A DNA stretch of 64,000 nt from Exiguobacterium marinum DSM 16307 (GTDB taxonomy: Bacteria > Bacillota > Bacilli > Exiguobacteriales > Exiguobacteriaceae): the NCBI RefSeq assembly GCF_000620845.1, contig NZ_KK211189.1, positions 1,565,662 to 1,629,661 on the forward strand, read 5' to 3'. Numbering within the stretch: position 1 is the stretch's first letter; each line of letters opens with the position of its first letter. Both the position numbers and the translations under genes were made by a program. The notes beneath the pieces were generated by a model that was given only the letters and a program-made list of their open reading frames with translations, was not told the DNA's origin and did no database searches. This document shows, piece by piece, positions 1 to 64,000 of the stretch.

Positions 1-2
1 CC

Positions 3-200
3 GGTCAAGCTGACTTATTAGTCGTACCATACATAGAGGTCGGCAACGTCCTTTATAAATCAATCATGTATTTTGCAGAGGCGAGCGTAGCGGCGATTGT
101 CGTCGGCGCATCAGCCCCTGTCGTGTTGACGAGTCGTGCCGATACTGCAGAAGCGAAACTATATTCACTCGCATTCGCTTTGTTACATGCCAAAAATTAA
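3..200 (+). CDS. ptb: Phosphate butyryltransferase, C-terminal end (partial)
   Basis: The open frame enters from the left edge and gives the last 65 residues, beginning GQADLLVVPYIEVGNVLYKS and ending FALLHAKN. This fits the C-terminus of the phosphate acetyl/butyryltransferase family, which converts acyl-CoA and phosphate to acyl phosphate and CoA. The start lies outside the window. Position directly upstream of bcd and buk matches the Bacillus ptb-bcd-buk order, where Ptb and Buk together recover ATP from branched-chain acyl-CoA. The family call rests on a short piece but the context makes it likely. Confidence 0.85.
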   Translation, partial: GQADLLVVPYIEVGNVLYKSIMYFAEASVAAIVVGASAPVVLTSRADTAEAKLYSLAFALLHAKN

Positions 201-225
201 TCATATTTAATAGGAGGAATTAACC

Positions 226-1347
226 ATGATGGAAACAAACACAGAACCACGCTTCCGTATTTTTGATGTTTTACAATCTGAGGACTATGAACAAATCGTA
301 TTTTGTCAGGACCAAACTTCAGGACTAAAAGCAATCATCGCGATTCACGATACGACACTCGGTCCAGCGCTCGGTGGACTTCGCATGTGGAACTATGAAT
401 CAGAACAAGAAGCACTCACAGACGTCTTGCGCCTTGCAAAAGGAATGACGTATAAAAATGCGGCAGCCGGTCTCAACCTTGGAGGCGGAAAAGCTGTCAT
501 CATCGGAAATGCGAAGACGGATAAGTCAGAAGCGCTCTTCCGTGCGTTCGGTCGTTACGTACAGTCACTTAGCGGACGCTACATCACGGCTGAAGATGTC
601 AACACGACAGTTTCAGATATGGATTTCATTCATATGGAGACAGACTACGTAACAGGCGTTAGCCCAGCATTCGGCTCGAGTGGTAACCCTTCACCTGTAA
701 CAGCATACGGTGTGTATCGTGGGATGAAAGCGGCTGCTAAATGGAAGTTTGGTACCGACTCGCTCGCTGGGAAGACGGTTGCTGTACAAGGTGTCGGAAA
801 CGTTGCCTATAATTTATGCCGCCACCTTCACGAAGAAGGTGCGCATTTGATCGTGACAGATATTAACGAGGAAGCACTCAAACGTGCGGAGACTGACTTT
901 GGTGCGACTGTCGTCAAGCCGGATGAAATTTACTCTGTCGAATGTGACATTTTTGCCCCATGTGCACTCGGTGCGGTCATCAACGATCAAACGATTCCAC
1001 AGTTAAAAGCTCAAATCGTCGCAGGTGCTGCGAACAACCAATTGGCAGAAGATCGTCACGGTGATGTGCTCGACGAGAACGGTATCCTCTATTCACCAGA
1101 TTTCGTCATCAACGCTGGAGGTGTCATCAACGTCGCCGACGAACTCGAAGGCTACAACCGAGAACGCGCGATGAAAAAAGTCGAACTCATCTATGACAAC
1201 ATGATGCGCGTCTTTGAAATCGCAGAACGTGACGGTGTACCGACACACGTCGCGGCCGATAAGATGGCTGAAGAGCGTATTCAGATGATGTCGCGTTCAC
1301 GCAGTCAATTCCTAAAAGTCGAAAAAAGCATTCTAGGGAGACGCTAA
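226..1347 (+). CDS. bcd: Leucine dehydrogenase
   Basis: This is an NAD-dependent branched-chain amino acid dehydrogenase of about the usual length (373 residues). It deaminates leucine, isoleucine and valine to their 2-oxo acids, the substrates of the BCKDH complex encoded downstream. The catalytic lysine sits in [10 protein letters not shown] (residues 85-94), and the nucleotide-binding GVGNVA motif is near residues 189-194. The start is one of two adjacent ATGs, placed behind a TAGGAGGAA ribosome site at about 211. The gene is followed by buk after a single base, so the two are in one operon. Nothing looks damaged. Confidence 0.97.
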
Positions 1348-1348
1348 G

Positions 1349-2440
1349 ATGACGAAACGGCTAATTCTTGCAATCAACCCAGGGTCGACCTCGACGAAAG
1401 TTGGATTGTTTGATGGGAAGGAAGAAGTGATGACTCGCACGGTTCGTCATGAGATTGACGTGACCGGCCTCACTCTTCCGGAGCAATTGCCTCATCGTGA
1501 GCAAGAAGTACGTGCCTTGTTAGAAGAGACTGGCATCGCGGTCAACGATTTGACCGCGGTCGTCGGTCGTGGTGGCTTACTTGCGCCAATGACATCGGGA
1601 ACATATACCGTCAATGAACTCATGCGTGAGGATTTGACGAGCGGTCGTTTCGGGATGCACGCATCCAACCTTGGTGGATTGATTGCTTCTAAAATTGGTG
1701 AGCACGAAGGAGTCCCGAGTTTCATTGTCGATCCAGTCGTTGTCGATGAGATGCATGAGTTGGCCCGTAAGACGGGTATGTCAGAGATTGATCGTCGGAG
1801 TATTTTCCATGCTCTTAACCAAAAGGCCGTTGCGAAGCGATTCGCATCTGAAAATGGAAGCGATTACAACGAGCTGAATCTCATTGTTGCGCATCTCGGT
1901 GGCGGAATCACTGTCGGTGCACATGCGGCCGGCCGCGTCATTGATGTGAACAATGGACTGGACGGGGACGGTCCGCTTGCACCAGAGCGTGCCGGTTCAA
2001 TTCCTGTTGGACAGGTAGTAGAACTATGTTATAGTACCAGGTATAAAGAATCGGAAATGAAGAAGAAAATTGTTGGTCAGGGCGGACTGTTCGCTCACCT
2101 CGGAACATACGATGCGATTGAGATTGAACAACGCTTAGAAACAGGTGACGATGAGGCGAGACTTTTGTATGAGACGATGGCTTATCGCGTCGCTCAAGAG
2201 ATTTCTAAACATGGGGCGACATTATGTGGTCGTGTAGATGCCATCTTACTGACGGGCGGGATCGCATATTCCGACTGGCTGACTGACAAGATTAAGGAGC
2301 GTGTCACTTATCTCGCGCCGGTACACATTTATCCGGGTGAAGATGAACTAAAAGCGTTGGCTGAAGGTGCGCTTCGCATCATCGAGAAGGAAGAGACCGC
2401 ACGAGTTTATGAGGGGGATACACATGGCACAAGAATTTGA
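1349..2440 (+). CDS. buk: Butyrate kinase
   Basis: This acetate/butyrate kinase (ASKHA fold, 363 residues) transfers phosphate from butyryl or branched acyl phosphate to ADP, completing ATP recovery after Ptb. The N-terminal phosphate loop reads NPGSTSTKVGLFDG, and further motifs are VAHLGGGITVGAH and DGDGPLAPERAGSIP in the middle of the protein. It starts one base after the bcd stop, with AGGGAG just upstream, and its 3' end overlaps the predicted lpdV start by 17 bp. Such tight packing suggests translational coupling through the bkd operon. Confidence 0.96.
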   Translation: MTKRLILAINPGSTSTKVGLFDGKEEVMTRTVRHEIDVTGLTLPEQLPHREQEVRALLEETGIAVNDLTAVVGRGGLLAPMTSGTYTVNELMREDLTSGRFGMHASNLGGLIASKIGEHEGVPSFIVDPVVVDEMHELARKTGMSEIDRRSIFHALNQKAVAKRFASENGSDYNELNLIVAHLGGGITVGAHAAGRVIDVNNGLDGDGPLAPERAGSIPVGQVVELCYSTRYKESEMKKKIVGQGGLFAHLGTYDAIEIEQRLETGDDEARLLYETMAYRVAQEISKHGATLCGRVDAILLTGGIAYSDWLTDKIKERVTYLAPVHIYPGEDELKALAEGALRIIEKEETARVYEGDTHGTRI

Positions 2441-3833
2441 TGTTGTCGTCATCGGTGGAGGACCAGGAGGATATGTGGCCGCGATTAAAGCGGCCCAGGC
2501 AGGAAAATCTGTCGCAATCGTCGAGGCGAAGAAGTTAGGCGGCACCTGCTTACATAGAGGATGTATCCCGACGAAGGCGCTCTTAAAAGCGGCACACGTT
2601 TATCAAACGGCGAAACAGAGCGCGACGTATGGTGTGGAAACAGGAGACGTGACGTTCAATATGGAACGGGCCCAAACGTATAAACGGGATCTCGTCTCCG
2701 GTCTTGAAAAAGGAATCGAGCATTTGATGAAACAAGGAAAGATCGAAGTGTTTCGGGGGAAAGCCTCCATTCTTGGACCAAGTATCTTCTCACCACAACC
2801 AGGGACCGTATCGGTTGAAGATGAAACGGGTGAGTCGGAACTCATCTTGCCGAACCAATTGATTATCGCCACAGGATCGATTCCACGTGAGCTTCCTGGG
2901 TTACCGTTCGATCACGAGCGTATTTTAAACTCAGACGACTTGCTCAATTTCGAGACACTACCTGAATCGATTGCGATTGTCGGTGGCGGTGTGATCGGAG
3001 TCGAATGGGCATCGATGCTCGTCGATTTGGATGTGAATGTGACGTTGATTGAAGTAGGCGATCGTTTACTCCCGCTCGAGGACAAGGCGGTCTCCCGTGA
3101 AGTGGAGCGGTTATTGAAGAAGCGCGGTGTTCGTGTGAAGAAAAGTGTGACAGTCGATGCGGAACGGACATTGATTCATGAAGATGCGGTGGAACTTGCT
3201 GTTGGGGAAGACATGTTGAACGTTGACTGTGTCCTCGTCTCAGTGGGTCGTGTCGCTAATACAGAAGACCTGGGGCTACAAAATACGTCCATTGTCGTCG
3301 AGAGCGGGATCATTCAAGTCGATAGCCAGTATCGGACGAAAGAACGTCATATCTTTGCAATCGGTGACTGTATCGGGAAGCTACAACTCGCCCACGTCGC
3401 TTCAGCAGAAGGAGTGAAGGCCGTCGAGACGATTCTTGGTCTTGAGCCGACACCACTCGATTATATGCTCATCCCACGCTGTGTATACAGTGTCCCTGAA
3501 GTCGCCTCGGTCGGTCTGACAGAAGAAGCAGCAAAAGATGCGGGACATGACGTGAAGACAGGGACGTATCGCTTCAACGGCCTCGGGAAAGCGCGCATTG
3601 AAGGGCAAGCCGACGGATTCGTCAAACTCGTTTCGGACAAAGAGACAGATGACCTGCTCGGTGTCCATATCGTCGGACCGAAAGCGACTGAACTCATCAC
3701 TGAAGGCGGGCTCGCACTCGTCTTGAACGCGACCGCTTGGGAGATGGGGCAACTCGTTCACCCACACCCTGCACTAAGTGAGGCTTTCCAGGAAGCGGCG
3801 CTCGCCGTCGATGGATTACCGATTCACGCCTAA
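2424..3833 (+). CDS. lpdV: Dihydrolipoyl dehydrogenase (E3) of the branched-chain 2-oxoacid complex
   Basis: This FAD- and NAD-dependent disulfide oxidoreductase of 469 residues reoxidises dihydrolipoamide on the E2 subunit. The N-terminal FAD motif is GGGPGG (residues 11-16). The redox-active cysteines lie in GGTCLHRGCIPTKALLKA (Cys42 and Cys47). A second Rossmann motif GGGVIGVEWAS binds NAD, and the C-terminal HPHPALSE carries the His-Glu pair. The open frame extends upstream to 2367, but the ATG at 2424 follows GAGGGGGA and gives the normal N-terminus MAQEFDVVVIGG, so the longer start is rejected. Location inside the bkd operon marks it as the dedicated E3. Confidence 0.96.
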   Translation: MAQEFDVVVIGGGPGGYVAAIKAAQAGKSVAIVEAKKLGGTCLHRGCIPTKALLKAAHVYQTAKQSATYGVETGDVTFNMERAQTYKRDLVSGLEKGIEHLMKQGKIEVFRGKASILGPSIFSPQPGTVSVEDETGESELILPNQLIIATGSIPRELPGLPFDHERILNSDDLLNFETLPESIAIVGGGVIGVEWASMLVDLDVNVTLIEVGDRLLPLEDKAVSREVERLLKKRGVRVKKSVTVDAERTLIHEDAVELAVGEDMLNVDCVLVSVGRVANTEDLGLQNTSIVVESGIIQVDSQYRTKERHIFAIGDCIGKLQLAHVASAEGVKAVETILGLEPTPLDYMLIPRCVYSVPEVASVGLTEEAAKDAGHDVKTGTYRFNGLGKARIEGQADGFVKLVSDKETDDLLGVHIVGPKATELITEGGLALVLNATAWEMGQLVHPHPALSEAFQEAALAVDGLPIHA

Positions 3834-3845
3834 GGAGGAACAAGG

Positions 3846-4853
3846 ATGGAACAGATGACTGTAAACTCATATGAAGAGCTCGGCTTAACAAAACAAGATT
3901 TATTGGCGATGTACGAAACGATGGTGCGTGCGCGTAAAATTGATGAACGGATGTGGAAGTTGAACCGCGCCGGGAAAATCCCGTTCGTCGTTTCGTGTCA
4001 AGGTCAAGAGGCAGCGCAGGTCGGGGCGGCGTTCGCACTCGAAAAAGGAATCGACTATGTCCTCCCTTACTATCGTGATGTGGCGGTCGTCCTACACTTC
4101 GGTCAAACTTCAAGAGACTTGATGCTGTCGGCGTTCGCGAAAGCGGAAGATCCGAACTCGGGCGGTCGTCAGATGCCTGGACACTTCGGCTCGAAAGAGC
4201 ATCGCATCGTGACGGGTTCATCTCCGGTTACGACACAAGTCCCTCATGCTGTCGGAATCGCACTCGCAGCGAAGATGAAAAAAGAAGAGCTCGTCACGTT
4301 CGTCTCGTTCGGTGAAGGGTCTTCCAACCAAGGAGATTTCCACGAAGGTGCAAACTTTGCCGGTGTCCACAAACTTCCGGTCATCTTATTCTGTGAGAAC
4401 AACAAATATGCGATCTCGGTACCACTCACGAAGCAGTTGGCATGTGAAAGAGTATCTGACCGGGCGAAAGGTTACGGGATGCCAGGCGTGACAGTCGACG
4501 GGACCGACCCGATTGCCGTTTATGCGGTCGTGAAAGAAGCGCGTGAACGTGCTCTGCGCGGAGAGGGACCGACACTCATCGAAGCAGAAGTGGAACGCCT
4601 CGTACCTCACTCATCAGATGACGATGACAAAGCCTACCGCTCAGCGGAAGAATTGGCTGGATTGAAAGAACGGGACGGCATAAAACTATTCCGTCAGCGC
4701 CTCATTAACGAGGAGGTCGCTACGTCTGATGTGCTCTCGGAAATTGACGAGAAGATTGATTTAGAAGTGAACGAAGCGACGACGTATGCGGATAAGGCAC
4801 CGTACGCTGCGCCTGAATCTGCAATGGATTACGTCTACGAGGAGGAAAAATGA
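3846..4853 (+). CDS. bkdAA: Branched-chain 2-oxoacid dehydrogenase E1 alpha subunit
   Basis: This thiamine-diphosphate-dependent E1 alpha subunit (335 residues) decarboxylates branched 2-oxo acids with BkdAB. The ThDP-binding signature begins at GEGSSNQGDFHEGANF and closes with CENNKYAIS. The substrate-site region contains QMPGHFGSKE, typical of BCKDH E1 alpha. An AAGGAGG site precedes the ATG. The stop codon overlaps the bkdAB start (ATGA at 4850-4853), as expected for subunits made in equal amounts. Confidence 0.96.
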   Translation: MEQMTVNSYEELGLTKQDLLAMYETMVRARKIDERMWKLNRAGKIPFVVSCQGQEAAQVGAAFALEKGIDYVLPYYRDVAVVLHFGQTSRDLMLSAFAKAEDPNSGGRQMPGHFGSKEHRIVTGSSPVTTQVPHAVGIALAAKMKKEELVTFVSFGEGSSNQGDFHEGANFAGVHKLPVILFCENNKYAISVPLTKQLACERVSDRAKGYGMPGVTVDGTDPIAVYAVVKEARERALRGEGPTLIEAEVERLVPHSSDDDDKAYRSAEELAGLKERDGIKLFRQRLINEEVATSDVLSEIDEKIDLEVNEATTYADKAPYAAPESAMDYVYEEEK

Positions 4854-5830
4854 TGAAAACGTTTATCGAAGCGATCAACGAAGCGATTCATGAGGAAATG
4901 GAGCGCGACGAAAACGTCTTCGTCGTCGGAGAAGACGTCGGCGTTCGCGGCGGGGTATTCCGTGCCACACAAGGGTTGATTGAGAAGTACGGGGAAGGTC
5001 GTGTCATCGATGCACCGCTCGCCGAGAGTGCGATTGCTGGTGTCGGTGTCGGAGCTGCGATGTATGGGATGCGACCGATCGCAGAAATGCAATTCGCAGA
5101 CTTCATCATGCCAGCAGTGAACCAAATCGTATCGGAAGCTGCGAAAATTCGTTACCGCTCGAATAACGATTGGACATGTCCGATGGTCATCCGTGCGCCT
5201 TTTGGTGGAGGAATCCACGGGGCCCTCTATCATTCGCAATCGGTCGAGGCGATGTTTAGTTCGACGCCAGGCCTTAAAGTCGTCATTCCATCAGACCCGG
5301 TCGATGCGAAAGGATTATTGAAAGAGGCGATTCGTTCAAACGACCCGGTGCTCTTCTTTGAACATAAGCGTGCCTATCGTCTTTTGAAGGCAGACTTGCC
5401 GGCGGACGAATATACGGTCGAAATCGGTAAGGCGGCAGTCAAACGTGAAGGCGATGACATCACGATCATCACATACGGTCTCTGTGTACACATGGCACAA
5501 GAGGCAGCGAAAACGCTCGAAGAGGAAGGGATTAGCACGCACATTCTCGATCTTCGTACTGTCTACCCACTTGACCAAGAGTCAATCATCGAAAGCGTGA
5601 AGAAAACGGGGAAAGTGCTACTCGTGACAGAGGACAACAAAGAAGGAAGCATCATTGGAGAAGTCGCGGCGATCATCGCAGAGAAAGCGCTTTTCGAACT
5701 CGATGCACCGATTGAACGCTTAGCGGGCCCTGATGTTCCAGCTATGCCGTACGCACCACCGATGGAAAAATTCTTTATCGTATCCCCAGAAAAAATTGCC
5801 GAGCGGGCACGTCAGCTCGCGGCGTTTTAA
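4850..5830 (+). CDS. bkdAB: Branched-chain 2-oxoacid dehydrogenase E1 beta subunit
   Basis: This is the transketolase-like beta subunit (326 residues) that completes the E1 active site with BkdAA. Recognisable blocks are VVGEDVGVRGGVFRATQGL near the N-terminus, DAPLAESAIAGVGVGAA, FGGGIHGALYHSQS and the C-terminal transketolase domain from about residue 200 (ITYGLCVHMAQEA). Two consecutive ATGs are possible; the first overlaps the upstream stop and lies behind GAGGAGG. Spacing to bkdB is 12 bp. Confidence 0.96.
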   Translation: MMKTFIEAINEAIHEEMERDENVFVVGEDVGVRGGVFRATQGLIEKYGEGRVIDAPLAESAIAGVGVGAAMYGMRPIAEMQFADFIMPAVNQIVSEAAKIRYRSNNDWTCPMVIRAPFGGGIHGALYHSQSVEAMFSSTPGLKVVIPSDPVDAKGLLKEAIRSNDPVLFFEHKRAYRLLKADLPADEYTVEIGKAAVKREGDDITIITYGLCVHMAQEAAKTLEEEGISTHILDLRTVYPLDQESIIESVKKTGKVLLVTEDNKEGSIIGEVAAIIAEKALFELDAPIERLAGPDVPAMPYAPPMEKFFIVSPEKIAERARQLAAF

Positions 5831-5842
5831 GGAGGCTTCTCC

Positions 5843-7159
5843 ATGGAACAAACGATTACAATGCCCCAACTCGGGGAGAGTGTGACAGAAGGAACGATTA
5901 CGACTTATCTCGTCAAACCGGGCGACCGTGTGGAAGAATACGAGCCACTAGCTGAGGTCATGACGGATAAAGTCACTGCTGAAATTCCGGCGACGAGTGC
6001 GGGAACCATCAAAGAATTCCTCATTCCAGAAGGGGAGACGGTCAGCGTCGGGACACCGGTACTGACGATGGAAGTAGAAAGTGCCGAGGAATCAGCGGTT
6101 GAGACGAAGACCGAACCGATCGCAGAAACGACTCCTGCAGAACCCGTGGCGAAGCAAGCAGTCGCTGTCGCTCCGAAAAAACAAAGTGGCAACGGGCGTT
6201 TCTCTCCTGCAGTCATCCGACTCGCCAATGAGAACGACATTGACTTGAATGACTTAAGTGGGAGCGGTCTAGGTGGACGTATTACCCGTAAAGATATTTT
6301 ACGTTACCTTTCGGATGGCCGCCCTTCGACTCCAGATCAAGCGACGCAGGCACCCGTTCAAGAGACGATGGTACAGACGAAGATGGACGTTCCGACTGAG
6401 GCACCACGTCCTGTCGTCGAGCCGTCGCAACCGGTCGCATCGACATCCACTTCTTCTGGACGCTATGAATCCATTCCGACAGCAGGTGTACGTCAAGCGA
6501 TTGCGAACAATATGGTCCGCTCAAAACACGAGGCCCCGCACGCATGGCTCATGATTGAAGTCGACGTGACGAATCTCGTCGACGGCCGGGCAAAACTGAA
6601 AGACGAGTTCATGAAACGGGAAGGTGTCAAATTGACATTCATGCCGTTCTTCATGAAAGCGGCGATCGAGGCATTGAAGAAATATCCGATGATGAACTCG
6701 GAGTGGGCGGGCGATCATATCAAAGTTCACCAAGACATCCATCTTTCTGTGGCTGTCGCGGCAAACGACGCCCTTTATGTACCGGTCATTCGTCAAGCGG
6801 ATGAGAAGAACATCAAAGGACTTGCTGTTGCACTTCAAGACGTGGCGTCACGTGCGCGTGAGAACCGTTTGAAGGCAGAAGAGATGCGTGGCGGGACGTT
6901 CACGATCAATAACACAGGTGCGTTCGGTTCGATTCAGTCGGCACCGATCTTGAATTACCCACAAGCGGCGATTCTCTCGGTCGAGTCGATCGTGAAGCGT
7001 CCGGTCTGGGTGAACGGGATGTTCGCGGCACGCGACATGGTCAACCTTTGCATGTCGGTCGACCATCGCGTCCTCGACGGTCTCGTCGCAGGACAGTTCT
7101 TGCAGGCGATCAAGCAGTCGCTCGAGTCCATCGACCCGAACACGTATACGTTGTATTAA
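5843..7159 (+). CDS. bkdB: Lipoamide acyltransferase (E2) of the branched-chain 2-oxoacid complex
   Basis: This E2 core protein of 438 residues carries acyl groups on lipoate and passes them to CoA. The domains in order are a lipoyl domain (residues 1-75, lipoylated Lys43 in MTDKVTAE), an Ala/Pro/Glu-rich linker, a peripheral subunit-binding domain (about 118-150, FSPAVIRLANENDIDLNDL), a second flexible linker, and a catalytic domain ending in SVDHRVLDG with the active-site histidine. It is the last gene of the operon and is followed at once by a strong hairpin with a T-run. Confidence 0.96.
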   Translation: MEQTITMPQLGESVTEGTITTYLVKPGDRVEEYEPLAEVMTDKVTAEIPATSAGTIKEFLIPEGETVSVGTPVLTMEVESAEESAVETKTEPIAETTPAEPVAKQAVAVAPKKQSGNGRFSPAVIRLANENDIDLNDLSGSGLGGRITRKDILRYLSDGRPSTPDQATQAPVQETMVQTKMDVPTEAPRPVVEPSQPVASTSTSSGRYESIPTAGVRQAIANNMVRSKHEAPHAWLMIEVDVTNLVDGRAKLKDEFMKREGVKLTFMPFFMKAAIEALKKYPMMNSEWAGDHIKVHQDIHLSVAVAANDALYVPVIRQADEKNIKGLAVALQDVASRARENRLKAEEMRGGTFTINNTGAFGSIQSAPILNYPQAAILSVESIVKRPVWVNGMFAARDMVNLCMSVDHRVLDGLVAGQFLQAIKQSLESIDPNTYTLY

Positions 7160-7165
7160 TTGATG

Positions 7166-7205
7166 AAAAATGGAGGCGCTCCCGAGTTGGGGCACCTCCA
7201 TTTTT
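7166..7205. terminator. Bidirectional terminator between bkdB and a small membrane gene
   Basis: The outer stem AAAAATGGAGG pairs perfectly with CCTCCATTTTT, and the inner part pairs GCTCC with GGGGC around GAGTT. It closes the bkd operon and also overlaps the stop codon of the minus-strand gene that ends at 7204. Confidence 0.9.
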
Positions 7206-7443
7206 ATGCGTTATAGCCGAAGAATAGCGTGAAGACAAAGCTTACGGCTGAGATAAGTAAGAGAAGGATCGTCAAGGACATGCCCATTGTGACGATTCCT
7301 TTAGACAGTCGGTGTTTGGATTTGTAGAGTGCGTACGCAAACACGAGACTGAATATGACGAACGTCGCGAATAGTGTGAGCGGGATTGCACGGTCTTGGA
7401 GTAACTGGAGTATATCCAAAGTTAAATCATCCTTTCTAATCAT
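7204..7443 (-). CDS. Small membrane protein, unknown
   Basis: This encodes 79 residues with two strongly hydrophobic segments (TLFATFVIFSLVFAYALY and MGMSLTILLLLISAVSFVF) separated by a basic loop. I do not recognise the family. The ATG at 7443 overlaps the stop of the upstream gene at 7436, but its ribosome site is poorly spaced. A TTG at 7419 lies behind AAAGGA with about 10 bases of spacing and gives DILQLLQDRAIPLTLF, so it may be the true start. The gene pairs with its upstream neighbour, and both look like one unit for membrane proteins of unknown role. Confidence 0.6.
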   Translation of the reverse strand: MIRKDDLTLDILQLLQDRAIPLTLFATFVIFSLVFAYALYKSKHRLSKGIVTMGMSLTILLLLISAVSFVFTLFFGYNA

Positions 7444-7816
7444 GCACCTTCTCAAATCGCCGTTGATGGACACGGTACATAAATCTGGTAATCAGAACGA
7501 AAATGAGAAGAAACATCCAATATACAAAGATATAGTCTAAGGCAAACCCGGGAATCCCATCATGTCTGACTGAGGAAACCCAAAGCAGGCAGAGAGAGGC
7601 CGGGAAATGGAGGAAGAGTACAAGATAAGGTACGAACTTCAGGAATGATAAGGCATTTGTCGACGGATTACGCATTAAACCCATCGCAATCAAACCGATC
7701 CACACCTCGAGCCCACCAAGCGTGAAATAGGCGAGTGAATCAGTAAAACTAGTCTCTAGAATGGGTAAGGCAAGTGGCGCAAGGCCGAAACTCCCGATCA
7801 TTATTAAAGCGAACAA
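7436..7816 (-). CDS. Multi-pass membrane protein, unknown
   Basis: This encodes 126 residues with about four hydrophobic helices and a basic C-terminal tail (RFMYRVHQRRFEKVHD). The family is not recognised. The start is TTG at 7816, chosen because a full AGGAGGTGA ribosome site lies 10 bases upstream and no ATG fits as well. It overlaps the next minus-strand gene by a few bases. No catalytic motif is visible. Confidence 0.6.
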   Translation of the reverse strand: MFALIMIGSFGLAPLALPILETSFTDSLAYFTLGGLEVWIGLIAMGLMRNPSTNALSFLKFVPYLVLFLHFPASLCLLWVSSVRHDGIPGFALDYIFVYWMFLLIFVLITRFMYRVHQRRFEKVHD

Positions 7817-7892
7817 GATGTAGTCACCTCCTGAAAATTTGACTCCTTATAACGATTGTAAGATATTGGATGTAAGAACTCAACGTCCCACT

Positions 7893-7924
7893 AAAAAAAC
7901 ACGCCATTCCTATGAATGACGTGT
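7893..7924 (-). terminator. Terminator of spo0M
   Basis: Read on the minus strand, ACACGTCATTC pairs with GAATGGCGTGT around ATAG and is followed by seven T residues. It lies 12 bases past the spo0M stop. Confidence 0.88.
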
Positions 7925-7935
7925 CGGCTAGTTCC

Positions 7936-8709
7936 TTAAATCGATTGTTCGATCATCGTTTCGATGTCACGACGGACTTCAGCTACAGATAAACGAGCGA
8001 TGTCATAGCGCACACGATGAGTCGATTCGTCTGAACCCGTCAAGTCGGCAAAGAGACTTCCGAGATCGTGGACACTGCGGTCGACTTGAATGAGAAGTTC
8101 AATCGTGTCCTCGTTCTGTAACATCACGACTTCGACCTCATCTAACTGGCGACCGAAACGCGAACCGTTCGCTGAATACTCGAGTTCTTGTGCAATCGGA
8201 AGGCGACCGGACCGGTGGCGTGCCGGAAGCATCTCTGTATCGGCTTTCTTCAGGCGGAAACCGAGCTCGTCCATCGCACCTAAAATGACTTGTTGGGCGG
8301 CGTTCGGTTGCACGGTGATCGCATCTTCATCTTTCGGGTCTACGGCTTGGGCGATATCTAGCCCCGTCTCAATCCATGATTTCGATTGGCTGACAGAAAG
8401 AGGTGTGTTGAACGGGACGTTGACTGTGAATTGGATTTCTTTCACTTCCCCTGGTCCAATCATAAACGGCGCCTCATTCAATAAAATCTTTTCAATCGTA
8501 AACGTCGAGTGTGTGATTTTGTCGTTCACTTCATGTTTATATAACGTGTTGAAGAACAGATAGATACTATCAACCGATTGTTCGACAGAACCGCCTTCGA
8601 TATGGACGACCCCGTTCAGTTCCCCGCCGGGCATACAGTGGCTTTCATTCAGGCGCGTATCAACTTTTGCGGCACCGATTCCGATTGAAGATAAAATCTT
8701 TTTAAACAT
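7936..8709 (-). CDS. spo0M: Sporulation-control protein Spo0M homologue (arrestin fold)
   Basis: This 257-residue protein matches the SpoOM family in length and sequence style (N-terminus MFKKILSSIGIGAAKVDTRL, HCMPGGELNGVVHIEGG). The family has an arrestin-like beta-sandwich fold and is soluble. In B. subtilis it influences sporulation and the cytoskeleton or cell envelope. ATG at 8709 follows an AAAGGAGGA site. A sigma-W-type promoter lies upstream at 8756-8782, as described for the Bacillus gene. Keeping spo0M in a lineage that seems to have lost sporulation genes points to an envelope-stress role; that part is inference. Confidence 0.9.
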   Translation of the reverse strand: MFKKILSSIGIGAAKVDTRLNESHCMPGGELNGVVHIEGGSVEQSVDSIYLFFNTLYKHEVNDKITHSTFTIEKILLNEAPFMIGPGEVKEIQFTVNVPFNTPLSVSQSKSWIETGLDIAQAVDPKDEDAITVQPNAAQQVILGAMDELGFRLKKADTEMLPARHRSGRLPIAQELEYSANGSRFGRQLDEVEVVMLQNEDTIELLIQVDRSVHDLGSLFADLTGSDESTHRVRYDIARLSVAEVRRDIETMIEQSI

Positions 8710-8755
8710 ATGTGTGTCCTCCTTTGACGTAACGCCGTCTTCGTGTAATAGTATG

Positions 8756-8782
8756 TACGGACAGGTGAAACGATATGTTTCA
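8756..8782 (-). promoter_or_regulatory. Sigma-W-type promoter of spo0M
   Basis: On the minus strand, TGAAAC (8782-8777) is followed after 17 bases by CGTA (8759-8756). This is the ECF sigma-W consensus TGAAAC-N16/17-CGTA and lies about 50 bases before the spo0M ATG. The -35 is also one arm of a TGAAAC/GTTTCA dyad. Confidence 0.7.
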
Positions 8783-8808
8783 AAATTTCTTAAAAAGGAT
8801 TGAATCCA

Positions 8809-9993
8809 TTGGAATATACAGCATTATTAGAACGTCTCGAAGACGTTATTCAATCAAATCATCTCGTGTCAGCGACCATCAGTCAACCCCGCCAAAAATC
8901 AAGTGATTTAAGACGGGTCAAATTGAAACCGGTCCTGATTCGGAATGCATATCATATCCAGTTCGAGTATCAGTATGAGCGTGTGATGAATCATAAAAAT
9001 TTGACACCAGACGAGGCCGTATCGGAAATGATCGAGCTCCTCGAAACGTTCAGACAAGGTCAGTTTCAATTAAAAGAATCTGATCTTCAGTTCCAGTTAT
9101 CGAAAAAGTTCAAAGTGACATTGAAAGAGAAACATACGGCTCAAAAAGAAGTTCAATTGAGCCATAATCGAGAAAAACAGTACGTGCTACCACTTGACGA
9201 ACCGGTCCCATTCTTGATTCGACTAGGCATTCAATCTACAGACGGGAAAGTGAAACGACAAAAGTACGACAAATTCAAACAAATCAACCGCTTCCTCGAG
9301 TTCATCGAGGATTCACTCAAACATTTACCTACGGATCGCACTGTCCGTATTCTCGATTTCGGTTCGGGCAAATCGTATTTGACGTTCGCGCTCTATCACT
9401 TCTTACATGAGATGAAAGGGTATGACGTCCACATCACGGGACTCGATTTGAAGAAAGAAGTCATCGAAGAGTGTGCATCCATCGCGAAGGATCTTGGCTA
9501 TGAACGGCTGGAGTTTTTAGTCGGGGACATTAATGAATATGAAGGGGAGACGGCCGTCGATATGGTCGTGACGCTCCATGCATGTGACGTGGCGACCGAT
9601 ATGGCATTGGCACGTGCCGTCCGTTGGGGCGCAAACGTCATCTTAAGCGTCCCGTGTTGCCAAAAAGAATTGAATCGTCAAATCCAAGCACCGAACTTGG
9701 ACGTGATGCTCCAACATGGACTGATCAAAGAACGTTTCGCCTCCCTCGCGACAGATTCGATTCGGGCAGAACTGCTTGGACTTGTCGGGTATGATGCACA
9801 ACTGCTCGAATTTATCGATCTCGAACACACACCAAAAAATATTATGATTCGTGCCTATTTGACGAACCGCGTGGCAACCGCTGAGACGAAAGCGCGTTAT
9901 CTCGCCTTCAAGCAAATGATACATGCCGATCCGTTCTTAGAACGAGAATTGAGCGATAGACTTGTCCTCGAGGTGGAACAAGACGTAAAATAG
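8809..9993 (+). CDS. Class I SAM-dependent methyltransferase (Methyltransf_32-like)
   Basis: This 394-residue protein carries the SAM-binding motif ILDFGSGKSYLTFALYHF in its middle, then ITGLDLKKEVIEEC and a VTLHACDVATD motif, with SVPCCQKELN further on. The N-terminal 150 residues form a family-specific domain of unknown role. The substrate is unknown; relatives are often annotated as rRNA or small-molecule methyltransferases without proof. The longer frame starts with TTG at 8800, but the TTG at 8809 sits 9 bases after AAAAAGGA and is preferred. It has its own upstream region, divergent from spo0M. Confidence 0.8.
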   Translation: MEYTALLERLEDVIQSNHLVSATISQPRQKSSDLRRVKLKPVLIRNAYHIQFEYQYERVMNHKNLTPDEAVSEMIELLETFRQGQFQLKESDLQFQLSKKFKVTLKEKHTAQKEVQLSHNREKQYVLPLDEPVPFLIRLGIQSTDGKVKRQKYDKFKQINRFLEFIEDSLKHLPTDRTVRILDFGSGKSYLTFALYHFLHEMKGYDVHITGLDLKKEVIEECASIAKDLGYERLEFLVGDINEYEGETAVDMVVTLHACDVATDMALARAVRWGANVILSVPCCQKELNRQIQAPNLDVMLQHGLIKERFASLATDSIRAELLGLVGYDAQLLEFIDLEHTPKNIMIRAYLTNRVATAETKARYLAFKQMIHADPFLERELSDRLVLEVEQDVK

Positions 9994-10027
9994 GAGAGTA
10001 TAGACGAATGTCGAAAGGGGAAACAAC

Positions 10028-10456
10028 ATGGATTTTCAATTATATTTTCAAGATGTAGTCGAACAAGCGCGTAACGAAGTACGTGCTGCAGGATACACAG
10101 AGCTCACGACACCGGAAGAGGTGGACGGGGCACTCAAAAAAGAAGGGAAGACACTCGTCCTCGTCAACTCGGTATGTGGCTGTGCAGGCGGCATCGCGCG
10201 TCCGGCCGCTGCGTACGTGAACAAGATGGAAGGTGTAAAACCTGACCACTTCGTTACTGTGTTTGCCGGTCAAGACCGTGAAGCGACTGACCGTGCACGG
10301 GAGTATTTTGAAGGATATGCACCGTCTTCACCGTCAATTGCTCTTCTTGAAGATGGAAACATCGTGACGATGGTAGAACGCAGTGAAATCGAGTCAGCTA
10401 CTGCTGAAGAACTCGTCGATCAGTTGCAAACATTGTTTGACATCTATTTCTCATAA
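10028..10456 (+). CDS. brxB: Bacilliredoxin (BrxA/BrxB, YphP/YqiW family)
   Basis: This 142-residue thioredoxin-fold protein has the family's CGC motif in [16 protein letters not shown] (residues 49-64). Bacilliredoxins remove bacillithiol from mixed disulfides on proteins after oxidative stress. AAAGGGG precedes the ATG. The symbol brxB rests on B. subtilis gene order (yqiW near bkd and artPQR); the sequence alone does not separate BrxA from BrxB. A terminator follows within 12 bases. Confidence 0.88.
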
Positions 10457-10467
10457 TCACACATCGG

Positions 10468-10493
10468 CGCAAAGGCCCTGCCTTTGCGTTTTT
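10468..10493 (+). terminator. Terminator of the bacilliredoxin gene
   Basis: CGCAAAGGC pairs with GCCTTTGCG around CCTG and is followed by five T residues. Confidence 0.88.
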
Positions 10494-10512
10494 GTAAAAA
10501 GGGGCAATGCAT

Positions 10513-10854
10513 ATGGAACCAGTCATCAAAATCATGACGGAGGCAGAATATATGATTGCCCTGTCACGCGGTGAAATCAATGAACCATCACTTCAATCCG
10601 AAGGGACAATCAAATGTTGTACACCGCAGCAAATAGGAAAAGTGGTAAAACAATCTTTTTTTGGAGAGTCGGTCGTGCTCGTCTCGCTCCACGTTAACCG
10701 ACTAGGACAGCTGTTACATTATGAACTAGATGAAGACGGGGAGCGCTATCCGCACGTGTATAGTGCCATCCCTATGTCTTCTGTTAAACAGGTTCAACCA
10801 TACGGGTCTCGCGACAATGGAACGGTCACATATTTCGCTTTCGAGCGGATGTGA
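10513..10854 (+). CDS. DUF952-like protein
   Basis: This encodes 113 residues that fit the small DUF952 family (MTEAEYMIALSRGE at the N-terminus, VVLVSLHVNRLG, and ERYPHVYSAIPMSSV near the C-terminus). The biochemical role is unknown; the fold is thought to relate to ADP-ribosyl-transferase-like or RNA-phosphotransferase-like proteins. Two ATGs are possible; the one at 10513 is chosen because it lies 8 bases from AAAAAGGGG, while 10507 is too close. It appears to stand alone. Confidence 0.65.
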   Translation: MEPVIKIMTEAEYMIALSRGEINEPSLQSEGTIKCCTPQQIGKVVKQSFFGESVVLVSLHVNRLGQLLHYELDEDGERYPHVYSAIPMSSVKQVQPYGSRDNGTVTYFAFERM

Positions 10855-10944
10855 CCTTCTTTTTTTTAAAATAAAATGCATGAATATACTTTACAATTAA
10901 TAATTATGTGTATATAGTGGTTGAAGATACAAGTCGGACAACTG

Positions 10945-10989
10945 ATGTGTCATTGAACAGTTGAGCTGCAATGACACATATGTCATAAT
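10945..10989 (+). promoter_or_regulatory. Promoter with overlapping dyad upstream of the amino-acid ABC transporter
   Basis: The -35 TTGAGC (10961-10966) and -10 CATAAT (10984-10989) are 17 bases apart, and TG precedes the -10 with one base between. A perfect 11-bp inverted repeat, ATGTGTCATTG (10945-10955) and CAATGACACAT (10969-10979), spans the -35 and part of the spacer. No T-run follows, so an operator is more likely than a terminator. The regulator is unknown. Confidence 0.55.
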
Positions 10990-11038
10990 TTTGTTAAAGT
11001 TCTGATAATTGTCATTTAACTACGAAAGGAAGATGGAG

Positions 11039-11830
11039 ATGAAAAAAGGTTTTCTAGCATTATGTTTAGCAGGACTAGCCGCGTTTTCGGTCGCATGTGG
11101 GACAGACGAGAATGAAGGAGGATCGTCATCGACCGATGGGGAAGATGACAAAGTCATTGTCATGGGAACGAGTGCCGATTACTTCCCATATGAGTTCGTC
11201 GATACGGCGAATGGCGACGACATCGTTGGATTTGATATCGATATCGCCAAAAAAGTGGCGGAAAACATGGGATATGAATTGAAAATTGAAGATATGGATT
11301 TTGGTAGTTTACTTGGAGCACTCAATGCAGGGCGTGTCGATTTCGTCATGGCTGGGATGACACCGACTGAAGAGCGTAAAGAGAATGCTGATTTCTCGGA
11401 TATTTATTTCACTGCGGTGAACTTAATCTTATCGAAAGATGACTCACTTCAATCTCTTGAAGACTTGAAAGGCAAAAAGATTGGTGTCCAACTCGGTTCG
11501 ATTCAAGAAGGAATCGCACAAGACCAGATTCAAGACGCAGAAATCGTATCGTTGAACAAGATTCCTGAGATTATTCAAGAAATCAAGACGGGACGTATTG
11601 ACGCGATGGTCATTGAAGACACGGTCGCGAAGAAATACCTCGATCAAGACAGTGAGTTGACAACATTTGAAATCGTGGACGAGGAAGAAGCAGGTTCTGC
11701 TGCTGCCTTCCGTAAAGACGATGAGCTCCGTGATCAATTCAATGAAGAGTTGAAGAAGATGATCGACAATGGAGACATTGACGAGTTAGCACAAAAATGG
11801 TTTGAAGAAGAGGCTGCACCAGCCGAATAA
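11039..11830 (+). CDS. artP: Amino-acid ABC transporter substrate-binding lipoprotein (ArtP-like)
   Basis: This 263-residue lipoprotein has a signal peptide ending in the lipobox FSVAC (lipid-modified cysteine near residue 20). It then has a type-3 periplasmic-binding-protein fold for polar amino acids (YFPYEFVDTANGDDIVGFDIDIA, NAGRVDFVMAGMTPTEERK). Relatives bind arginine, glutamine or cystine; the arginine assignment here comes from gene order with B. subtilis artPQR, not from residues. The start at 11039 is 8 bases from AAAGGA, whereas upstream starts at 11009 and 11033 fit worse. A terminator lies between this gene and the permease. Confidence 0.88.
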   Translation: MKKGFLALCLAGLAAFSVACGTDENEGGSSSTDGEDDKVIVMGTSADYFPYEFVDTANGDDIVGFDIDIAKKVAENMGYELKIEDMDFGSLLGALNAGRVDFVMAGMTPTEERKENADFSDIYFTAVNLILSKDDSLQSLEDLKGKKIGVQLGSIQEGIAQDQIQDAEIVSLNKIPEIIQEIKTGRIDAMVIEDTVAKKYLDQDSELTTFEIVDEEEAGSAAAFRKDDELRDQFNEELKKMIDNGDIDELAQKWFEEEAAPAE

Positions 11831-11842
11831 TGAATCGTACGG

Positions 11843-11875
11843 GGCTGACTGAAGAGAACTCGGTCAGCCTTTTTT
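11843..11875 (+). terminator. Intercistronic terminator/attenuator after artP
   Basis: GGCTGACTGA pairs with TCGGTCAGCC around AGAGAAC and is followed by six T residues. It lies between the binding-protein gene and its permease, so it probably lets only part of transcription through. Confidence 0.85.
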
Positions 11876-11889
11876 AGGAGGAACTTACA

Positions 11890-12549
11890 ATGGATTTTAG
11901 TCGGATTTATGATTCTATCCCTTACATACTCGAAGGGATTCCAGTCATGTTCCAAGTCGTCATCGTCTCGGCATTGATCGGGATCACGCTTGGGATTGTT
12001 GTTGCTACGTTGAAGATTGTGCCGAACCGCTTGATTAACTTCCTCGGTCATGCTTATACGGCCGTGTTTCGTGGAACACCGCTCATCTTACAACTCGCCA
12101 TCATCCACTTCGGATTGCCGCAACTGACCGGCTATATCACGACACCTTATCAGTCGGCGGTTATCGCCTTCTCACTGAACTCGGGGGCGTATATTTCAGA
12201 AATCATCCGTGCCGGTATCCAAGCAGTCGACAAAGGTCAATGGGAAGCATCGGATGCCCTCGGTGTCCCTTATGTGAAACAATTACGTTCCATCATCTTG
12301 CCGCAGGCATTCAAGAATATCTTGCCTGCTTTAGTGAACGAGATGATCACGTTGACGAAAGAGTCTGCCCTCGTCTCGACGGTCGGAGTGCTTGACATCA
12401 TGCGCCGCGCACAAATCGTCGGTGGGCAGAAGGCAATCTACTTCGAACCGCTTCTATTTGCCGGTGTGATATACTTTACAATAGTGATGATCTTGACGTA
12501 TCTTGGACAACGTCTTGAAAAACGGTTAAGAAAGAGTGATGGAAGATGA
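11890..12549 (+). CDS. artQ: Amino-acid ABC transporter permease (ArtQ-like)
   Basis: This 219-residue polar amino acid permease (HisM family) has about five membrane helices. The family motif [10 protein letters not shown] lies near residue 60, and the EAA coupling loop [21 protein letters not shown] contacts the ATPase. An AGGAGG site is 8 bases before the ATG. The 3' end overlaps artR (ATGA at 12546). Confidence 0.92.
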
Positions 12550-13268
12550 TCGAGGTAAAAGACCTATACAAACAATTTGGTGACTTAGAAGTATTGAAAG
12601 GAATCACGACGACGATCGAACGTGGTGAAGTGGTCGCTGTCATCGGACCGTCCGGGTCTGGTAAATCGACATTTCTACGTTGCTTGAACATGCTTGAGAT
12701 TCCAACGAGCGGGACGGTCAGTGTCGACGGGTTCGAGCTAACGAAAAAAGGTGCGAACGTCGCCAAGGCTCGTCAAAATATCGGGATGGTGTTTCAACAA
12801 TTCAACCTGTTCCCACATATGAGCGTATTGGATAATTTGACTTATGCGCCGGTCAATGTGTTGAAGGTGAGTAAAGCTGAAGCACTCGAACGTGCGAAAA
12901 AATTACTTGAACGCGTCGGACTTTCTGAGAAAATCGATGCCTATCCGAGCCAACTTTCAGGTGGACAAAAACAACGTGTCGCGATTGCTCGTGCCTTGGC
13001 GATGGAACCGAACGTCATGTTGTTCGATGAACCGACGTCAGCACTTGACCCGGAAATGGTTAACGAAGTACTCGATGTCATGAAAGGCTTGGTTGAGACG
13101 GGAATGACGATGGTCGTCGTCACACACGAAATGGGCTTCGCCCGTGAAGTGGCGGACCGCGTGCTCTTCCTCGACGAAGGGATCCTCATGGAAGAAGGCA
13201 AGCCGGCTGACCTGTTGTTAAACCCGCAAACAGACCGGGCAAAACGCTTCTTGGAGAAAGTGTTGTAA
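12546..13268 (+). CDS. artR: Amino-acid ABC transporter ATP-binding protein (ArtR-like)
   Basis: This 240-residue ATPase of the GlnQ type has all motifs: Walker [11 protein letters not shown]-loop [16 protein letters not shown], signature [15 protein letters not shown], Walker [15 protein letters not shown] and switch histidine VVTHEM. It powers the transporter with ArtP and ArtQ. The start overlaps the permease stop, so translation is probably coupled. Confidence 0.94.
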
Positions 13269-13298
13269 TCTGATCTCACGAGGGAAGGATGAATGCAC

Positions 13299-13973
13299 AT
13301 GAAAATCACTTATTATGGACATGCGACAGTAGGATTTGAGGTAGATGGTGTGAACGTTTTGATTGACCCATTCTTGACGAGTAATCCTCATACCGAAGTA
13401 GACCCTTCTACACTGCGGCCAGATTATTTGTTGCTCACCCATGCTCATTTTGATCATATCGAAGATGTCGAATTGATTGCGAAAGAGACGGGTGCGACGA
13501 TTGTGGCGACGCATGAGCTTGCGAGCTACTATGAGAAGAAAGGGTATTCTGTACACGGTATGAATATCGGCGGCGGACACGATTTCCCGTTCGGCCGCGT
13601 CACGATGACGCAAGCCTTCCACAGTTCAAGTTTGGATATGGGAGACACGCCGGTCTACATGGGGATGCCAGCTGGATTCATCATCGAAACGAATGGGTTG
13701 ACGCTTTATCACGCAGGAGACACGAGTCTCTTCTCAGATATGAAGATGTATGGTGAACGTTTTGAAATCGATGTCGCCTTCCTTCCGATCGGGGACAATT
13801 TCACAATGGGACCTATAGACGCATTAGATGCGGCACAGTGGCTACAAGCGAAACGTGTCGTCCCGATCCACTTTGATACGTTTCCACCGATTAAACAGGA
13901 TGCTCAGGCGTTTTGTGACCAACTGCACCGTCGCGGTCTCTTGATTGAACCGAATACGACCATCGAGATTTAA
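13299..13973 (+). CDS. UPF0173 metal-dependent hydrolase (YtkL-like)
   Basis: This 224-residue metallo-beta-lactamase-fold protein begins MKITYYGHATVGFEVDG, as UPF0173 members do. The metal site includes LTHAHFDH, the histidine of TQAFHSSS, YHAGDT and the final PIHFDTFPPIK. The substrate is unknown; relatives hydrolyse lactones or phosphodiesters in vitro. The ATG at 13299 is 9 bases from AAGGA, so the ATG at 13293 is rejected. It is followed after two bases by the HD gene. Confidence 0.88.
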   Translation: MKITYYGHATVGFEVDGVNVLIDPFLTSNPHTEVDPSTLRPDYLLLTHAHFDHIEDVELIAKETGATIVATHELASYYEKKGYSVHGMNIGGGHDFPFGRVTMTQAFHSSSLDMGDTPVYMGMPAGFIIETNGLTLYHAGDTSLFSDMKMYGERFEIDVAFLPIGDNFTMGPIDALDAAQWLQAKRVVPIHFDTFPPIKQDAQAFCDQLHRRGLLIEPNTTIEI

Positions 13974-13975
13974 TC

Positions 13976-14551
13976 ATGAATGTGATTCAAGAGACGAAGC
14001 AGTTCATCGAAACGATTCATGCAAGTGACTCTTCGGGTCATGACGTCGCTCACGTTGAGCGTGTCGTTCGATTGGTGGAGCGTTTAATGGAGAATGAACC
14101 GGTCAATCGGACAGTTCTTCTCCTGGCGGCATATTTACACGACGTGGAAGATCATAAGCTCGGTCGTCCGAAGGGTCTCGTCAAACAGCATCTGTCCTCA
14201 ATTGATATCACTGAGGAGCAAGCGAATTTAGTGATGGCGGTGATTGATGAGGTCTCCTTCTCAAAAGGAAAGACGCCGACGACCCGGGAAAGCGAAATCT
14301 TGCAAGACGCCGACCGTCTTGATGCGATTGGTGCTATCGGAATTGCGAGGACATTCCAATATGCAGGTTCTCTCGGTACGCCGCTTGATTTGGCAGAGAC
14401 GAGTGCCGTTCAACATTTTCAAGATAAGTTGTTGAAATTGGCGGGAAATATGCATACGGAAAAAGCCAAACGCTTGGCGATGTCACGCCATACTTTCATG
14501 CAATGCTTTTTAAAGCAGTTTCATGAAGAATGGGACGGGATCGATACATGA
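13976..14551 (+). CDS. HD-domain phosphohydrolase, uncharacterised
   Basis: This 191-residue protein has the HD superfamily metal ligands: His in GHDVAHVERV (about residue 23), the HD pair in AAYLHDVEDHK and a later Asp in LQDADRLDAIGAIGIARTF. The family acts on nucleotides or related phosphoesters, but no substrate can be named. The ribosome site is weak and the gene begins two bases after the UPF0173 stop, so it is probably translated by coupling. Its stop codon lies inside the first base of the following terminator. Confidence 0.8.
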   Translation: MNVIQETKQFIETIHASDSSGHDVAHVERVVRLVERLMENEPVNRTVLLLAAYLHDVEDHKLGRPKGLVKQHLSSIDITEEQANLVMAVIDEVSFSKGKTPTTRESEILQDADRLDAIGAIGIARTFQYAGSLGTPLDLAETSAVQHFQDKLLKLAGNMHTEKAKRLAMSRHTFMQCFLKQFHEEWDGIDT

Positions 14552-14584
14552 AAAGGACGACCGATTATATTCGGTCGTCCTTTT
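14551..14584. terminator. Bidirectional terminator between HD gene and fadH-like gene
   Basis: A perfect 14-bp stem AAAAGGACGACCGA / TCGGTCGTCCTTTT surrounds TTATAT. It serves both converging genes. Confidence 0.92.
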
Positions 14585-14586
14585 GA

Positions 14587-15351
14587 TTAGAATGGATGCT
14601 TGTTCAACCAATGACCACCGTCAAGAGAGATGCAATCCCCGTTTAAATAGCGCATCTCGTCTGATGCCATCCAGTAAGCCAAGTCCGCAATCTCTTCCGG
14701 TGTTCCAAACCGTCCGAGTGGGACGTTACGGCGAATGCGCTCCACTTCTTTCACGTGGGAGACGAGTTTTTCGGCGCCGCCTGTCCGTTCAATCGGTCCA
14801 GGACTGATCGCGTTGACGCGAGCGCCGAACTGATAACCCCATTCGACTGCGAGCGTTCGTGTTAAGTTCAAGACCCCCGCTTTCGCTGCCGCACTCGGTG
14901 CGACACCAGGGCCGGCCTGCCACGCATACGAGGCGACCATGTTGATGATTGACCCGCCACGGAGTTCTTCTGCTTCCCAATGTTTCCCGAGAACGTGGGT
15001 GCAGTTGAACGTCCCGTTCAAGACGATGTCGATGACACTCGCCCAACCGTTTGGAGACAAATCGAGTGTCGGGCAGACGAAGTTGCCGGCAGCATTGTTA
15101 ACGAGCGCGTGGACTGGACCGTATGCGGACACGATGTCAGCGAGTGCTTGCGCGCATCCTTCATAATCACGAACATCATGTTGAACACTCATCGCCTGAC
15201 CCGCGTCGATGGCGTTCAGGTCGTTCATCGCATCTTTCAGTCGCTCCTCGTTTCGACCGCTGATGGCCACGCTCCACCCTTCTTGTTTAAATTTCAATGC
15301 CATGGCTTTCCCCATACCGGACGATCCCCCGGTAATCCAAATCGTTTTCAT
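14587..15351 (-). CDS. fadH: 2,4-dienoyl-CoA reductase-like SDR (FadH/YkuF-like)
   Basis: This 254-residue short-chain dehydrogenase starts KTIWITGGSSGMGKAMALKF, a dinucleotide-binding TGxxxGxG motif. It contains NNAAGNFVCPT, the wording typical of 2,4-dienoyl-CoA reductases. The classical YxxxK is replaced by SAAAKAGV, which also fits that subfamily and is not damage. The role would be reduction of dienoyl-CoA during breakdown of unsaturated fatty acids. A TetR-type operator over its promoter (15367-15411) supports a fatty-acid link. Another acyl-CoA or enoyl reductase remains possible. Confidence 0.8.
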   Translation of the reverse strand: MKTIWITGGSSGMGKAMALKFKQEGWSVAISGRNEERLKDAMNDLNAIDAGQAMSVQHDVRDYEGCAQALADIVSAYGPVHALVNNAAGNFVCPTLDLSPNGWASVIDIVLNGTFNCTHVLGKHWEAEELRGGSIINMVASYAWQAGPGVAPSAAAKAGVLNLTRTLAVEWGYQFGARVNAISPGPIERTGGAEKLVSHVKEVERIRRNVPLGRFGTPEEIADLAYWMASDEMRYLNGDCISLDGGHWLNKHPF

Positions 15352-15366
15352 CCTGTTTCCCCCTCA

Positions 15367-15411
15367 AAAATGAATGGTCGTTCATTTTACATATTCGTCT
15401 AATGATGTAAA
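15367..15411 (-). promoter_or_regulatory. fadH promoter with overlapping TetR-type operator
   Basis: On the minus strand, the -35 TTTACA (15411-15406) and -10 TAAAAT (15389-15384) are separated by 16 bases. A palindrome centred at 15377/15378, core TGAATGGTCGTTCA with AAAA/TTTT flanks (15367-15388), covers the -10. It resembles FadR-type operators, though the half-site spacing differs from the published Bacillus FadR consensus. Confidence 0.65.
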
Positions 15412-15531
15412 ACTCCTTCAATAAAGTGTCATTCGATGTTGAAACATTCTTTTAACTCGAGACGTATACACAAGATGTAACGATTGATATTCAAAACCAT
15501 GACGTGTATCTACAATAGGAGATGATGGAAT

Positions 15532-16167
15532 ATGAAGCGCATTACAGGATTGACCCTATTCATTCTTATCATTGTCGGAATGTTTGTACTCATCGATCGG
15601 TCTGATTCAAAGAAAATGAAAATGTCTGAACAGATCGAAAATAAGATGTTCACCCAAACGGAGACGAAGGTTTATCCTGAGTCGACGGTCGAAGAACTGA
15701 AGGAGATGCTTGCTGCGTTTCAAAACGATGTGGCTCCTCGAATCAATAACGATTTCGAACGAAAGTTGGCAGAACGGATGTACGTGGAGATGAAGATGTT
15801 TGATGAAACCATCGATGTGAAGCAACTTCTAATCCGCGCTAAAGACCAAGCTGATTTTGAACGTGCATGGTTGGACCATGCGAAAAGTGACTATGGCATC
15901 GTAGTAACGGGCGACGAAGTCGATGAATGGATTGAAAAAGGACCGGATGCGACGGTAGTCGAGTCACAAAGACGATATGCCGAGGCAAAAGAGATGAGCG
16001 TGTATGAGCTCAATCATGATTATTATCGCGATCAATACGTCAAATGGGTCGTATGGGAAGATTTGATTCCGCTCGTCACAGAACGGTACGAAGCGTCAAG
16101 TGAGCAAGTGCTCGACAACAATCGACTCATCGAATTGTACGAGCAAGAGGTGGAAAACACGTTATAA
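15532..16167 (+). CDS. Membrane-anchored protein, unknown
   Basis: This encodes 211 residues. It has an N-terminal hydrophobic segment (ITGLTLFILIIVGMFVLI, residues 4-21) without a lipobox, then a long charged, probably helical extracellular part rich in Glu, Lys and Asp. No known motif is recognised. The pattern of a membrane anchor plus an EKR-rich helical domain recalls SurA-N-like or YqjB-like hypotheticals, but I cannot assign it. GGAGATG lies just before the ATG. It is flanked by fadH (divergent) and the glucosaminidase (convergent). Confidence 0.7.
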   Translation: MKRITGLTLFILIIVGMFVLIDRSDSKKMKMSEQIENKMFTQTETKVYPESTVEELKEMLAAFQNDVAPRINNDFERKLAERMYVEMKMFDETIDVKQLLIRAKDQADFERAWLDHAKSDYGIVVTGDEVDEWIEKGPDATVVESQRRYAEAKEMSVYELNHDYYRDQYVKWVVWEDLIPLVTERYEASSEQVLDNNRLIELYEQEVENTL

Positions 16168-16182
16168 TCGAACGAAGCGTCA

Positions 16183-16212
16183 AGTAGCCCGACTCATATG
16201 AGCCGGGCTACT
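16183..16212. terminator. Hairpin between convergent genes, probable terminator
   Basis: AGTAGCCCG pairs with CGGGCTACT, and CTCAT pairs with ATGAG inside it. There is no T-run on either side, so intrinsic termination would be weak. It lies between two convergent genes. Confidence 0.55.
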
Positions 16213-16214
16213 AT

Positions 16215-17285
16215 TCATTGGATTTGCTTCAACTGTTTCAAACCGAGCTCACGATCAATCGTATACATCGTACCGGCGACCTTCTCGCCCCAGTATGGGT
16301 CCGAAGCATAGAAGATATTGATGCCTTCCTGTTTGTTACCGGGGTAATCTCCGCGAGCGTATGGACCTTTGACATATTTAGTCGCAAACAGTTCTGCAGC
16401 AGCCTGAACGCTTGCATCGATTGTTTTAAACATTGTGGCATTCTCACTCGGGTTGTCGTCCGCCGCCCGGAATCCAAATAGGTTTCGCTTTTCCCGTGCG
16501 ATGTCGGACGTTCCAAATCTTGACTCATGCCCGGCAACCGCAAGTAAGAACAGAGCATTGATTCCGTACGTATCCTCTGCCCGTTTAAAGGCCTTTCCTT
16601 CCCCTGCGAGCGGAGAATCGATGGACCGTAAATATTGATCAAACTCTTTCGTGGTATACGGAGAGGACGAACGAATCGATGCAAATTGATAAGGAGAGTC
16701 GAAGACGTCTTGGACGCGTTCCGTATAGTAACGATCATCCGAGCGCTTTTTCGTTGGTCCGACGAGGAACTTGCCGGCGAGATGACCGTTCGCTTCGACC
16801 GAATGGTAGACGTCCCCATCTTGAATTTCATAATATCCCCGTCTTTCGACCACAGCTTCAGGGAACAATGTCATTTGATCAGGTTTGACATAGACGTCAG
16901 CTCCTGAGATGCGAACTTTTAAATGACCGTTTCCTCGTTCGATTAACTGAAGTCGTGTACCGCCGGCGACATATGATTGTCGCTTTTTAAACGCCTCATC
17001 TTCATATAAATTTGTGATCGCATCACTTGGGGTGACGACGATCCCGGTACCCGTGAAATCGAGGACTTCACCGGAAGGAGAGAACAGGGTGCGGTTCTTA
17101 CCAGAAGTCATGTATCGTTTCGCTTCATCGAGAGATTCGAATGACCGCGTGACGCGATCGCCATTCGTCATGGTCTCGACGGTATACATGTCTTCATGTC
17201 CGGATTGAATCCATAAAAATGCGGCGACTGCGATACTTAGTGTCGCGACCATCGGCCATATTGTACGTTTTCTCTTTCGTTTCAA
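16215..17285 (-). CDS. Membrane-anchored N-acetylglucosaminidase (glucosaminidase domain)
   Basis: This encodes 356 residues. A basic N-terminus precedes a signal-anchor helix (TIWPMVATLSIAVAAFLWIQ). A stretch with SH3-like character follows (residues about 85-150, VAGGTRLQLIERGNGHLKVRI). The C-terminal glucosaminidase domain contains the catalytic-region motif LFLLAVAGHESRFGTSDIAREKRNLFGF split over about 25 residues, and NIFYASDPYWGEKVAGTMY at the end. It would cut peptidoglycan glycan strands at the cell surface, like LytG or LytD domains. The start is an ATG following a run of purines. Confidence 0.88.
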   Translation of the reverse strand: MKRKRKRTIWPMVATLSIAVAAFLWIQSGHEDMYTVETMTNGDRVTRSFESLDEAKRYMTSGKNRTLFSPSGEVLDFTGTGIVVTPSDAITNLYEDEAFKKRQSYVAGGTRLQLIERGNGHLKVRISGADVYVKPDQMTLFPEAVVERRGYYEIQDGDVYHSVEANGHLAGKFLVGPTKKRSDDRYYTERVQDVFDSPYQFASIRSSSPYTTKEFDQYLRSIDSPLAGEGKAFKRAEDTYGINALFLLAVAGHESRFGTSDIAREKRNLFGFRAADDNPSENATMFKTIDASVQAAAELFATKYVKGPYARGDYPGNKQEGINIFYASDPYWGEKVAGTMYTIDRELGLKQLKQIQ

Positions 17286-17362
17286 TTAGATCACTTCCAA
17301 ACTTTTGAATTGCCAAACGAGTTAATTTAGTCAACAATTTGATGAAGAAGGGGGAAATGAAT

Positions 17363-18361
17363 ATGAAAATTGGAACGCGGACGTTGAAGACCGCGGTCGC
17401 AGCGGGTATCGCGATGCTCATTTCCGAGACGATCCATCTTGATTATTTTGTATTCGCAGCCATTATTGCCATCTTGAGTATTCAAGAAACACGAAAAAAA
17501 TCGATTCGAGCCTCCTATGAGCGCGTCATGGCGAGTCTCCTCGCTATCGGAATGGGCGCGGCGATGTTCACATTACTTGGTTATTCGCCAGTGACACTTA
17601 CTCTTTATTTTGTCATCTTCATTCCGCTCGTACAACAATTGAAACTGCAGGACGGATTGATCACGAGTGTCGTCATCTTGACGCATCTTTATACCGAAGC
17701 ACAATTTTCAGTAGAGCTGTTCATTAACGAGCTTTTACTGATCGTCATCGGTGTCGGTGTCGGGCTCGTCGTCAACATGTATATGCCGACGCTCGACCGG
17801 GAAATCGAGCGCATCAAAGATAGTATCGACCGCTCGCTCGCGGTACTGTTTTACGATGTGGCGGCGTGTGTCGAGACCGGTGTGTATAACAATCATTCGA
17901 TGATGCTCATCAAGACGCGAGATTATCTGAAGGAAGGGAAGGACTTATCCCTTCGCCGTATGGGTAACTCGATTGGGAAGCGTAACGAAGACATGGATTA
18001 TCTATACTTCCGGATGCGTGAGCGACAATATGATATTTTGAAGCGCGTCGCCGATAACGCAAGAGAGATCACGATGGTCGTCAATGAAGCGAAACCAGTT
18101 GCGACGTTTTTGCGTCGGGTCGGAGACCACGTGAACGAACAGGCGGACGCCTCGGTCTTCCTGCAAGAACTTGAAGAGATGATTGAGCACTATCGAAAAA
18201 ACGTACCTCTCCCCACGACTCGTGAGGAATTTGAGGTACGCTCATCCTTATTGAATATTTTATCTGATGTGAAAAGTTACTTGATCTTAAAAGAGCGATA
18301 TATCCTGCTCTTAAAAGAACATGGTCATGCTCGAGAGAAACGTGCTGATCAAAAAGATTGA
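17363..18361 (+). CDS. yqjA: YqjA-like aromatic acid exporter family protein (DUF939)
   Basis: This 332-residue integral membrane protein begins MKIGTRTLKTAVAAGIAML, with four to five helices in the first 140 residues. A long cytoplasmic part follows (DREIERIKDSIDRSLAVLFYD onward). This layout matches the ArAE_1/FusC-like family. B. subtilis yqjA lies near yqjE and rnz, as here. The transported substrate is not established. The start at 17363 is 8 bases from AAGGGGG, so upstream ATGs and TTG are rejected. Its last 51 bases are overlapped on the other strand by a microprotein gene. Confidence 0.82.
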   Translation: MKIGTRTLKTAVAAGIAMLISETIHLDYFVFAAIIAILSIQETRKKSIRASYERVMASLLAIGMGAAMFTLLGYSPVTLTLYFVIFIPLVQQLKLQDGLITSVVILTHLYTEAQFSVELFINELLLIVIGVGVGLVVNMYMPTLDREIERIKDSIDRSLAVLFYDVAACVETGVYNNHSMMLIKTRDYLKEGKDLSLRRMGNSIGKRNEDMDYLYFRMRERQYDILKRVADNAREITMVVNEAKPVATFLRRVGDHVNEQADASVFLQELEEMIEHYRKNVPLPTTREEFEVRSSLLNILSDVKSYLILKERYILLLKEHGHAREKRADQKD

Positions 18362-18421
18362 GACGATGACGACGACGCCGATTTGAATGATGCGTTGTCG
18401 TTTTTTCTGTTTTTTCTTCAT
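18311..18421 (-). CDS. prli42: Prli42-like single-pass membrane microprotein
   Basis: This is a 36-residue open frame. It has a very basic head (MKKKQKKRQR), one membrane helix (IIQIGVVVVIVSIFLISTFL) and the tail SSMTMFF. A GGAGG ribosome site lies 7 bases before its ATG. Length, basic head and a helix ending near a terminal MF match Prli42, the anchor of the stressosome in Listeria and Bacillus. The gene overlaps the 3' end of yqjA-like by 51 bp in antisense, and a hairpin that could pass for a yqjA terminator lies inside it. The family assignment is by pattern only. Confidence 0.72.
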   Translation of the reverse strand: MKKKQKKRQRIIQIGVVVIVSIFLISTFLSSMTMFF

Positions 18422-18534
18422 GGCTTGCCTCCATAAACGTGTTTGCCATCATTGTACAGAATGGAAAAGATTCGTGCAATCTAAGGGAGTTTGTTATAAT
18501 GGTCAAGAAATGTTTGGATGGAGGGATGTTGTTT

Positions 18535-19662
18535 ATGGTAAACGAGACACGTGTGCTCGACACTTTCTTAGGGTTGGTCGGCATCGATTCAGAAACGAAG
18601 GAAGAAGCGGTCATCTGTGAACACTTGAAAGGTGTCTTCACTGAGCTTGGTTGCGACGTCTATGAGGATGACGCATCAACGAAGACGGCGCACTCTGGTA
18701 ACAACTTGATCATCACGTTGCCTGCAACGAAAGAAAATATCGATCCAATTTACTTCACGGCTCACATGGACACTGTGACACCAGGTAAAGGAATCAAGAC
18801 GAGTATTAAAGATGGGTATGTCGTCACAGATGGCACGACCATTCTCGGAGCAGATGATAAGACGGGACTCACGGCAATGATTGAACTCGTTCGTGTGTTG
18901 AAAGAAAAACAGATTCCACATGGGCAAATCCAATTCGTGATTACGGTCGGAGAAGAATCAGGTCTCGTCGGTGCGAAAGTGTTGGACTTGTCGAAGATCG
19001 ATGCGAAGTTCGGCTTTGCGCTTGACTCGGATGGCCCGGTCGGTGACATCATCGTTGCGGCACCGACACAAGCGAAAGTAAACGCGAAGATTTACGGAAA
19101 AACGGCTCATGCGGGTGTCGCGCCAGAGAAAGGCATCTCGGCGATTCAAATCGCAGCTAAAGCCATCGCGAAGATGCCTCTCGGCCGAATCGATGAAGAG
19201 ACGACTGCGAATATCGGACGCTTCGAAGGCGGACGCGCGACAAACATCGTGTGTGACTACGTCGAAGTACTCGCAGAGGCACGCTCGCTCATCCACGAGA
19301 AGATGGAGAAGCAGGCAGAAACGATGAAGCAGGCCTACATTGAAGTCGCTGAGTCGTTTGGTGCTCGTGCTGAGGTCGACATCCACATCATGTATCCTGG
19401 ATTCAAGTTTGAAGAAGGCGACGAGGTCGTTGAAGTCGCGAAACGCGCGGCTCAAGCAATCGGACGCCCGACACGTATCTTACATTCAGGTGGCGGATCG
19501 GATGCCAACGTGATTGCGGGTGGCGGAATCCCAACGGTCAACTTAGCGGTCGGCTATGAAGAGATTCATACGACGAACGAACGGATGCCGCTCGAAGAGT
19601 TGTACAAACTTATCGAATATGTCGTGACAATCGTCGAAGAAGTCGCATCAACCGAGCAATAA
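18535..19662 (+). CDS. yqjE: M20 family tripeptidase T-like peptidase
   Basis: This 375-residue protein has the zinc ligands and catalytic residues of PepT-like M20 peptidases: YFTAHMDTV, LGADDKTGLTAMIE, TVGEESGLVGAK, a dimerisation domain (TAHAGVAPEKGISAIQ) and SGGGSDANVIAGGG near the C-terminus. It would release the N-terminal residue from short peptides in the cytoplasm. The open frame extends to 18439, but the ATG at 18535 is 9 bases after GGAGGG and gives the normal N-terminus MVNETRVLDTFL. It precedes rnz as in B. subtilis. Confidence 0.9.
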   Translation: MVNETRVLDTFLGLVGIDSETKEEAVICEHLKGVFTELGCDVYEDDASTKTAHSGNNLIITLPATKENIDPIYFTAHMDTVTPGKGIKTSIKDGYVVTDGTTILGADDKTGLTAMIELVRVLKEKQIPHGQIQFVITVGEESGLVGAKVLDLSKIDAKFGFALDSDGPVGDIIVAAPTQAKVNAKIYGKTAHAGVAPEKGISAIQIAAKAIAKMPLGRIDEETTANIGRFEGGRATNIVCDYVEVLAEARSLIHEKMEKQAETMKQAYIEVAESFGARAEVDIHIMYPGFKFEEGDEVVEVAKRAAQAIGRPTRILHSGGGSDANVIAGGGIPTVNLAVGYEEIHTTNERMPLEELYKLIEYVVTIVEEVASTEQ

Positions 19663-19664
19663 AA

Positions 19665-19689
19665 AAGAGCCGACCATTCGTCGGCTCTT
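19665..19689. terminator. Terminator shared by yqjE and the small minus-strand gene
   Basis: AAGAGCCGAC pairs with GTCGGCTCTT around CATTC. The T-run is on the minus-strand side (six T), so it ends the 57-residue gene best. Confidence 0.82.
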
Positions 19690-19707
19690 CGTATGTGTTC
19701 GTACTCG

Positions 19708-19881
19708 TTATGCTGCGAACTCCAATGATTCTAAAATCAATTCGTCTGTGCAATGAAGTTCGATCGCTATGTCGTGAATGCGGATAGAGGTGCCTTGTTC
19801 TTTTTGGTGCAAGCGATTCATCAAAGCTGCACGTTCTCGAATCGTTTCATAGATCGATTCGGTTTGTTCTGCCTTGGTCAT
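19708..19881 (-). CDS. Small soluble protein of 57 residues, unknown
   Basis: An intact frame starts MTKAEQTESIYETIRERAAL and ends LILESLEFAA. Its ATG (or the in-frame GTG just before it) follows AAAAGGA at a normal distance, and a terminator with a T-run on its own strand follows at 19665-19689. Ribosome site, length and dedicated terminator together argue for a real gene. It has no membrane helix, is acidic and looks mostly helical; a short helix-turn-helix-like stretch (RIHDIAIELHCTDELILESL) is conceivable. No family is recognised. Confidence 0.65.
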   Translation of the reverse strand: MTKAEQTESIYETIRERAALMNRLHQKEQGTSIRIHDIAIELHCTDELILESLEFAA

Positions 19882-19953
19882 CACAAATCACATCCTTTTC
19901 AGCGATTACTTTATTATAGCATGGAACGGCTTGGAGAAAGGACTAAAATATTT

Positions 19954-20859
19954 ATGAAGTTACAGTTTTTAGGAACTGGTTCAGGGATGCCATCGAAACA
20001 GCGCAATGTGTCGGGACTCGCGATTGACCTTCCAAAAGTCACCTGGTTGATTGACTGTGGTGAAGGGACACAACATCAAATGCTCTATACGAAGATCAAA
20101 CCGAGGAAAGTGACGGCGGTATGGGTGACCCATCTCCACGGAGACCATGTTTTCGGCTTACCTGGATTCTTATCGACCCGCTCTGCCCTAGATGGAACGG
20201 ACGCTGTGACTGTTTATGGGCCGAAAGGATTGAAAAAATGGCTTGAAGCGACATTTCGTATCACGGGTTCTCATCTCGGTTATGAGTTGAACGTTGTCGA
20301 GTTCACGGATGGAGATACATTCGAACAAGACGGTCATCTCGTCACTGTGAGAAAATTAGAGCATCGTTTCCCATCTTACGGTTTTCGCATCAATGGACCG
20401 GAAAAGCCAGGGACGCTTTGCGTCGATCGGGTGAGAGCACTCGGAATTCCGAGTGGGCCCATCTATAAAACAATCAAAGAAGAAGAACGATTTGAGTATG
20501 AAGGAAAATGGTATGATTCTAAAGAATATGTCACTGAACCGATTCCGGGTAAAGTCGTTGCAATTCTCGGTGATACGACCCCTTGTGAGAACGCTCGAAT
20601 CTTAGCAGAAGGTGCGGACCTTCTCGTTCATGAGGCGACATTTATGGAAAATGAACAGCCGCTCGCACGCAAATATGGGCACTCGACGACACGTGAAGCG
20701 ACAGCGCTCGCGAAAGCGTGTTCCGTCGGCAAGCTGATCGTCACGCACATCTCCGCTCGCTACGTCGGACGAGAAGAAGAGTTTGAACGAGAAGTCGTAT
20801 CGGATTTTCCGTCGAGTTTAGTTGCGACCGACTTTTTAGAATATACAGTGGGGGATTGA
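19954..20859 (+). CDS. rnz: Ribonuclease Z
   Basis: This 301-residue endonuclease trims the 3' end of tRNA precursors lacking encoded CCA. Signs are the N-terminus MKLQFLGTGSGMPSKQRNVS, the zinc motif VTHLHGDHVFGLPGFL, LGDTTPC with a metal-binding Asp, LVHEATF, the exosite region with EPIPGK, and HISARYVG at the end. The open frame runs upstream to 19753, but the ATG at 19954 gives the conserved N-terminus. A GTG gene starts two bases downstream. Confidence 0.95.
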   Translation: MKLQFLGTGSGMPSKQRNVSGLAIDLPKVTWLIDCGEGTQHQMLYTKIKPRKVTAVWVTHLHGDHVFGLPGFLSTRSALDGTDAVTVYGPKGLKKWLEATFRITGSHLGYELNVVEFTDGDTFEQDGHLVTVRKLEHRFPSYGFRINGPEKPGTLCVDRVRALGIPSGPIYKTIKEEERFEYEGKWYDSKEYVTEPIPGKVVAILGDTTPCENARILAEGADLLVHEATFMENEQPLARKYGHSTTREATALAKACSVGKLIVTHISARYVGREEEFEREVVSDFPSSLVATDFLEYTVGD

Positions 20860-20860
20860 T

Positions 20861-21745
20861 GTGACCATTCAACTCTATGTATGGGCCGCGTTTTTAGCAA
20901 TCAGCATTCTGTTAGGGATTCGATTGAATCAGTTAAAAGAACCGGAAGCCAATTTCTTTCCGAAGTTCTTGTTTTATTCTTTGCTTGGAATCGTCTCCTT
21001 TCCAATCGGCGGTTTTCACATCCCGATCGGATTCTTATTGTCTTTTTTATTCTTTCCAAAGCAGAACAGCCGCTATAAATGGTATGGGGCGCTAATAGGC
21101 TTCTTCTTCTTTATCGTCTTACTCTTTGTCCCGTTGTTTGATCAATCTGGATTCCGAGCCGAATCCCAACAGATTGGTGCCGTCTCCGTCGCGGACGAAT
21201 CATTTGACGACATGACAGAGAAATTATTGCAGCGGATCAACAGTGATTCGATTAAATTAGACCGGGGCAAGCTACAAATTGACCGGGTAGGAAACGTCAA
21301 GTCCATTGAATACTTACTGATGGTGGAGAGAGCCGAGTCGTTCCAACAGATTCGTGTGACATACGAGTCTGGACAACTCGCCTATGAGCAGGTTGATGAA
21401 CTACGAAAAGAATCTGGACAGGCGTTCTTTGAAAAACTCGTTGAATTTGACCATATGTTGTCGACTTTACGAGAACCGTCATGGGAGGAATACACTGAAG
21501 TTGTAGCTGCGCCAATCTTACAACTCTCTTATGATGGATTGTACGATATGTACACGTTCGAAAACGAGTCGATGCTCATGCTCAATCGGGACGATGAGCT
21601 CGTCAAGTTCTGGCTACAGCGGGAACCAGTCCTTGCCAACAGCATTCAACTCGTTGGACTGACACAAGAAGGGCGTAGTTCTGGGGAACGTTATGCGATT
21701 CTATATAATTATTCGATACATCAACGAGAGGATTTGACAGAATGA
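20861..21745 (+). CDS. Membrane protein of unknown function upstream of the ECF module
   Basis: This encodes 294 residues. The first 95 hold about four hydrophobic helices with a hinge of charged residues, and the remaining 200 form a soluble, mixed-charge domain with many Glu and Ser. No family is recognised. The start is GTG at 20861, behind a G-rich site, directly after rnz. It overlaps the following lipoprotein gene (ATGA at 21742-21745). Coupling on both sides suggests it belongs with the ECF-type genes, but no function can be inferred from its sequence. Confidence 0.65.
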   Translation: MTIQLYVWAAFLAISILLGIRLNQLKEPEANFFPKFLFYSLLGIVSFPIGGFHIPIGFLLSFLFFPKQNSRYKWYGALIGFFFFIVLLFVPLFDQSGFRAESQQIGAVSVADESFDDMTEKLLQRINSDSIKLDRGKLQIDRVGNVKSIEYLLMVERAESFQQIRVTYESGQLAYEQVDELRKESGQAFFEKLVEFDHMLSTLREPSWEEYTEVVAAPILQLSYDGLYDMYTFENESMLMLNRDDELVKFWLQREPVLANSIQLVGLTQEGRSSGERYAILYNYSIHQREDLTE

Positions 21746-22152
21746 TAAAACCATATATAAGCATTTCTCTATTAACGACTGCACTCCTTGTCGGATGTGG
21801 CGGTGAAGAAGCGCAACGTGAGGCATGTGATGTAAGTCCGACCATCTCAGTATACAATGCAGCGACCGAAGAGACGATCTATCAGGAAAAAAGCGTCTGC
21901 CTTGAAGAGGACGCGACCGTGCTCGATGCGTTGAAGGCGACTGGGCTTGACCTCGAAGTGACAGGAAGCGGTGACATGTCATACGTGACGGCAATCGAGG
22001 GAATCGAAGAAAAATCAGAAGGACAATCGTCAGGATGGGTATTTGCTTTTAACGGTGCTCCGGGAGATGAAGGTGCCGGTGCGAAAGAAGTAGAATCGAC
22101 CGATGTCATTCAGTGGCGGTTCGAAGAAGATGCGATTGCTTTCTTCGAATGA
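21742..22152 (+). CDS. DUF4430 lipoprotein of the ECF module
   Basis: This 136-residue lipoprotein has a signal peptide with lipobox ALLVGC (cysteine near residue 19). It then has a DUF4430 domain, recognisable from ISVYNAATEETIYQEKSVCLEEDATVLDALKATG and SSGWVFAFNGAPGDEGAGA. DUF4430 resembles the C-terminal beta-domain of transcobalamin and intrinsic factor, so a cobalamin-like ligand is one possibility; silk-like or cell-surface roles also occur. It is cotranscribed with EcfT-, EcfA- and EcfS-like genes, which suggests a surface accessory to that transporter. Confidence 0.75.
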   Translation: MIKPYISISLLTTALLVGCGGEEAQREACDVSPTISVYNAATEETIYQEKSVCLEEDATVLDALKATGLDLEVTGSGDMSYVTAIEGIEEKSEGQSSGWVFAFNGAPGDEGAGAKEVESTDVIQWRFEEDAIAFFE

Positions 22153-22789
22153 GGCAGATTGGGAGCGGAGACATCCTGTCACGCTCTTTTTCTTTCTCCT
22201 TAGCCACCTATACGTGCTGACGAATGTCGATGACATCATTATTTTTGTCATCGCCCTTGTCATTCTACTTATTCTCGAACGGCGTTTTCCTTGGGCGATG
22301 TTAGGGGTATTGATTGCTTTTGGATTGGTCTCGGTACTGCCTGGATTATTCGGATGGGACATTTCACTCTCGTACATATGGCGTCAACTAGTGAGCTTGG
22401 CCGCCTTTTTACTAGGCATGTTGTGGATCGCTCGCATTATTCGTCTGGAGCGCCTGCTTCCGCTGTTATCGAAGTGGCCTAGGTCATCGTCACTATTGTA
22501 TGGGGCGTGGGCACTCATCCCATCGATGGAACAAGCAGTGCGCCAATCGATCAGGAGTCATCCGAAAAAATTATGGCGAGAAGGGGTACGGATTGGAATC
22601 GAGAGTCAGCAACAGGAGCCGAGATTTGCCTCTGAACCGATGCGTCCCTTTCGAGTAGAGGATGCTCTTCAGATCATCTTGATTGTAGTGGCTTGCTGGG
22701 TAGCGCTCCAGTGGACAATTATACTTTGGCTCATTTATCCGTACGTTACGAAAGGAGGTTTGCGTGATGCAATGGCTCTCTACCGCTGA
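22130..22789 (+). CDS. EcfT-like transmembrane coupling protein
   Basis: This 219-residue protein has five to six hydrophobic helices (PVTLFFFLLSHLYVLTNVD, IIIFVIALVILLILERRF and others). A cytoplasmic helical segment (LIPSMEQAVRQSIRSHPKK) lies where EcfT coupling helices are found. The usual Ala-Arg-Gly motifs are degenerate (QQQEPRF), so the call depends on topology and neighbours. The start is uncertain; 22130 and 22103 are both ATG with weak ribosome sites, and 22130 is used. It overlaps both neighbouring genes. Confidence 0.65.
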   Translation: MRLLSSNEADWERRHPVTLFFFLLSHLYVLTNVDDIIIFVIALVILLILERRFPWAMLGVLIAFGLVSVLPGLFGWDISLSYIWRQLVSLAAFLLGMLWIARIIRLERLLPLLSKWPRSSSLLYGAWALIPSMEQAVRQSIRSHPKKLWREGVRIGIESQQQEPRFASEPMRPFRVEDALQIILIVVACWVALQWTIILWLIYPYVTKGGLRDAMALYR

Positions 22790-23723
22790 CGGGACGTTCG
22801 AAGAATATGTCGAACGCTACCGACCACGCGTCATCGAGATGAACCAACCGTTCTCAGGGAAAGTCGGGCATTTATTATCGAGTGGGGACCCGTTTCGAGG
22901 GGCAGAGCTTGCTACACTGTTACAAATCGACGCACTCTATCCGAAGCGGTTCGACACATGTTCGAGTGGTGAACAACAGATCGTTCGTGTTGCCTTTGCA
23001 CTAGTGGACCGACCAGAATCAATCGTTCTCATCGAACCGTTTCGGCATCTTGATCAATTTCGTAAAGAACACCTTGAGATGTTGCTCCGCCGTATCTCCG
23101 GGCTCGGTGTTCAAATTGGCTATACGGAAGGGGCGCGTGAGCAGTCAGGCGATGTGACGTTCACATTCACCGAATCGAATAGAGCACCAATAATCGATGC
23201 GCAAGATGTATCCTATCGGCACCCGCTTCAAGCGGTGTATGCGATTGAGGATGTGACCATTCAGATGAACGAGCCAGGACTCACGGTCTGTATCGGGACG
23301 AACGGGAGCGGGAAGTCGACCTTGCTCGAGTTGTTGGCCCGAAGCAGACGACCGCTCAAGGGACGGGTGAAGCGAGGCGAACGAGCCGTCTATCTCCCTG
23401 CCGAACCAGAATACGGACCATTCCCGAAAGAAGAAAGACGACGGGTCGCACAACTGCAAGCCGTGCTTCATGATCCGTCGAGCGTCCTTTTGCTCGATGA
23501 ACCGACTGTAGATTTAACGGGGCAGGAACGTGAAGCATTCGTTGAAGCAGTACGACAGAAGGCTGAGACGGCAAGGGTCGTTTGTGCGACACACGACATG
23601 GAGCTGATTGACCGATCGACAGATGTCATATACCTTGCGAGCGGTCGGGTCGTCTTTCATGGGACACGTTCACTCTTCCAAGAACGGAGTACGTTATGGT
23701 CACTTACGTCCTCGCCATCTTGA
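22767..23723 (+). CDS. Fused, asymmetric ECF ATPase
   Basis: This 318-residue protein holds two ABC-ATPase halves with split motifs. The first half (to about residue 135) lacks a Walker A loop but keeps a signature-like TCSSGEQQIVRVAFAL and a damaged Walker B (SIVLIEPF, Asp lost). The second half (about 140-318) has Walker A GTNGSGKST, Walker B VLLLDEPTVDL and switch histidine CATHDM, but no LSGGQ (PKEERRRVAQLQAVL instead). The two halves could build one working ATP site and one dead site. ATG at 22767 is 8 bases from AAAGGAGG. Confidence 0.8.
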   Translation: MQWLSTADGTFEEYVERYRPRVIEMNQPFSGKVGHLLSSGDPFRGAELATLLQIDALYPKRFDTCSSGEQQIVRVAFALVDRPESIVLIEPFRHLDQFRKEHLEMLLRRISGLGVQIGYTEGAREQSGDVTFTFTESNRAPIIDAQDVSYRHPLQAVYAIEDVTIQMNEPGLTVCIGTNGSGKSTLLELLARSRRPLKGRVKRGERAVYLPAEPEYGPFPKEERRRVAQLQAVLHDPSSVLLLDEPTVDLTGQEREAFVEAVRQKAETARVVCATHDMELIDRSTDVIYLASGRVVFHGTRSLFQERSTLWSLTSSPS

Positions 23724-24241
23724 TTGCCATCGCCGTCTTGTATCGATTCGAGAAATCCTCGCTTCCGATTCAACCACTTGTCCAACTTTTAGCGCTCGCG
23801 GTGATTGGTCGTTGGCTCTTTATGACAATCCCGAACGTTCAACCGACGACGGCGATTTTGATGTTGACCGCTCTACTCGTCAGCTTGAACGGTGCAGCCA
23901 TCCTCGCACTCTTCGTGCCGATCTTGTCAGGACTCTTGCTTGGGATTGGACCGTTCGTCCTTTATCAATTTTTAGGGTGGCTCCTTGTCGTATTGCTCGT
24001 CAGCCTGTTTCGACCGCTTTTATTAAAGTCGCCCGTACTCTTCCTCGTACTAGGATTTCTATCTGGTTTTTTATACGGATGGACAACGAACGTCGCGTTT
24101 ATCGAAGTGATTGGTGCAGACTTTTTGAAATTACTTTTGCTCAGTTTCCCATTTGATTTCGTCCACGGCATTTCTAACGTCGTCTTCCTCCTATTGATTC
24201 GTCCGTTATTTGAGCGCATATTCCTTCGTCAACTCGGGTAA
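23696..24241 (+). CDS. ECF-type S component, substrate unknown
   Basis: This 181-residue protein has six hydrophobic helices. Sequence features of S components include PTTAILMLTALLVSLNGA, LFVPILSGLLLGIGPF and a C-terminal helix ending RPLFERIF. It would bind the vitamin or other small ligand and pair with the EcfT- and EcfA-like proteins just upstream. Length is usual for the family (about 170-200). The start ATG lies 6 bases from GGAG and overlaps the ATPase gene by 28 bp. The DUF4430 neighbour and a cobalamin adenosyltransferase elsewhere in the window make a corrinoid ligand a guess only. Confidence 0.7.
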   Translation: MVTYVLAILIAIAVLYRFEKSSLPIQPLVQLLALAVIGRWLFMTIPNVQPTTAILMLTALLVSLNGAAILALFVPILSGLLLGIGPFVLYQFLGWLLVVLLVSLFRPLLLKSPVLFLVLGFLSGFLYGWTTNVAFIEVIGADFLKLLLLSFPFDFVHGISNVVFLLLIRPLFERIFLRQLG

Positions 24242-24282
24242 ATATACAATATTCCTATCATATTGAGTGAGGTGAACGACGG

Positions 24283-24615
24283 ATGGATGCTTATGTCAAT
24301 GTCACGGAAGTCGGTATGTTTCTACTCGTAGGGTTATTGTTTATCGTGTTAAACCTTGTTCTTTTAGCGAAGCGTTACACGAGAGCCCGTTTTGCAATGC
24401 TGAGTATTCTGGCAACAAGCGTGTGGCCGGCACTCATGATTGTTCTTTCGGTAAATCAATTGAATGTGATGGATCAACTCACTTCGGGAGAATGGACGTT
24501 AAACGCTGTGATCGCGTGGGCGGTCGTCCTCTCGACTGCGCTCATGACGATGATTCCAGCAGGAGTCTTTCTTCATCGGCTTGTGACTGTGTCTCGATTG
24601 CATTCTGAATTATAA
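24283..24615 (+). CDS. Small three-helix membrane protein, unknown
   Basis: This encodes 110 residues with about three membrane helices (VGMFLLVGLLFIVLNLVLLA, AMLSILATSVWPALMIVLSV and TLNAVIAWAVVLSTALMTMI, each near 20 residues) and short basic loops. No family is recognised. GTGAGGTGA precedes the ATG. It is the last gene before a terminator that closes the rnz-ECF run, 41 bases after the S component, so it may be an accessory of the transporter or independent. Confidence 0.6.
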   Translation: MDAYVNVTEVGMFLLVGLLFIVLNLVLLAKRYTRARFAMLSILATSVWPALMIVLSVNQLNVMDQLTSGEWTLNAVIAWAVVLSTALMTMIPAGVFLHRLVTVSRLHSEL

Positions 24616-24646
24616 AAGGAGCGACCTACGCGGGTCGCTCCTTTTT
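24614..24646. terminator. Bidirectional terminator
   Basis: AAAAGGAGCGACC pairs with GGTCGCTCCTTTT around TACGCG (13 bp). The stop codons of the converging genes lie at or in its edges. Confidence 0.92.
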
Positions 24647-25440
24647 CATGTCGTCGATTCAGCGGCTTTACCGTCTGTTGGCTTTTGAACACGACGTAAT
24701 ACTTCGAGACTGAGAGCCCGTGGCATCAACTTCGCGAACCCGACCAACAGCTGGTTCGAGAGGCCAGGTACAATCACCCGTTTGTTGTTCATGACACCTT
24801 TATATCCGAAAAAGGCGACGAGGTGAGATGGCATTTTTGAGAATGACAATTCACTTCCGGCGCGATCGAAGAAGTTCGTGTCAGTCGGACCAGGGCAGAG
24901 GACACTGACGTGAACACCGCTTCCTTTCACTTCGGCATGAATCGCCTCGGTGAAGGAAAGGACGTATGCCTTCGTCGCGTAATAGACGGCCATATACGGT
25001 CCTGGTTGGAACGCGGCGACGGAGGCGACATTTAATACATGACCGTGGTCACGCTCGAGCATGCCCGGTAGATAGGCTTTCGTCAGTTCGGTCAACGTGT
25101 TGACGTTCAATCGGACCTCGTCCGCCTCCGTCTCGGCATCGAGGTCGGCGAATGCGCCGGATGTACCAAAACCGGCATTGTTGATTAAAAAGTCGACGGA
25201 AAGTCCCGCCTCGGCGATCATACTAGTCAATCGGGCTGCGGCGTCATGCTTTGCCAAATCAAGTGCGAAGACATGGACGTTGATGCGATATCTCGTCTCC
25301 AGTACTTTTTTCAATTCGTGTAAGCGCGGCTCGTTTCGAGATACGAGGATACAGTCGTACCCATCTCGTGCGGCGAGTACGGCCAAGTCTAAACCGATGC
25401 CCATCGAGGCCCCGGTGATTAAAGCTGTCTTTGACAACAT
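24646..25440 (-). CDS. Short-chain dehydrogenase/reductase
   Basis: This 264-residue protein begins MLSKTALITGASMGIGLDLA with the TGxxxGxG cofactor motif. It has NNAGFGTSG and the catalytic YYATKAYVLS (YxxxK). The C-terminus is basic. It resembles DltE/YqjQ-type SDRs, some of which act on lipids or steroid-like substrates; no substrate can be named. The open frame extends upstream, but the ATG at 25440 is 6 bases from AAAGGAG. Confidence 0.82.
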   Translation of the reverse strand: MLSKTALITGASMGIGLDLAVLAARDGYDCILVSRNEPRLHELKKVLETRYRINVHVFALDLAKHDAAARLTSMIAEAGLSVDFLINNAGFGTSGAFADLDAETEADEVRLNVNTLTELTKAYLPGMLERDHGHVLNVASVAAFQPGPYMAVYYATKAYVLSFTEAIHAEVKGSGVHVSVLCPGPTDTNFFDRAGSELSFSKMPSHLVAFFGYKGVMNNKRVIVPGLSNQLLVGFAKLMPRALSLEVLRRVQKPTDGKAAESTT

Positions 25441-25585
25441 GATCCACTCCTTTGATGAAAAGTCATACATTGTTACTGAATTCTTCACGAGTTGTTAAAA
25501 TCCTGCCTCGTTTACACATTGAAACGTATGCTAAAGTATAGCAAGAAAATGTGATTAGACTCACAAAGTAAGGAGAAAAACAATC

Positions 25586-26488
25586 ATGATGATTCAGCTC
25601 GTCACTACGGCACAAAGCGTCGATCAAGCAGAAGCGTTAATTAAAGCGGGCGCTGACCGACTGTATATCGGGAATTCACGGTTCGGGTTACGGCAAAAAG
25701 GAGAGTGGACTATCGATGCTGTGAGGGAAGTCACACAACTTGCCCATCGATACGGGAAAGAAGTGACGGTGGCCGTCAATAATTTGATGCATAACGACCA
25801 GATTGATGAGTTGCCCGAATATTTACAGGAACTGAGGGCGATGGGAGTCGATGATGTGACGGCTGGAGACCCTGGAGCGATCCGTCTGATTCGACAAGCG
25901 AAGATTCCTTATTGGTACGATGCCCAAACGCTCGTCACGTCCGCCAAACAGATTCAGTTTTGGGGCAAACGGGAGGCGATCGGAGCGGTCGTCGCACGCG
26001 AAGTGACGCTCGAGGAACTCGCTCTCATCCAGCAACAAATCGGACTGCCGGTAGAAGTACAGGTGTATGGTCCGACTTGTATCCATCACTCCAAGCGTCC
26101 GCTCGTGACGAACTATTTCAACGAACTCGGTCGCCCTTCTGAAGAGGCGAAACAACGCGAGTTTTACATGAGCGAGCCTGCTGATGCATCTAGCCGGTAC
26201 CCGATCTATGAAGACGAGAACGGGACGCATATTTTCTCTGAAGATCTGACACTCATGGGGCAGCTGCCGACGCTAGTCAAACACGGGCTTCATACGTGGA
26301 AACTTGACGGATGGCATGCGGGCGACCAGTTTGTCGAAATCGTTAAATTGTTTACGTTCGCCCGTGCGAATCTATTGAACGGTCGATTTGACCGTGTTGA
26401 GATGGAAGCTCGTCTCAACGACCTGCAACCGGAAGGATTCCGTCTCGGAACGGGATTGTTGCTACGCAAGCCAGAAGAGATCAAGTGA
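25586..26488 (+). CDS. trhP1: U32 family protein, tRNA 5-hydroxyuridine synthesis (TrhP1/YrrN-like)
   Basis: This 300-residue U32 protein begins MIQLVTTAQSVDQAEALIKAG and contains VYGPTCIHHSKRPLVTNYFN with one conserved Cys. B. subtilis YrrN and YrrO (TrhP1/TrhP2) install 5-hydroxyuridine at tRNA position 34 from prephenate-derived chemistry. The shorter partner comes first, as here. AAGGAG lies about 10 bases before the first of two ATGs. The next gene starts 9 bases on. Confidence 0.85.
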   Translation: MMIQLVTTAQSVDQAEALIKAGADRLYIGNSRFGLRQKGEWTIDAVREVTQLAHRYGKEVTVAVNNLMHNDQIDELPEYLQELRAMGVDDVTAGDPGAIRLIRQAKIPYWYDAQTLVTSAKQIQFWGKREAIGAVVAREVTLEELALIQQQIGLPVEVQVYGPTCIHHSKRPLVTNYFNELGRPSEEAKQREFYMSEPADASSRYPIYEDENGTHIFSEDLTLMGQLPTLVKHGLHTWKLDGWHAGDQFVEIVKLFTFARANLLNGRFDRVEMEARLNDLQPEGFRLGTGLLLRKPEEIK

Positions 26489-26497
26489 GGGATAAAC

Positions 26498-27739
26498 ATG
26501 AAACGACGTCCAGAATTATTAGCGCCAGCAGGTAACTTAGAAAAATTGAAGATGGCGATTCACTACGGGGCCGACGCGGTCTATATCGGCGGACAGCAAT
26601 TTGGTCTGCGTTCACGTGCCGGTAACTTTAGTTATGAGGAGATGCGAGAAGGTGTGGCGTTCGCCCATGCTCGCAATGCGAAAGTATACGTCGCCGCGAA
26701 CATGGTGACGCATGAAGGCGATATCGAAGGTGCCGGTGAATTCTTTCAGACACTGCGTGATATCGGGATTGACGCGGTCATCGTCTCTGATCCGGCGATG
26801 ATCGAGACGTGTCTTACGGAAGCTGAAGGACTGCCGGTCCATCTATCGACTCAAGCCTCGGCGACCAACTATGAGACACTTCGCTTTTGGAAAGACGAGG
26901 GCCTTGAACGGGTCGTCTTGGCTCGTGAAGTATCGATGGATGAAATCGTGAAAATGAAACAGGAAGTCGATGTCGAGATTGAGACGTTCGTCCATGGAGC
27001 GATGTGCATCTCTTATTCAGGTCGCTGTACGTTGTCTAACCACATGACACTACGTGATGCCAATCGTGGAGGCTGCGCCCAATCATGCCGCTGGAAATAT
27101 GGATTCTTCGAAGAGGGTGCACTGTTGACAGAAGAGATGGAAGCGCGCGACGAAGAACCGTTCACAATGAGTTCGGTCGACTTATCGATGGTACGGCATA
27201 TCCCTGACCTCGTGGACGCGGGAGTCGACAGTTTGAAAGTCGAGGGGCGGATGAAGTCGATTCATTACGTCGCGACCGTATGTAACGTCTATCGTCAAGT
27301 GATTGACGCGTACTGTGAGGACCCGGAGAATTTTGTCTTCGACCCGTCATGGGAAGAAGAGATTTGGAAAGCGGCCCAACGTGAACTGGCGAGCGGATTC
27401 TATTACGGCATTCCAACCGAAAAAGAGCAGTTGTTCGGGAAACCGCGTTCGATTCCGCAGTACGCCTTTGCCGCACGGGTCATCTCATACGACCCGACGA
27501 GCGGGATGGCGACACTAGAGCAACGAAACCATTTCTCGGTCGGGGAAGAGGTCGAATTTTTTGGGCCCGGATTTAAACGCTTCTCGCAAGTCATCGAGTC
27601 GATTGAAAATGTGGACGGACAGCCGCTCGAGTCAGCTAATCAAGCGATGATGACGATTCGCGTGAAAGTAGATGAACCGGTCGCGACCGATTTTATTATG
27701 CGCAAGCGAAAAAGCGTACCCGCACGCGTAGTCGTCTGA
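26498..27739 (+). CDS. trhP2: U32 family protein, tRNA 5-hydroxyuridine synthesis (TrhP2/YrrO-like)
   Basis: This 413-residue partner begins KRRPELLAPAGNLEKLKMAI. It has the full four-cysteine U32 cluster around HGAMCISYSGRCTLSN and GGCAQSCRWKY, which binds an iron-sulfur cluster in related enzymes, and DSLKVEGRMKS further on. It continues into a C-terminal beta-domain (SYDPTSGMATLEQRNHF). It sits 9 bases after trhP1 with GAGGG before the ATG, so the two are one unit. Older annotation as collagenase is misleading. Confidence 0.88.
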   Translation: MKRRPELLAPAGNLEKLKMAIHYGADAVYIGGQQFGLRSRAGNFSYEEMREGVAFAHARNAKVYVAANMVTHEGDIEGAGEFFQTLRDIGIDAVIVSDPAMIETCLTEAEGLPVHLSTQASATNYETLRFWKDEGLERVVLAREVSMDEIVKMKQEVDVEIETFVHGAMCISYSGRCTLSNHMTLRDANRGGCAQSCRWKYGFFEEGALLTEEMEARDEEPFTMSSVDLSMVRHIPDLVDAGVDSLKVEGRMKSIHYVATVCNVYRQVIDAYCEDPENFVFDPSWEEEIWKAAQRELASGFYYGIPTEKEQLFGKPRSIPQYAFAARVISYDPTSGMATLEQRNHFSVGEEVEFFGPGFKRFSQVIESIENVDGQPLESANQAMMTIRVKVDEPVATDFIMRKRKSVPARVVV

Positions 27740-27817
27740 CACATCCTTCGAGCCAACATAGTCGCCCGGACCGTCCAATCCTGCTACCCTAAGAGGTAGA
27801 GACGGAGGGATGGAAGG

Positions 27818-29215
27818 ATGAACCAAAACACAGAGCAATTACGGACTGAGCCCATCGGCCGACTCCTCTTCAAATTATCGCTTCCGGCGATGATTGGGAT
27901 GCTCGTGACGGCGCTCTATAACATCATTGATACGATTTTTGTCGCCCGTGGGATCGGCGCGTCAGCCGTCGCCGCCATCGGGATTGCGTTTCCGATTCAG
28001 ATGATCTTGATGGCCGTGTCCAGTGCGGTCGGGCTCGGCGGGGCGTCCATCAGTTCGAGGAAGCTCGGGCGCGGGGACGATGCCGGTGCGGCTGTCACGT
28101 TTTTAAACGTGCTCGTCCTCGTCGGTCTGTTTGCGGCGTTCGCGGTCAGTTCTGCCTTCTTTATGCTAGATGAGATATTAATGGTGTTCGGGGCGACATC
28201 CGAAATCATGGAACTTAGCCGACAATACTTATCGGTCGTATTGATCAGTTCACCCTTCTTTATGTTCACGCTTGCTTCAAGTGCGATGGTACGTGCTGAA
28301 GGACAGGCGCCGTATCAAATGAAGGTCATGTTGACGACCGTCCTCGTCAATCTCGTGACGACCCCTCTTTTTATCTTCACCTTTGGATGGGGAATGTACG
28401 GGGCAGCCATTTCGACGGCACTCGCACAAGTCGTCGGTTCCATATTGATGCTTCGCTTCTTTTTTGCCCGTAAACCAAAAACGGAACTGCGCTTCAAATG
28501 GCGACAGTTCCGGATTCGGTTTGATGAGATCAAGGAAATCATGGCAATCGGTTCGTCCTCGTTCATCATGATGGTATCCCAATCGATTCTGTTCGTCGGC
28601 GTCAACGTGATGCTTGGGACGTATGGTGGGACGGATGAGTTGGCAATCTTCGCCATCATCAATAAGTTCATGGCGCTCGTCGGCATGCCGATCATGGGTA
28701 TCGTGCAAGGAATGCAACCGATCGTCGGGTACAACTATGGAGCCGCCCAGTTTGATCGCATGCGTGAGACGATTTGGACGGCGATGCGTGCCGGAATTGC
28801 AATCGCCGTGGTCATCTGGCTCGTCTTGCAGTTGTTCCCGCATACGCTCATGGGATGGTTCTCGACGGATGATGCGCTCATTGCCGGAGGGGTGACCGCG
28901 ATTCACATCCTGTTCGCGGTCTCCTTCTTACCGAGCGTGCAGATGCTCGTCAACGGGATTTATCAGTCGCTCGGAAAGGCGCGAGTCGCCATGTTCCTCT
29001 CGCTTTCCCGTCAGACGCTCTATACGATTCCGCTCGTCTTCATCCTACCATCGTTTCTCGGGGTGTTCGGCGTCTGGCTCGCATTCCCGATTGCGGATGC
29101 GATGACGTTTTTGACGGCGGTCGCTCTGGCGTTTTGGGACCGTAAGCTGTTGTTCCGTCCTTCAGAAGAGGATGCAGAAGATCGTCCGGGGGACCCGAAA
29201 GCTACGAATCTATAA
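27818..29215 (+). CDS. MATE family efflux transporter
   Basis: This 465-residue multidrug/toxin extruder has 12 membrane helices in two pseudo-symmetric halves. Typical segments are IGRLLFKLSLPAMIGMLV at the N-terminus and VGMPIMGIVQGMQPIVGYNY in the second half. It exports cationic or other compounds using Na+ or H+; the substrate is unknown. ATG is 8 bases from GGAGGG. GC-rich codons match the neighbours. Confidence 0.9.
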   Translation: MNQNTEQLRTEPIGRLLFKLSLPAMIGMLVTALYNIIDTIFVARGIGASAVAAIGIAFPIQMILMAVSSAVGLGGASISSRKLGRGDDAGAAVTFLNVLVLVGLFAAFAVSSAFFMLDEILMVFGATSEIMELSRQYLSVVLISSPFFMFTLASSAMVRAEGQAPYQMKVMLTTVLVNLVTTPLFIFTFGWGMYGAAISTALAQVVGSILMLRFFFARKPKTELRFKWRQFRIRFDEIKEIMAIGSSSFIMMVSQSILFVGVNVMLGTYGGTDELAIFAIINKFMALVGMPIMGIVQGMQPIVGYNYGAAQFDRMRETIWTAMRAGIAIAVVIWLVLQLFPHTLMGWFSTDDALIAGGVTAIHILFAVSFLPSVQMLVNGIYQSLGKARVAMFLSLSRQTLYTIPLVFILPSFLGVFGVWLAFPIADAMTFLTAVALAFWDRKLLFRPSEEDAEDRPGDPKATNL

Positions 29216-30079
29216 TCAGACGTCCGCTCGAGTCGAGCGGGCGTCTTCTTTTAGGAACAGATAGATCCCTGCGAGGAGGATGATGGCACCGGTCCACTGC
29301 AACGGACCGAGCCGTTCTCCGAAAAAGGCGTACCCGAACAGCATTCCCCATAGTGCCTCACCGAGAATCGTGATGCTGACGACTGTCGCACTGACCCGTG
29401 CGAGCGCATAATTGAACAGATTGTGCCCGAGGATCGTCGGAAAGAATGCGAGTGCGAGGAAGTACCACCAGTTGACCGATTCGAATCCCGTGAACGACGT
29501 GTCGCGTACGAGCAACATGAAACAAAGAACGACCGTCGCGACGAGGTAGACGCTAAATGAATACGTGTTCGTCTTCATCTCGGTACGGACGTGTTGTCCG
29601 ACGAGCCAATATCCGGCGATGAGGAGAGCGGCGAGCAAGGCGAGCATGTCCCCAAAGAGCGCTTCACGACCGAGTTGAACATCTCCTGCGGCGACGAGCA
29701 TACCCCCTAGGACAGCGACGAGTGCGTAAGTGAGTCCTTGTTTGGTCGGATTTTTTTTAAAGATGACGGCATTTCCAATCAAGACAAAGATTGGGCTCGA
29801 TGTGACGAAAAGAGTCGAACTGGCGACTGTCGTATAATCGAGCGATAAAAACCAGAGCCAAAAGTGAAACGCGAGAAGCGTCCCGCTAAGGAGTAAGGCA
29901 TACCGGGTCATGAGACGTGTTCCGATGAGTGATTTGAAGTCGACGAATGGCAACAGCATCAGACACGTAATAAGCATGCGGTAAAAGGCGGCCGTCTCGG
30001 CCGGAGCGGACGTCCATTTGACGAATAGGACGCTCGTCGACAAGAAAAAGACAGCGGCGAACAAAATGAGATAAGACAT
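29216..30079 (-). CDS. EamA/DMT superfamily permease
   Basis: This 287-residue drug/metabolite transporter has ten hydrophobic helices in two EamA repeats. Examples are LILFAAVFFLSTSVLFVKW at the start and SATVVSITILGEALWGMLFGY split across the second repeat, where the family's GE..W region lies. The exported metabolite is unknown. AAGGAG precedes the ATG by about 6 bases. Confidence 0.88.
   Translation of the reverse strand: MSYLILFAAVFFLSTSVLFVKWTSAPAETAAFYRMLITCLMLLPFVDFKSLIGTRLMTRYALLLSGTLLAFHFWLWFLSLDYTTVASSTLFVTSSPIFVLIGNAVIFKKNPTKQGLTYALVAVLGGMLVAAGDVQLGREALFGDMLALLAALLIAGYWLVGQHVRTEMKTNTYSFSVYLVATVVLCFMLLVRDTSFTGFESVNWWYFLALAFFPTILGHNLFNYALARVSATVVSITILGEALWGMLFGYAFFGERLGPLQWTGAIILLAGIYLFLKEDARSTRADV
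29219..29252. terminator. Bidirectional terminator between MATE and EamA genes
   Basis: GACGTCCGCTCGA pairs with TCGAGCGGGCGTC over 13 positions (one G-T). A T-run follows on the plus strand. The minus-strand stop lies just before it. Confidence 0.88.
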
Positions 30080-30164
30080 GGCGACACTCCTTCACTTATG
30101 TATTTCTTAGTCTAATGATAGCGGAAAATAGTATATACGGGAATTTCATATTTCGTATACATGA

Positions 30165-31286
30165 GAGAAGAATGAAAATGGGATTGTTAGCTTAACGTAT
30201 AAAGATGACGAGAATGCCGAAATCATTCAATCTGCTCTCGGTCAGGCAACGATATACTATAATGAAAATGATTTAGTGAAGAAAATCATTACACCGCGCA
30301 ATGAAGAGTTCCAGTTCTCCTATACCACGTCGGAGTTAATCAAAAAAATCAGGGGACCGAGACTGACTCATGAGATGAATTATGGTCCGAATGAGAAGAT
30401 GACCCAGATCCAGACGAATAAGAAGGACACGGAGACGGTCATTTTCTCTGAAACGTATGAGTATAACAAAGATGAGCAAATCATCAAGGCGACAAACAAT
30501 GATTCCGAGCAAAAAACATATACCTATACGAAGGAAGGGTTCTTGCAATCTGTCACTCGAGGGAGCGACACGATAGACTATACGTATGACTTGAGCGGGA
30601 ATATGCTGAAATCAGAAGACCAGTCCGGCAAATTGATCTCTGAAAATAAGTACCTACAAGGAAACCGTATCGATACTTCAATTCAGTACGACAAAGAGAC
30701 GAACACTTATCGCCACATCAGCTATGATTTTAGAGAGAATGGATCATTAGCAAAAGAAACGATTCGTAAACCGTCAAGCACATCGAGTAGCGCGAAACAG
30801 GCTGCGGTCGATGTGGTGAAAGAATATCACTATTCTTCGTTCAACCTGTTGATGAGCATCACAACGAAGCAAGGAAGTAAAGTCACCGAACGCATCGAGT
30901 ATACGTACGACAGCGAGGACAATCGTTCTTCGAAGAAAGTGACGAACGCTGAAGGCGACCGTTTTGAGTTCTACTAGTACGATTCAAACGGGGATCTCGT
31001 CTCTGTATCGCGCAAAACGGGAGACGATTTGCTTGAGAACACGATGAATTTCTATCGAGATGCAAGTGGTAAGCTCCTTAACTTTGAGTATAAAGGGACG
31101 ACTTTCGACTACGTCTTCAACCAACGTGGTGACGTTGTTGCAATCACGAACGAGATTCAGGAGGTGATTGCCCGCTACAGTTATGACGAGTGGGGGAATT
31201 TGATTGCGCTTGAGGGTCTGACGCCTCTCGGTCAAGAGGTGGCAGAAGAAAACCCGTATCGCTATGTCGGCCATTACGGCGTTTAG
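30165..31286 (+). pseudogene. Decayed YD/RHS-repeat protein fragment
   Basis: An in-frame stretch from after a TGA at 30162 to a TAG at 31284 reads as RHS/YD repeats (YTYDLSGNMLKSEDQSGKL, YSYDEWGNLIALEG, NPYRYVGHYG). It is broken by an in-frame TAG at 30975 (FEFY*YDSNGD) with the same frame resuming directly. There is no start with a ribosome site, and the part after the usual RxxYRYxG core is missing. Base use is more AT-rich than the neighbours. Intact members deliver toxic C-terminal domains or lie on the wall; this one cannot be made in one piece. GTG at 30276 could start a partial product, but I see no reason to expect one. Confidence 0.8.
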
Positions 31287-31586
31287 TCATTTCTAGAAAC
31301 GGTCGTGGATGTAAAGCGATACGTAGGTCTCGAAGGACGATGTGAGTCTAGAGCTCACGCAAGTCGTACATCTCCACTTTTAGGGTATCTCAAAAGCCTC
31401 GAATGAGTCGTACTCGAGACAACGTCCGACCCGGGACATGTTGTAGGTCAGTCTCGCGTCTTCGATCCGTTCGAATCCTCTCTCGATATGTCCATCTATG
31501 ACTTGATATAGTAAAATATATTGAAGACGCAATCGAATCAGGTACGTCTTGACTCGAATTAAGAGGCGAAGTAAGGAGTTCTTATT
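31287..31586. other. Gene-free gap between the RHS remnant and topB
   Basis: About 300 bases hold no gene with a start and ribosome site except the topB leader at the right end. A minus-strand frame without a start (ending at 31380) reads GHIERGFERIEDARLTYNMS and might be a transposase C-terminus, but this is weak. Short dyads such as GTGAGTCTAGAGCTCAC are present. The region looks like debris on the edge of a decayed insertion. Confidence 0.5.
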
Positions 31587-33713
31587 ATGAGACTAATCAT
31601 CGCGGAAAAGCCATCACAAGCACAAAAACTGGCCGCTCCCTATCCATCTAAAAAGCGAAAAGAGGAGATCGAAATCTCTCCGTGCCCCCGTTTTCCTGAA
31701 GGGGCGATCGTCGTATGGGCGGTCGGTCACCTTTGTGAGCTCCAGGAACCGTCACACTATCGACCGGAGTGGAAGTCATGGAAATATGATGCGCTCCCGA
31801 TTGTACCCGAGCGGTTCGACTACCGTATCTCAAAAGGCAAATCAAAGCCTTTTTATGCAATCAAAAAATGGTTGCACGATCGCTCCATCACAGACGTCAT
31901 CATCGCCTCGGATGCCGAACGGGAAGGGGAGGCGATTGTCCGTCTGATTTTAAGGCTCGCGGGAAACAAAAAACCGCTCGCTCGGCTATGGATTTCAAGC
32001 TTGACGGAACAAGCGGTCGACCGTGGGTTCTCGGAACTACTGCCGGGTGAGCAGACGGTCCCGTATTACCATGAGGCGATGAGCCGCGCCTGTGCCGATT
32101 GGCTCGTCGGGATGAATGCCTCACGCGCTTATACGACCTTATTGAAGACAATCGGAATCGAAGATGTCTTCTCGCTCGGTCGTGTGCAGACACCGACACT
32201 TGCTCTAATCGTCAATCGTGAACGGGAAATCAAACAGTTCGTACCGGAACCGTACTTCGAAGTCGAGGCGACGTTACTTAAAGGTCGAAGCACGTTCAAG
32301 GCGAAGTACACCATCGGAAAGACGACGAAACTGAAGACGCGCGATGAGGCAGATGCGGTCGTCAGGCGCGCTTCCGGCACCGCTACAGTCCAAGCGATCG
32401 ACAAAGAAGAAAAAATCGAACAACCTCCATTTTGGTTCAGTCTATCCGGATTGCAGGCAGAAGCGGGGAAACGATTCGGTTTCGGGGCGAAAAAAACGCT
32501 CGATATCGCGCAAAAGTTATATACAAAAGGATGGATCAGCTACCCGCGGACCGATTCTGGATTTGTCACACCGGACGAAGCGACTCTGTTCCCTCAAACG
32601 AAGGCGAGGCTGTTAAAGTCTGATGCCTACGGCGGACTCCGTGAGTTGTTGACCGAGGACCCGTCCAAAAATCGTCGTTACGTCAACGCAAAAAAAGTGA
32701 GTGACCACTATGCGATCATCCCGACGGAAGCATGTGGCGATGTCAATCGGCTCGCTGGGGATGAGGCAAAACTGTATGATCTCATCATTCGGCGTTTCCT
32801 CGCGGCGTTCGCACCTGCTGCGACGCTTGAAAAGACGACGGTCGACCTGTTAGATGGAACGGATCTCTATCGGGCGAAAGGGACCGTCGTCGTACGTCCA
32901 GGCTATCGGGATGTCGTCGAGATGAAATCCAAAGACGTCGAGCTCCCTTTACTGACTGTCGGGGAAGTGTTGAAGGAGAAGACTGTCGATGTGCTATCGA
33001 AACAGACGGAACCGCCCAAACGCTATACAGAAGGGGCACTCATCATGGCGATGAAAGTCGCCGGGAAACAGCTTGATGATGAGGCGTTGATTCACATCAT
33101 GAAAGAAGTAGAGGGTCTCGGGACCGAGGCGACACGCGCCAATATCATTGACGGGTTGAAAAAGCGCGGATATGTCCAGCTTCAGAAAAAAGAGCTCGTC
33201 CCGACAGACAAGGGTCGTCTGTTAATCGATGTACTCGGAGACAGCATTTTGGCCTCGCCCGTCATGACCGCGAAATGGGAGAAGCGACTCCATGAGATCG
33301 GACAGGCGTCCGCATCTGCCGCAGAATTTATCGAACAAGCCAAAAAAATGTCGATTCATCTCGTCGAGGAAGCGAAATCGCGCGTTGAGGCGGCGAATCC
33401 TGAAGGATATACGATTGAAGCGAAGCGATATGGGAAGAAAGGGGCGGCACGGCCGAAAGCGTCGTTCGGGGTCTGTCCGAGCTGTGGCAAAGGACTTGTC
33501 GAACATCCTAAATTCATCGGCTGTAGCGGATATCGTGAAGGCTGTCGTTTCACCGTCTCTAAGCAGGTGCTCGGCGTCGGACTCGTCAAGGATGAGTTGA
33601 GACAGATGATCAACGGGGGTCAATCGAACGTCCATACGTTTAAAAAAGGCGAGAAAACGTTTAACGCTTCGTTATATATAGAAAAAGGTGAGCTCCGATT
33701 CGAGTTCAAATAA
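31587..33713 (+). CDS. topB: DNA topoisomerase III
   Basis: This 708-residue type IA topoisomerase decatenates and relaxes single-strand crossings. It begins MRLIIAEKPSQAQKLA (Toprim). It has the acidic DAEREGEAI motif, the catalytic tyrosine in GWISYPRTDSGF and the gating GTEATRANIIDGLKKRGY. A C-terminal zinc-ribbon-like module follows (VCPSCGKGLVEHPKFIGC). AAGGAG is 8 bases before the ATG. It lies between the RHS remnant and an IS-end remnant. Confidence 0.95.
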   Translation: MRLIIAEKPSQAQKLAAPYPSKKRKEEIEISPCPRFPEGAIVVWAVGHLCELQEPSHYRPEWKSWKYDALPIVPERFDYRISKGKSKPFYAIKKWLHDRSITDVIIASDAEREGEAIVRLILRLAGNKKPLARLWISSLTEQAVDRGFSELLPGEQTVPYYHEAMSRACADWLVGMNASRAYTTLLKTIGIEDVFSLGRVQTPTLALIVNREREIKQFVPEPYFEVEATLLKGRSTFKAKYTIGKTTKLKTRDEADAVVRRASGTATVQAIDKEEKIEQPPFWFSLSGLQAEAGKRFGFGAKKTLDIAQKLYTKGWISYPRTDSGFVTPDEATLFPQTKARLLKSDAYGGLRELLTEDPSKNRRYVNAKKVSDHYAIIPTEACGDVNRLAGDEAKLYDLIIRRFLAAFAPAATLEKTTVDLLDGTDLYRAKGTVVVRPGYRDVVEMKSKDVELPLLTVGEVLKEKTVDVLSKQTEPPKRYTEGALIMAMKVAGKQLDDEALIHIMKEVEGLGTEATRANIIDGLKKRGYVQLQKKELVPTDKGRLLIDVLGDSILASPVMTAKWEKRLHEIGQASASAAEFIEQAKKMSIHLVEEAKSRVEAANPEGYTIEAKRYGKKGAARPKASFGVCPSCGKGLVEHPKFIGCSGYREGCRFTVSKQVLGVGLVKDELRQMINGGQSNVHTFKKGEKTFNASLYIEKGELRFEFK

Positions 33714-33727
33714 AAGAAGGGTCCTAG

Positions 33728-33781
33728 TGAACACCCCATAAAAGTCGGACATGTCAATCCAACTTTCATGGGGGGAGTTCA
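33728..33781. mobile_element. Collapsed IS3-family-type ends (54 bp)
   Basis: The left end TGAACACCCCATAAAAGTCG faces a right end that reads, on the other strand, TGAACTCCCCCCATGAAAGT. The two are joined at GGACATGTCAATCC with no transposase between. This matches the IS150-type IS3 ends (TGNAC...CCC...AAAGTTGGACA). The right end supplies the stop codon of the minus-strand gene (TGA at 33781-33779). No clear target duplication is seen. A palindromic repeat unrelated to IS is the alternative. Confidence 0.6.
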
Positions 33782-33970
33782 ACGTGGTCCTTCTGACTGA
33801 TCTGTCTTTTCTTGTGTTTTTTCGGACTCGATCCGACGATTGATTTCGTCGTAGTCGAGGACGATGTCATCTTTATTGTCTTTATACGCGTACCCTTTTT
33901 GGATGACGACGATGGACGCGATAAGGACGAGTAAAATAATCAAGCCGCTGACGGCGAATATCCAGGCCAT
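33779..33970 (-). CDS. Small single-pass membrane protein, possibly truncated
   Basis: This encodes 63 residues. It has one N-terminal membrane helix (WIFAVSGLIILLVLIASIVV) and then a charged tail (KDNKDDIVLDYDEINRRIES). GGGGGA lies 5 bases before the ATG. The stop codon is the outer TGA of an IS-end remnant, so the C-terminus may have been longer. No family is recognised. Confidence 0.6.
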   Translation of the reverse strand: MAWIFAVSGLIILLVLIASIVVIQKGYAYKDNKDDIVLDYDEINRRIESEKTQEKTDQSEGPR

Positions 33971-34114
33971 AAGAATCCCCCACTTTCTAACTTAAGTATG
34001 CCAAATGGTGGGCCGGTTCATCAACTGGAATGAATAGACGGTTGTGTCGTGTGACATCGAAAAGATATGGTACAATACGATATAGATTACTACTTAGAGA
34101 AGGAAGGGATAGTT

Positions 34115-35227
34115 ATGGCGATTTTGATTGTGGACGACGAACCGGTCAATACGCTCGTACTCGAGCAACTGCTTCACCAACACGACTATGAGACGATTTC
34201 GGTCTCAAGTGGGGAAGAAGCGCTCGATTTACTGATGGCACCACAAGCCGCATCGCTGTATGATCTCGTCCTATTGGATGTCGAGATGCCCGGGATTTCA
34301 GGGATTGAGACGTGTAAACGGATTCGACAGATGGCAGAATATGAAGAGTTGCCGGTCATCATGGTCTCCGGACGTACAGATGAGAAGCAAATTGCTGAAG
34401 GACTTGACGCAGGAGCATCTGACTATACGACCAAACCGATTAAAGTGACGGAGCTCCTGGCCCGAATTCGCTCTGCGCTTCGCTATAAGGCAGCGGTCGA
34501 CGAGCGGAAGATTTATGAGGCCCGTCTCCAGTATGATTTGGACCTTGCCCAAAAGATTCAACAAAGTGCGCTCACTCCTCCCATCAGTAACGAAGAGATT
34601 GATGTTCGCGCCCTTTATTTGCCATCAAAAAAATTGGCAGGGGACATGTACGCCTGGTTCCAGGTCGCCCCGGACCGTTACGGGGTCATTATCTTTGACG
34701 TCATGGGACACGGGGTCTCATCGGCACTCATCACGATGGGAATCCGGTCGATTCTTCCGGGTCTTGTCGGAAACGTGCAATATCCGGTAGACGTCATGAC
34801 CGAGTTGAACCGTCAGATGACGTTCCTGTTCTCGGGTGACGATATGCATAGCTACTTTACGGCGGTCTATTGCTACATCGATACGACGAAGCGTCGAATC
34901 GAATATGTGAATGCGGGTCATCCGCCGGTCATCGTGACGTCTGAAGCGGGGAATTGCCGACTTGAGACGACAGGGGTGCCGGTCGGCATGTTCGATGAAC
35001 CGAACTATGAGTCGAAAGAGATTGCCATCACACGAGATATGAAGCTACATATGTATACAGATGGGCTTATGGAATGTTACAGCAAAGATATCGATGACGG
35101 GATTCGATGGCTTGAAAAAGATGTCGCCACATACGGGCTTGACTATAGTCGTCACGTTGCCGAACAACTCGTACCTAAAATTGAAATCGATGACGACCTG
35201 TGTCTCGTCACCGTCAAAATCACATGA
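34115..35227 (+). CDS. Response regulator with PP2C-type serine phosphatase output (RsbU/RssB-like)
   Basis: This 370-residue protein has a receiver domain (1-120; acidic pair DDE near 7-9, phosphoacceptor Asp55 in LVLLDVEMPG, Lys in YTTKPIK). A short helical linker follows (EARLQYDLDLAQKIQQS). A SpoIIE/RsbU-type phosphatase domain comes last (AGDMYAWFQ, IFDVMGHGVSSALITMG, YVNAGHPPVIV, MYTDGLME). It would dephosphorylate an anti-sigma-factor antagonist on signal. GAAGGAAGGG precedes the ATG at 34115; a longer frame to 34067 is rejected. An HPt gene lies nearby. Confidence 0.88.
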   Translation: MAILIVDDEPVNTLVLEQLLHQHDYETISVSSGEEALDLLMAPQAASLYDLVLLDVEMPGISGIETCKRIRQMAEYEELPVIMVSGRTDEKQIAEGLDAGASDYTTKPIKVTELLARIRSALRYKAAVDERKIYEARLQYDLDLAQKIQQSALTPPISNEEIDVRALYLPSKKLAGDMYAWFQVAPDRYGVIIFDVMGHGVSSALITMGIRSILPGLVGNVQYPVDVMTELNRQMTFLFSGDDMHSYFTAVYCYIDTTKRRIEYVNAGHPPVIVTSEAGNCRLETTGVPVGMFDEPNYESKEIAITRDMKLHMYTDGLMECYSKDIDDGIRWLEKDVATYGLDYSRHVAEQLVPKIEIDDDLCLVTVKIT

Positions 35228-35261
35228 CAAGAGCCTGACGCACCGTGCGTCAGGCTCTTGT
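35227..35261. terminator. Bidirectional terminator between the phosphatase and corA
   Basis: A 16-bp perfect stem ACAAGAGCCTGACGCA / TGCGTCAGGCTCTTGT surrounds CCG. The plus-strand stop codon ends at its first base. Confidence 0.85.
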
Positions 35262-35264
35262 TCG

Positions 35265-36200
35265 TTAGAAATATCGTTTTCGCCAAAGGATATAAAAGGC
35301 GAGACCGGAAAATCCAATCATCATCGCAATCGCCATGATGAATCCGAACGGATCCCCTTCCCATGGGACTTGGACGTTCATCCCAAAGATCCCGGAAATC
35401 ATCGTCGGGATGCTCAGGACGATCGTGATCGATGCCAAAAACTTCATGACGAAGTTGACGTTGTTTGAGATGATCGACCCGAACGCCTCCATCTTGATGC
35501 TGATGATGTCGTTATAAATCGATGCCATTTCCATCGCCTGCCGATGCTCGACGAAGACGTCCTCTAATAGCTCCTCGTCCTCTTCATGTTTCTCCAAACT
35601 CGGCGTCTTGACGATTCGGTCAAGGACACTGTCGTTCGCCTTCAAGGAAGTCATGAAATAGACGAGCGATTTTTGTAGGTTCATCAATTGAAAAATCTCT
35701 TGGTTTCGCATCGAACGTTGCAACTCTTGCTCGAGCTCATCCATTCTTCGGTCGATTTGGCGCAAGAATCGTAAGTATGTCATACTTACTCGATGTAAAA
35801 TTTGAAAGACAAAACGGCTCCGATAGTTCGTTCGGAACAATCGTGCCTTCCCATTAGCGAATAAATTCAAGACATCAAGGTCACGTGAGCAGACGGTGAT
35901 GAAATGTCTTCCGGTCACGATGATACCAAGCGGGATCGTATTATAGGCACGACCTGTGTCATCTTCTTCTACATATGGAACGTCGATGATCATGAGAAGC
36001 CCTTCATCATCTTTTTCAAAACGCGGTTTTTCTTCGATATCAAGTGGGTCATAAACAAAGTCTTCTGGAATGCCGGACGCCTCGATGACTTGATCGGCCT
36101 CATCTTTTGTCGGATTCACGAGTTGAATCCAGCTCCCTTTATCAAAGTCTTCGATTTCATCCACATGGCCCGATGCGTCAGTACGGTAAATCGTCAGCAT
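35265..36200 (-). CDS. corA: CorA family magnesium/divalent cation channel
   Basis: This 311-residue protein has a long cytoplasmic helical part, including FLRQIDRRMDELEQELQRSM. It ends with two membrane helices. The pore motif GMN lies in SGIFGMNVQVP between them, and the basic C-terminus is RRKRYF. It mediates Mg2+ or Co2+ uptake as a pentamer. AGGAGG lies 7 bases before the ATG. A clear promoter follows upstream (36230-36258); the leader is too short for an M-box riboswitch. Confidence 0.92.
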   Translation of the reverse strand: MLTIYRTDASGHVDEIEDFDKGSWIQLVNPTKDEADQVIEASGIPEDFVYDPLDIEEKPRFEKDDEGLLMIIDVPYVEEDDTGRAYNTIPLGIIVTGRHFITVCSRDLDVLNLFANGKARLFRTNYRSRFVFQILHRVSMTYLRFLRQIDRRMDELEQELQRSMRNQEIFQLMNLQKSLVYFMTSLKANDSVLDRIVKTPSLEKHEEDEELLEDVFVEHRQAMEMASIYNDIISIKMEAFGSIISNNVNFVMKFLASITIVLSIPTMISGIFGMNVQVPWEGDPFGFIMAIAMMIGFSGLAFYILWRKRYF

Positions 36201-36229
36201 GCATCTTCCTCCTACCTTAACTCAATCTT

Positions 36230-36258
36230 ATTATAGGTAGCCAAAACTTAGAGTGCAA
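36230..36258 (-). promoter_or_regulatory. corA promoter
   Basis: On the minus strand, -35 TTGCAC (36258-36253) and a perfect -10 TATAAT (36235-36230) are 17 bases apart, about 30 bases before the ATG. Confidence 0.75.
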
Positions 36259-36348
36259 TCCAAAGCAGGAGTTTTTTTTGTTTTCTCTCGAAAACGTGTT
36301 ACAGTGAGAGGGAATGATTGGATGATCGTTTATTGAGGAGGGGTTATA

Positions 36349-36720
36349 TTGACAAGAATGCCCGAGGACGCTCTGTTCAATGAAGATAAGTTAACGGAGC
36401 TCCACCAAATCGCAAACGGAAACATGGATTTTTTAAATAAAATTGCAACCACATATATTCAGCAGTTCGAGACGAAATATCCCGAACTAATAGCAGCTGT
36501 CGAATTGAAGGATTATGAGCGGATCGAACAGCTCGCCCACCTACTAAAAGGGGCCTCGTATTCGGTCGGCTTAGAACAGACTGCCCTTCTTTTCCACGAT
36601 CTTGAAGTCGCAGGCGAGAACGCCCATCTGGACGGAGCAGACGAGACGTTGGCGACAATTGAGTCGCACAGTAAGCGCTTTTTAGCCGAATGGACCAACC
36701 ACTTCGAACAGTTGACGTAA
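36349..36720 (+). CDS. Hpt-domain phosphotransfer protein
   Basis: This 123-residue helical protein has the HPt signature AHLLKGASYSVGLEQT with the phospho-accepting His64. A four-helix bundle (FLNKIATTYIQQFETKYPEL, ALLFHDLEVAGE) fits. It would relay phosphate between a hybrid kinase and a receiver. The start is TTG at 36349, 7 bases from GGAGG; the ATG at 36358 is a fallback. Flanking genes encode a receiver-PP2C protein and CheV, the most obvious candidate partners. No hybrid kinase is in the window. Confidence 0.85.
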   Translation: MTRMPEDALFNEDKLTELHQIANGNMDFLNKIATTYIQQFETKYPELIAAVELKDYERIEQLAHLLKGASYSVGLEQTALLFHDLEVAGENAHLDGADETLATIESHSKRFLAEWTNHFEQLT

Positions 36721-36757
36721 AAAAAGTTTGCACCCAGTTTGGGAGCAAACTTTTTTT
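36719..36757. terminator. Bidirectional terminator between HPt gene and cheV
   Basis: AAAAAAAGTTTGC pairs with GCAAACTTTTTTT, and CCC pairs with GGG inside. Both strands end in T-runs. Confidence 0.92.
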
Positions 36758-36758
36758 A

Positions 36759-37640
36759 TTAGCCTACAAATTCGTCAAGTGTCGCAATCAGGAGACCGAT
36801 CTCTGGTTTCGTAATTTGGGCGTTCGCTCCGACCGCTTCACCTTTATGTTTCAAGTCGTCCGAGATGAGTGACGAGAAGATGATAATCGGAAGTGTTGCG
36901 TAGCGCTCCATCTCGCGAAGACGCTTCGTTAAATGGAGTCCGTCCATCTGTGGCATCTCAATATCCGTGATGAGAAGATCACATTCGACACCATCCTGTT
37001 CAAATGCATCAAGCGCCTCTTTACCGTTATTAAAGACGGTCGTGTTGAAGTAGCCTGCATCATCTAACGTATCGAGAATAAGTGTCCGAAGCATCTCCGA
37101 ATCCTCGGCAATCCAGATGTTTTTGTTCGAACGTTCACGAGCACCGAGACGTTTCACTGACTCACGCGCCATGATGTCTTTACGAGAAAGTTCTAACGCG
37201 ATGCGCTCATAGTCAAGTAAGATAATCATCTGATCACCTGTTTTGACGACACCGTTCGTGATACCTTGGACACCGCGGGCGAGATCTGAAGGCGTGTCAA
37301 TCTGTTCCCATGAGATGCGTTTAATCTCGGTCACTTGGTCGACTCGAAGAACCGATTTCTCACCGTTGAACTCGCAGACAATCAAGCGGTCGTCACTGCC
37401 GACTTCACGCGGATGACTGATGACCATGGGAAGGTCGATGACGGTCATGACTTCTCCACGTAACTCGATGAGACCCATAATGGCCTCCGGTGTACCTGGG
37501 AGCGGAGTCAGTGGGAGCATCGTAATGATTTCGCGTACTTTCATGACATTGATGCCGAATAAGAATGGGCCAGCTTGGAAAATCACGATTTCAAGTTCGT
37601 TCGTTCCTGCTTCAAGTAAAATATTATGATCATTGTTCAA
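36759..37640 (-). CDS. cheV: Chemotaxis coupling protein CheV
   Basis: This 293-residue protein joins a CheW domain (1-155; ELEIVIFQAGPFLFGINVMK, GLIELRGEVMTVIDL) to a receiver (about 170-290; IWIAEDSEM, LLITDIEMPQMDG, KPE). It couples chemoreceptors to CheA, and phosphorylation of its receiver gives adaptation. AGGAGG precedes the ATG. It stands alone, divergent from gapN. Confidence 0.94.
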   Translation of the reverse strand: MNNDHNILLEAGTNELEIVIFQAGPFLFGINVMKVREIITMLPLTPLPGTPEAIMGLIELRGEVMTVIDLPMVISHPREVGSDDRLIVCEFNGEKSVLRVDQVTEIKRISWEQIDTPSDLARGVQGITNGVVKTGDQMIILLDYERIALELSRKDIMARESVKRLGARERSNKNIWIAEDSEMLRTLILDTLDDAGYFNTTVFNNGKEALDAFEQDGVECDLLITDIEMPQMDGLHLTKRLREMERYATLPIIIFSSLISDDLKHKGEAVGANAQITKPEIGLLIATLDEFVG

Positions 37641-37748
37641 TGGTAGTCCCTCCTATTTCACGTACTCTCTTCTTTACTATCGGTTTCGAATCATCAAATC
37701 TACAGTAAAAATATGTCGAACTCACGTCAGAATTCACAAAAAGTTTCA

Positions 37749-37787
37749 TAGTAACCGTTTACATCTCATAAACTGAATCGTTATAGT
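37749..37787 (+). promoter_or_regulatory. gapN promoter overlapped by a cre-like CcpA site
   Basis: The -35 TTTACA (37758-37763) and -10 TATAGT (37782-37787) are 18 bases apart. TAGTAACCGTTTACAT (37749-37764) matches the CcpA cre consensus WTGNAANCGNWNNCAW at all fixed positions but one and covers the -35. Repression by CcpA would follow. Confidence 0.6.
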
Positions 37788-37862
37788 TGTCCAACGCAAA
37801 AAAATCTGCATACAATGGGGTTGGCAACGAGATATTACAGCTTACTCAGGAGGCAGATAGAG

Positions 37863-39299
37863 ATGATGAGTATGAACACGTATCCTTATTTATTGAATGG
37901 TCAATGGCAGGAATCTTCAAGTCAGGAAACGATTGAACTCGTTTCACCATATAAAGACGAAGTCGTAGGTCGCGTTCAAGCGATGTCACGTGACGAAGTA
38001 GACGAAGCCATCCATGGCGCCAAACGCGCACAACAGGAATGGGCTGCGCTTCCGGTCAACAAGCGCGCTGAACTGTTGTATGCATGGGCAGAAAAACTCG
38101 AAGAACGCGTTGATGAGATCGGTCAAATCATCATGCAGGAAGTCGGGAAAAACTTGAACGACGCGAAGAAAGAAGTCGTTCGTACAGCTGAAATCATTCG
38201 TTACACGGCAGAAGAAGGAATTCGCTTCAACGGTGGATTCATGCAAGGGGACTCATTCCCTGGTGGCTCGAAAAACAAGATGGCCATCATCAAGAAAGAG
38301 GCACTCGGTGTCGTTCTCGCTATTTCACCGTTCAACTATCCGGTGAACTTAGCGGCTGCGAAGATTGCACCTGCGCTCGTCACAGGAAATGCGGTCGTCT
38401 TCAAACCAGCGACTCAAGGTGCAATCAGTGGAATCAAGATGGTCGAGGCATTACATGATGCAGGTCTTCCGAAAGGTCTCTTAAACCTTGTGACAGGACG
38501 TGGTTCGGTCATTGGAGATTACTTGACTTCACACCCTGGTATCGACATGATCACGTTCACAGGTGGGACAGGTACGGGTCAACACTTGTCGCAACAAGCG
38601 TCGATGGTACCGGTCGTGCTCGAACTCGGTGGGAAAGACCCAGCCCTCGTCTTAGAGGATGCGGATTTGACGTTGGCTGCAGAGCAAATCATCAGTGGTG
38701 CGTTCTCATACTCGGGTCAACGTTGTACGGCAATCAAGCGCGTCTTCGTGCTCGAAGACCAAGCAGATGAGCTCGTTGGCATGTTGAAAGAACGTGTCGA
38801 GAAACTCTCAGTCGGCTCACCGGAAGACAACAGTTTCATCGTGCCGTTGGTCGACGAAAAATCAGCGGATTATGTCCAAGGTTTGATTGACGATGCGGTC
38901 AACAAAAACGCAACCGTCATAAACGGCAATGAACGTGTCGGAAACTTGATTCACCCGACGCTACTTGACAACGTGACGACAGACATGCGCGTCGCATGGG
39001 AGGAACCGTTCGGACCAGTCCTTCCAGTGATTCGTGTGAAATCGCTCGACGAGATGGTCGCGCTCACGAATGAATCAGAGTTTGGTCTCCAAGCGAGCGT
39101 ATTCACACAAAACGTGAATAGCGCCTTCACAGTCGCTGACAAGTTAGAAGTCGGTACGGTTCAAGTGAATGGACGTACGGAACGTGGTCCAGACCACTTC
39201 CCGTTCATCGGAGTTAAACAATCAGGGCTCGGCGTTCAAGGAATCGGCCGTAGTCTCGAGACGATGACGCGAGATAAAGTGACGGTCATCAACTTATAA
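37863..39299 (+). CDS. gapN: NADP-dependent non-phosphorylating glyceraldehyde-3-phosphate dehydrogenase
   Basis: This 478-residue aldehyde dehydrogenase oxidises glyceraldehyde-3-phosphate straight to 3-phosphoglycerate, making NADPH. The general-base Glu254 lies in VVLELGGKDP and the catalytic Cys288 in SYSGQRCTAIKR, the GapN wording. NGRTERGPDHFPFIGVKQSG near the end is also typical. Numbering is four above the Streptococcus mutans enzyme. The frame starts at 37815, but ATG at 37863 follows AGGAGG with 9 bases of spacing. A cre-like site over the promoter suggests carbon catabolite control. Confidence 0.93.
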   Translation: MMSMNTYPYLLNGQWQESSSQETIELVSPYKDEVVGRVQAMSRDEVDEAIHGAKRAQQEWAALPVNKRAELLYAWAEKLEERVDEIGQIIMQEVGKNLNDAKKEVVRTAEIIRYTAEEGIRFNGGFMQGDSFPGGSKNKMAIIKKEALGVVLAISPFNYPVNLAAAKIAPALVTGNAVVFKPATQGAISGIKMVEALHDAGLPKGLLNLVTGRGSVIGDYLTSHPGIDMITFTGGTGTGQHLSQQASMVPVVLELGGKDPALVLEDADLTLAAEQIISGAFSYSGQRCTAIKRVFVLEDQADELVGMLKERVEKLSVGSPEDNSFIVPLVDEKSADYVQGLIDDAVNKNATVINGNERVGNLIHPTLLDNVTTDMRVAWEEPFGPVLPVIRVKSLDEMVALTNESEFGLQASVFTQNVNSAFTVADKLEVGTVQVNGRTERGPDHFPFIGVKQSGLGVQGIGRSLETMTRDKVTVINL

Positions 39300-39312
39300 G
39301 AATCATTTTTGT

Positions 39313-39339
39313 GAGGGGGAGATGTCCCCCTCTTTTTTT
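39313..39339 (+). terminator. gapN terminator
   Basis: GAGGGGGA pairs with TCCCCCTC around GATG and is followed by seven T residues. Confidence 0.92.
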
Positions 39340-39407
39340 GTTTGATTGAAAACGCATCTTTCAGACGGGTATAATAAAGAAAGAATGGATGAAAAGGTGG
39401 TGATGAC

Positions 39408-40382
39408 GTGGCGAACTGGATTTCAAGTCAACTGGCAAGACTCGATATTCCGACACCGTTCGAAGTAGGGAACGTGAACGTCTATATCGTCGAACATATG
39501 AACCGATTTTTCATGGTCGACTGTGGACCGGATACAGAAGAAGCATGGACCGCGTTGAATCTGCAACTTGAAGAGCTTGAACTCTCGTTGTCTGACATCG
39601 ACTTTTTATTTTTGACACATCATCATGCCGATCATGCGGGGCAGGCTTGGCGTCTTCGTGACGCATCGATCCCGGTATACGGACACGAAAAGCTTGTTCG
39701 ATACTTAGAACAAACTCCGAATTTTTTGAAACGCGGCAACCATTTTTTACATGAATTGGCCGTCTCGTTCGGGGCACCGGCTCCACTTGTAGAAAAGTTA
39801 CCGGATTACCGTGAAGCGCTTCGTTGGATCGGACCGACGACCGTCACGACGACTTTCAATGACGGTCAGGATATCACACCAGACGGAGCGTGGCAGACGA
39901 TTCATTTGCCGGGTCATGCGAGTGATCAACTTGGATTGATTGGACCTGGGGGTGTCTTGATTGCGGGTGATCATTTGATTGACAAAGTTGAACCAAATCC
40001 TCTTATCGAGCAACCGTATGAAGATGAAGGTTTCGCCTCACCCGTCATCCTCTATATCGACTCGCTCAAAAAATTGCAGGGTGTCGATTTGAAACTTGTC
40101 GTCAGTGGACACGGTGAACCAATTCACCACCCGAACGATTTAATTGAGAACCGGATTCGTCAACGGTATGAGCGTAGTGAGCAATTGCTCGTCGATTGGG
40201 AAGACGGACTTAGCGTGTTTGATTGGTCGATGAAGTTATATGGAAGAAAGATGCGACGAGGGATGCCGCTCGTCTTCAGTGAGGTGTTTGCGCGCCTCAG
40301 CTTACTCGAAGAGCGAGGCGACATCGAGAGACGCCGCGATGACAATAAATGGATTTACGTAAAGAAAGAAGCGATGTTATGA
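39408..40382 (+). CDS. yqjP: MBL-fold metallohydrolase (YqjP-like)
   Basis: This 324-residue metallo-beta-lactamase-fold protein has the metal motif FLTHHHADHAG, later HLPGHASDQ, LIAGDHLID and SGHGEPIHHP. A C-terminal winged-helix-like tail (FARLSLLEERGDIERRRDD) fits YqjP. The substrate is unknown. The start is GTG at 39408 behind AAAGGTGGTGA. Its stop overlaps the yqjQ-like start, and it heads a seven-gene run. Confidence 0.85.
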   Translation: MANWISSQLARLDIPTPFEVGNVNVYIVEHMNRFFMVDCGPDTEEAWTALNLQLEELELSLSDIDFLFLTHHHADHAGQAWRLRDASIPVYGHEKLVRYLEQTPNFLKRGNHFLHELAVSFGAPAPLVEKLPDYREALRWIGPTTVTTTFNDGQDITPDGAWQTIHLPGHASDQLGLIGPGGVLIAGDHLIDKVEPNPLIEQPYEDEGFASPVILYIDSLKKLQGVDLKLVVSGHGEPIHHPNDLIENRIRQRYERSEQLLVDWEDGLSVFDWSMKLYGRKMRRGMPLVFSEVFARLSLLEERGDIERRRDDNKWIYVKKEAML

Positions 40383-41122
40383 AACGGGTAGTCATTACAG
40401 GTGCGTCAAGTGGGCTCGGGGCCGCATTGGCGCATTCTTTTTATGAACAAGGAAATAAAATTTTATTGATTGGACGAAATGAAGAACGATTGAAGAAGAT
40501 TGCGGAAACGTGCGGTGGCGACTGGATGTGCGCAGATGTTGCGAATTCAGATACCCTAGTCGAAAATGTGTTGAAGCAATTTGGGACGTTTGACATATGG
40601 ATCAATAATGCGGGCATGGCCGAATTCGACTCGGTCACCGATCAATCGACTGATGTGATGGAAGAGACGATGCGGATAAATGCAGTCGCCCCGATGCTTT
40701 TATCGAGAGATTGTGCCCGCATCATGAAACAAGGAGATGTCATCGTCAATATATGTTCGCAAGCAGCTAAAGTACCGACACCGAAGTCTGCCGTCTATGC
40801 GGGGTCAAAGGCAGCGCTCTTACAGTTCTCGAATGCGCTTAGGCTAGAGTTGAAACCGCGTGGAATCCACGTCATGACCGTCAATCCGGGACCGATTGCT
40901 ACACCATTCTTCGATCGGGCCGACAAGAGTGGTACATATGCCGAAAGTGTTCAGGGAATCATGCTCAATCCGAAACGATTAGCCGACGCGATTGTCAAAG
41001 GGAGTTTTACGCGCAAACGCGAAATCAATGCCCCATGGTGGATGAATATCGGGGCGAATGTGTATGCAATCTGCCCAAATATGTTCGAAATGCTCGCGAA
41101 ACGGGGATTTGAGAAAAAGTGA
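40379..41122 (+). CDS. yqjQ: Short-chain dehydrogenase/reductase (YqjQ-like)
   Basis: This 247-residue SDR begins MKRVVITGASSGLGAALAHS with the cofactor motif. It has NNAGMAEFDS and catalytic SQAAKVPTPKSAVYAGSK (YxxxK). B. subtilis yqjP and yqjQ are adjacent in the same order. The start overlaps the previous stop (ATGA at 40379) and lacks a strong ribosome site, so coupling is likely; the frame's earlier start at 40349 is rejected. The substrate is unknown. Confidence 0.85.
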   Translation: MKRVVITGASSGLGAALAHSFYEQGNKILLIGRNEERLKKIAETCGGDWMCADVANSDTLVENVLKQFGTFDIWINNAGMAEFDSVTDQSTDVMEETMRINAVAPMLLSRDCARIMKQGDVIVNICSQAAKVPTPKSAVYAGSKAALLQFSNALRLELKPRGIHVMTVNPGPIATPFFDRADKSGTYAESVQGIMLNPKRLADAIVKGSFTRKREINAPWWMNIGANVYAICPNMFEMLAKRGFEKK

Positions 41123-41136
41123 AAAGGGGGAGAACG

Positions 41137-42312
41137 ATGAAGGCAATCAAACTATTTATAACGACAGCTTTACTGATCTTTGTTGCAGCATGTGGTAACG
41201 AACAGGCGGTTGAGTTCTCGGATTCATTCGATGCTGCGACTGAGTCGGCAAAAGGATCGACCGTCAACCTATATATGTGGGGTGGAGACGAGGGGATCAA
41301 TAGCTATATTGATGACTATGTGGCACCACGACTCGAGGAATCGTACGAGGTTGAGTTGAACCGGGTCGCCATGGATGCGGCCGAATTCGTGCGCCAGCTG
41401 TCACTCGATCAAAAAGCAGATAGACAAGTTGGGACGATTGATGTCGTTTGGATCAATGGTGACAATTTCCGAAATGCAAAAGAAGCTGAATTACTCCGTG
41501 ATGGATTGATGGAACGTATCCCGAACGCCAAGTTGTTGAATGAGACGGCTCAACAATCAGATGCCGGCACCCCTACGGATGATATGGAACTCGCTTGGGG
41601 AAATGTTCAATTCATCTTGCATTACGACGCAGCGAAAGTCGACAATCCCCCAGAATCGTTTGAGGAATTACGTCGCTGGACCGAAGACAATCCGGGTCGT
41701 TTCACGTATCCTGAAGTCACTGATTTCACCGGTAATGCATTTATTCGTCATCTTTTATTTGAACGCTACGGTGCTGAATTAGAAGAGAATGTGACCATTG
41801 AAGAGTCGTTCTGGGACGACTTGAAAACGTGGTCCCCGAATTTATGGAAAGAAGGACAGACATATCCAAAAACGCTTGAGCAGCTCGATCAGCTCTACGC
41901 TTCGGGGGATGTGTGGATGACGATGGGATTTAATGAACGCCGAGCCGAAGCAGAGGTGGCTAATGGCATCTTCCCAAAAGAGACACGTGCCCTCGTCCTC
42001 GATCACTCGATCGCATCGACACACTTCTTAGCGATACCGTTCAATGCGCCGAATCCGGACGGAGCGCTCGTCCTCATCGAAGAACTGCTATCACCGGAAG
42101 CTCAACTCGTGAAACAAGGGCCTGACTATTGGGGAGACGGGACATCGCTTGACTTGACCAAATTGGATGAAGCGGACCAACAAGCATTCGAAGCACTTGG
42201 AGATGGCAAGACGTATCCGGACACAGAGCAGTTACAGGAACGTTCCATTCCAGACTATGGACCGGACGTGATTGATGCCGTACGTGAGGAATGGTCACGT
42301 GTTGCGAAGTAG
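41137..42312 (+). CDS. ynjB: YnjB-like ABC transporter substrate-binding lipoprotein
   Basis: This 391-residue lipoprotein has lipobox VAAC after MKAIKLFITTALLIF. It matches the YnjB family rather than ordinary thiamine- or iron-binding proteins: STVNLYMWGGDEGINSYIDD, IDVVWINGDNFRNAKEAELL, PGRFTYPEVTDFTGNAFIR. The ligand of YnjB is not known. The ATG at 41137 is about 6 bases from AAGGGGGAG. It starts 14 bases after the SDR stop and overlaps the first permease. Confidence 0.85.
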   Translation: MKAIKLFITTALLIFVAACGNEQAVEFSDSFDAATESAKGSTVNLYMWGGDEGINSYIDDYVAPRLEESYEVELNRVAMDAAEFVRQLSLDQKADRQVGTIDVVWINGDNFRNAKEAELLRDGLMERIPNAKLLNETAQQSDAGTPTDDMELAWGNVQFILHYDAAKVDNPPESFEELRRWTEDNPGRFTYPEVTDFTGNAFIRHLLFERYGAELEENVTIEESFWDDLKTWSPNLWKEGQTYPKTLEQLDQLYASGDVWMTMGFNERRAEAEVANGIFPKETRALVLDHSIASTHFLAIPFNAPNPDGALVLIEELLSPEAQLVKQGPDYWGDGTSLDLTKLDEADQQAFEALGDGKTYPDTEQLQERSIPDYGPDVIDAVREEWSRVAK

Positions 42313-43072
42313 TGTCGCATTGACGATTGTCCTATCACTTTTATCACTCGTATCCATCGTCTTTTTGGGAATGGAAGCGGTTGGTACAGATTGGGCATCG
42401 CTTCTGACGGATGAGACGTGGCGGGACAGTCTGTTCATGACACTATACGTCGTCAGTGTATCGACCATCCTGTCGCTCATCATCGGGACATGGCTTGCGA
42501 GGACCGCCGTTCAACAGAAGTGGCGCATCACGTCGTCGGTCATCCGAATCCCGATGTTCGTCCCTCATATTGCCGCTGCTTATTTGATCTTATTATTATT
42601 CAGTGGACCGTTCGGCAGTGACTGGATCGAGGCGAATGAAAGAGACTATGTGACGGTCATCCTGACATACATATGGAAGGAGACCCCGTTTGTCTTTTTG
42701 ATGATGCTCGGTACGTATGAACAATTGAATCGGGGATATTTAGAGACGGCGAAGACGCTCCAACTCTCCCCAGTCGAACAATTCAAGCATGCAGAATTTC
42801 CATTTTTGATTAAACCACTGCTTGATGCGACTTGGATTATGATTGCGTTCGTTTCGTTCGCGTATGAAGTACCTGCATTACTTGGAGTGACCTATCCAAA
42901 ACTACTTGGAGTACTCGCATATGAACGGCTGTCGACAGGGCTCTATTTGGAAGCGAGTGAGCCGTATGCTGTGGCGCTTGTCTGGACATGGGTTGTCGGA
43001 TGCGGTGTGTGTATTTCATATTGGCTGACCTCTTCCATTCGTCGTCGAATTGAACGCGGGGTGAAACGATGA
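42299..43072 (+). CDS. ABC transporter permease, first half of a YnjC-type pair
   Basis: This 257-residue permease has six membrane helices. The coupling loop YLETAKTLQLSPVEQFKHAE is followed by FPFLIKPLLDATWIMIAFV. In E. coli, YnjC is one longer protein with two permease halves; here each half is its own gene. The start is GTG at 42299, chosen because GAGGA lies 8 bases upstream inside the end of ynjB-like. It overlaps the next permease by the ATGA form. Confidence 0.82.
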   Translation: MLRSSVALTIVLSLLSLVSIVFLGMEAVGTDWASLLTDETWRDSLFMTLYVVSVSTILSLIIGTWLARTAVQQKWRITSSVIRIPMFVPHIAAAYLILLLFSGPFGSDWIEANERDYVTVILTYIWKETPFVFLMMLGTYEQLNRGYLETAKTLQLSPVEQFKHAEFPFLIKPLLDATWIMIAFVSFAYEVPALLGVTYPKLLGVLAYERLSTGLYLEASEPYAVALVWTWVVGCGVCISYWLTSSIRRRIERGVKR

Positions 43073-43776
43073 TTCGTCAGCTTATCATCATCTGTTTCAT
43101 CTTGATTCCGTTCATCACCCTATTCCAAGCGGTACCGACAGCTGAAATCGGGAACGATATGACGATGCTAAATACGATCGGGTTGACGGTCATCTTATCC
43201 GCGGTCAACGTGTGGTTATCAATGGCATTCGCCTGGTGGCTTCTTTGGACAGAATCGAGATGGCGTCACGTTCTAGAGTGGCTCGTTTTTTTACCACTGT
43301 TCATCCCAATGCTCGCGATGCTGTTCGGTCTTTACTTGATCTTGGCGGAAGCGGGTTTGATTGGGACGTATATCGGTGTCGTGATTGCCTTACTTATCGT
43401 GACATTGCCGTATTCAATCCGTCTCGCTTATAACGGGATGGCGGTCATCGGTCGTCCACTCTTAGAACAGGCACGGCTTTTGACGGTAAAGCGTCGTCTC
43501 GTTTATGTACTATTTCCGCTTTTCTCACAAACGATGCGAACTATCGTATTATTTACGACGGTCATTCTGCTCAGTCAATTCGCGTTAGTCCAATTGATTG
43601 GTGCAGGATTGATTCCGACGGTGACGACTGAACTGTATCAATCTTATGCGGGGAATAACCGAAACCTCGCGCTCTCGAACACTTGGATGCTCATCATTAT
43701 CCCTGTTCTCCTCTATTTCCTGCTCTCAGGATTGAGTCAGTGGACGGTGCGCTTCCTGAAAGGACGTCTTCAATGA
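43069..43776 (+). CDS. ABC transporter permease, second half of a YnjC-type pair
   Basis: This 235-residue permease has six helices, with the coupling loop GRPLLEQARLLTVKRRLVYV before VLFPLFSQTMRTIVLFTTV. The ATG overlaps the upstream stop, and its own stop overlaps the ATPase start, so the transporter subunits are made together. The sequence does not show the substrate. Confidence 0.82.
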   Translation: MIRQLIIICFILIPFITLFQAVPTAEIGNDMTMLNTIGLTVILSAVNVWLSMAFAWWLLWTESRWRHVLEWLVFLPLFIPMLAMLFGLYLILAEAGLIGTYIGVVIALLIVTLPYSIRLAYNGMAVIGRPLLEQARLLTVKRRLVYVLFPLFSQTMRTIVLFTTVILLSQFALVQLIGAGLIPTVTTELYQSYAGNNRNLALSNTWMLIIIPVLLYFLLSGLSQWTVRFLKGRLQ

Positions 43777-44651
43777 GTTTGAAAGTACAAGCATTACGTA
43801 AACGGTATGGAACGAGACAAGTGTTAGATGGTATTGATTTTGAAGTCATTCCACATGACATCCACGCCATCGTTGGAGTCAGCGGCTCTGGGAAGTCAAC
43901 CATTCTACGAATCATTGCAGGACTTGATACGAGTGATGAAGGAGAAGTGTTCTGGAATCACCGTTCTTTGTTAAAGGTTCCTGCACACAAGCGGCGTGTG
44001 ACGATGTTGTCCCAGTCCGCTTTATTGTTTCCGCATTTGACAGTGGGTGAGAATGTCACACTCGCGACCCGTTCGCGTTCCCGGGAACAGGCAGAGAGGT
44101 GGTTGAACGTTGTCCGTCTCGGTGACCGTTACGATGCGGAAGTTCACGAATTATCAGGTGGTGAGCAACAACGCGTCAGTCTCGCACGTGCGCTGGCTGC
44201 TGAGCCGGAAGTCCTTTTATTGGACGAACCGTTCACGAACCTCGATCCAAACCTGAAGTTCGACCTGCAACGGTTCATTCGTGATTTGGTCAAGGAGCTC
44301 GACCTCACGGCGGTTTTGGTCACACATGACCGTGAAGAGGCGATGCTGATGGCTGACCGAGTGACACTACTTGAGTCAGGTGAAGTGACATCAACAGGGA
44401 CGGCGAAAGAGTTGTATGAAAGCGCGCCAGGGTTTGGTGACTTTCTCATGATTGATGGGGAATTGCGGCCACTGTCCGACGTCATGGTGTCAGAAGCGGT
44501 CGGTGAGCCCGTACGATTGATGAAAAAAATCTATCGGTTCGGTCAAAGTTTTGGTGAATATCATTTCGAGGATGGACGTTCGGTCATGTTACCGACGCAC
44601 GAATCATTCCAAGTCGGGACGATGTACCGAATTAAACGAAAGGAGGGATAA
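43773..44651 (+). CDS. ynjD: YnjD-like ABC transporter ATP-binding protein
   Basis: This 292-residue ATPase carries Walker A GVSGSGKST, Q-loop MLSQSALLFPHLTVGEN, signature LSGGEQQRVSLARAL, Walker B VLLLDEPFTNLDPN and switch VTHDREEAM. A C-terminal extension of about 70 residues follows, ending MYRIKRKEG, longer than E. coli YnjD. The ATG is 8 bases from AAAGGA; earlier frame starts are rejected. The extension may be a ligand-sensing domain as in other ABC transporters. Confidence 0.88.
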   Translation: MSLKVQALRKRYGTRQVLDGIDFEVIPHDIHAIVGVSGSGKSTILRIIAGLDTSDEGEVFWNHRSLLKVPAHKRRVTMLSQSALLFPHLTVGENVTLATRSRSREQAERWLNVVRLGDRYDAEVHELSGGEQQRVSLARALAAEPEVLLLDEPFTNLDPNLKFDLQRFIRDLVKELDLTAVLVTHDREEAMLMADRVTLLESGEVTSTGTAKELYESAPGFGDFLMIDGELRPLSDVMVSEAVGEPVRLMKKIYRFGQSFGEYHFEDGRSVMLPTHESFQVGTMYRIKRKEG

Positions 44652-44652
44652 C

Positions 44653-45234
44653 ATGCTCGATACTTATGGAAGTCGATACGTCAAACCGGTCATTGAACGA
44701 GGAGCAGACCGATTGCTCAAGTGGAATTTCACACCGAACGAGGTAACAATTCTAGGGGGAATTATTGGAATTTCAACAGGCATCTTTATTTACAACGATA
44801 TGCACTGGACAGCCGTGATTCTACTGTGGATTTCCGGACTATTTGACGTCTTAGATGGAACGATGGCTAGAAAGTCGAAAACGAGTGGGTTTGGGACAGT
44901 GCTTGATCTTGTGCTCGATCGATTCGTCGAGTTGTCTGTAGTGATTGCGCTTGCACTTCGATATCCGGAATATATGCCGATCTTTCTCATCCTGATCGCT
45001 TCTTTTGTGATCGCAATGACGCTATTCCTCGCAGTAGGAGCGAGTAGTTCGAGGCGGTCGGAAAAGACGTTTTATTACCAACCTGGAATCATTGAACGGA
45101 CGGAATGTTTCATCCTATTTACCTTGATGATTCTCTTCCCGAACTGGGTCGGTGGGATTGCCCTCATTTTTCTCCTACTCGAAGTGATGACGATTACACA
45201 ACGATTCATTGAGGCGCGGAGGATTTTGCGATGA
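44653..45234 (+). CDS. ynjF: CDP-alcohol phosphatidyltransferase (YnjF-like)
   Basis: This 193-residue membrane enzyme has the CDP-alcohol motif DGTMARKSKTSGFGTVLDLV then LDRF (DGx2ARx7Gx3Dx3D), with five to six helices. It would join a phosphatidyl group to an alcohol. YnjF in E. coli sits in the same cluster with ynjBCD, and the product there is unknown. AGGAGG precedes the ATG by 7 bases. The stop overlaps the flavoprotein start (ATGA). Confidence 0.86.
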   Translation: MLDTYGSRYVKPVIERGADRLLKWNFTPNEVTILGGIIGISTGIFIYNDMHWTAVILLWISGLFDVLDGTMARKSKTSGFGTVLDLVLDRFVELSVVIALALRYPEYMPIFLILIASFVIAMTLFLAVGASSSRRSEKTFYYQPGIIERTECFILFTLMILFPNWVGGIALIFLLLEVMTITQRFIEARRILR

Positions 45235-46157
45235 AACCGACATTGGTATTGGCCGGGCTCGGTCATGGTCAGCTTGAAATTCTCGATCGGATTGAGGAGA
45301 TTCGTGAACATTATGAAGTTCTCTTTATTGGAAAATGTCAGACGGTGTACACAGGAGCGTTTCCGCAAGTGATCGCCGGACTCATGAATTCCGCAACGGT
45401 CCGACTGCCTCAACTTGAACCGGCCGCAGAACGGATTCTCGCGATCGATCCTCATTTACAGACCGTTCAAACAGAAAAGGGGCCGTTTCATTACGACCGA
45501 CTTGTGCTGGCAACTGGTGCAGTGAGCCGAGGAATCGGGACCCCGCTTAAACCGATGTCACAAGCTTTACTTGACCGCATCGATTCGAGTTCACAAGTAA
45601 CCATCGTCGGCGGTGGAAAAGCGGGCGTTGAATTGGCATTTACGTGCGTCCGGACGAAAAAAGTCACGCTGTATGCGAAGCGAGTCTTACCCGACGTGTC
45701 GACCCGCCGACAGAAACAGATGGAACGCTTATTGGTGAGGTCTGGCGTAGTGGTCATAAAACAAAGGAAAAACGATGAATCCTCTGAAGGACTTGTGCTT
45801 GACGCAACAGGGGTCGTTCCAGTGAACTGGTGGTCTGAATCGGGCCTCGCAAACCCGGATCAGTTTATTGAGACGGATGAGTATCTTCGCCATTATCAGT
45901 TTCCTAACATATATGTGACGGGAGACATGGCCTCCGCTCTAAACGGTGGGGTCGATGCTGTCCGATCTGGTCGATACGTTGCGGAACGATTGCTCGGTGA
46001 AACGACGCGACCGTTTCGGAAACGTCAATCGATGAACATTTTATTGACGACAACGGGACACGCACTGTTGACGTTCGGACGTTTCAGTTGGCATGGACGA
46101 CTTCCATATTATTTGAAGCGATTCATCGACTCGCGGTATGTACGTCATTACAGTTAG
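45231..46157 (+). CDS. FAD-dependent oxidoreductase (SelD-N-terminus type)
   Basis: This 308-residue pyridine-nucleotide-disulfide-type protein begins MKPTLVLAGLGHGQLEILDR, like the N-terminal domain fused to SelD in some species (family described as Nterm_to_SelD). It has an ATGAVSRGIG region, the NAD motif TIVGGGKAGVELA and the FAD end YVTGDMASALNGGVDAVRSG. It lacks a CxxC redox pair, so it may be an NADH:quinone-type enzyme. It ends the yqjPQ-ynj run. Confidence 0.78.
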   Translation: MKPTLVLAGLGHGQLEILDRIEEIREHYEVLFIGKCQTVYTGAFPQVIAGLMNSATVRLPQLEPAAERILAIDPHLQTVQTEKGPFHYDRLVLATGAVSRGIGTPLKPMSQALLDRIDSSSQVTIVGGGKAGVELAFTCVRTKKVTLYAKRVLPDVSTRRQKQMERLLVRSGVVVIKQRKNDESSEGLVLDATGVVPVNWWSESGLANPDQFIETDEYLRHYQFPNIYVTGDMASALNGGVDAVRSGRYVAERLLGETTRPFRKRQSMNILLTTTGHALLTFGRFSWHGRLPYYLKRFIDSRYVRHYS

Positions 46158-46173
46158 TCAATCATGAGGTTTC

Positions 46174-46527
46174 TCATTCGCTCGGCAAATAACCAATTAC
46201 CTCGTTTGATTCAGGGTCGACGAGCACATGTGGAGTCTCAATCGTACGCTGTGAATCAGCTGGGAATGTGATGAGCCAAGCGTGTGCCCCTTTAAAATGT
46301 GAATTGATTAGCTCATAACGATCATCGACCTTGATCGACTGAATCGTGGCTTGTTGCGAATCTTCATCGACCGGCTGCCAGTCCATCTGTTCCAAAAATG
46401 AAACTGCACTTTTGATGGCGTCAGCTTCATCATCAGATTGTGTAGGTGACGAAGTGGATGGTTGCATACAACCGGTTAACAAAAAAATGGTTAAACATAG
46501 TACTGTGAACAAGCGGGTAACTGTCAT
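46174..46527 (-). CDS. Small lipoprotein, unknown
   Basis: This 117-residue lipoprotein has lipobox LLTGC after a hydrophobic signal (TRLFTVLCLTIFLLTGC). The mature part has a PepSY-like or DUF-like beta pattern (YELINSHFKGAHAWLITFPA, VLVDPESNEVIGYLPSE) but no clear family. Two ATGs are possible; the second (46527) has GGTGA at 6 bases. It stands alone between the ynj run and the thioredoxin gene. Confidence 0.72.
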   Translation of the reverse strand: MTVTRLFTVLCLTIFLLTGCMQPSTSSPTQSDDEADAIKSAVSFLEQMDWQPVDEDSQQATIQSIKVDDRYELINSHFKGAHAWLITFPADSQRTIETPHVLVDPESNEVIGYLPSE

Positions 46528-46589
46528 TTTCATTCACCACTCTTGTTTGGATATTTCTTACAGTATAATCGAAAACGATAGATGCGTGT

Positions 46590-46622
46590 AAAAAAACTCC
46601 TGCAGCCGAATGGTCTGCAGGA
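46590..46622 (-). terminator. Terminator of the thioredoxin-like gene
   Basis: On the minus strand, TCCTGCAG pairs with CTGCAGGA around ACCATTCGG, followed by a GTTTTTTTA tail. Confidence 0.85.
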
Positions 46623-46628
46623 ATCAGT

Positions 46629-46943
46629 TCATGCTTGAATCGTATCGAGGAATGAACGGATTTGCATCTCCGTCTTGGCGTTTGCCGAGTGGAGGTGTTC
46701 TTGTTTTGCCCCGTCTTTATAGTAGAGAAGTGAAGGGATGCCGCGAACTTCTTGTGCATCAGATAAATCTGGGAGTTCGTCGCGGTCGACGACATGCCAG
46801 TTGAACTGTGGATAGTCTTTGACGAGCTCGTCGACATACATGTCCAGGCGTTTGCAGTCCGGGCACCATGATGTGGTGAAGACCACCATTCCATGATCTT
46901 TTGTAGCTTCGTCAAATTGTTGTGATGAATGAATCGGTTGCAT
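46629..46943 (-). CDS. Thioredoxin-family protein with WCPDC motif
   Basis: This 104-residue thioredoxin-fold protein has the active site SWCPDCKRL near residues 26-34 and the cis-Pro in VRGIPSLLYY. The CPDC pair differs from CGPC and suits a general thiol-disulfide role with unknown partners. AAAGGAG is 8 bases before the ATG at 46943; an earlier TTG at 46949 is too close. The terminator lies right after the stop. Confidence 0.85.
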   Translation of the reverse strand: MQPIHSSQQFDEATKDHGMVVFTTSWCPDCKRLDMYVDELVKDYPQFNWHVVDRDELPDLSDAQEVRGIPSLLYYKDGAKQEHLHSANAKTEMQIRSFLDTIQA

Positions 46944-47072
46944 AGACAACTCTCCTTTCTTCTATCTATTTTGTCGGGTTTTAAACAAGTCGTCAACAGA
47001 TTGGCATTCTCGAATCCGTGAGAGAATGTGATACACTTATAAAAATAGCATGATAAGGAAAAGGTGATGGAT

Positions 47073-47615
47073 ATGGCGTTACGTCACGCATTGCTCGGGT
47101 TATTGACCCATCAGCCTGCGACCGGGTATGCCCTGAACGCGACGTTCAAGGCGCAGATGATTCATTTTTGGAACGCACATCATACACAGATTTATCGGGA
47201 ACTGTTGAAGATGGAAGACGACGCGCTCGTCTCGGCGGAGCACATTTCACAGCAAGAGTTACCGGATAAAAAAATATACTCCATCACGGATCAAGGACGA
47301 GAAGAGTTGATCAATTGGCTGCGTCAACCGACGTCTTTCCAGCCGAAAATGAAGGATGAGAATTTGTTACGAGTCAGTTTGCTTCAATTGTTGCCAGTCG
47401 AGGAAGCGGTCCGGTATATCGAAGAAACGAAAGCTCATCACGAACAAGTCGCGCAACAGATCCGGATGTTTCAGGAGGAACATCAATCAGACGAAGATAC
47501 GCTCGGCTACTTATTGACGAGTGAATATGCCATTCGAATGATGGAAAACTATGCCGGATGGGCAGACTGGGCAATCGAACAGATAAAAGCACGCAGTGAA
47601 AAACACGTGACCTGA
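47073..47615 (+). CDS. PadR family transcriptional regulator
   Basis: This 180-residue regulator begins MALRHALLGLLTHQPATGYALNATF split as the PadR winged helix, with QIYRELLKMEDDALV and IYSITDQGREELINWLRQ. The C-terminal Vir-like helices follow (DENLLRVSLLQLLPVEEA). It would repress a transporter or detoxifying gene; none is obvious beside it except the convergent aldo/keto reductase. Three starts are close together (47064, 47067, 47073); 47073 is used. Confidence 0.88.
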   Translation: MALRHALLGLLTHQPATGYALNATFKAQMIHFWNAHHTQIYRELLKMEDDALVSAEHISQQELPDKKIYSITDQGREELINWLRQPTSFQPKMKDENLLRVSLLQLLPVEEAVRYIEETKAHHEQVAQQIRMFQEEHQSDEDTLGYLLTSEYAIRMMENYAGWADWAIEQIKARSEKHVT

Positions 47616-47636
47616 ATGAATCAGGTCACGTGTTTT
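47600..47636. terminator. Bidirectional terminator between padR and the aldo/keto reductase
   Basis: A perfect 16-bp stem AAAACACGTGACCTGA / TCAGGTCACGTGTTTT surrounds ATGAA. Both stop codons are inside the stem. Confidence 0.93.
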
Positions 47637-48451
47637 GTATAAGGATGAATCGGTAAACGGGCGAGTAATCGGCCAAGTACGTCCTCATCAATTTCAGTCT
47701 CGAATGCACGGATCGTCTGTTGCAACTGTTCGACTGAAGATGCGCCAGGTAAGACGACGTCGCAAAACCGCTTTGCGGCTCCGAGTGCATATGCCTGAAT
47801 CGGTTTAGGCATCATGGCAAGCTCGCTTGCAAGGTCCTCTTTTCGCCATGCCTCGAAACCTTTGTCACCAAGGCGTGCCTCCCATTCATCCGTTAGGAGT
47901 CCTTTGGCAAGAACACCTCGGCCAACGATGGGAATCGATACGTCAAGCGTCTCTGGTCGGCGATCGAGAAGCGAGTATGGGGTCATGAGCATATCGAGAG
48001 CACCTGACTCGACCCATCGTTTGATGACGTTCGGCCGGATCGAGGAGAGGCCGATTTGGCGGATCACACCGTCTCTCTTTTGTTTTTGTGCCCATTCAAT
48101 CGTGGCGTCGAGGTCATCCTCGAGCGTACCACCGTGAATATAGTACAAATCGAGATAATCTGTACGCAATCGCTCAAGCGACCCGTGGAGTGCTACGTCT
48201 AAGTAGGACGGATTTGGATTCCAGCGCATCCCCTCCTCAGTCAGCTCATTCCCACCTTTACTCGTCAAAAAGAGGTGTTTTCGTTCGTGACCTAACGTTG
48301 CGCCAATAACGCGTTCGACATCTTGTCGCGCATAGACGTCTGCTGTATCGATATGGCGAATACCTGATTGAATGGCCGTCTCGAGGATTCGCTTCGCCTC
48401 GTTCTCACCATGTTTTAAAATCGTCATCGTCCCGAGCCCGAGTTCGCTCAT
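47621..48451 (-). CDS. Aldo/keto reductase
   Basis: This 276-residue protein begins MSELGLGTMTILKHGENEAK and has the AKR tetrad motifs DTADVYARQ (Asp, Tyr), TSKGG (Lys) and YIHGGTLEDD (His). It would reduce aldehydes or ketones with NADPH. The long frame starting at 48640 is rejected because ATG at 48451 follows AAGGAGGAA. The substrate is unknown. Confidence 0.88.
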   Translation of the reverse strand: MSELGLGTMTILKHGENEAKRILETAIQSGIRHIDTADVYARQDVERVIGATLGHERKHLFLTSKGGNELTEEGMRWNPNPSYLDVALHGSLERLRTDYLDLYYIHGGTLEDDLDATIEWAQKQKRDGVIRQIGLSSIRPNVIKRWVESGALDMLMTPYSLLDRRPETLDVSIPIVGRGVLAKGLLTDEWEARLGDKGFEAWRKEDLASELAMMPKPIQAYALGAAKRFCDVVLPGASSVEQLQQTIRAFETEIDEDVLGRLLARLPIHPYTKHVT

Positions 48452-48523
48452 ATGGATTCCTCCTTGTTCGAAATGTAGGTTTGACTCATAATCAGAGTAT
48501 ATCGAAAAGTGAGGAGTAATCAT

Positions 48524-49054
48524 ATGGAAGAAACAACGATTGAGCGGGAAGTCATCTATCAAGGCAAAATCTTCGACGTAGAAAAACATGTCGTCTCCCT
48601 TCCGAATGGAAACACATCTGTGCGAGAACTCGTCTATCATAACGGGGCGGTCGCCGTCCTCGTCGTCGATGAATCAGAAAAAATCGTCATGGTGGAACAA
48701 TATCGAAAGGCGTTCGAATCGATGTCACTCGAAATTCCTGCCGGTAAATTGGAAAAAGGAGAAGAACCTCTAGCGAGTGCCAAGCGAGAATTAGAAGAAG
48801 AGACGGGTTATACCGCCGAGTCGCTTGAAAAAATCTTTTCGTTCTACGGGGCACCGGGATTTTGTAGTGAACGAGTTGACGTGTTTGTCGCAAAAGGACT
48901 ATCTGCGGGTGAGATGAACTTGGACGAAGATGAATTTTTAAATGTGAAACGATACACCTTTGACGAAGCTGTCGATTTGCTTGACCGAGGCATCATTACC
49001 GACGCGAAGACAATCATGGCGATTCAATGGTGGCAATTGTCCAGATTGAAATAA
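48524..49054 (+). CDS. nudF: ADP-ribose pyrophosphatase (NudF)
   Basis: This 176-residue Nudix hydrolase has the box GKLEKGEEPLASAKRELEEE followed by TGY (residues about 80-102, GX5EX7REUXEEXGU). The N-terminus EREVIYQGKIFDVEKH is of the ADP-ribose pyrophosphatase type. GAGGAG lies 7 bases before the ATG. It precedes fur, as in B. subtilis (yqkG region), but spoIIM is missing. Confidence 0.92.
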   Translation: MEETTIEREVIYQGKIFDVEKHVVSLPNGNTSVRELVYHNGAVAVLVVDESEKIVMVEQYRKAFESMSLEIPAGKLEKGEEPLASAKRELEEETGYTAESLEKIFSFYGAPGFCSERVDVFVAKGLSAGEMNLDEDEFLNVKRYTFDEAVDLLDRGIITDAKTIMAIQWWQLSRLK

Positions 49055-49103
49055 TTCTAATCTGTAATTTTATATGGTAAACTTACATAGTAATGATTTT
49101 AAA

Positions 49104-49132
49104 TTGAAAATTGCCTAAAACTTCGGTATGCT
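49104..49132 (+). promoter_or_regulatory. fur promoter
   Basis: TTGAAA (49104-49109) and TATGCT (49127-49132) are 17 bases apart, 35 bases upstream of the fur ATG. No convincing Fur or PerR box was found over it. Confidence 0.6.
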
Positions 49133-49166
49133 TTGAGTAGTGAACTATGTAAAGAGGGGGCGCCTT

Positions 49167-49646
49167 ATGGAAACGCGAATTGAACGGATTAAACAGCAAT
49201 TGAGCGCCAAAGGATATAAACTGACACCACAGCGTGAATCGACGGTACGCATCTTACTCGAGAATGAGAGCGACCATTTGAGTGCGGAGAACGTGTTCAT
49301 GCTCGTCAAGAGCATCGCGCCAGAGATCGGACTTGCTACTGTGTATCGGACACTTGAGTTGTTAACTGAGCTTGGTGTCGTCGATAAAGTCAACTTCGGT
49401 GACGGGGTCGCGCGTTTTGACCTGAGACCGGAAGGGGCGAACCATTCGCACCATCATCTCGTCTGTGTCGAATGCGGCTCGGTTGAAGAAATCATGGAAG
49501 ACTTGCTTGTCGACGTTGAGAAGAAAGTCGAGAGCAAATATGAATTTTTGATTAAAGACCATCGCTTGACGTTTCATGGCATTTGTAAAGTATGCCAAGC
49601 AAAAGGCGTCACGCTTGAAGGTCATAAAGCAGTCATCAACGGTTAA
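49167..49646 (+). CDS. fur: Ferric uptake regulator family repressor
   Basis: This 159-residue FUR protein has a winged-helix domain (TPQRESTVRILLENES, IGLATVYRTLELL). Metal ligands are in ANHSHHHLVCVECG and the CKVCQAKG pair, so a structural zinc site is intact. Fur, PerR and Zur are hard to tell apart; position beside nudF and xerD matches B. subtilis fur. The start is ATG at 49167 with GAGGGGG upstream; the frame from 49140 is rejected. Confidence 0.92.
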   Translation: METRIERIKQQLSAKGYKLTPQRESTVRILLENESDHLSAENVFMLVKSIAPEIGLATVYRTLELLTELGVVDKVNFGDGVARFDLRPEGANHSHHHLVCVECGSVEEIMEDLLVDVEKKVESKYEFLIKDHRLTFHGICKVCQAKGVTLEGHKAVING

Positions 49647-49656
49647 CCTTACATGC

Positions 49657-49685
49657 AAACCATCCTTGAATGAGGATGGTTTTTT
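49657..49685 (+). terminator. fur terminator
   Basis: AAACCATCC pairs with GGATGGTTT around TTGAATGA and is followed by Ts. Confidence 0.88.
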
Positions 49686-49758
49686 ATTGTCATCATAAGA
49701 AAAAATAGTCACTGTTATTTTGTCACAAAAAAGTGATTAAAAAATGAGGTCAGACATC

Positions 49759-49787
49759 TTCACAACGGTTTACATAAGTGATATGCT
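49759..49787 (+). promoter_or_regulatory. xerD promoter
   Basis: TTCACA (49759-49764) and TATGCT (49782-49787) are 17 bases apart, 40 bases upstream of the xerD start. Confidence 0.5.
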
Positions 49788-49827
49788 GTAAGCGTATTCA
49801 GGTGAAACGAGGAAGGAGGAGGGTATG

Positions 49828-50712
49828 ATGCGTTCGCATATCGAGTCATTTCTTCAATATATGACTGTTGAAAAGCGGATGTCCGCAAACACGAGACAGG
49901 CGTATGCGAGCGATTTAACGCAATACGCATCGACTTTGACCCAACTCGGGGTGGAAGATTGGAATGAAGTGACGCGTTCGCATATCGTCAAACATATCGA
50001 AGAATTGTCTCAAGCCGGACGTGCTTCCTCGTCTTTGAGACGGGCTGTCAGTTCAATCCGCATGTTCCATCATCATTTAAAGATGACCGGGATCACGACG
50101 ACCGATCCGTCCCTCTATCTAGAGACGCCAAAAGCAGAGAAACAACTTCCGGATACTTGGTCACAAGCGGAAGTCGAACGTCTATTGGATAGTGTCCCGA
50201 CATCCGACCCGCTCTCGTTACGAGACCGGGCGATGCTTGAACTCTTGTATGGGACCGGGATGCGGGTCAGTGAACTTTTAGGTCTTGATTTGGATGATTT
50301 ACAGTTCGAATTGGGGTATCTACAATGTGAAGGGAAAGGCGAGCGCGCACGAATCATTCCGGTTTCTTCGGTCGCCCAAGGGTTTGTCGAGCGCTATATT
50401 CAACAAGCTCGTAACGGACTCGGCGGCAGAGAGACAGAGGCGCTCTTTTTAAATGGCAGAGGAGGCCGGCTCAGTCGTCAAGGATTTTGGAAGATAATCA
50501 AACGACGTGCCAAACTTGCTGGAATTGACAAAGAGATCACACCTCATGTACTCCGTCATTCCTTTGCGACACACCTGCTCGAGAATGGAGCGGACTTACG
50601 TGCCATTCAACAGATGCTCGGTCATGCGGACCTGGCGACGACACAAGTGTATACACACGTCAACAAGTCGCGCTTGCATGATGTGTATCGCAAGCATCAC
50701 CCTCGTGCCTAG
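49828..50712 (+). CDS. xerD: Site-specific tyrosine recombinase XerD
   Basis: This 294-residue recombinase resolves chromosome dimers at dif with XerC. An N-terminal SAM-like core-binding domain ([20 protein letters not shown]) precedes the catalytic domain with Arg in [47 protein letters not shown] (HxxR, H, Tyr nucleophile). Two ATGs are possible (49825, 49828); the second is 8 bases from AAGGAGG. deoB follows 23 bases later. Confidence 0.94.
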
Positions 50713-50735
50713 ACATCGAAAAGGAGGAATTTTTT

Positions 50736-51902
50736 GTGAAGAAGTTTAAACGTATTTTCTTAGTAGTCATGGACTCGGTCGGCATCGGTGAAGCACCGGA
50801 TGCTGAACAGTTCGGTGACAAAGGGGCCGACACGCTCGGACATATTGCACGTGAGCATAACGGATTGAATATGCCGAATATGGGTAAACTCGGACTCTCA
50901 AACATCAAACCAATTCAAGGGATCGATGTATCTGATGCACCAAGTGCTTATGGTCGTATGGAAGAAATTTCGGCTGGTAAAGATACGATGACGGGACACT
51001 GGGAGATCATGGGCCTTCATATCGAGACACCGTTCCGTGTCTTTGAAAAGTTCCCGGACGATTTGATTCATCGCCTAGAAGAGTTCAGTGGCCGTAAAGT
51101 AATCGGGAATAAACCGGCATCAGGTACAGAGATTCTTGACGAGCTCGGTGAAGAGCACGTCAATACGGGAGCTCTGATCGTTTATACATCTGCAGACTCG
51201 GTCCTTCAAATCGCTGCACATGAAGACATCGTGCCAATTGATGAGTTGTATCGAATCTGTGAATACGCGCGTGAAATCACGCGTGAAGACCCGTACATGC
51301 TCGGCCGCATCATCGCCCGTCCGTTCATCGGGACGCCTGGAGCGTGGGTCCGTACGGCAAATCGTCATGACTATGCACTCAAACCTTTCGGGAAGACGGT
51401 CATGAACACACTTGAAGAGGATGGTAAGGACGTCATCGCCCTCGGGAAAATCAGTGACATTTATGATGGGGAAGGCGTAACGAAGGCCATTCGTACGAAA
51501 TCGAACATGGACGGAATGGACAAATTGGTCGATTCGCTCGAAGAAGACTTCGAAGGACTTTGCTTCTTGAACTTGGTCGACTTTGACGCCTTGTTCGGTC
51601 ATCGTCGTGACCCAGAAGGCTATGCGGTCGCACTTGAAGAATATGATGCTCGACTTCCTGAAGTGATGGAGCGTCTTCGTGAAGATGACTTACTCATCAT
51701 CACAGCGGATCACGGGAATGACCCGGTTCATGCTGGGACAGACCACACGCGTGAATACGTGCCGCTCATCGTTCACCATAACGGGGCGAAATCAGCGGAC
51801 TTGGGCATTCGTGGTACGTTCGCAGACATCGGCGCGACCGTTGCTGAAAACTTTGACGTCGCGGCACCATCAAACGGAAAGAGTTTCTTAAACGAAATTT
51901 GA
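50736..51902 (+). CDS. deoB: Phosphopentomutase
   Basis: This 388-residue alkaline-phosphatase-superfamily enzyme interconverts (deoxy)ribose 1-phosphate and 5-phosphate. The first metal site is [19 protein letters not shown] and the C-terminal site [18 protein letters not shown]; the phospho-Thr lies in [15 protein letters not shown] start at 50736 lies 8 bases from AAGGAGG. It heads the nucleoside salvage set with pupG and pdp. Confidence 0.96.
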
Positions 51903-51915
51903 GGAGGCAATATTC

Positions 51916-52725
51916 ATGGTAAATTGGAATGAAACAAAAGCGTATTTGCAAGAGCGTATGGGCGATACACCAGAAATCGGACTCATTCTCGGGTCGGGGC
52001 TTGGAGTCCTCGCGGACGAAATCGAGAACCCGGTCGCCATTCCATATGAGGAAATCCCGCACTTCCCAGTATCGACTGTCGAAGGACATGCAGGACAACT
52101 CGTGTTCGGAGAGCTTGAAGGAAAGCGCGTCGTCGCGATGCAAGGGCGATTCCACTTCTATGAAGGATACTCGATGGAACAGGTGACGTTCCCGGTCCGT
52201 GTCCTCAAATTGATCGGAGTCGAAACACTCATCGTCACGAACGCAGCAGGTGCATGTAACGAAACGTTCAACCCAGGTGACTTGATGATTATCACAGATC
52301 ACATCAACTTCTTTGGGACGAGCCCGCTCATCGGGAAGAACGCGAGCGAATTCGGGACACGCTTCCCGGATATGTCAGAAGCGTATGATAAGGAACTTGT
52401 GAAATTGACGGAACGCGTGGCATCAGACCTTGGGCTCTCTGTACAAAAAGGTGTTTATTTCGGTAATACGGGTCCAACATACGAAACGCCAGCGGAAGTC
52501 AAAATGGCACGTCATCTCGGTGGAGACGTCGTCGGAATGTCGACGGTCCCGGAAGTGATCGTCGCGCGTCACTCGGATATGCGAGTCCTCGGGATTTCAT
52601 GTGTTTCGAACATGGCTGCGGGAATTTTAGATCAACCACTCAATCATGAAGAAGTCATCGAGACAACAGAACGTGTTCGTCAAGACTTCCTGTCACTCGT
52701 TCGTGGCACGATTAAAAACATGTAA
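51916..52725 (+). CDS. pupG: Purine nucleoside phosphorylase (PNP class I)
   Basis: This 269-residue trimeric-type PNP splits purine nucleosides with phosphate into base and (deoxy)ribose-1-phosphate. Signs are LILGSGLGVLADEIE, VEGHAGQLVFG, AMQGRFHFYEGYS, TNAAGACNETF and GPTYETPAEVKMARHLG. GAGGAGG lies 9 bases before the ATG. The product feeds DeoB. Confidence 0.95.
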   Translation: MVNWNETKAYLQERMGDTPEIGLILGSGLGVLADEIENPVAIPYEEIPHFPVSTVEGHAGQLVFGELEGKRVVAMQGRFHFYEGYSMEQVTFPVRVLKLIGVETLIVTNAAGACNETFNPGDLMIITDHINFFGTSPLIGKNASEFGTRFPDMSEAYDKELVKLTERVASDLGLSVQKGVYFGNTGPTYETPAEVKMARHLGGDVVGMSTVPEVIVARHSDMRVLGISCVSNMAAGILDQPLNHEEVIETTERVRQDFLSLVRGTIKNM

Positions 52726-52753
52726 GTAACTTTATTTTAGGAGGACGACAGTT

Positions 52754-54055
52754 ATGCGTATGGTCGATTTGATTTTGAAAAAACGTAACGGTGGAGAATT
52801 AAACGAAGAGGAGATTCGCTTTGTGGTCGAAGGATTCACGAACGAGTCGATTCCTGACTATCAAATGTCTGCATTGTCAATGGCCATCTACTTCAACGGG
52901 ATGACTGAAAATGAGACGGCTGCTTTGACGATGGAAATGGTCAAGTCAGGGGACACGATTGACCTTTCGAATATCGAAGGGAAGAAAGTCGACAAACACT
53001 CAACAGGCGGAGTCGGTGATAAGATCAGCTTGATTGTGGCACCACTCGTCGCATCAATCGGTATCCCGGTCGCGAAGATGAGCGGTCGTGGACTCGGCCA
53101 CACTGGCGGAACGATTGATAAGCTCGAATCATTCCCGGGGTTTGACGTTGAATTGACAGAAAAACAATTCACGAAACAAGTGAACGACATCAAGATGTCA
53201 ATCATCGGTCAGACTGGAAACTTGACGCCAGCGGACAAGCGTCTCTATGCGCTTCGTGATGTAACGGCTACAGTCGAGTCGATTCCACTCATTGCAAGCT
53301 CAATTATGTCGAAGAAAATCGCAGCGGGTGCAGACAGTATCGTCCTTGATGTCAAGACAGGTTCTGGTGCATTCATGAAGTCGTTTGATGATGCGAAAGC
53401 ACTCGCAGAAGAGATGGTCGCGATTGGGAAGAACGTAGGCCGTAAGACGGTCGCTGTCATCACGGATATGGACCAACCACTCGGGTTTGAAATCGGCAAT
53501 GCGAACGAAGTGAAAGAAGCGATTGAAGTTCTGTCTGGTAAAGAAGTTGAAGACTTGAAAACAATCGCTCTCACAATCGCAGGACATATGGCAGTACTGG
53601 GTGATTTCTATCCAACTTTCGAAGAAGCGTATGCGGACCTCGAGAAACGGATTGCGGACGGTCATGCCCTCGAGGTGTTCCGCAAATTTATCGAAGCCCA
53701 AGGTGGAGACGCGTCACTCGTCGATGACGTGACCAAATTGCCACAAGCTTCGTACGAGACGACATTCGTTGCGAAAGAGGCTGGATACGTCGAGTCAATC
53801 ATCGCAGACGAAGTGGGTGTCGCGGCGATGCTCCTCGGTGCAGGACGCGCGACGAAAGAAGATAAAATCGACTTTGCGGCAGGCATCACGCTTGAGAAGA
53901 AAGTCGGTGATCGTGTCGAGGCAGGAGACGTAATTGCAGTACTTCGCTCGAACATCGAAGACATGTCTTCAGCTGTCGAACGTTTAGACCATGCGTATAC
54001 GATTGGTGCGACGAAACCAGAAGCCCGTCCACTCGTTCACGCTGTCATCCAATAA
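52754..54055 (+). CDS. pdp: Pyrimidine-nucleoside phosphorylase
   Basis: This 433-residue enzyme phosphorolyses uridine, thymidine and deoxyuridine. The family signature SGRGLGHTGGTIDKLES lies near residue 110, with KVDKHSTGGVGDKISL just before it, and a C-terminal domain (AGYVESIIADEVGVAAMLLG) follows. AGGAGGA lies about 8 bases before the ATG. In B. subtilis the same place after pupG holds dacF and the spoIIA operon instead. Confidence 0.95.
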   Translation: MRMVDLILKKRNGGELNEEEIRFVVEGFTNESIPDYQMSALSMAIYFNGMTENETAALTMEMVKSGDTIDLSNIEGKKVDKHSTGGVGDKISLIVAPLVASIGIPVAKMSGRGLGHTGGTIDKLESFPGFDVELTEKQFTKQVNDIKMSIIGQTGNLTPADKRLYALRDVTATVESIPLIASSIMSKKIAAGADSIVLDVKTGSGAFMKSFDDAKALAEEMVAIGKNVGRKTVAVITDMDQPLGFEIGNANEVKEAIEVLSGKEVEDLKTIALTIAGHMAVLGDFYPTFEEAYADLEKRIADGHALEVFRKFIEAQGGDASLVDDVTKLPQASYETTFVAKEAGYVESIIADEVGVAAMLLGAGRATKEDKIDFAAGITLEKKVGDRVEAGDVIAVLRSNIEDMSSAVERLDHAYTIGATKPEARPLVHAVIQ

Positions 54056-54061
54056 GACAGA

Positions 54062-54104
54062 ACGTCTGTTTCCACAAAAAAAGTGGAGACAGACGTGTTT
54101 TTTT
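54062..54104 (+). terminator. Terminator of the nucleoside salvage operon
   Basis: ACGTCTGTTTCCAC pairs with GTGGAGACAGACGT (one G-T) around seven A residues and is followed by GTTTTTTT. Confidence 0.92.
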
Positions 54105-54168
54105 GATAAGATGGGTAATGTGAATGAAGAATAGCAGGATACATATACGAAAAGGGGTTGCTTGACAC

Positions 54169-54609
54169 ATGAAAAAAGGTTCAATGAAACTTGAAAATGG
54201 CGAAATGATTGAATTTGATTTATTCCACAATGAAGCACCGATCACGGTTGAAAACTTCGAAAAACTTGCGAACAGCGGCTTTTATAACGGATTGACGTTC
54301 CACCGTGTCATCCCTGGGTTCGTCAGCCAAGGCGGTTGCCCACAAGGGACAGGAATGGGCGGCGCTGGCTACACGATTCCATGCGAGACATCGACATCGT
54401 TCCCTCACAAACACGAAGCAGGGTCACTGTCGATGGCACACGCAGGACGTGACACAGGATCTTCACAATTCTTCATCGTCCATGAGCCACAGCCACACTT
54501 GGATGGGGTTCACACCGTATTCGGTAAAGTGACATCTGGACTTGAGCACGCAGTCAAGCTTCGTCAAGGAACGAAGATGGCTGAAGTGAAAGTTTGGGAC
54601 GAGAATTGA
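54169..54609 (+). CDS. ppiB: Peptidyl-prolyl cis-trans isomerase (cyclophilin)
   Basis: This 146-residue cyclophilin has the catalytic Arg in [15 protein letters not shown]. Later motifs are [20 protein letters not shown] and [12 protein letters not shown]. It has no signal peptide, so it acts in the cytoplasm. AAAAGGGG lies about 11 bases before the ATG. It precedes the ribT-like gene as in B. subtilis. Confidence 0.94.
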
Positions 54610-54698
54610 TTTTTGCCTGAAGGTTATGGCACAATGAACCATGTCTCTCACGTGTTCACGTCGTGAAACTTGAATGACTAAAGGTGGTGAACCCAGCG

Positions 54699-55055
54699 AT
54701 GCTGGTAAAATATAAACGTTCTCATGAAAAGACGGCGATGGGTCTACTCGCATTCTCATGTAGTGACAAATCTCCGCTCAGCTTGCTTGAACTCGTCCGA
54801 TTGTACGACGAGGAGGAGTCGAAGTTCCTCTACTTGTGGAAAGTCGGTGAAGACTTCGTTGGTATCATTGGTATGGAGCAAAAAGGCACGACGATGGTCA
54901 TCGACCATATCGCCTTGTCGCCATCATTCCGTGGCGAGAAACGTTCTTACGAGCTTCTAGACGAGGTAAGAAACGTCCTTCCACTTGATTTGACGTTAAC
55001 CGGTACAGGCAAGACGGGCGATTTATTGGACAAATGGAATCAATTGGTCGTCTGA
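54699..55055 (+). CDS. ribT: RibT-like GNAT acetyltransferase
   Basis: This 118-residue protein begins MLVKYKRSHEKTAMGLLAFS, close to B. subtilis RibT, a small GNAT protein. It has IDHIALSPSFRGEKRSYELL, the acetyl-CoA-binding RxxG region, although Gly is less clear than usual. The acceptor is unknown. ATG at 54699 is favoured over the GTG at 54684, which lies on top of the ribosome site. No other rib genes are nearby. Confidence 0.82.
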   Translation: MLVKYKRSHEKTAMGLLAFSCSDKSPLSLLELVRLYDEEESKFLYLWKVGEDFVGIIGMEQKGTTMVIDHIALSPSFRGEKRSYELLDEVRNVLPLDLTLTGTGKTGDLLDKWNQLVV

Positions 55056-55060
55056 TGACA

Positions 55061-55099
55061 AAAAGCCCCCGCAATCACATCCGTGACTGCGGGGGTTTT
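55061..55099 (+). terminator. Terminator after ribT-like gene
   Basis: AAAAGCCCCCGCA pairs with TGCGGGGGTTTT, and TCAC pairs with GTGA inside. A short T-run follows. Confidence 0.9.
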
Positions 55100-55197
55100 A
55101 CACGTCGTTATGAGTTGATCGAAGCGATCTGGAGAGCTGGTTGATTGAGTTCGAGCTTTTGAAAAAACACAACGTATGATTTGTCAAAGGCTCAGGA

Positions 55198-55665
55198 TCA
55201 TCCTCTCGCGCGTTGCCGTTCTAAAAGCGCTAACTCCCGTTCCGTGATGACGTCACTGCGGTCACGATGAAGATGCTTGTGCACGAGCTCCTCGAACGAC
55301 AGCTCCGTCGTCGGGAACGACGGTTTCAGTGCTTCGACCGTCTTACGAACTTCTTGTTGCAAGGGAAGTGTCGTTATTAACGGCCATTCATCAAGCTGTG
55401 AGATGAATGCTTCGACATCTAGACCGAGCTTATTCAAATAGGGAGAAGCGACGTCCACTTTTTGACGTAAGAGACGCAAGCTCTTTTTCGCACCGATGAG
55501 ATTATCGCGCCGAAGATGATAGTGAATGACGGCGTATTGAATGAGTGCCGCATAGCCGTGATGTTGTCGTCCACCTTCCTGCCATGCCTCTTCTAATACC
55601 TCATGACATTCGAAATAATCGGCATGACATTCAAAAAGCAACGTATAATGAATAAAAGGGGCCAT
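55198..55665 (-). CDS. ypuF: DUF309 protein (YpuF-like)
   Basis: This 155-residue helical protein has the DUF309 motif FECHADYFECHEVLEEAWQE and a second helix pair AALIQYAVIHYHLRRDNLIG. The function is unknown. It is divergent from scpA, as ypuF is near scpA in Bacillus. AGGAG lies 10 bases before the ATG. The 98 bases between its end and the ribT terminator hold nothing I can name. Confidence 0.85.
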   Translation of the reverse strand: MAPFIHYTLLFECHADYFECHEVLEEAWQEGGRQHHGYAALIQYAVIHYHLRRDNLIGAKKSLRLLRQKVDVASPYLNKLGLDVEAFISQLDEWPLITTLPLQQEVRKTVEALKPSFPTTELSFEELVHKHLHRDRSDVITERELALLERQRARG

Positions 55666-55748
55666 GAATCAATTTTCTCCTTTCGTGTCCACGGTGTTAT
55701 AAAACATGTTATACTAAAGCGCAAAAATGTAAAATGGCAGGTGTCTCT

Positions 55749-56519
55749 ATGGAAGCCTATAACGTTAAAATTGATACGTTCGAAGGTCCACTCGACCTGT
55801 TGCTCCATTTGATCGGAAAAATGGAGATTGATATCGTCGACATTTCCGTGGCAGAAGTCACTGACCAGTATGTCGGCTATATTCGCACGATGCAAAAATT
55901 TGAACTCGACGTGGCCAGTGAATACTTGGTCATGGCGGCAACGTTGCTCCAATTGAAGAGTAAGCAGTTGCTGCCGCCCGTTCCGGTCGAGGATGACGAG
56001 GATGTTCCAGATTTCAGTGATGAACCGACGCGTGAAGGACTCATTCGTCAATTGATTGAATACAAAGCTTATAAAGAAGCAGTCGTTTTTATGCGCGAAC
56101 AAGAAGAAAACCGTCTTGAACTGTATACGCGACCAGGTGAAGATTTGACGACGTACATGTCAGACGAGGTGTCGAAGTATGACGGCCCCCTCAACTTTTC
56201 GGATCTTCTCCACGCCTATTCAAAGATGATTGAACGTAAACGTTGGAAAGAGCGACGCAAAAAGACGATCAAACGTGAAGAGCGAACTCTTGAAGAACAG
56301 ATGATACGACTTCATGACCACGTGTCCTCGACGCGACAAACATCGTTTTTCGCCTTCTTTGTAGAACGACCGAACATCTCGGATCTCGTGGTGACGTTTA
56401 TGGCGCTCCTTGAGTTGATTAAGCTCAGGGTCGTCGAGACGAAACAACTCGACCAAGACATTCAAATTTCGTTCATCGAATCATCAAAGAAAGGGGATGA
56501 AGCGGTTGTTGTCTTATGA
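55749..56519 (+). CDS. scpA: Segregation and condensation protein A
   Basis: This 256-residue kleisin bridges the SMC heads. The N-terminal helix pair [20 protein letters not shown] and [16 protein letters not shown] are typical, as are the acidic middle ([13 protein letters not shown]) and the C-terminal winged helix ([16 protein letters not shown]). The start at 55749 gives MEAYNVKI; the frame's earlier start at 55734 is less likely. It overlaps scpB. Confidence 0.95.
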
Positions 56520-57090
56520 AACGATTATCGAAGGATTGCTATTCGTCGTCGGTGATGAGGGAATGGAAGTGCGTGCTCTCGCCGAGACACTCGATATCTC
56601 AGAAGCCGCGGCACGCGAACAGCTCAGTAAGCTAGAGATCTCATTCAACAAATCGAATCGACCGTTTCAACTAATGGAGTCGGCAGGAGTCTACAAGCTC
56701 GTGACCATTCCTGACGTTGCTCCCTACATTCAAAAGTATGTCGGGACGATGGCTGAGCAGGCGCTCTCGCGTGCGGCGATGGAGACTTTGGTCATCATCG
56801 CTTACAAACAGCCGGTCACACGGGCAGATATCGAAGAAATTCGTGGTGTCAAAGTGGAGCGTGTCATTCATACGCTACTGTCGAAAGGGTTAATTGAATC
56901 GGCAGGACGTGCAAAAACGATCGGCCGTGCCAAGTTATATCGCACGACTGAGCACTTCCTCGATCACTTCGGATTTAATTCACTCGAGGAATTACCACCA
57001 TTAACATTTGAAGATGAACTGACGGACGAAGGAGATTTGTTCTTCGGTCAGGAATCATCGAAGCAAGAAGAGAGATTGGAGAAGGATTAA
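56506..57090 (+). CDS. scpB: Segregation and condensation protein B
   Basis: This protein of about 194 residues is made of two winged helices and stabilises ScpA on SMC. Signs are [40 protein letters not shown] and [17 protein letters not shown]. The listed ATG at 56497 has no gap to AAAGGGG, while TTG at 56506 has 9 bases and gives [13 protein letters not shown], so TTG is preferred. It overlaps scpA and is followed 4 bases later by rluB. Confidence 0.93.
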
Positions 57091-57094
57091 TGAT

Positions 57095-57853
57095 ATGGAA
57101 CGTTTACAAAAAGTAATCGCACAAGCGGGGATCGCCTCACGCCGGAAAGCAGAAGAAATGATTTTAGATGGTCGCGTCCGCGTCAATGGGAAAGTTGTCC
57201 GGGAACTCGGGACAAAAGTTGGACCGAAAACGGAGATTGAGGTCGATGGTGTCAAAATCGAACAAGAAGAACATGTCTATTACTTACTATACAAACCGAG
57301 CGGCTATGTATCGACGGTAGAAGATGACAAAGGGCGCAAAGTCATCACAGACCTCGTACCACCAGGGGCACGTGTTTTCCCTGTCGGACGTCTTGACTAC
57401 AATACGACAGGTCTCATCATCTTGACGAACGATGGAGAGTTCTCAAACATGATGACGCACCCGAAATATAAAATCCAAAAGCGCTATGTGGCGAAAGTGA
57501 AGAATGTCCCGTCATACTTGGCCATTAAACAACTTGAGTCAGGCGTGGAGCTCGATGATGGCTTTAAGACAGGAAGCGCGAAAGTGAAGATGAAGTCTGT
57601 GGACCACAAGAAGAACACGGCGATTCTTGAAATTGTCATCTCAGAAGGGCATAATCGTCAAATACGTCGCATGGTCGAGGCAGTCGGTTCCGAGGTCATT
57701 AAACTCAAACGTGAACAGTTCGGTTTCTTGACACTGGACGGTCTCAACACAGGTGACTGGCGTGAGCTCTCACACAAAGAAATCAGTAAGCTTCGTGAAC
57801 TCGCGAACCCGACTGTTCCGCCGAATCCACGAGGCAAAAAGAAGAAAAAATAA
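57095..57853 (+). CDS. rluB: 23S rRNA pseudouridine synthase B
   Basis: This 252-residue pseudouridine synthase has an S4 RNA-binding domain (QKVIAQAGIASRRKAEEMIL). The RsuA/RluB catalytic motif VGRLDYNTTGLIILTNDG contains the nucleophilic Asp, and EGHNRQIRRMVEAVG is near the C-terminus. A lysine-rich tail ends the protein. In Bacillus, dacB and spmAB lie between scpB and this gene; here the gap is 4 bases. Confidence 0.94.
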   Translation: MERLQKVIAQAGIASRRKAEEMILDGRVRVNGKVVRELGTKVGPKTEIEVDGVKIEQEEHVYYLLYKPSGYVSTVEDDKGRKVITDLVPPGARVFPVGRLDYNTTGLIILTNDGEFSNMMTHPKYKIQKRYVAKVKNVPSYLAIKQLESGVELDDGFKTGSAKVKMKSVDHKKNTAILEIVISEGHNRQIRRMVEAVGSEVIKLKREQFGFLTLDGLNTGDWRELSHKEISKLRELANPTVPPNPRGKKKKK

Positions 57854-57857
57854 CAAT

Positions 57858-57889
57858 AAAAAATCGTCCTGAAATGGGATGATTTTTTT
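57858..57889 (+). terminator. Terminator of scpA-scpB-rluB
   Basis: AAAAATCGTCC pairs with GGGATGATTTTT (one G-T) around TGAAAT, followed by Ts. Confidence 0.9.
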
Positions 57890-57890
57890 G

Positions 57891-57963
57891 ATTGTGTAAA
57901 TTGTGTGACAAAAAAATGAAAAAAGTCTGTTAATGTGCGTTTTTAATGTTTTTTCAGTACAAT
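57891..57963 (+). promoter_or_regulatory. resA promoter with upstream direct repeats (candidate ResD site)
   Basis: Two direct repeats, ATTGTGTAA (57891-57899) and ATTGTGTGA (57900-57908), resemble TTGTGA-type ResD sites. A good -10 TACAAT (57958-57963) lacks a good -35, as expected for an activator-dependent promoter. The ResD assignment is inference. Confidence 0.45.
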
Positions 57964-57989
57964 AGCAACTGAAGGATGGTGTGAAAACG

Positions 57990-58571
57990 ATGACAAAAGA
58001 TCAAAACAAAGACGACCGGATGGAACAAGCGGTCGCAAAAAAGAAAAAGAGGTCATTTTGGCGATTGATGATCATGACGGTCGTTCTCTTTGCGGGAGCC
58101 ATCACCGTCATGCAACTGTTCGACCAGGCCGGTAACGACGGACGCATCGAGGCGGGAGACGAGGCACCGAACTTCAAACTCGTCACACTCGACGGCTCGA
58201 CCCTTTACGAGCGAAATAACTACGAAGGAAAGGGTATGTTGTTGAATTTCTGGGGCACTTTCTGTGAACCATGCAAGAAAGAGATGCCTGTCGTTCAAGA
58301 GAATTATGCGACACTTCAGGATATGGGCGTCGATTTTTGGGCTGTGAACGTGGGCGAAACGCCACTTCGCGTCGACAACTTCATCAACGACCTCGGTGTA
58401 GGTCTCGATTATCCGATTTTGATGGATACGAAGAGTGAAGTCGAGGGAGCCTATGGCATTTATAATTTACCCGTCACATTCGTCATCGATGGTGAAGGGA
58501 ATGTAATTGAAAAGTATGAAGGTGAACTCTCGAAAGAAAAATTGATGGAGCTAGCCGAGAAGTCATTGTAA
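57990..58571 (+). CDS. resA: Cytochrome c maturation thiol-disulfide oxidoreductase ResA
   Basis: This 193-residue membrane-anchored thioredoxin-like protein has an N-terminal anchor (RLMIMTVVLFAGAITVMQL) and the ResA active site GTFCEPCKKEMP. It reduces the apocytochrome c haem-binding cysteines on the outer face. ATG at 57990 is used; GTG at 57981 is possible. It heads resABC. Confidence 0.93.
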   Translation: MTKDQNKDDRMEQAVAKKKKRSFWRLMIMTVVLFAGAITVMQLFDQAGNDGRIEAGDEAPNFKLVTLDGSTLYERNNYEGKGMLLNFWGTFCEPCKKEMPVVQENYATLQDMGVDFWAVNVGETPLRVDNFINDLGVGLDYPILMDTKSEVEGAYGIYNLPVTFVIDGEGNVIEKYEGELSKEKLMELAEKSL

Positions 58572-58590
58572 GCGAACGGGGGACGCACTG

Positions 58591-60135
58591 ATGCTAGATA
58601 TGAAATATGAAGGCGCCGATTTACGATCGAAACGTCGTCCGAAATCGATCATTGACCGCGTGTGGAATTTTTTTGCATCGGTCAAAGTGGGGTTGTGGTT
58701 GATTGGTTTGATTATTGTCGGTTCGGCAATCGGAACAATCTTTCCTCAAGAAATGTATATTCCGCAACAGTTACCTGCTGAACAATACTATGCGCAGGAA
58801 TACGGGACACCGGGATCCATTTATCATGCGCTCGGATTCCATAATTTATATACGTCATGGTGGTATATCTGCTTAATCGTCATGCTGACACTCTCGCTCA
58901 TCGTTGTGTCGATTGACCGTGGTATCCCACTTTATAAAGCGCTCAAGAAACAACCGGTCAGACGGACAGAACGCTTCATGAAAGGTCAACGTCTCTTCGG
59001 TCAAGGTAAAGGGACAGAAGCTCAAATCGACGAAGTCACAACTTTACTCAAAAAGAAACGATATACCGTCAAACGTGACGGCGATGCCCTGTTAGCGGAG
59101 AAACACCGCTTCGGTCGTTGGGGTCCGTATGTCAACCACGTCGGACTTGTCATCTTCTTCCTCGGGGCGATGCTCCGAGTATTCCCTGCTTTTCATACAG
59201 ACACACTCGAGTGGGTGCGTGAAGGAGATACGGTCTCACTAGAAGCGACTGATGGGGAGTATTATTTACGGAACGATCAGTTCATTCTTGAGATGTACGA
59301 CCCGGAGAACAATGAGGAGGATGCGAAGTTCGCAGCCGCCATTGAAAAAGCGGGGGCCGTTCCGAAAAACTATGAGACAGAACTGACGTTATTCAAAAAA
59401 ACGGGAACGAACGAGGACGGATCGCCGCAACTCGAACAAGTCGATGTCGGTTCGACGAAAGTCAACCACCCGTTTAAATTTGATCAATTTGAAGTGTATC
59501 AGGAACAATATTCGAGCCGTCCGGAATTCTTATCGATGTCGTTCATGTTGGCAGATAAAGAAACCGGCGACGAATATGGTCCGTTCAAAGTCGATTTGGA
59601 GAATCCAGAGAAATCCTATGAGATTGATGGGGTCACTGTCACCTTGAAAGATTTGTATCCGGACTTTGAAGTGAAAGATGGGCAACCGAACACGAAATCA
59701 CCTCGTGCTCTGAACCCTGCCTTCTTCTTCAATATCGAATCACCTGAAGGAGAGACGGAATCAAACTTGGTCGGTATTCGTCTCAACGTCGCCGATGAAG
59801 AGAACCGTTATGATGTCCAGTTTGCAGGTACAGAAATGGCGAGCACGAGCGGACTCCGTGTGAAGAGTGATTCCACGTATCCAATCTTAATTGTCGGTGC
59901 CACCATCTTCATGATTGGGATTGTGATGGGCATGTACTGGCCGCATCGACGCGTATGGGTTCGCCGTCACGAAGACAGCGTTCTCGTTGCAGGCTTTACG
60001 AACAAAAACCCGTCTTCGCTCCGCCGGGAAGTTTCGCCGTTATTAGAACAGACAGGCTTACCGATGTGGGAGGACCAGGCGAGATTCACATCGGAATCGG
60101 AGAATGAGTCAACAGATGAAAGAGGGGAATCTTGA
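58591..60135 (+). CDS. resB: Cytochrome c biogenesis protein ResB
   Basis: This 514-residue protein (Ccs1 family) begins MLDMKYEGADLRSKRRPKSI with an early helix (SVKVGLWLIGLIIVGSAIG). Two more helices precede and follow a large extracytoplasmic domain (YEGADLR to STSGLRVKSD), and a last helix is near 430. It hands haem to apocytochrome with ResC. ATG at 58591 follows CGGGGGA. It overlaps resC by one base. Confidence 0.92.
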   Translation: MLDMKYEGADLRSKRRPKSIIDRVWNFFASVKVGLWLIGLIIVGSAIGTIFPQEMYIPQQLPAEQYYAQEYGTPGSIYHALGFHNLYTSWWYICLIVMLTLSLIVVSIDRGIPLYKALKKQPVRRTERFMKGQRLFGQGKGTEAQIDEVTTLLKKKRYTVKRDGDALLAEKHRFGRWGPYVNHVGLVIFFLGAMLRVFPAFHTDTLEWVREGDTVSLEATDGEYYLRNDQFILEMYDPENNEEDAKFAAAIEKAGAVPKNYETELTLFKKTGTNEDGSPQLEQVDVGSTKVNHPFKFDQFEVYQEQYSSRPEFLSMSFMLADKETGDEYGPFKVDLENPEKSYEIDGVTVTLKDLYPDFEVKDGQPNTKSPRALNPAFFFNIESPEGETESNLVGIRLNVADEENRYDVQFAGTEMASTSGLRVKSDSTYPILIVGATIFMIGIVMGMYWPHRRVWVRRHEDSVLVAGFTNKNPSSLRREVSPLLEQTGLPMWEDQARFTSESENESTDERGES

Positions 60136-61319
60136 TGGAATGGATTGAATGGAGCAGCCGGATGCTGTTTATCGCGTTCTTCCTTTATGCAATCTCAACG
60201 GTGCTCTTTACGATCGCCGTGAGTGGAATGCGTAAAGATCGGAACGTCAACCGAGTCGCCTATGGGAAATATGCATTCAGTTTGGCGGTGATCGGCTTTG
60301 TTGCTCAATTGACGTATTTCTTTATGCGTTGGGCAGGTGTCGGTTATGCGCCGGTATCAAACCTGTATGAATATACGACATTCTTTGGGATGATGATGGT
60401 GCTAGGGTTCCTTGTCGTATACGGTATTTATAGAAATGATGTACTTGGATTGTTCGCGATGCCGGTGGCGTTACTCGTCATCGCCTTCGCCTCGATGTTC
60501 TCGAGCGAGGTCGCACCGCTAATCCCTGCACTCAACAGTGTTTGGCTGAAAATCCACGTTACGACGGCCGCACTCGGTCAAGGCATTTTGGCGATCAGCT
60601 TTGCATCGGGTCTTATTTTCTTGTTAAATGAGACGTCGATGAAAGAACAGTCAAAATCGCGGACGTGGCTTGAAGTGACAATGTTCGTCCTCATGTGTAC
60701 GCTTGGCTTCATCATCGTATCGATGCTCTTTAAGGGAATTGGTGCCGGTGGGGTCGTCGAATTTACGAATGACCGTGGTCAAGTAGAAACGTATGAATAT
60801 TTCATGCCAATCTTGTTCGCCCCAGAAGGAGCACAACTGTTGTCTGGCGCAAGCGGATTGTCGCTTGAACTTCCAAACTGGATCAACACACTCAAGTTGA
60901 ACACACTTCTTTGGTCGGTCATCGGCGGTGTCGTGATTTATGCGTTGCTTCGCTTCGTCATTTTGCGGAAACGTGTCGCAGAAGCGCTTCAACCGCTTGC
61001 GAAAAAAGTCGACCTCGACCTTGCTGATGAAATCAGTTATCGCTCGGTTGCGATTGGATTACCTGTCTTCATTCTCGGCGGCCTCATCTTCGCGATGATT
61101 TGGGCACAGATCGCCTGGAACCGTTTTTGGGGCTGGGACCCTAAAGAAGTGTGGGCCCTCATTACGATGCTTATTTATATATATTACTTGCATATGCGTA
61201 TTCAGCGCGGCTGGACAGGAACGAAAGCAGCATGGTTATGTGTCGGTGGATTTGCCATCATCATGTTCAACCTCGTCTTCGTCAACTTGGTCATTGCGGG
61301 CCTACATTCGTATGCTTGA
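60135..61319 (+). CDS. resC: Cytochrome c biogenesis protein ResC (CcsA/CcsB type)
   Basis: This 394-residue haem-handling protein has about eight to nine helices. The tryptophan-rich motif WNRFWGWDPKEVWALIT binds haem near residue 330, with flanking histidines such as LKIHVTTAALGQG. ATG at 60135 overlaps the resB stop; TTG at 60132 is too close to the ribosome site. Confidence 0.93.
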   Translation: MEWIEWSSRMLFIAFFLYAISTVLFTIAVSGMRKDRNVNRVAYGKYAFSLAVIGFVAQLTYFFMRWAGVGYAPVSNLYEYTTFFGMMMVLGFLVVYGIYRNDVLGLFAMPVALLVIAFASMFSSEVAPLIPALNSVWLKIHVTTAALGQGILAISFASGLIFLLNETSMKEQSKSRTWLEVTMFVLMCTLGFIIVSMLFKGIGAGGVVEFTNDRGQVETYEYFMPILFAPEGAQLLSGASGLSLELPNWINTLKLNTLLWSVIGGVVIYALLRFVILRKRVAEALQPLAKKVDLDLADEISYRSVAIGLPVFILGGLIFAMIWAQIAWNRFWGWDPKEVWALITMLIYIYYLHMRIQRGWTGTKAAWLCVGGFAIIMFNLVFVNLVIAGLHSYA

Positions 61320-61322
61320 CTT

Positions 61323-61351
61323 AAAAGAAGTCACGATTGTGACTTCTTTTT
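61323..61351 (+). terminator. Terminator after resC
   Basis: AAAAGAAGTCAC pairs with GTGACTTCTTTT around GATT. It separates resABC from resDE. Confidence 0.9.
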
Positions 61352-61373
61352 CATTTGGTCCATCAAATCATCG

Positions 61374-61403
61374 TTGTGAAGCGAAATAATAGAGTGGTAT
61401 AGT
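61374..61403 (+). promoter_or_regulatory. resDE promoter
   Basis: TTGTGA (61374-61379) and TATAGT (61398-61403) are 18 bases apart. The -35 matches a TTGTGA-type ResD half-site, so autoregulation is possible. Confidence 0.5.
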
Positions 61404-61479
61404 TATGGCAGAGAGTAGAATGTTCACAAATGTGCAACATTCTCTACAACTCGTAATGGGTCTTAGGAGGGTTTCAGGA

Positions 61480-62196
61480 ATGGCTGAGAAAACGAAAATT
61501 TTAGTAGTCGACGACGAAGAAAGAATTCGCCGACTTTTGAAGATGTACTTAGAACGCGAACAATATGTGATTGAAGAGGCAGTCAATGGCGAAGAGGCAC
61601 TCGCACTCGCCCTTGAAAACGAATACGATGTTATCTTGCTCGATTTGATGATGCCGAAGATGGATGGTGTTGAAGTGTGTACAGAGCTTCGAAAAACAAA
61701 AGCGACACCCGTCATTATGCTCACGGCGAAAGGTGAAGAAATCGATCGTGTTCAAGGATTTGAGGTCGGAGCGGACGATTACATCGTCAAACCGTTTAGC
61801 CCACGTGAAGTTGTGCTTCGCGTCAAGGCGCTCCTTCGTCGTTCAGGCTCAACAAAATTCATGCAGACGAGCGAAAAGTCAAAAGATTTGATCGTCTTTC
61901 CACACCTGACAATCGATAACGATGCTCACCGCGTCACGGTAGATGGGGAAGAGATCGCACTCACACCGAAAGAGTACGAATTATTATTCTTCCTCGCAAA
62001 ACAGGTGGACAAAGTCTTTTCGCGTGAACAGTTATTGAAAGAAGTATGGAACTACGAATTTTTCGGAGACCTTCGGACCGTCGATACACATGTGAAACGT
62101 CTTCGTGAGAAATTGAATCGGGTCTCTCCAGACGCCGCTCATATGATCACGACTGTATGGGGTGTCGGGTACAAGTTCGAAGCTGCCAGTGAATGA
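61480..62196 (+). CDS. resD: Two-component response regulator ResD
   Basis: This 238-residue OmpR-type regulator has a receiver with acidic residues at VVDDEERIRR, phosphoacceptor Asp55 in VILLDLMMPKMDG and Lys in YIVKPFS. A winged-helix output follows (LTPKEYELLFFLAKQ, TVWGVGYKFE). It controls respiration and cytochrome genes. ATG at 61480 follows AGGAGG with 9 bases; the longer frame to 61405 is rejected. It overlaps resE. Confidence 0.95.
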   Translation: MAEKTKILVVDDEERIRRLLKMYLEREQYVIEEAVNGEEALALALENEYDVILLDLMMPKMDGVEVCTELRKTKATPVIMLTAKGEEIDRVQGFEVGADDYIVKPFSPREVVLRVKALLRRSGSTKFMQTSEKSKDLIVFPHLTIDNDAHRVTVDGEEIALTPKEYELLFFLAKQVDKVFSREQLLKEVWNYEFFGDLRTVDTHVKRLREKLNRVSPDAAHMITTVWGVGYKFEAASE

Positions 62197-63902
62197 TGAT
62201 TCGTCGAAATAGTATCGTCACGAAACTGTGGCTGACGATTCTCGTTTTGGTCAGCGTGATCTTATTCATTGTCTCGGTATTGATGCTTGAATTTTTTAAT
62301 TCCTTTCACATCGACCAAGAACGAGGGCATCTCGCCAAACTCGGAGGTCAGGTTCAATCGGTATTGTTGAATGAAGGGGATACGTCACAGACGATTGATC
62401 AAATCATCGAAGTTTATGGTGCGAATTATATTCTCGAAAACGGTTCGGTTCGATCCAACTTTGGCAATCAAGTGGACGGTTTGATGGTTGAACTTGAGCG
62501 ACAAGATTGGGAAACGTACCAGGCGGTCGGGGAAACGGCCATCGGGAACTTCTCATCGTTTAACGATCAAGCGGCCCTTGCTTACCGAACGACATTCTCG
62601 TTATCAAACGGTCAATATACGCTGTACTTACTAGAACCCCTTGATGCAATCTCGAGTGCGAATGCGGGTGCGCGGACCATCATCTTGTGGACCGTCGCCT
62701 CGGCAATCATCGTCACGACCGTGTTTGCGTTCTTCTTATCGACACGGATCACGGCGCCTCTTCGAGAAATGCGGGACGCGGTAAACAAGACAGGTGAAGG
62801 GCAATTCGATTTACGTCTCGAGACGAAGACGCGAGATGAGATCGGTGAACTCGCCGCTTCCTTCAATGCGATGAGTAGCCAGTTGGCGAAGTATGTCGAT
62901 GCCCTTGACCGCGAACGATTGCAACTTGCATCGATTCTACGTTCGATGGCGGACGGTGTCATTACGCTCGACCGTCATGCGAACATCATTGTCACGAATC
63001 CGCAAGCGAGCCCGCTGCTTCAAGACGGGCAGCCCCATGAAGTCGTGCTCTCTCTTTATGAGGAAGTGATGGATGGGACATCTGAAAAGACGATTGAAGT
63101 GAAACAGGATGACCGCTACTACACATTGACGGTCACACCGCTCGTCGGTGAGGATGATTTTGAAGGGGCCGTCGTCGTCATTCGGGACACGTCTGAGAGT
63201 CATCGACTCGATAAGATGCGGACCGATTTTGTGGCGAATGTCAGTCATGAACTCAGGACACCGCTCGTGACGCTTCAAGGGTATTCAGAGGCAATTATCG
63301 ACGGCATGACAGAGAGTGACGAGGCAACGAAGGAGTTCGCCTCAATCATCTACGACGAATCACTACGCTTGGCCCGACTCGTCAACGATTTGCTGGATTT
63401 GGCACGCATCGAATCGGGTAAAGAGACGATGCAGTTCAGCTCGTTCGATATCGGGGAGTTCTTGCCGCGCGTCATGCGGAAGTTTAACCAAATGGCGTCT
63501 GAGAAGGAAATTCAATTACAGACAGACGTACCGCATCGACTCATCGAAGCGGACGGCGACCGACTCGAACAAGTGTTCACGAACTTGATCGGCAACGCCA
63601 TCGCCCATACCGACTCCGGAGAGATTCGAATCGAGGCGACCGAAATGTCCGACGGGATACAGATTCAATTGACCGATACGGGTCACGGGATTCCGAAAGA
63701 AGACTTACCGTTCGTGTTCGAGCGATTCTACAAAGCCGATAAGGCGCGGACGAGTGGTTCGAAAACAGGGACCGGGATTGGACTTGCCATCGTCAAGAAT
63801 GTGGTCGACGCCCATCATGGGACGGTCAACGTATCGAGTACAGCTGGTGTCGGTACGACATTTGAGATTTACTTACCATTTGAACAACCACACATCTCGT
63901 AA
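62193..63902 (+). CDS. resE: Two-component sensor histidine kinase ResE
   Basis: This 569-residue kinase has two membrane helices (LWLTILVLVSVILFIVSVLM; TIILWTVASAIIVTTVFAFF) enclosing an extracytoplasmic sensor of about 130 residues. HAMP (TRITAPLREMRDAVNK), PAS (LASILRSMADGVITL), HisKA with VANVSHELRTPLVTLQGYSE, and HATPase (NLIGNAIAHTD, DTGHGIPKEDLPFVFERFYK, TGIGLAIVKNV) follow. It phosphorylates ResD on low oxygen or redox cues. Two ATGs are possible at the start. Confidence 0.95.
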   Translation: MMIRRNSIVTKLWLTILVLVSVILFIVSVLMLEFFNSFHIDQERGHLAKLGGQVQSVLLNEGDTSQTIDQIIEVYGANYILENGSVRSNFGNQVDGLMVELERQDWETYQAVGETAIGNFSSFNDQAALAYRTTFSLSNGQYTLYLLEPLDAISSANAGARTIILWTVASAIIVTTVFAFFLSTRITAPLREMRDAVNKTGEGQFDLRLETKTRDEIGELAASFNAMSSQLAKYVDALDRERLQLASILRSMADGVITLDRHANIIVTNPQASPLLQDGQPHEVVLSLYEEVMDGTSEKTIEVKQDDRYYTLTVTPLVGEDDFEGAVVVIRDTSESHRLDKMRTDFVANVSHELRTPLVTLQGYSEAIIDGMTESDEATKEFASIIYDESLRLARLVNDLLDLARIESGKETMQFSSFDIGEFLPRVMRKFNQMASEKEIQLQTDVPHRLIEADGDRLEQVFTNLIGNAIAHTDSGEIRIEATEMSDGIQIQLTDTGHGIPKEDLPFVFERFYKADKARTSGSKTGTGIGLAIVKNVVDAHHGTVNVSSTAGVGTTFEIYLPFEQPHIS

Positions 63903-63927
63903 TGGTGACTCGTTTGAGTCACCATTT
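63901..63927. terminator. Terminator after resE
   Basis: AATGGTGACTC pairs with GAGTCACCATT around GTTT. The T-run is short. Confidence 0.75.
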
Positions 63928-63951
63928 GTGGCATTTTAAGGGGGGAGTCGT

Positions 63952-64000
63952 ATGAAAAGATATACACGAACTGGCGACACGGGTGAAACTTCTTTAATCG
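63952..64000 (+). CDS. PduO-type cob(I)alamin adenosyltransferase (5' end only)
   Basis: Sixteen residues, MKRYTRTGDTGETSLI, lie before the window ends. They match the conserved N-terminus MKIYTRTGDxGETSLI of PduO-type ATP:corrinoid adenosyltransferases, which convert cob(I)alamin to adenosylcobalamin. GGGGGAG lies 6 bases before the ATG. The piece is short but very distinctive. Confidence 0.8.
   Translation, partial: MKRYTRTGDTGETSLI

Follow-up and report, generated by a model that had tools for sequence, protein, structure and literature searches.

The 64,000-nucleotide stretch of the Exiguobacterium marinum genome analyzed here (the window) carries four overlapping genes on the forward strand, which were located from the list of open reading frames and a domain search. 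The first (21742–22152, 136 aa) encodes a DUF4430 lipoprotein (PF14478, E = 6.4e-15), the proposed extracellular corrinoid-capture protein, and the second (22130–22789, 219 aa) a shortened EcfT-like membrane protein, which was recognized by global hhalign comparison with 26 intact EcfT sequences. The third (22764–23723, 319 aa) encodes a fused, reduced ABC ATPase (Pfam ABC_tran, E = 2e-13), and the fourth (23696–24241, 181 aa) a membrane protein matching CbrT (6FNP), which is assigned to the CbrT family of S components as the proposed cobalamin-binding and -translocating subunit. The initial annotation had described lipoprotein, EcfT-like, EcfA-like and EcfS-like genes overlapping in this order, and the description was confirmed from the reading frames, the profiles, an AF2 model and the CbrT match. 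When Pfam and NCBIfam were used to name the T, ATPase and S genes, only generic ABC matches were obtained, and no model of either library named the EcfT-like or S-like protein. The S, T and A genes stand together, and the S gene product has the S-component fold, as expected of an ECF transporter.

Two further membrane proteins on the same strand are conserved neighbours of the operon, one of 294 aa upstream (20861–21745) and one of 110 aa downstream (24283–24615). The upstream genes and the operon form a continuous run of reading frames, in which the stop of the 294-aa frame overlaps the start of the lipoprotein gene. This 294-aa protein occupies the same position in both groups of the genus and gave a dN/dS of 0.02 against the two closest of nine relatives compared, while matching no Pfam or NCBIfam model at the cut-off. 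Promoter-like sites were found at chance level, and 12 terminator-like sites were counted against 8.4 expected. The operon is conserved across Exiguobacterium, and the S gene was detected in 27 of 41 genomes overall. The four-gene set is not a chance arrangement, because all 25 family genomes searched have the S gene and every gene, wherever its silent sites are unsaturated, shows a dN/dS well under 1, which indicates purifying selection.

The ligand was approached through the S component. A single-sequence phmmer search against PDB sequences gave CbrT (6FNP, E = 1.5e-10) as the only significant match, and the E-value fell to 7.3e-22 with a genus-only profile and to 2.8e-31 with a wider one, again with no other PDB sequence significant. 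The grouping of this protein had been set beforehand as a refutation test of the corrinoid reading, and it fell with the vitamin B12 protein CbrT and not with another vitamin family. The AF2 model (pLDDT 90.8, pTM 0.88) adopts the S-component fold and gave VIA-align Z-scores of 10.5–15.4 with known S components, the first unrelated row having Z 6.9. The structural comparison with CbrT, BtuM and other S families that had been suggested at the outset therefore recovered the fold but did not single out CbrT (Z 10.8, rmsd 3.3, 148 residues aligned), which scored lower than the transition-metal component 4m5b (15.4) and TmRibU (13.3) and close to BtuM (10.7). The fold comparison was accordingly set aside as a guide to the ligand, since it recovers the fold and not the vitamin. 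In a midpoint-rooted tree of S components, built with full rows for L111, L114 and L131, the genus forms one clade (100/98) adjoining a clade of 28 rows, 26 of which have an upstream cobalamin riboswitch.

The lipoprotein contains the lipobox LVGC, as judged by eye, with its cysteine codon at 21796–21798, and the PF14478 search gave no other match in the genome at E ≤ 0.001. The 16 family loci that extend as far as the gene contain the domain, which was also tagged in 23 of 25 named loci. Its reported resemblance to the C-terminal domain of transcobalamin was borne out by a weak but top-ranking profile match, as residues 333–432 of transcobalamin-1 were the best PDB match of the DUF4430 profile (E = 4.7e-4, a modest score). 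Together with the PF14478 assignment, this match supports homology to the C-terminal domain of transcobalamin and intrinsic factor. The link between such a lipoprotein and a predicted cobalamin ECF transporter is probably already annotated in public subsystems, and our literature search found no paper on a predicted cobalamin ECF transporter.

The EcfT-like reading frame opens at 22103, and its likely start is the ATG at 22130, where similarity to the relatives begins. Profile comparison with the 26 intact EcfT sequences gave a probability of 87 and E = 4e-7 at 12% identity. The RGYG motif, present in 26/26 intact EcfT proteins, was found in 0/37 genomes, a count in which many rows are fragments that may not cover the region, their loci ending upstream, inside the gene. 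The segment around the motif is missing in the Exiguobacterium proteins, whose EcfT set was reduced from 17 to 16 by leaving out the short row G011 for length. A role of X-Arg-X motifs in the coupling helices of EcfT is described in PMC10368641, and RGYG probably represents one of these anchors. If it is so taken, the protein departs from a canonical EcfT, which has two coupling helices with conserved X-Arg-X anchors.

The ATPase is likewise reduced, comprising approximately 320 aa compared with 535–641 aa in relatives. Sequences from 37 of the 38 family genomes with a match were examined (G254 was left out), and all 37 lack Walker A in domain 1 and keep the signature there, whereas domain 2 keeps Walker A in 37/37 and the signature in 0/37, with Walker B and the H-loop also kept. 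On the basis of the motif tallies and alignment to an intact first NBD, half-NBD 1 was assigned to aa 1–140 (22764–23183). It retains the signature CSSGEQQ (22959–22979) and the LD of the D-loop, without Walker A, the Walker B aspartate or a recognizable H-loop, and it aligns solely to residues 134–219 of the intact first NBD (hhalign, E = 1e-20), keeping remnants of its own core in the Walker B strand and D-loop. DEP was found in 2/37 domain-1 stretches, where it sits in a Q-loop-like stretch (LDEPLAG) and not at Walker B. Half-NBD 2 (aa 141–319, 23184–23723) was assigned from the motif tallies and the Walker A–Walker B distance; it holds the Walker A GTNGSGKST (23295–23321), Walker B and the H-loop, without the signature, most of the helical subdomain or the Q-loop glutamine. 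The distance between its Walker motifs is 59–63 aa in the 37 genomes, compared with 100–119 aa in the second NBD of 27 intact homologues. These 27 two-site ATPases were chosen by length, at least one Walker A and two DEP motifs (the L128 ATPase was left out), so that their completeness is partly by construction. Of the two intact NBDs, the first was the slightly better match for domain 1 (5e-22, against 1e-20 for the second) and the second by far the better match for domain 2 (4e-37, against 5e-30 for the first). For domain 1, the closest two of nine pairs gave dN/dS values of 0.05 and 0.07.

The label "EcfA-like" given to this gene thus holds as far as an ABC ATPase is concerned, but the complementary motif losses place it far from an ordinary EcfA. 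None of the 37 genomes encodes here the canonical EcfA/EcfA' pair, in which both NBDs have a Walker A, a signature and a Walker B. The AF2 model of the ATPase was of moderate confidence (pLDDT 75), and its Foldseek matches to tandem NBDs had low TM-scores. One ATP site per chain is expected because domain 1 lacks Walker A, domain 2 lacks the signature and EcfT lacks the RGYG motif; the motor is accordingly predicted, from its motifs, to consist of two complementary half-domains. The half-site ATPase and the reduced EcfT are the unusual part of this gene set, and a literature search, with most subscription journals outside its scope, found no description of such an ATPase. Weighing against the reading favoured below, canonical EcfA-type ATPases are also encoded (10/10 genomes), and the S component could use them.

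The genomic context was examined for cobalamin. Among 41 non-Exiguobacterium loci, a selection from the 99 genomes with matches outside the family, 31 have an upstream cobalamin riboswitch, including one barely over the cut-off (G093, 31.8 vs. 31.5 bits), and 7 of 8 named non-Exiguobacterium loci carry one. Neither the window nor any of 25 family genomes gave a cobalamin riboswitch above the Rfam cut-off; for the genomes, only the best first-look candidates were scored, and 4 of them had weak sub-cut-off matches. The regulatory link seen in the relatives is therefore missing here. The usual, though not defining, CbrT context of a riboswitch or B12 genes at the locus was also not found, as the PduO-type cob(I)alamin adenosyltransferase gene starts approximately 40 kb from the operon (63952–64000, forward strand) and leaves the window. 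This gene (PF01923, E = 1.2e-53 at G000:C2:1629622; TIGR00636 over the cut-off) is present in 25/25 family genomes searched, as is a protein with a B12-binding domain over the cut-off, which in the genome of the window matches CarH at 2e-36. QueG was found in 27/27 genomes, and the B12-synthesis marker CbiG_C in 0/27. The expected co-occurrence with B12-related genes was thus found within the genus, but not in all relatives: six of the ten riboswitch-less ones (G028, G083, G110, G120, G130 and G387) are also without PduO, and G028 is in addition without a B12-binding domain. Since 10/41 loci lack the riboswitch and 6/10 of these lack PduO, the ligand of the S component and DUF4430 may be a different one in some lineages. 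A BtuF-type importer was considered as a B12 route and judged unlikely from a search of 9 family genomes. G000 has three PF01497 proteins, whose best NCBIfam matches are ferric-siderophore or catechol models, all below the cut-off; one of the three has a BtuF match (2e-5, 24 bits, with the cut-off at 234). G001 has a single PF01497 protein. The possible corrinoid role raised initially is supported by the CbrT match of the S component, the transcobalamin-1 profile match, the riboswitches of the relatives, and the CarH-like regulator, PduO and QueG.

From the gene content, motifs, homology, conservation, selection and B12-related genes described above, we infer the ligand, the role of the lipoprotein, the single site per transporter and the transport cycle. 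The gene set most likely imports vitamin B12 by way of a small surface-anchored protein that resembles part of the human B12 carriers; our literature search found no experiment on the ligand or transport of these proteins. The DUF4430 lipoprotein, anchored outside the membrane, would capture or hand over the corrinoid, and the CbrT-like S component would bind it and move it across the membrane by toppling. The EcfT-like protein would link the S component with one fused ATPase chain, presumably the remnant of a normal EcfA–EcfA' fusion in which one composite ATP site was deleted on both sides (Walker A of domain 1 and the signature of domain 2) and the other was kept on both sides (Walker A of domain 2 and the signature of domain 1). 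The cycle would in that case be powered by one ATP site, and EcfT would have one coupling-helix anchor. Cobalamin taken up in this way would be used by the tRNA enzyme QueG and, once PduO has adenosylated it, by the light-dependent repressor resembling CarH. Taken jointly, a dedicated ECF importer of cobalamin, perhaps also of other corrinoids, with a one-site fused ATPase is the reading that we favour as reasonably probable. The chances are about even that B12 import in Exiguobacterium runs on a natural one-ATP-site ABC motor in the full form of a single chain with two complementary half-NBDs and a one-anchor EcfT.

The same cobalamin importer could alternatively contain two fused ATPase chains per transporter, each chain being one NBD with its signature-bearing part N-terminal, so that a homodimer would rebuild two ordinary composite sites. 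Each chain indeed holds exactly one full set of the tallied motifs in the 37 genomes, a CbiO dimer structure was among the rows retrieved, and the ATPase model at pLDDT 75 is silent on quaternary structure. In Group I ECF transporters such as CbiMQO, the ATPase is a homodimer. The chain, however, looks descended from a two-NBD fusion of 535–641 aa, where one chain should serve one EcfT; the core remnants in domain 1 and the loss of RGYG from EcfT, as expected of a one-sided motor, also speak against this arrangement, which we regard as unlikely. It is more doubtful still that the reduced T protein and ATPase no longer drive transport and have become regulatory or structural, the S component using a canonical ECF module. 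This would fit the canonical EcfA-type ATPase over the TIGR04521 cut-off, with a second one adjoining, in 10/10 genomes tested, the many relatives with only DUF4430 and S at the locus, and the reliance of CbrT itself on a shared module, as described in PMC5997447. Against it, the motifs of one site are all kept in 37/37 genomes, and purifying selection acts on T and on each half-domain, which fits an active ATPase. Import of another tetrapyrrole, most likely heme, is very improbable: a heme ECF transporter, LhaSTA, is described in PMC7299338, which also cites heme ECF systems with dissimilar S components in streptococci and L. sakei, and some riboswitch-less relatives lack B12-related genes as noted above, but the S component matches CbrT, whose transport was not inhibited by hemin in the assays described in PMC5997447, the genus has PduO and a CarH-like protein, most relatives' loci have cobalamin riboswitches, and the Fur-box-like sites in the 64 kb (2 vs. 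3.65 expected by chance, using a consensus with up to 3 mismatches) lie away from the operon, which shows no sign of the iron/Fur regulation of LhaSTA-like transporters.

Whether ABC transporters need two ATP sites, or two ATP per cycle, is an old question, which is usually probed by crippling one site with point mutations. In the favoured one-site importer, one composite site seems to have been removed by evolution on both partners while the other was retained across the whole genus, and the availability of intact related systems makes the question testable on a natural pair. If true, the motor would count as one of the smallest in ABC transport, and an importer would need no more than a single ATP site per cycle. 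The operon further connects a transcobalamin-like lipoprotein of bacteria with an S-component family proven for B12. It also suggests that a B12 importer can be retained by a bacterium mainly to serve a light sensor and an enzyme of tRNA modification.

Among the closest known systems are the riboswitch operons of other Bacilli, composed of a large DUF4430 protein, a DUF4430 lipoprotein, EcfT, fused EcfA–EcfA' and S (e.g., L065 and L044), which share the lipoprotein-T-A-S order and a homologous S component that forms the nearest group in the midpoint-rooted S tree. They have two-site ATPases (27 examined), full-length EcfT with RGYG (26/26), a riboswitch and, in many cases, a further large surface protein, none of which was found at the Exiguobacterium locus. 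ECF-CbrT of Lactobacillus delbrueckii (6FNP) has a homologous S component of the same fold class, and PduO is likewise encoded in its genome. As described in PMC5997447, purified ECF-CbrT transports cobalamin and cobinamide, with hemin as no competitor, and its module, with the ATPases EcfA and EcfA', is shared with other S components, whereas T and the ATPase are dedicated and reduced here and a DUF4430 lipoprotein lies in the operon. LhaSTA of Staphylococcus lugdunensis resembles the present system as a dedicated tetrapyrrole ECF transporter with its own S, T and A genes; according to PMC7299338 it is iron-regulated, with a fur-box, and lies in the isd locus, whereas our operon has no Fur-like site nearby and an S component of the B12 family. 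The likeness to the transcobalamin and intrinsic factor family lies in the C-terminal domain, the best PDB match of the DUF4430 profile. Mammalian B12 binders have a large helical barrel domain, which the single small lipoprotein, a putative corrinoid binder, lacks. With CFTR, BmrCD and similar proteins, the ATPase would share a single catalytically competent composite site, predicted here from motifs. Those degenerate-site ABC proteins keep two full NBD folds, whereas the Exiguobacterium chain has lost the Walker A part of its first NBD and the greater part of the helical subdomain of its second.

The four genes described in the initial annotation as lying in overlapping order were all present on the plus strand, namely those for a DUF4430 lipoprotein (21742–22152), an EcfT-like membrane protein (22130, the likely start, to 22789), an ABC ATPase (22764–23723), and a small S-like membrane protein (23696–24241). 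The first was the single DUF4430 gene found in this genome. The S gene was detected in 25/25 Exiguobacteriaceae genomes (41 genomes searched). In a larger set of 398 genomes from the class it was found in 137, of which 38 belong to the family. Among the 33 named loci found, 25 are from Exiguobacterium, and reduced T and ATPase genes adjoin S in all 25. Nine relatives were compared; to the closest two, dN/dS was 0.05–0.07 for the lipoprotein, 0.13–0.14 for T, 0.08–0.11 for the ATPase, and 0.05–0.07 for S, silent sites being saturated in many of the remaining pairs. Genes for membrane proteins at 20861–21745 and 24283–24615 lie on either side of the transporter genes in those long loci of Exiguobacterium that were examined; the former overlaps the lipoprotein start and shows the lowest dN/dS of the set (0.02 to the closest relatives). 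Six aligned Exiguobacterium lipoproteins (alignment A4) have two common cysteines beyond the lipobox cysteine, which are absent from two outside lipoproteins and might form a lineage-specific disulfide.

The ATPase of related operons consists of two fused NBDs (535–641 residues). Both Walker A motifs, both Walker B motifs, and both signatures were present with minor deviations in 27 such proteins, although this completeness arises partly by construction, as they were chosen by length, at least one Walker A, and two DEP motifs. The ATPase of 37 Exiguobacterium-family genomes is about 320 residues long. Its domain 1, the N-terminal half, retains the signature (37/37) and lacks Walker A (0/37), and domain 2, the C-terminal half, retains Walker A, Walker B, and the H-loop (37/37 each) and lacks the signature (0/37). 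The first 42 residues occupy the place of approximately 133 residues in the intact first NBD. The Walker A–Walker B spacing of domain 2 is 59–63 residues, compared with 100–119 in intact proteins, so that it must have lost most of its helical subdomain. In the 12 domain-2 variants inspected, out of 22, no Q-loop glutamine stands at the corresponding alignment position. Since each ABC site pairs the Walker A motif of one NBD with the signature motif of its partner, the motif pattern leaves exactly one of the two composite sites, with both halves of the other deleted. The AF2 model of the ATPase was of moderate confidence (pLDDT 75, pTM 0.75), for which Foldseek gave tandem-NBD proteins such as ABCE1 as best matches with low TM-scores (0.3–0.4). 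Its second half matched ECF-type NBDs (8bms_A, Z 16.0; 5x40_A, 15.6; 4hlu_C, 15.4), with similar Z values reached by many other ABC proteins.

A corresponding reduction was observed for the EcfT-like protein, which aligned with intact EcfT in a global profile comparison over the full length (probability 87, E = 4e-7, 12% identity). Full-length family EcfT comprises 219–239 residues, compared with 286–334 for intact EcfT. The RGYG motif was found in 0/37 family genomes versus 26/26 intact EcfT, and the stretch leading to it is absent from the family sequences compared. Two coupling helices are described for ECF-FolT2 as docking via X-Arg-X anchors into EcfA and EcfA′ (PMC10368641). We propose that RGYG is one of these anchors. 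A one-anchor EcfT paired with a one-site ATPase would give a coherent picture. The main competing view is that of a cobalamin importer in which two fused ATPase chains form a two-site homodimer. In a further view, S works with the canonical ECF module, whose ATPases are also encoded in 10/10 genomes.

The S-like protein gave a confident AF2 model (pLDDT 90.8, pTM 0.88), whose top structural matches were S components (Z 10.5–15.4; first unrelated row, 6.9), while Foldseek found no match at E ≤ 0.001, the best being TmRibU (0.03). When S was compared with 177,635 distinct PDB sequences, the sole significant match was CbrT of Lactobacillus delbrueckii (6FNP). Uptake of cobalamin and cobinamide, with no competition by hemin, is reported for ECF-CbrT (PMC5997447). 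In the midpoint-rooted S tree, Exiguobacterium forms a single clade (support 100/98) adjoining a 28-row clade (fork support 98/88) of loci that carry a T gene, a fused ATPase gene, or both, with a riboswitch in 26; CbrT lies on a long branch among stand-alone S genes.

A cobalamin riboswitch was located upstream on the same strand in 31/41 non-Exiguobacterium loci examined, and in 7/8 named ones. The operon of one relative, G027, runs riboswitch, large DUF4430 and squalene-cyclase-like protein, DUF4430 lipoprotein, EcfT, fused EcfA-EcfA′, and S. This large protein (L065 2241–5003 and L044 2–3040) is a riboswitch-preceded surface protein joining DUF4430 to a squalene-cyclase-like part, a layout reminiscent of the two domains of transcobalamin and intrinsic factor. 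The top PDB match of the DUF4430 profile was the C-terminal domain of transcobalamin-1 (E = 4.7e-4). The CbrT match, the S tree, the riboswitches of relatives, and this DUF4430 match together point to a corrinoid as the transported ligand, in agreement with the suggestion of the initial annotation.

Use of B12 in the genus was examined likewise. PduO was found in 25/25 family genomes, as was one B12-binding-domain protein over the cut-off, with a second, sub-cut-off match in three. In the window's genome this protein is a MerR-B12-binding regulator matching CarH (2e-36), for which CarH was the best-scoring model, yet below the cut-off (156 vs. 400 bits). It retains by eye the Wx9EH and ExHxxG motifs, hallmarks of CarH and B12. 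Its gene (L061 3472–4341, minus strand; contig C2, ~2.0080 Mb) neighbors mecA-like and recQ-like genes, not pigment genes, by eye; the gene order is identical in L063 from a second-group genome. QueG, which requires B12, was present in 27/27 genomes, and CarH requires adenosylcobalamin. CbiG_C, the sole cobalamin-synthesis marker tested, was found in 0/27. The presence of PduO, the CarH-like regulator, and QueG with the absence of CbiG_C indicates that the genus probably imports some B12, which would serve a light-responsive repressor and an enzyme acting on tRNA. No cobalamin riboswitch exceeded the cut-off in 25 family genomes, with weak matches in four. An earlier paper had already pointed out the CarH homologue in E. 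antarcticum (PMC6016940), and a cobalamin-independent methionine synthase is described in E. sibiricum (PMC2615787).

The main rival ligand is heme, for which ECF systems are reported (PMC7299338). Of the 10 relatives whose locus has no riboswitch, 6 lack PduO, so that a change of ligand within the family is possible. Loci L111 (genome G387), L108 and L110 (G120, G130), and L043 (G028) retain S and DUF4430, although their genomes lack PduO and an over-cut-off cobalamin riboswitch; these systems may carry another ligand, such as heme. In Exiguobacterium, the evidence for B12 is stronger than that for heme.

Beyond the level of genes and motifs, the transport steps are offered as a proposal for a corrinoid importer with a single ATP site. 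The lipoprotein would take a corrinoid at the cell surface and pass it to S, which would topple within the membrane. The fused ATPase would then close around a single ATP, by which S is expelled or reset, and would open again upon hydrolysis.

No description of this complementary loss, seen in both the ATPase and EcfT, was found in the literature searched. It occurs in a system of a known kind as regards the S family, the DUF4430 partner, and the link to B12.
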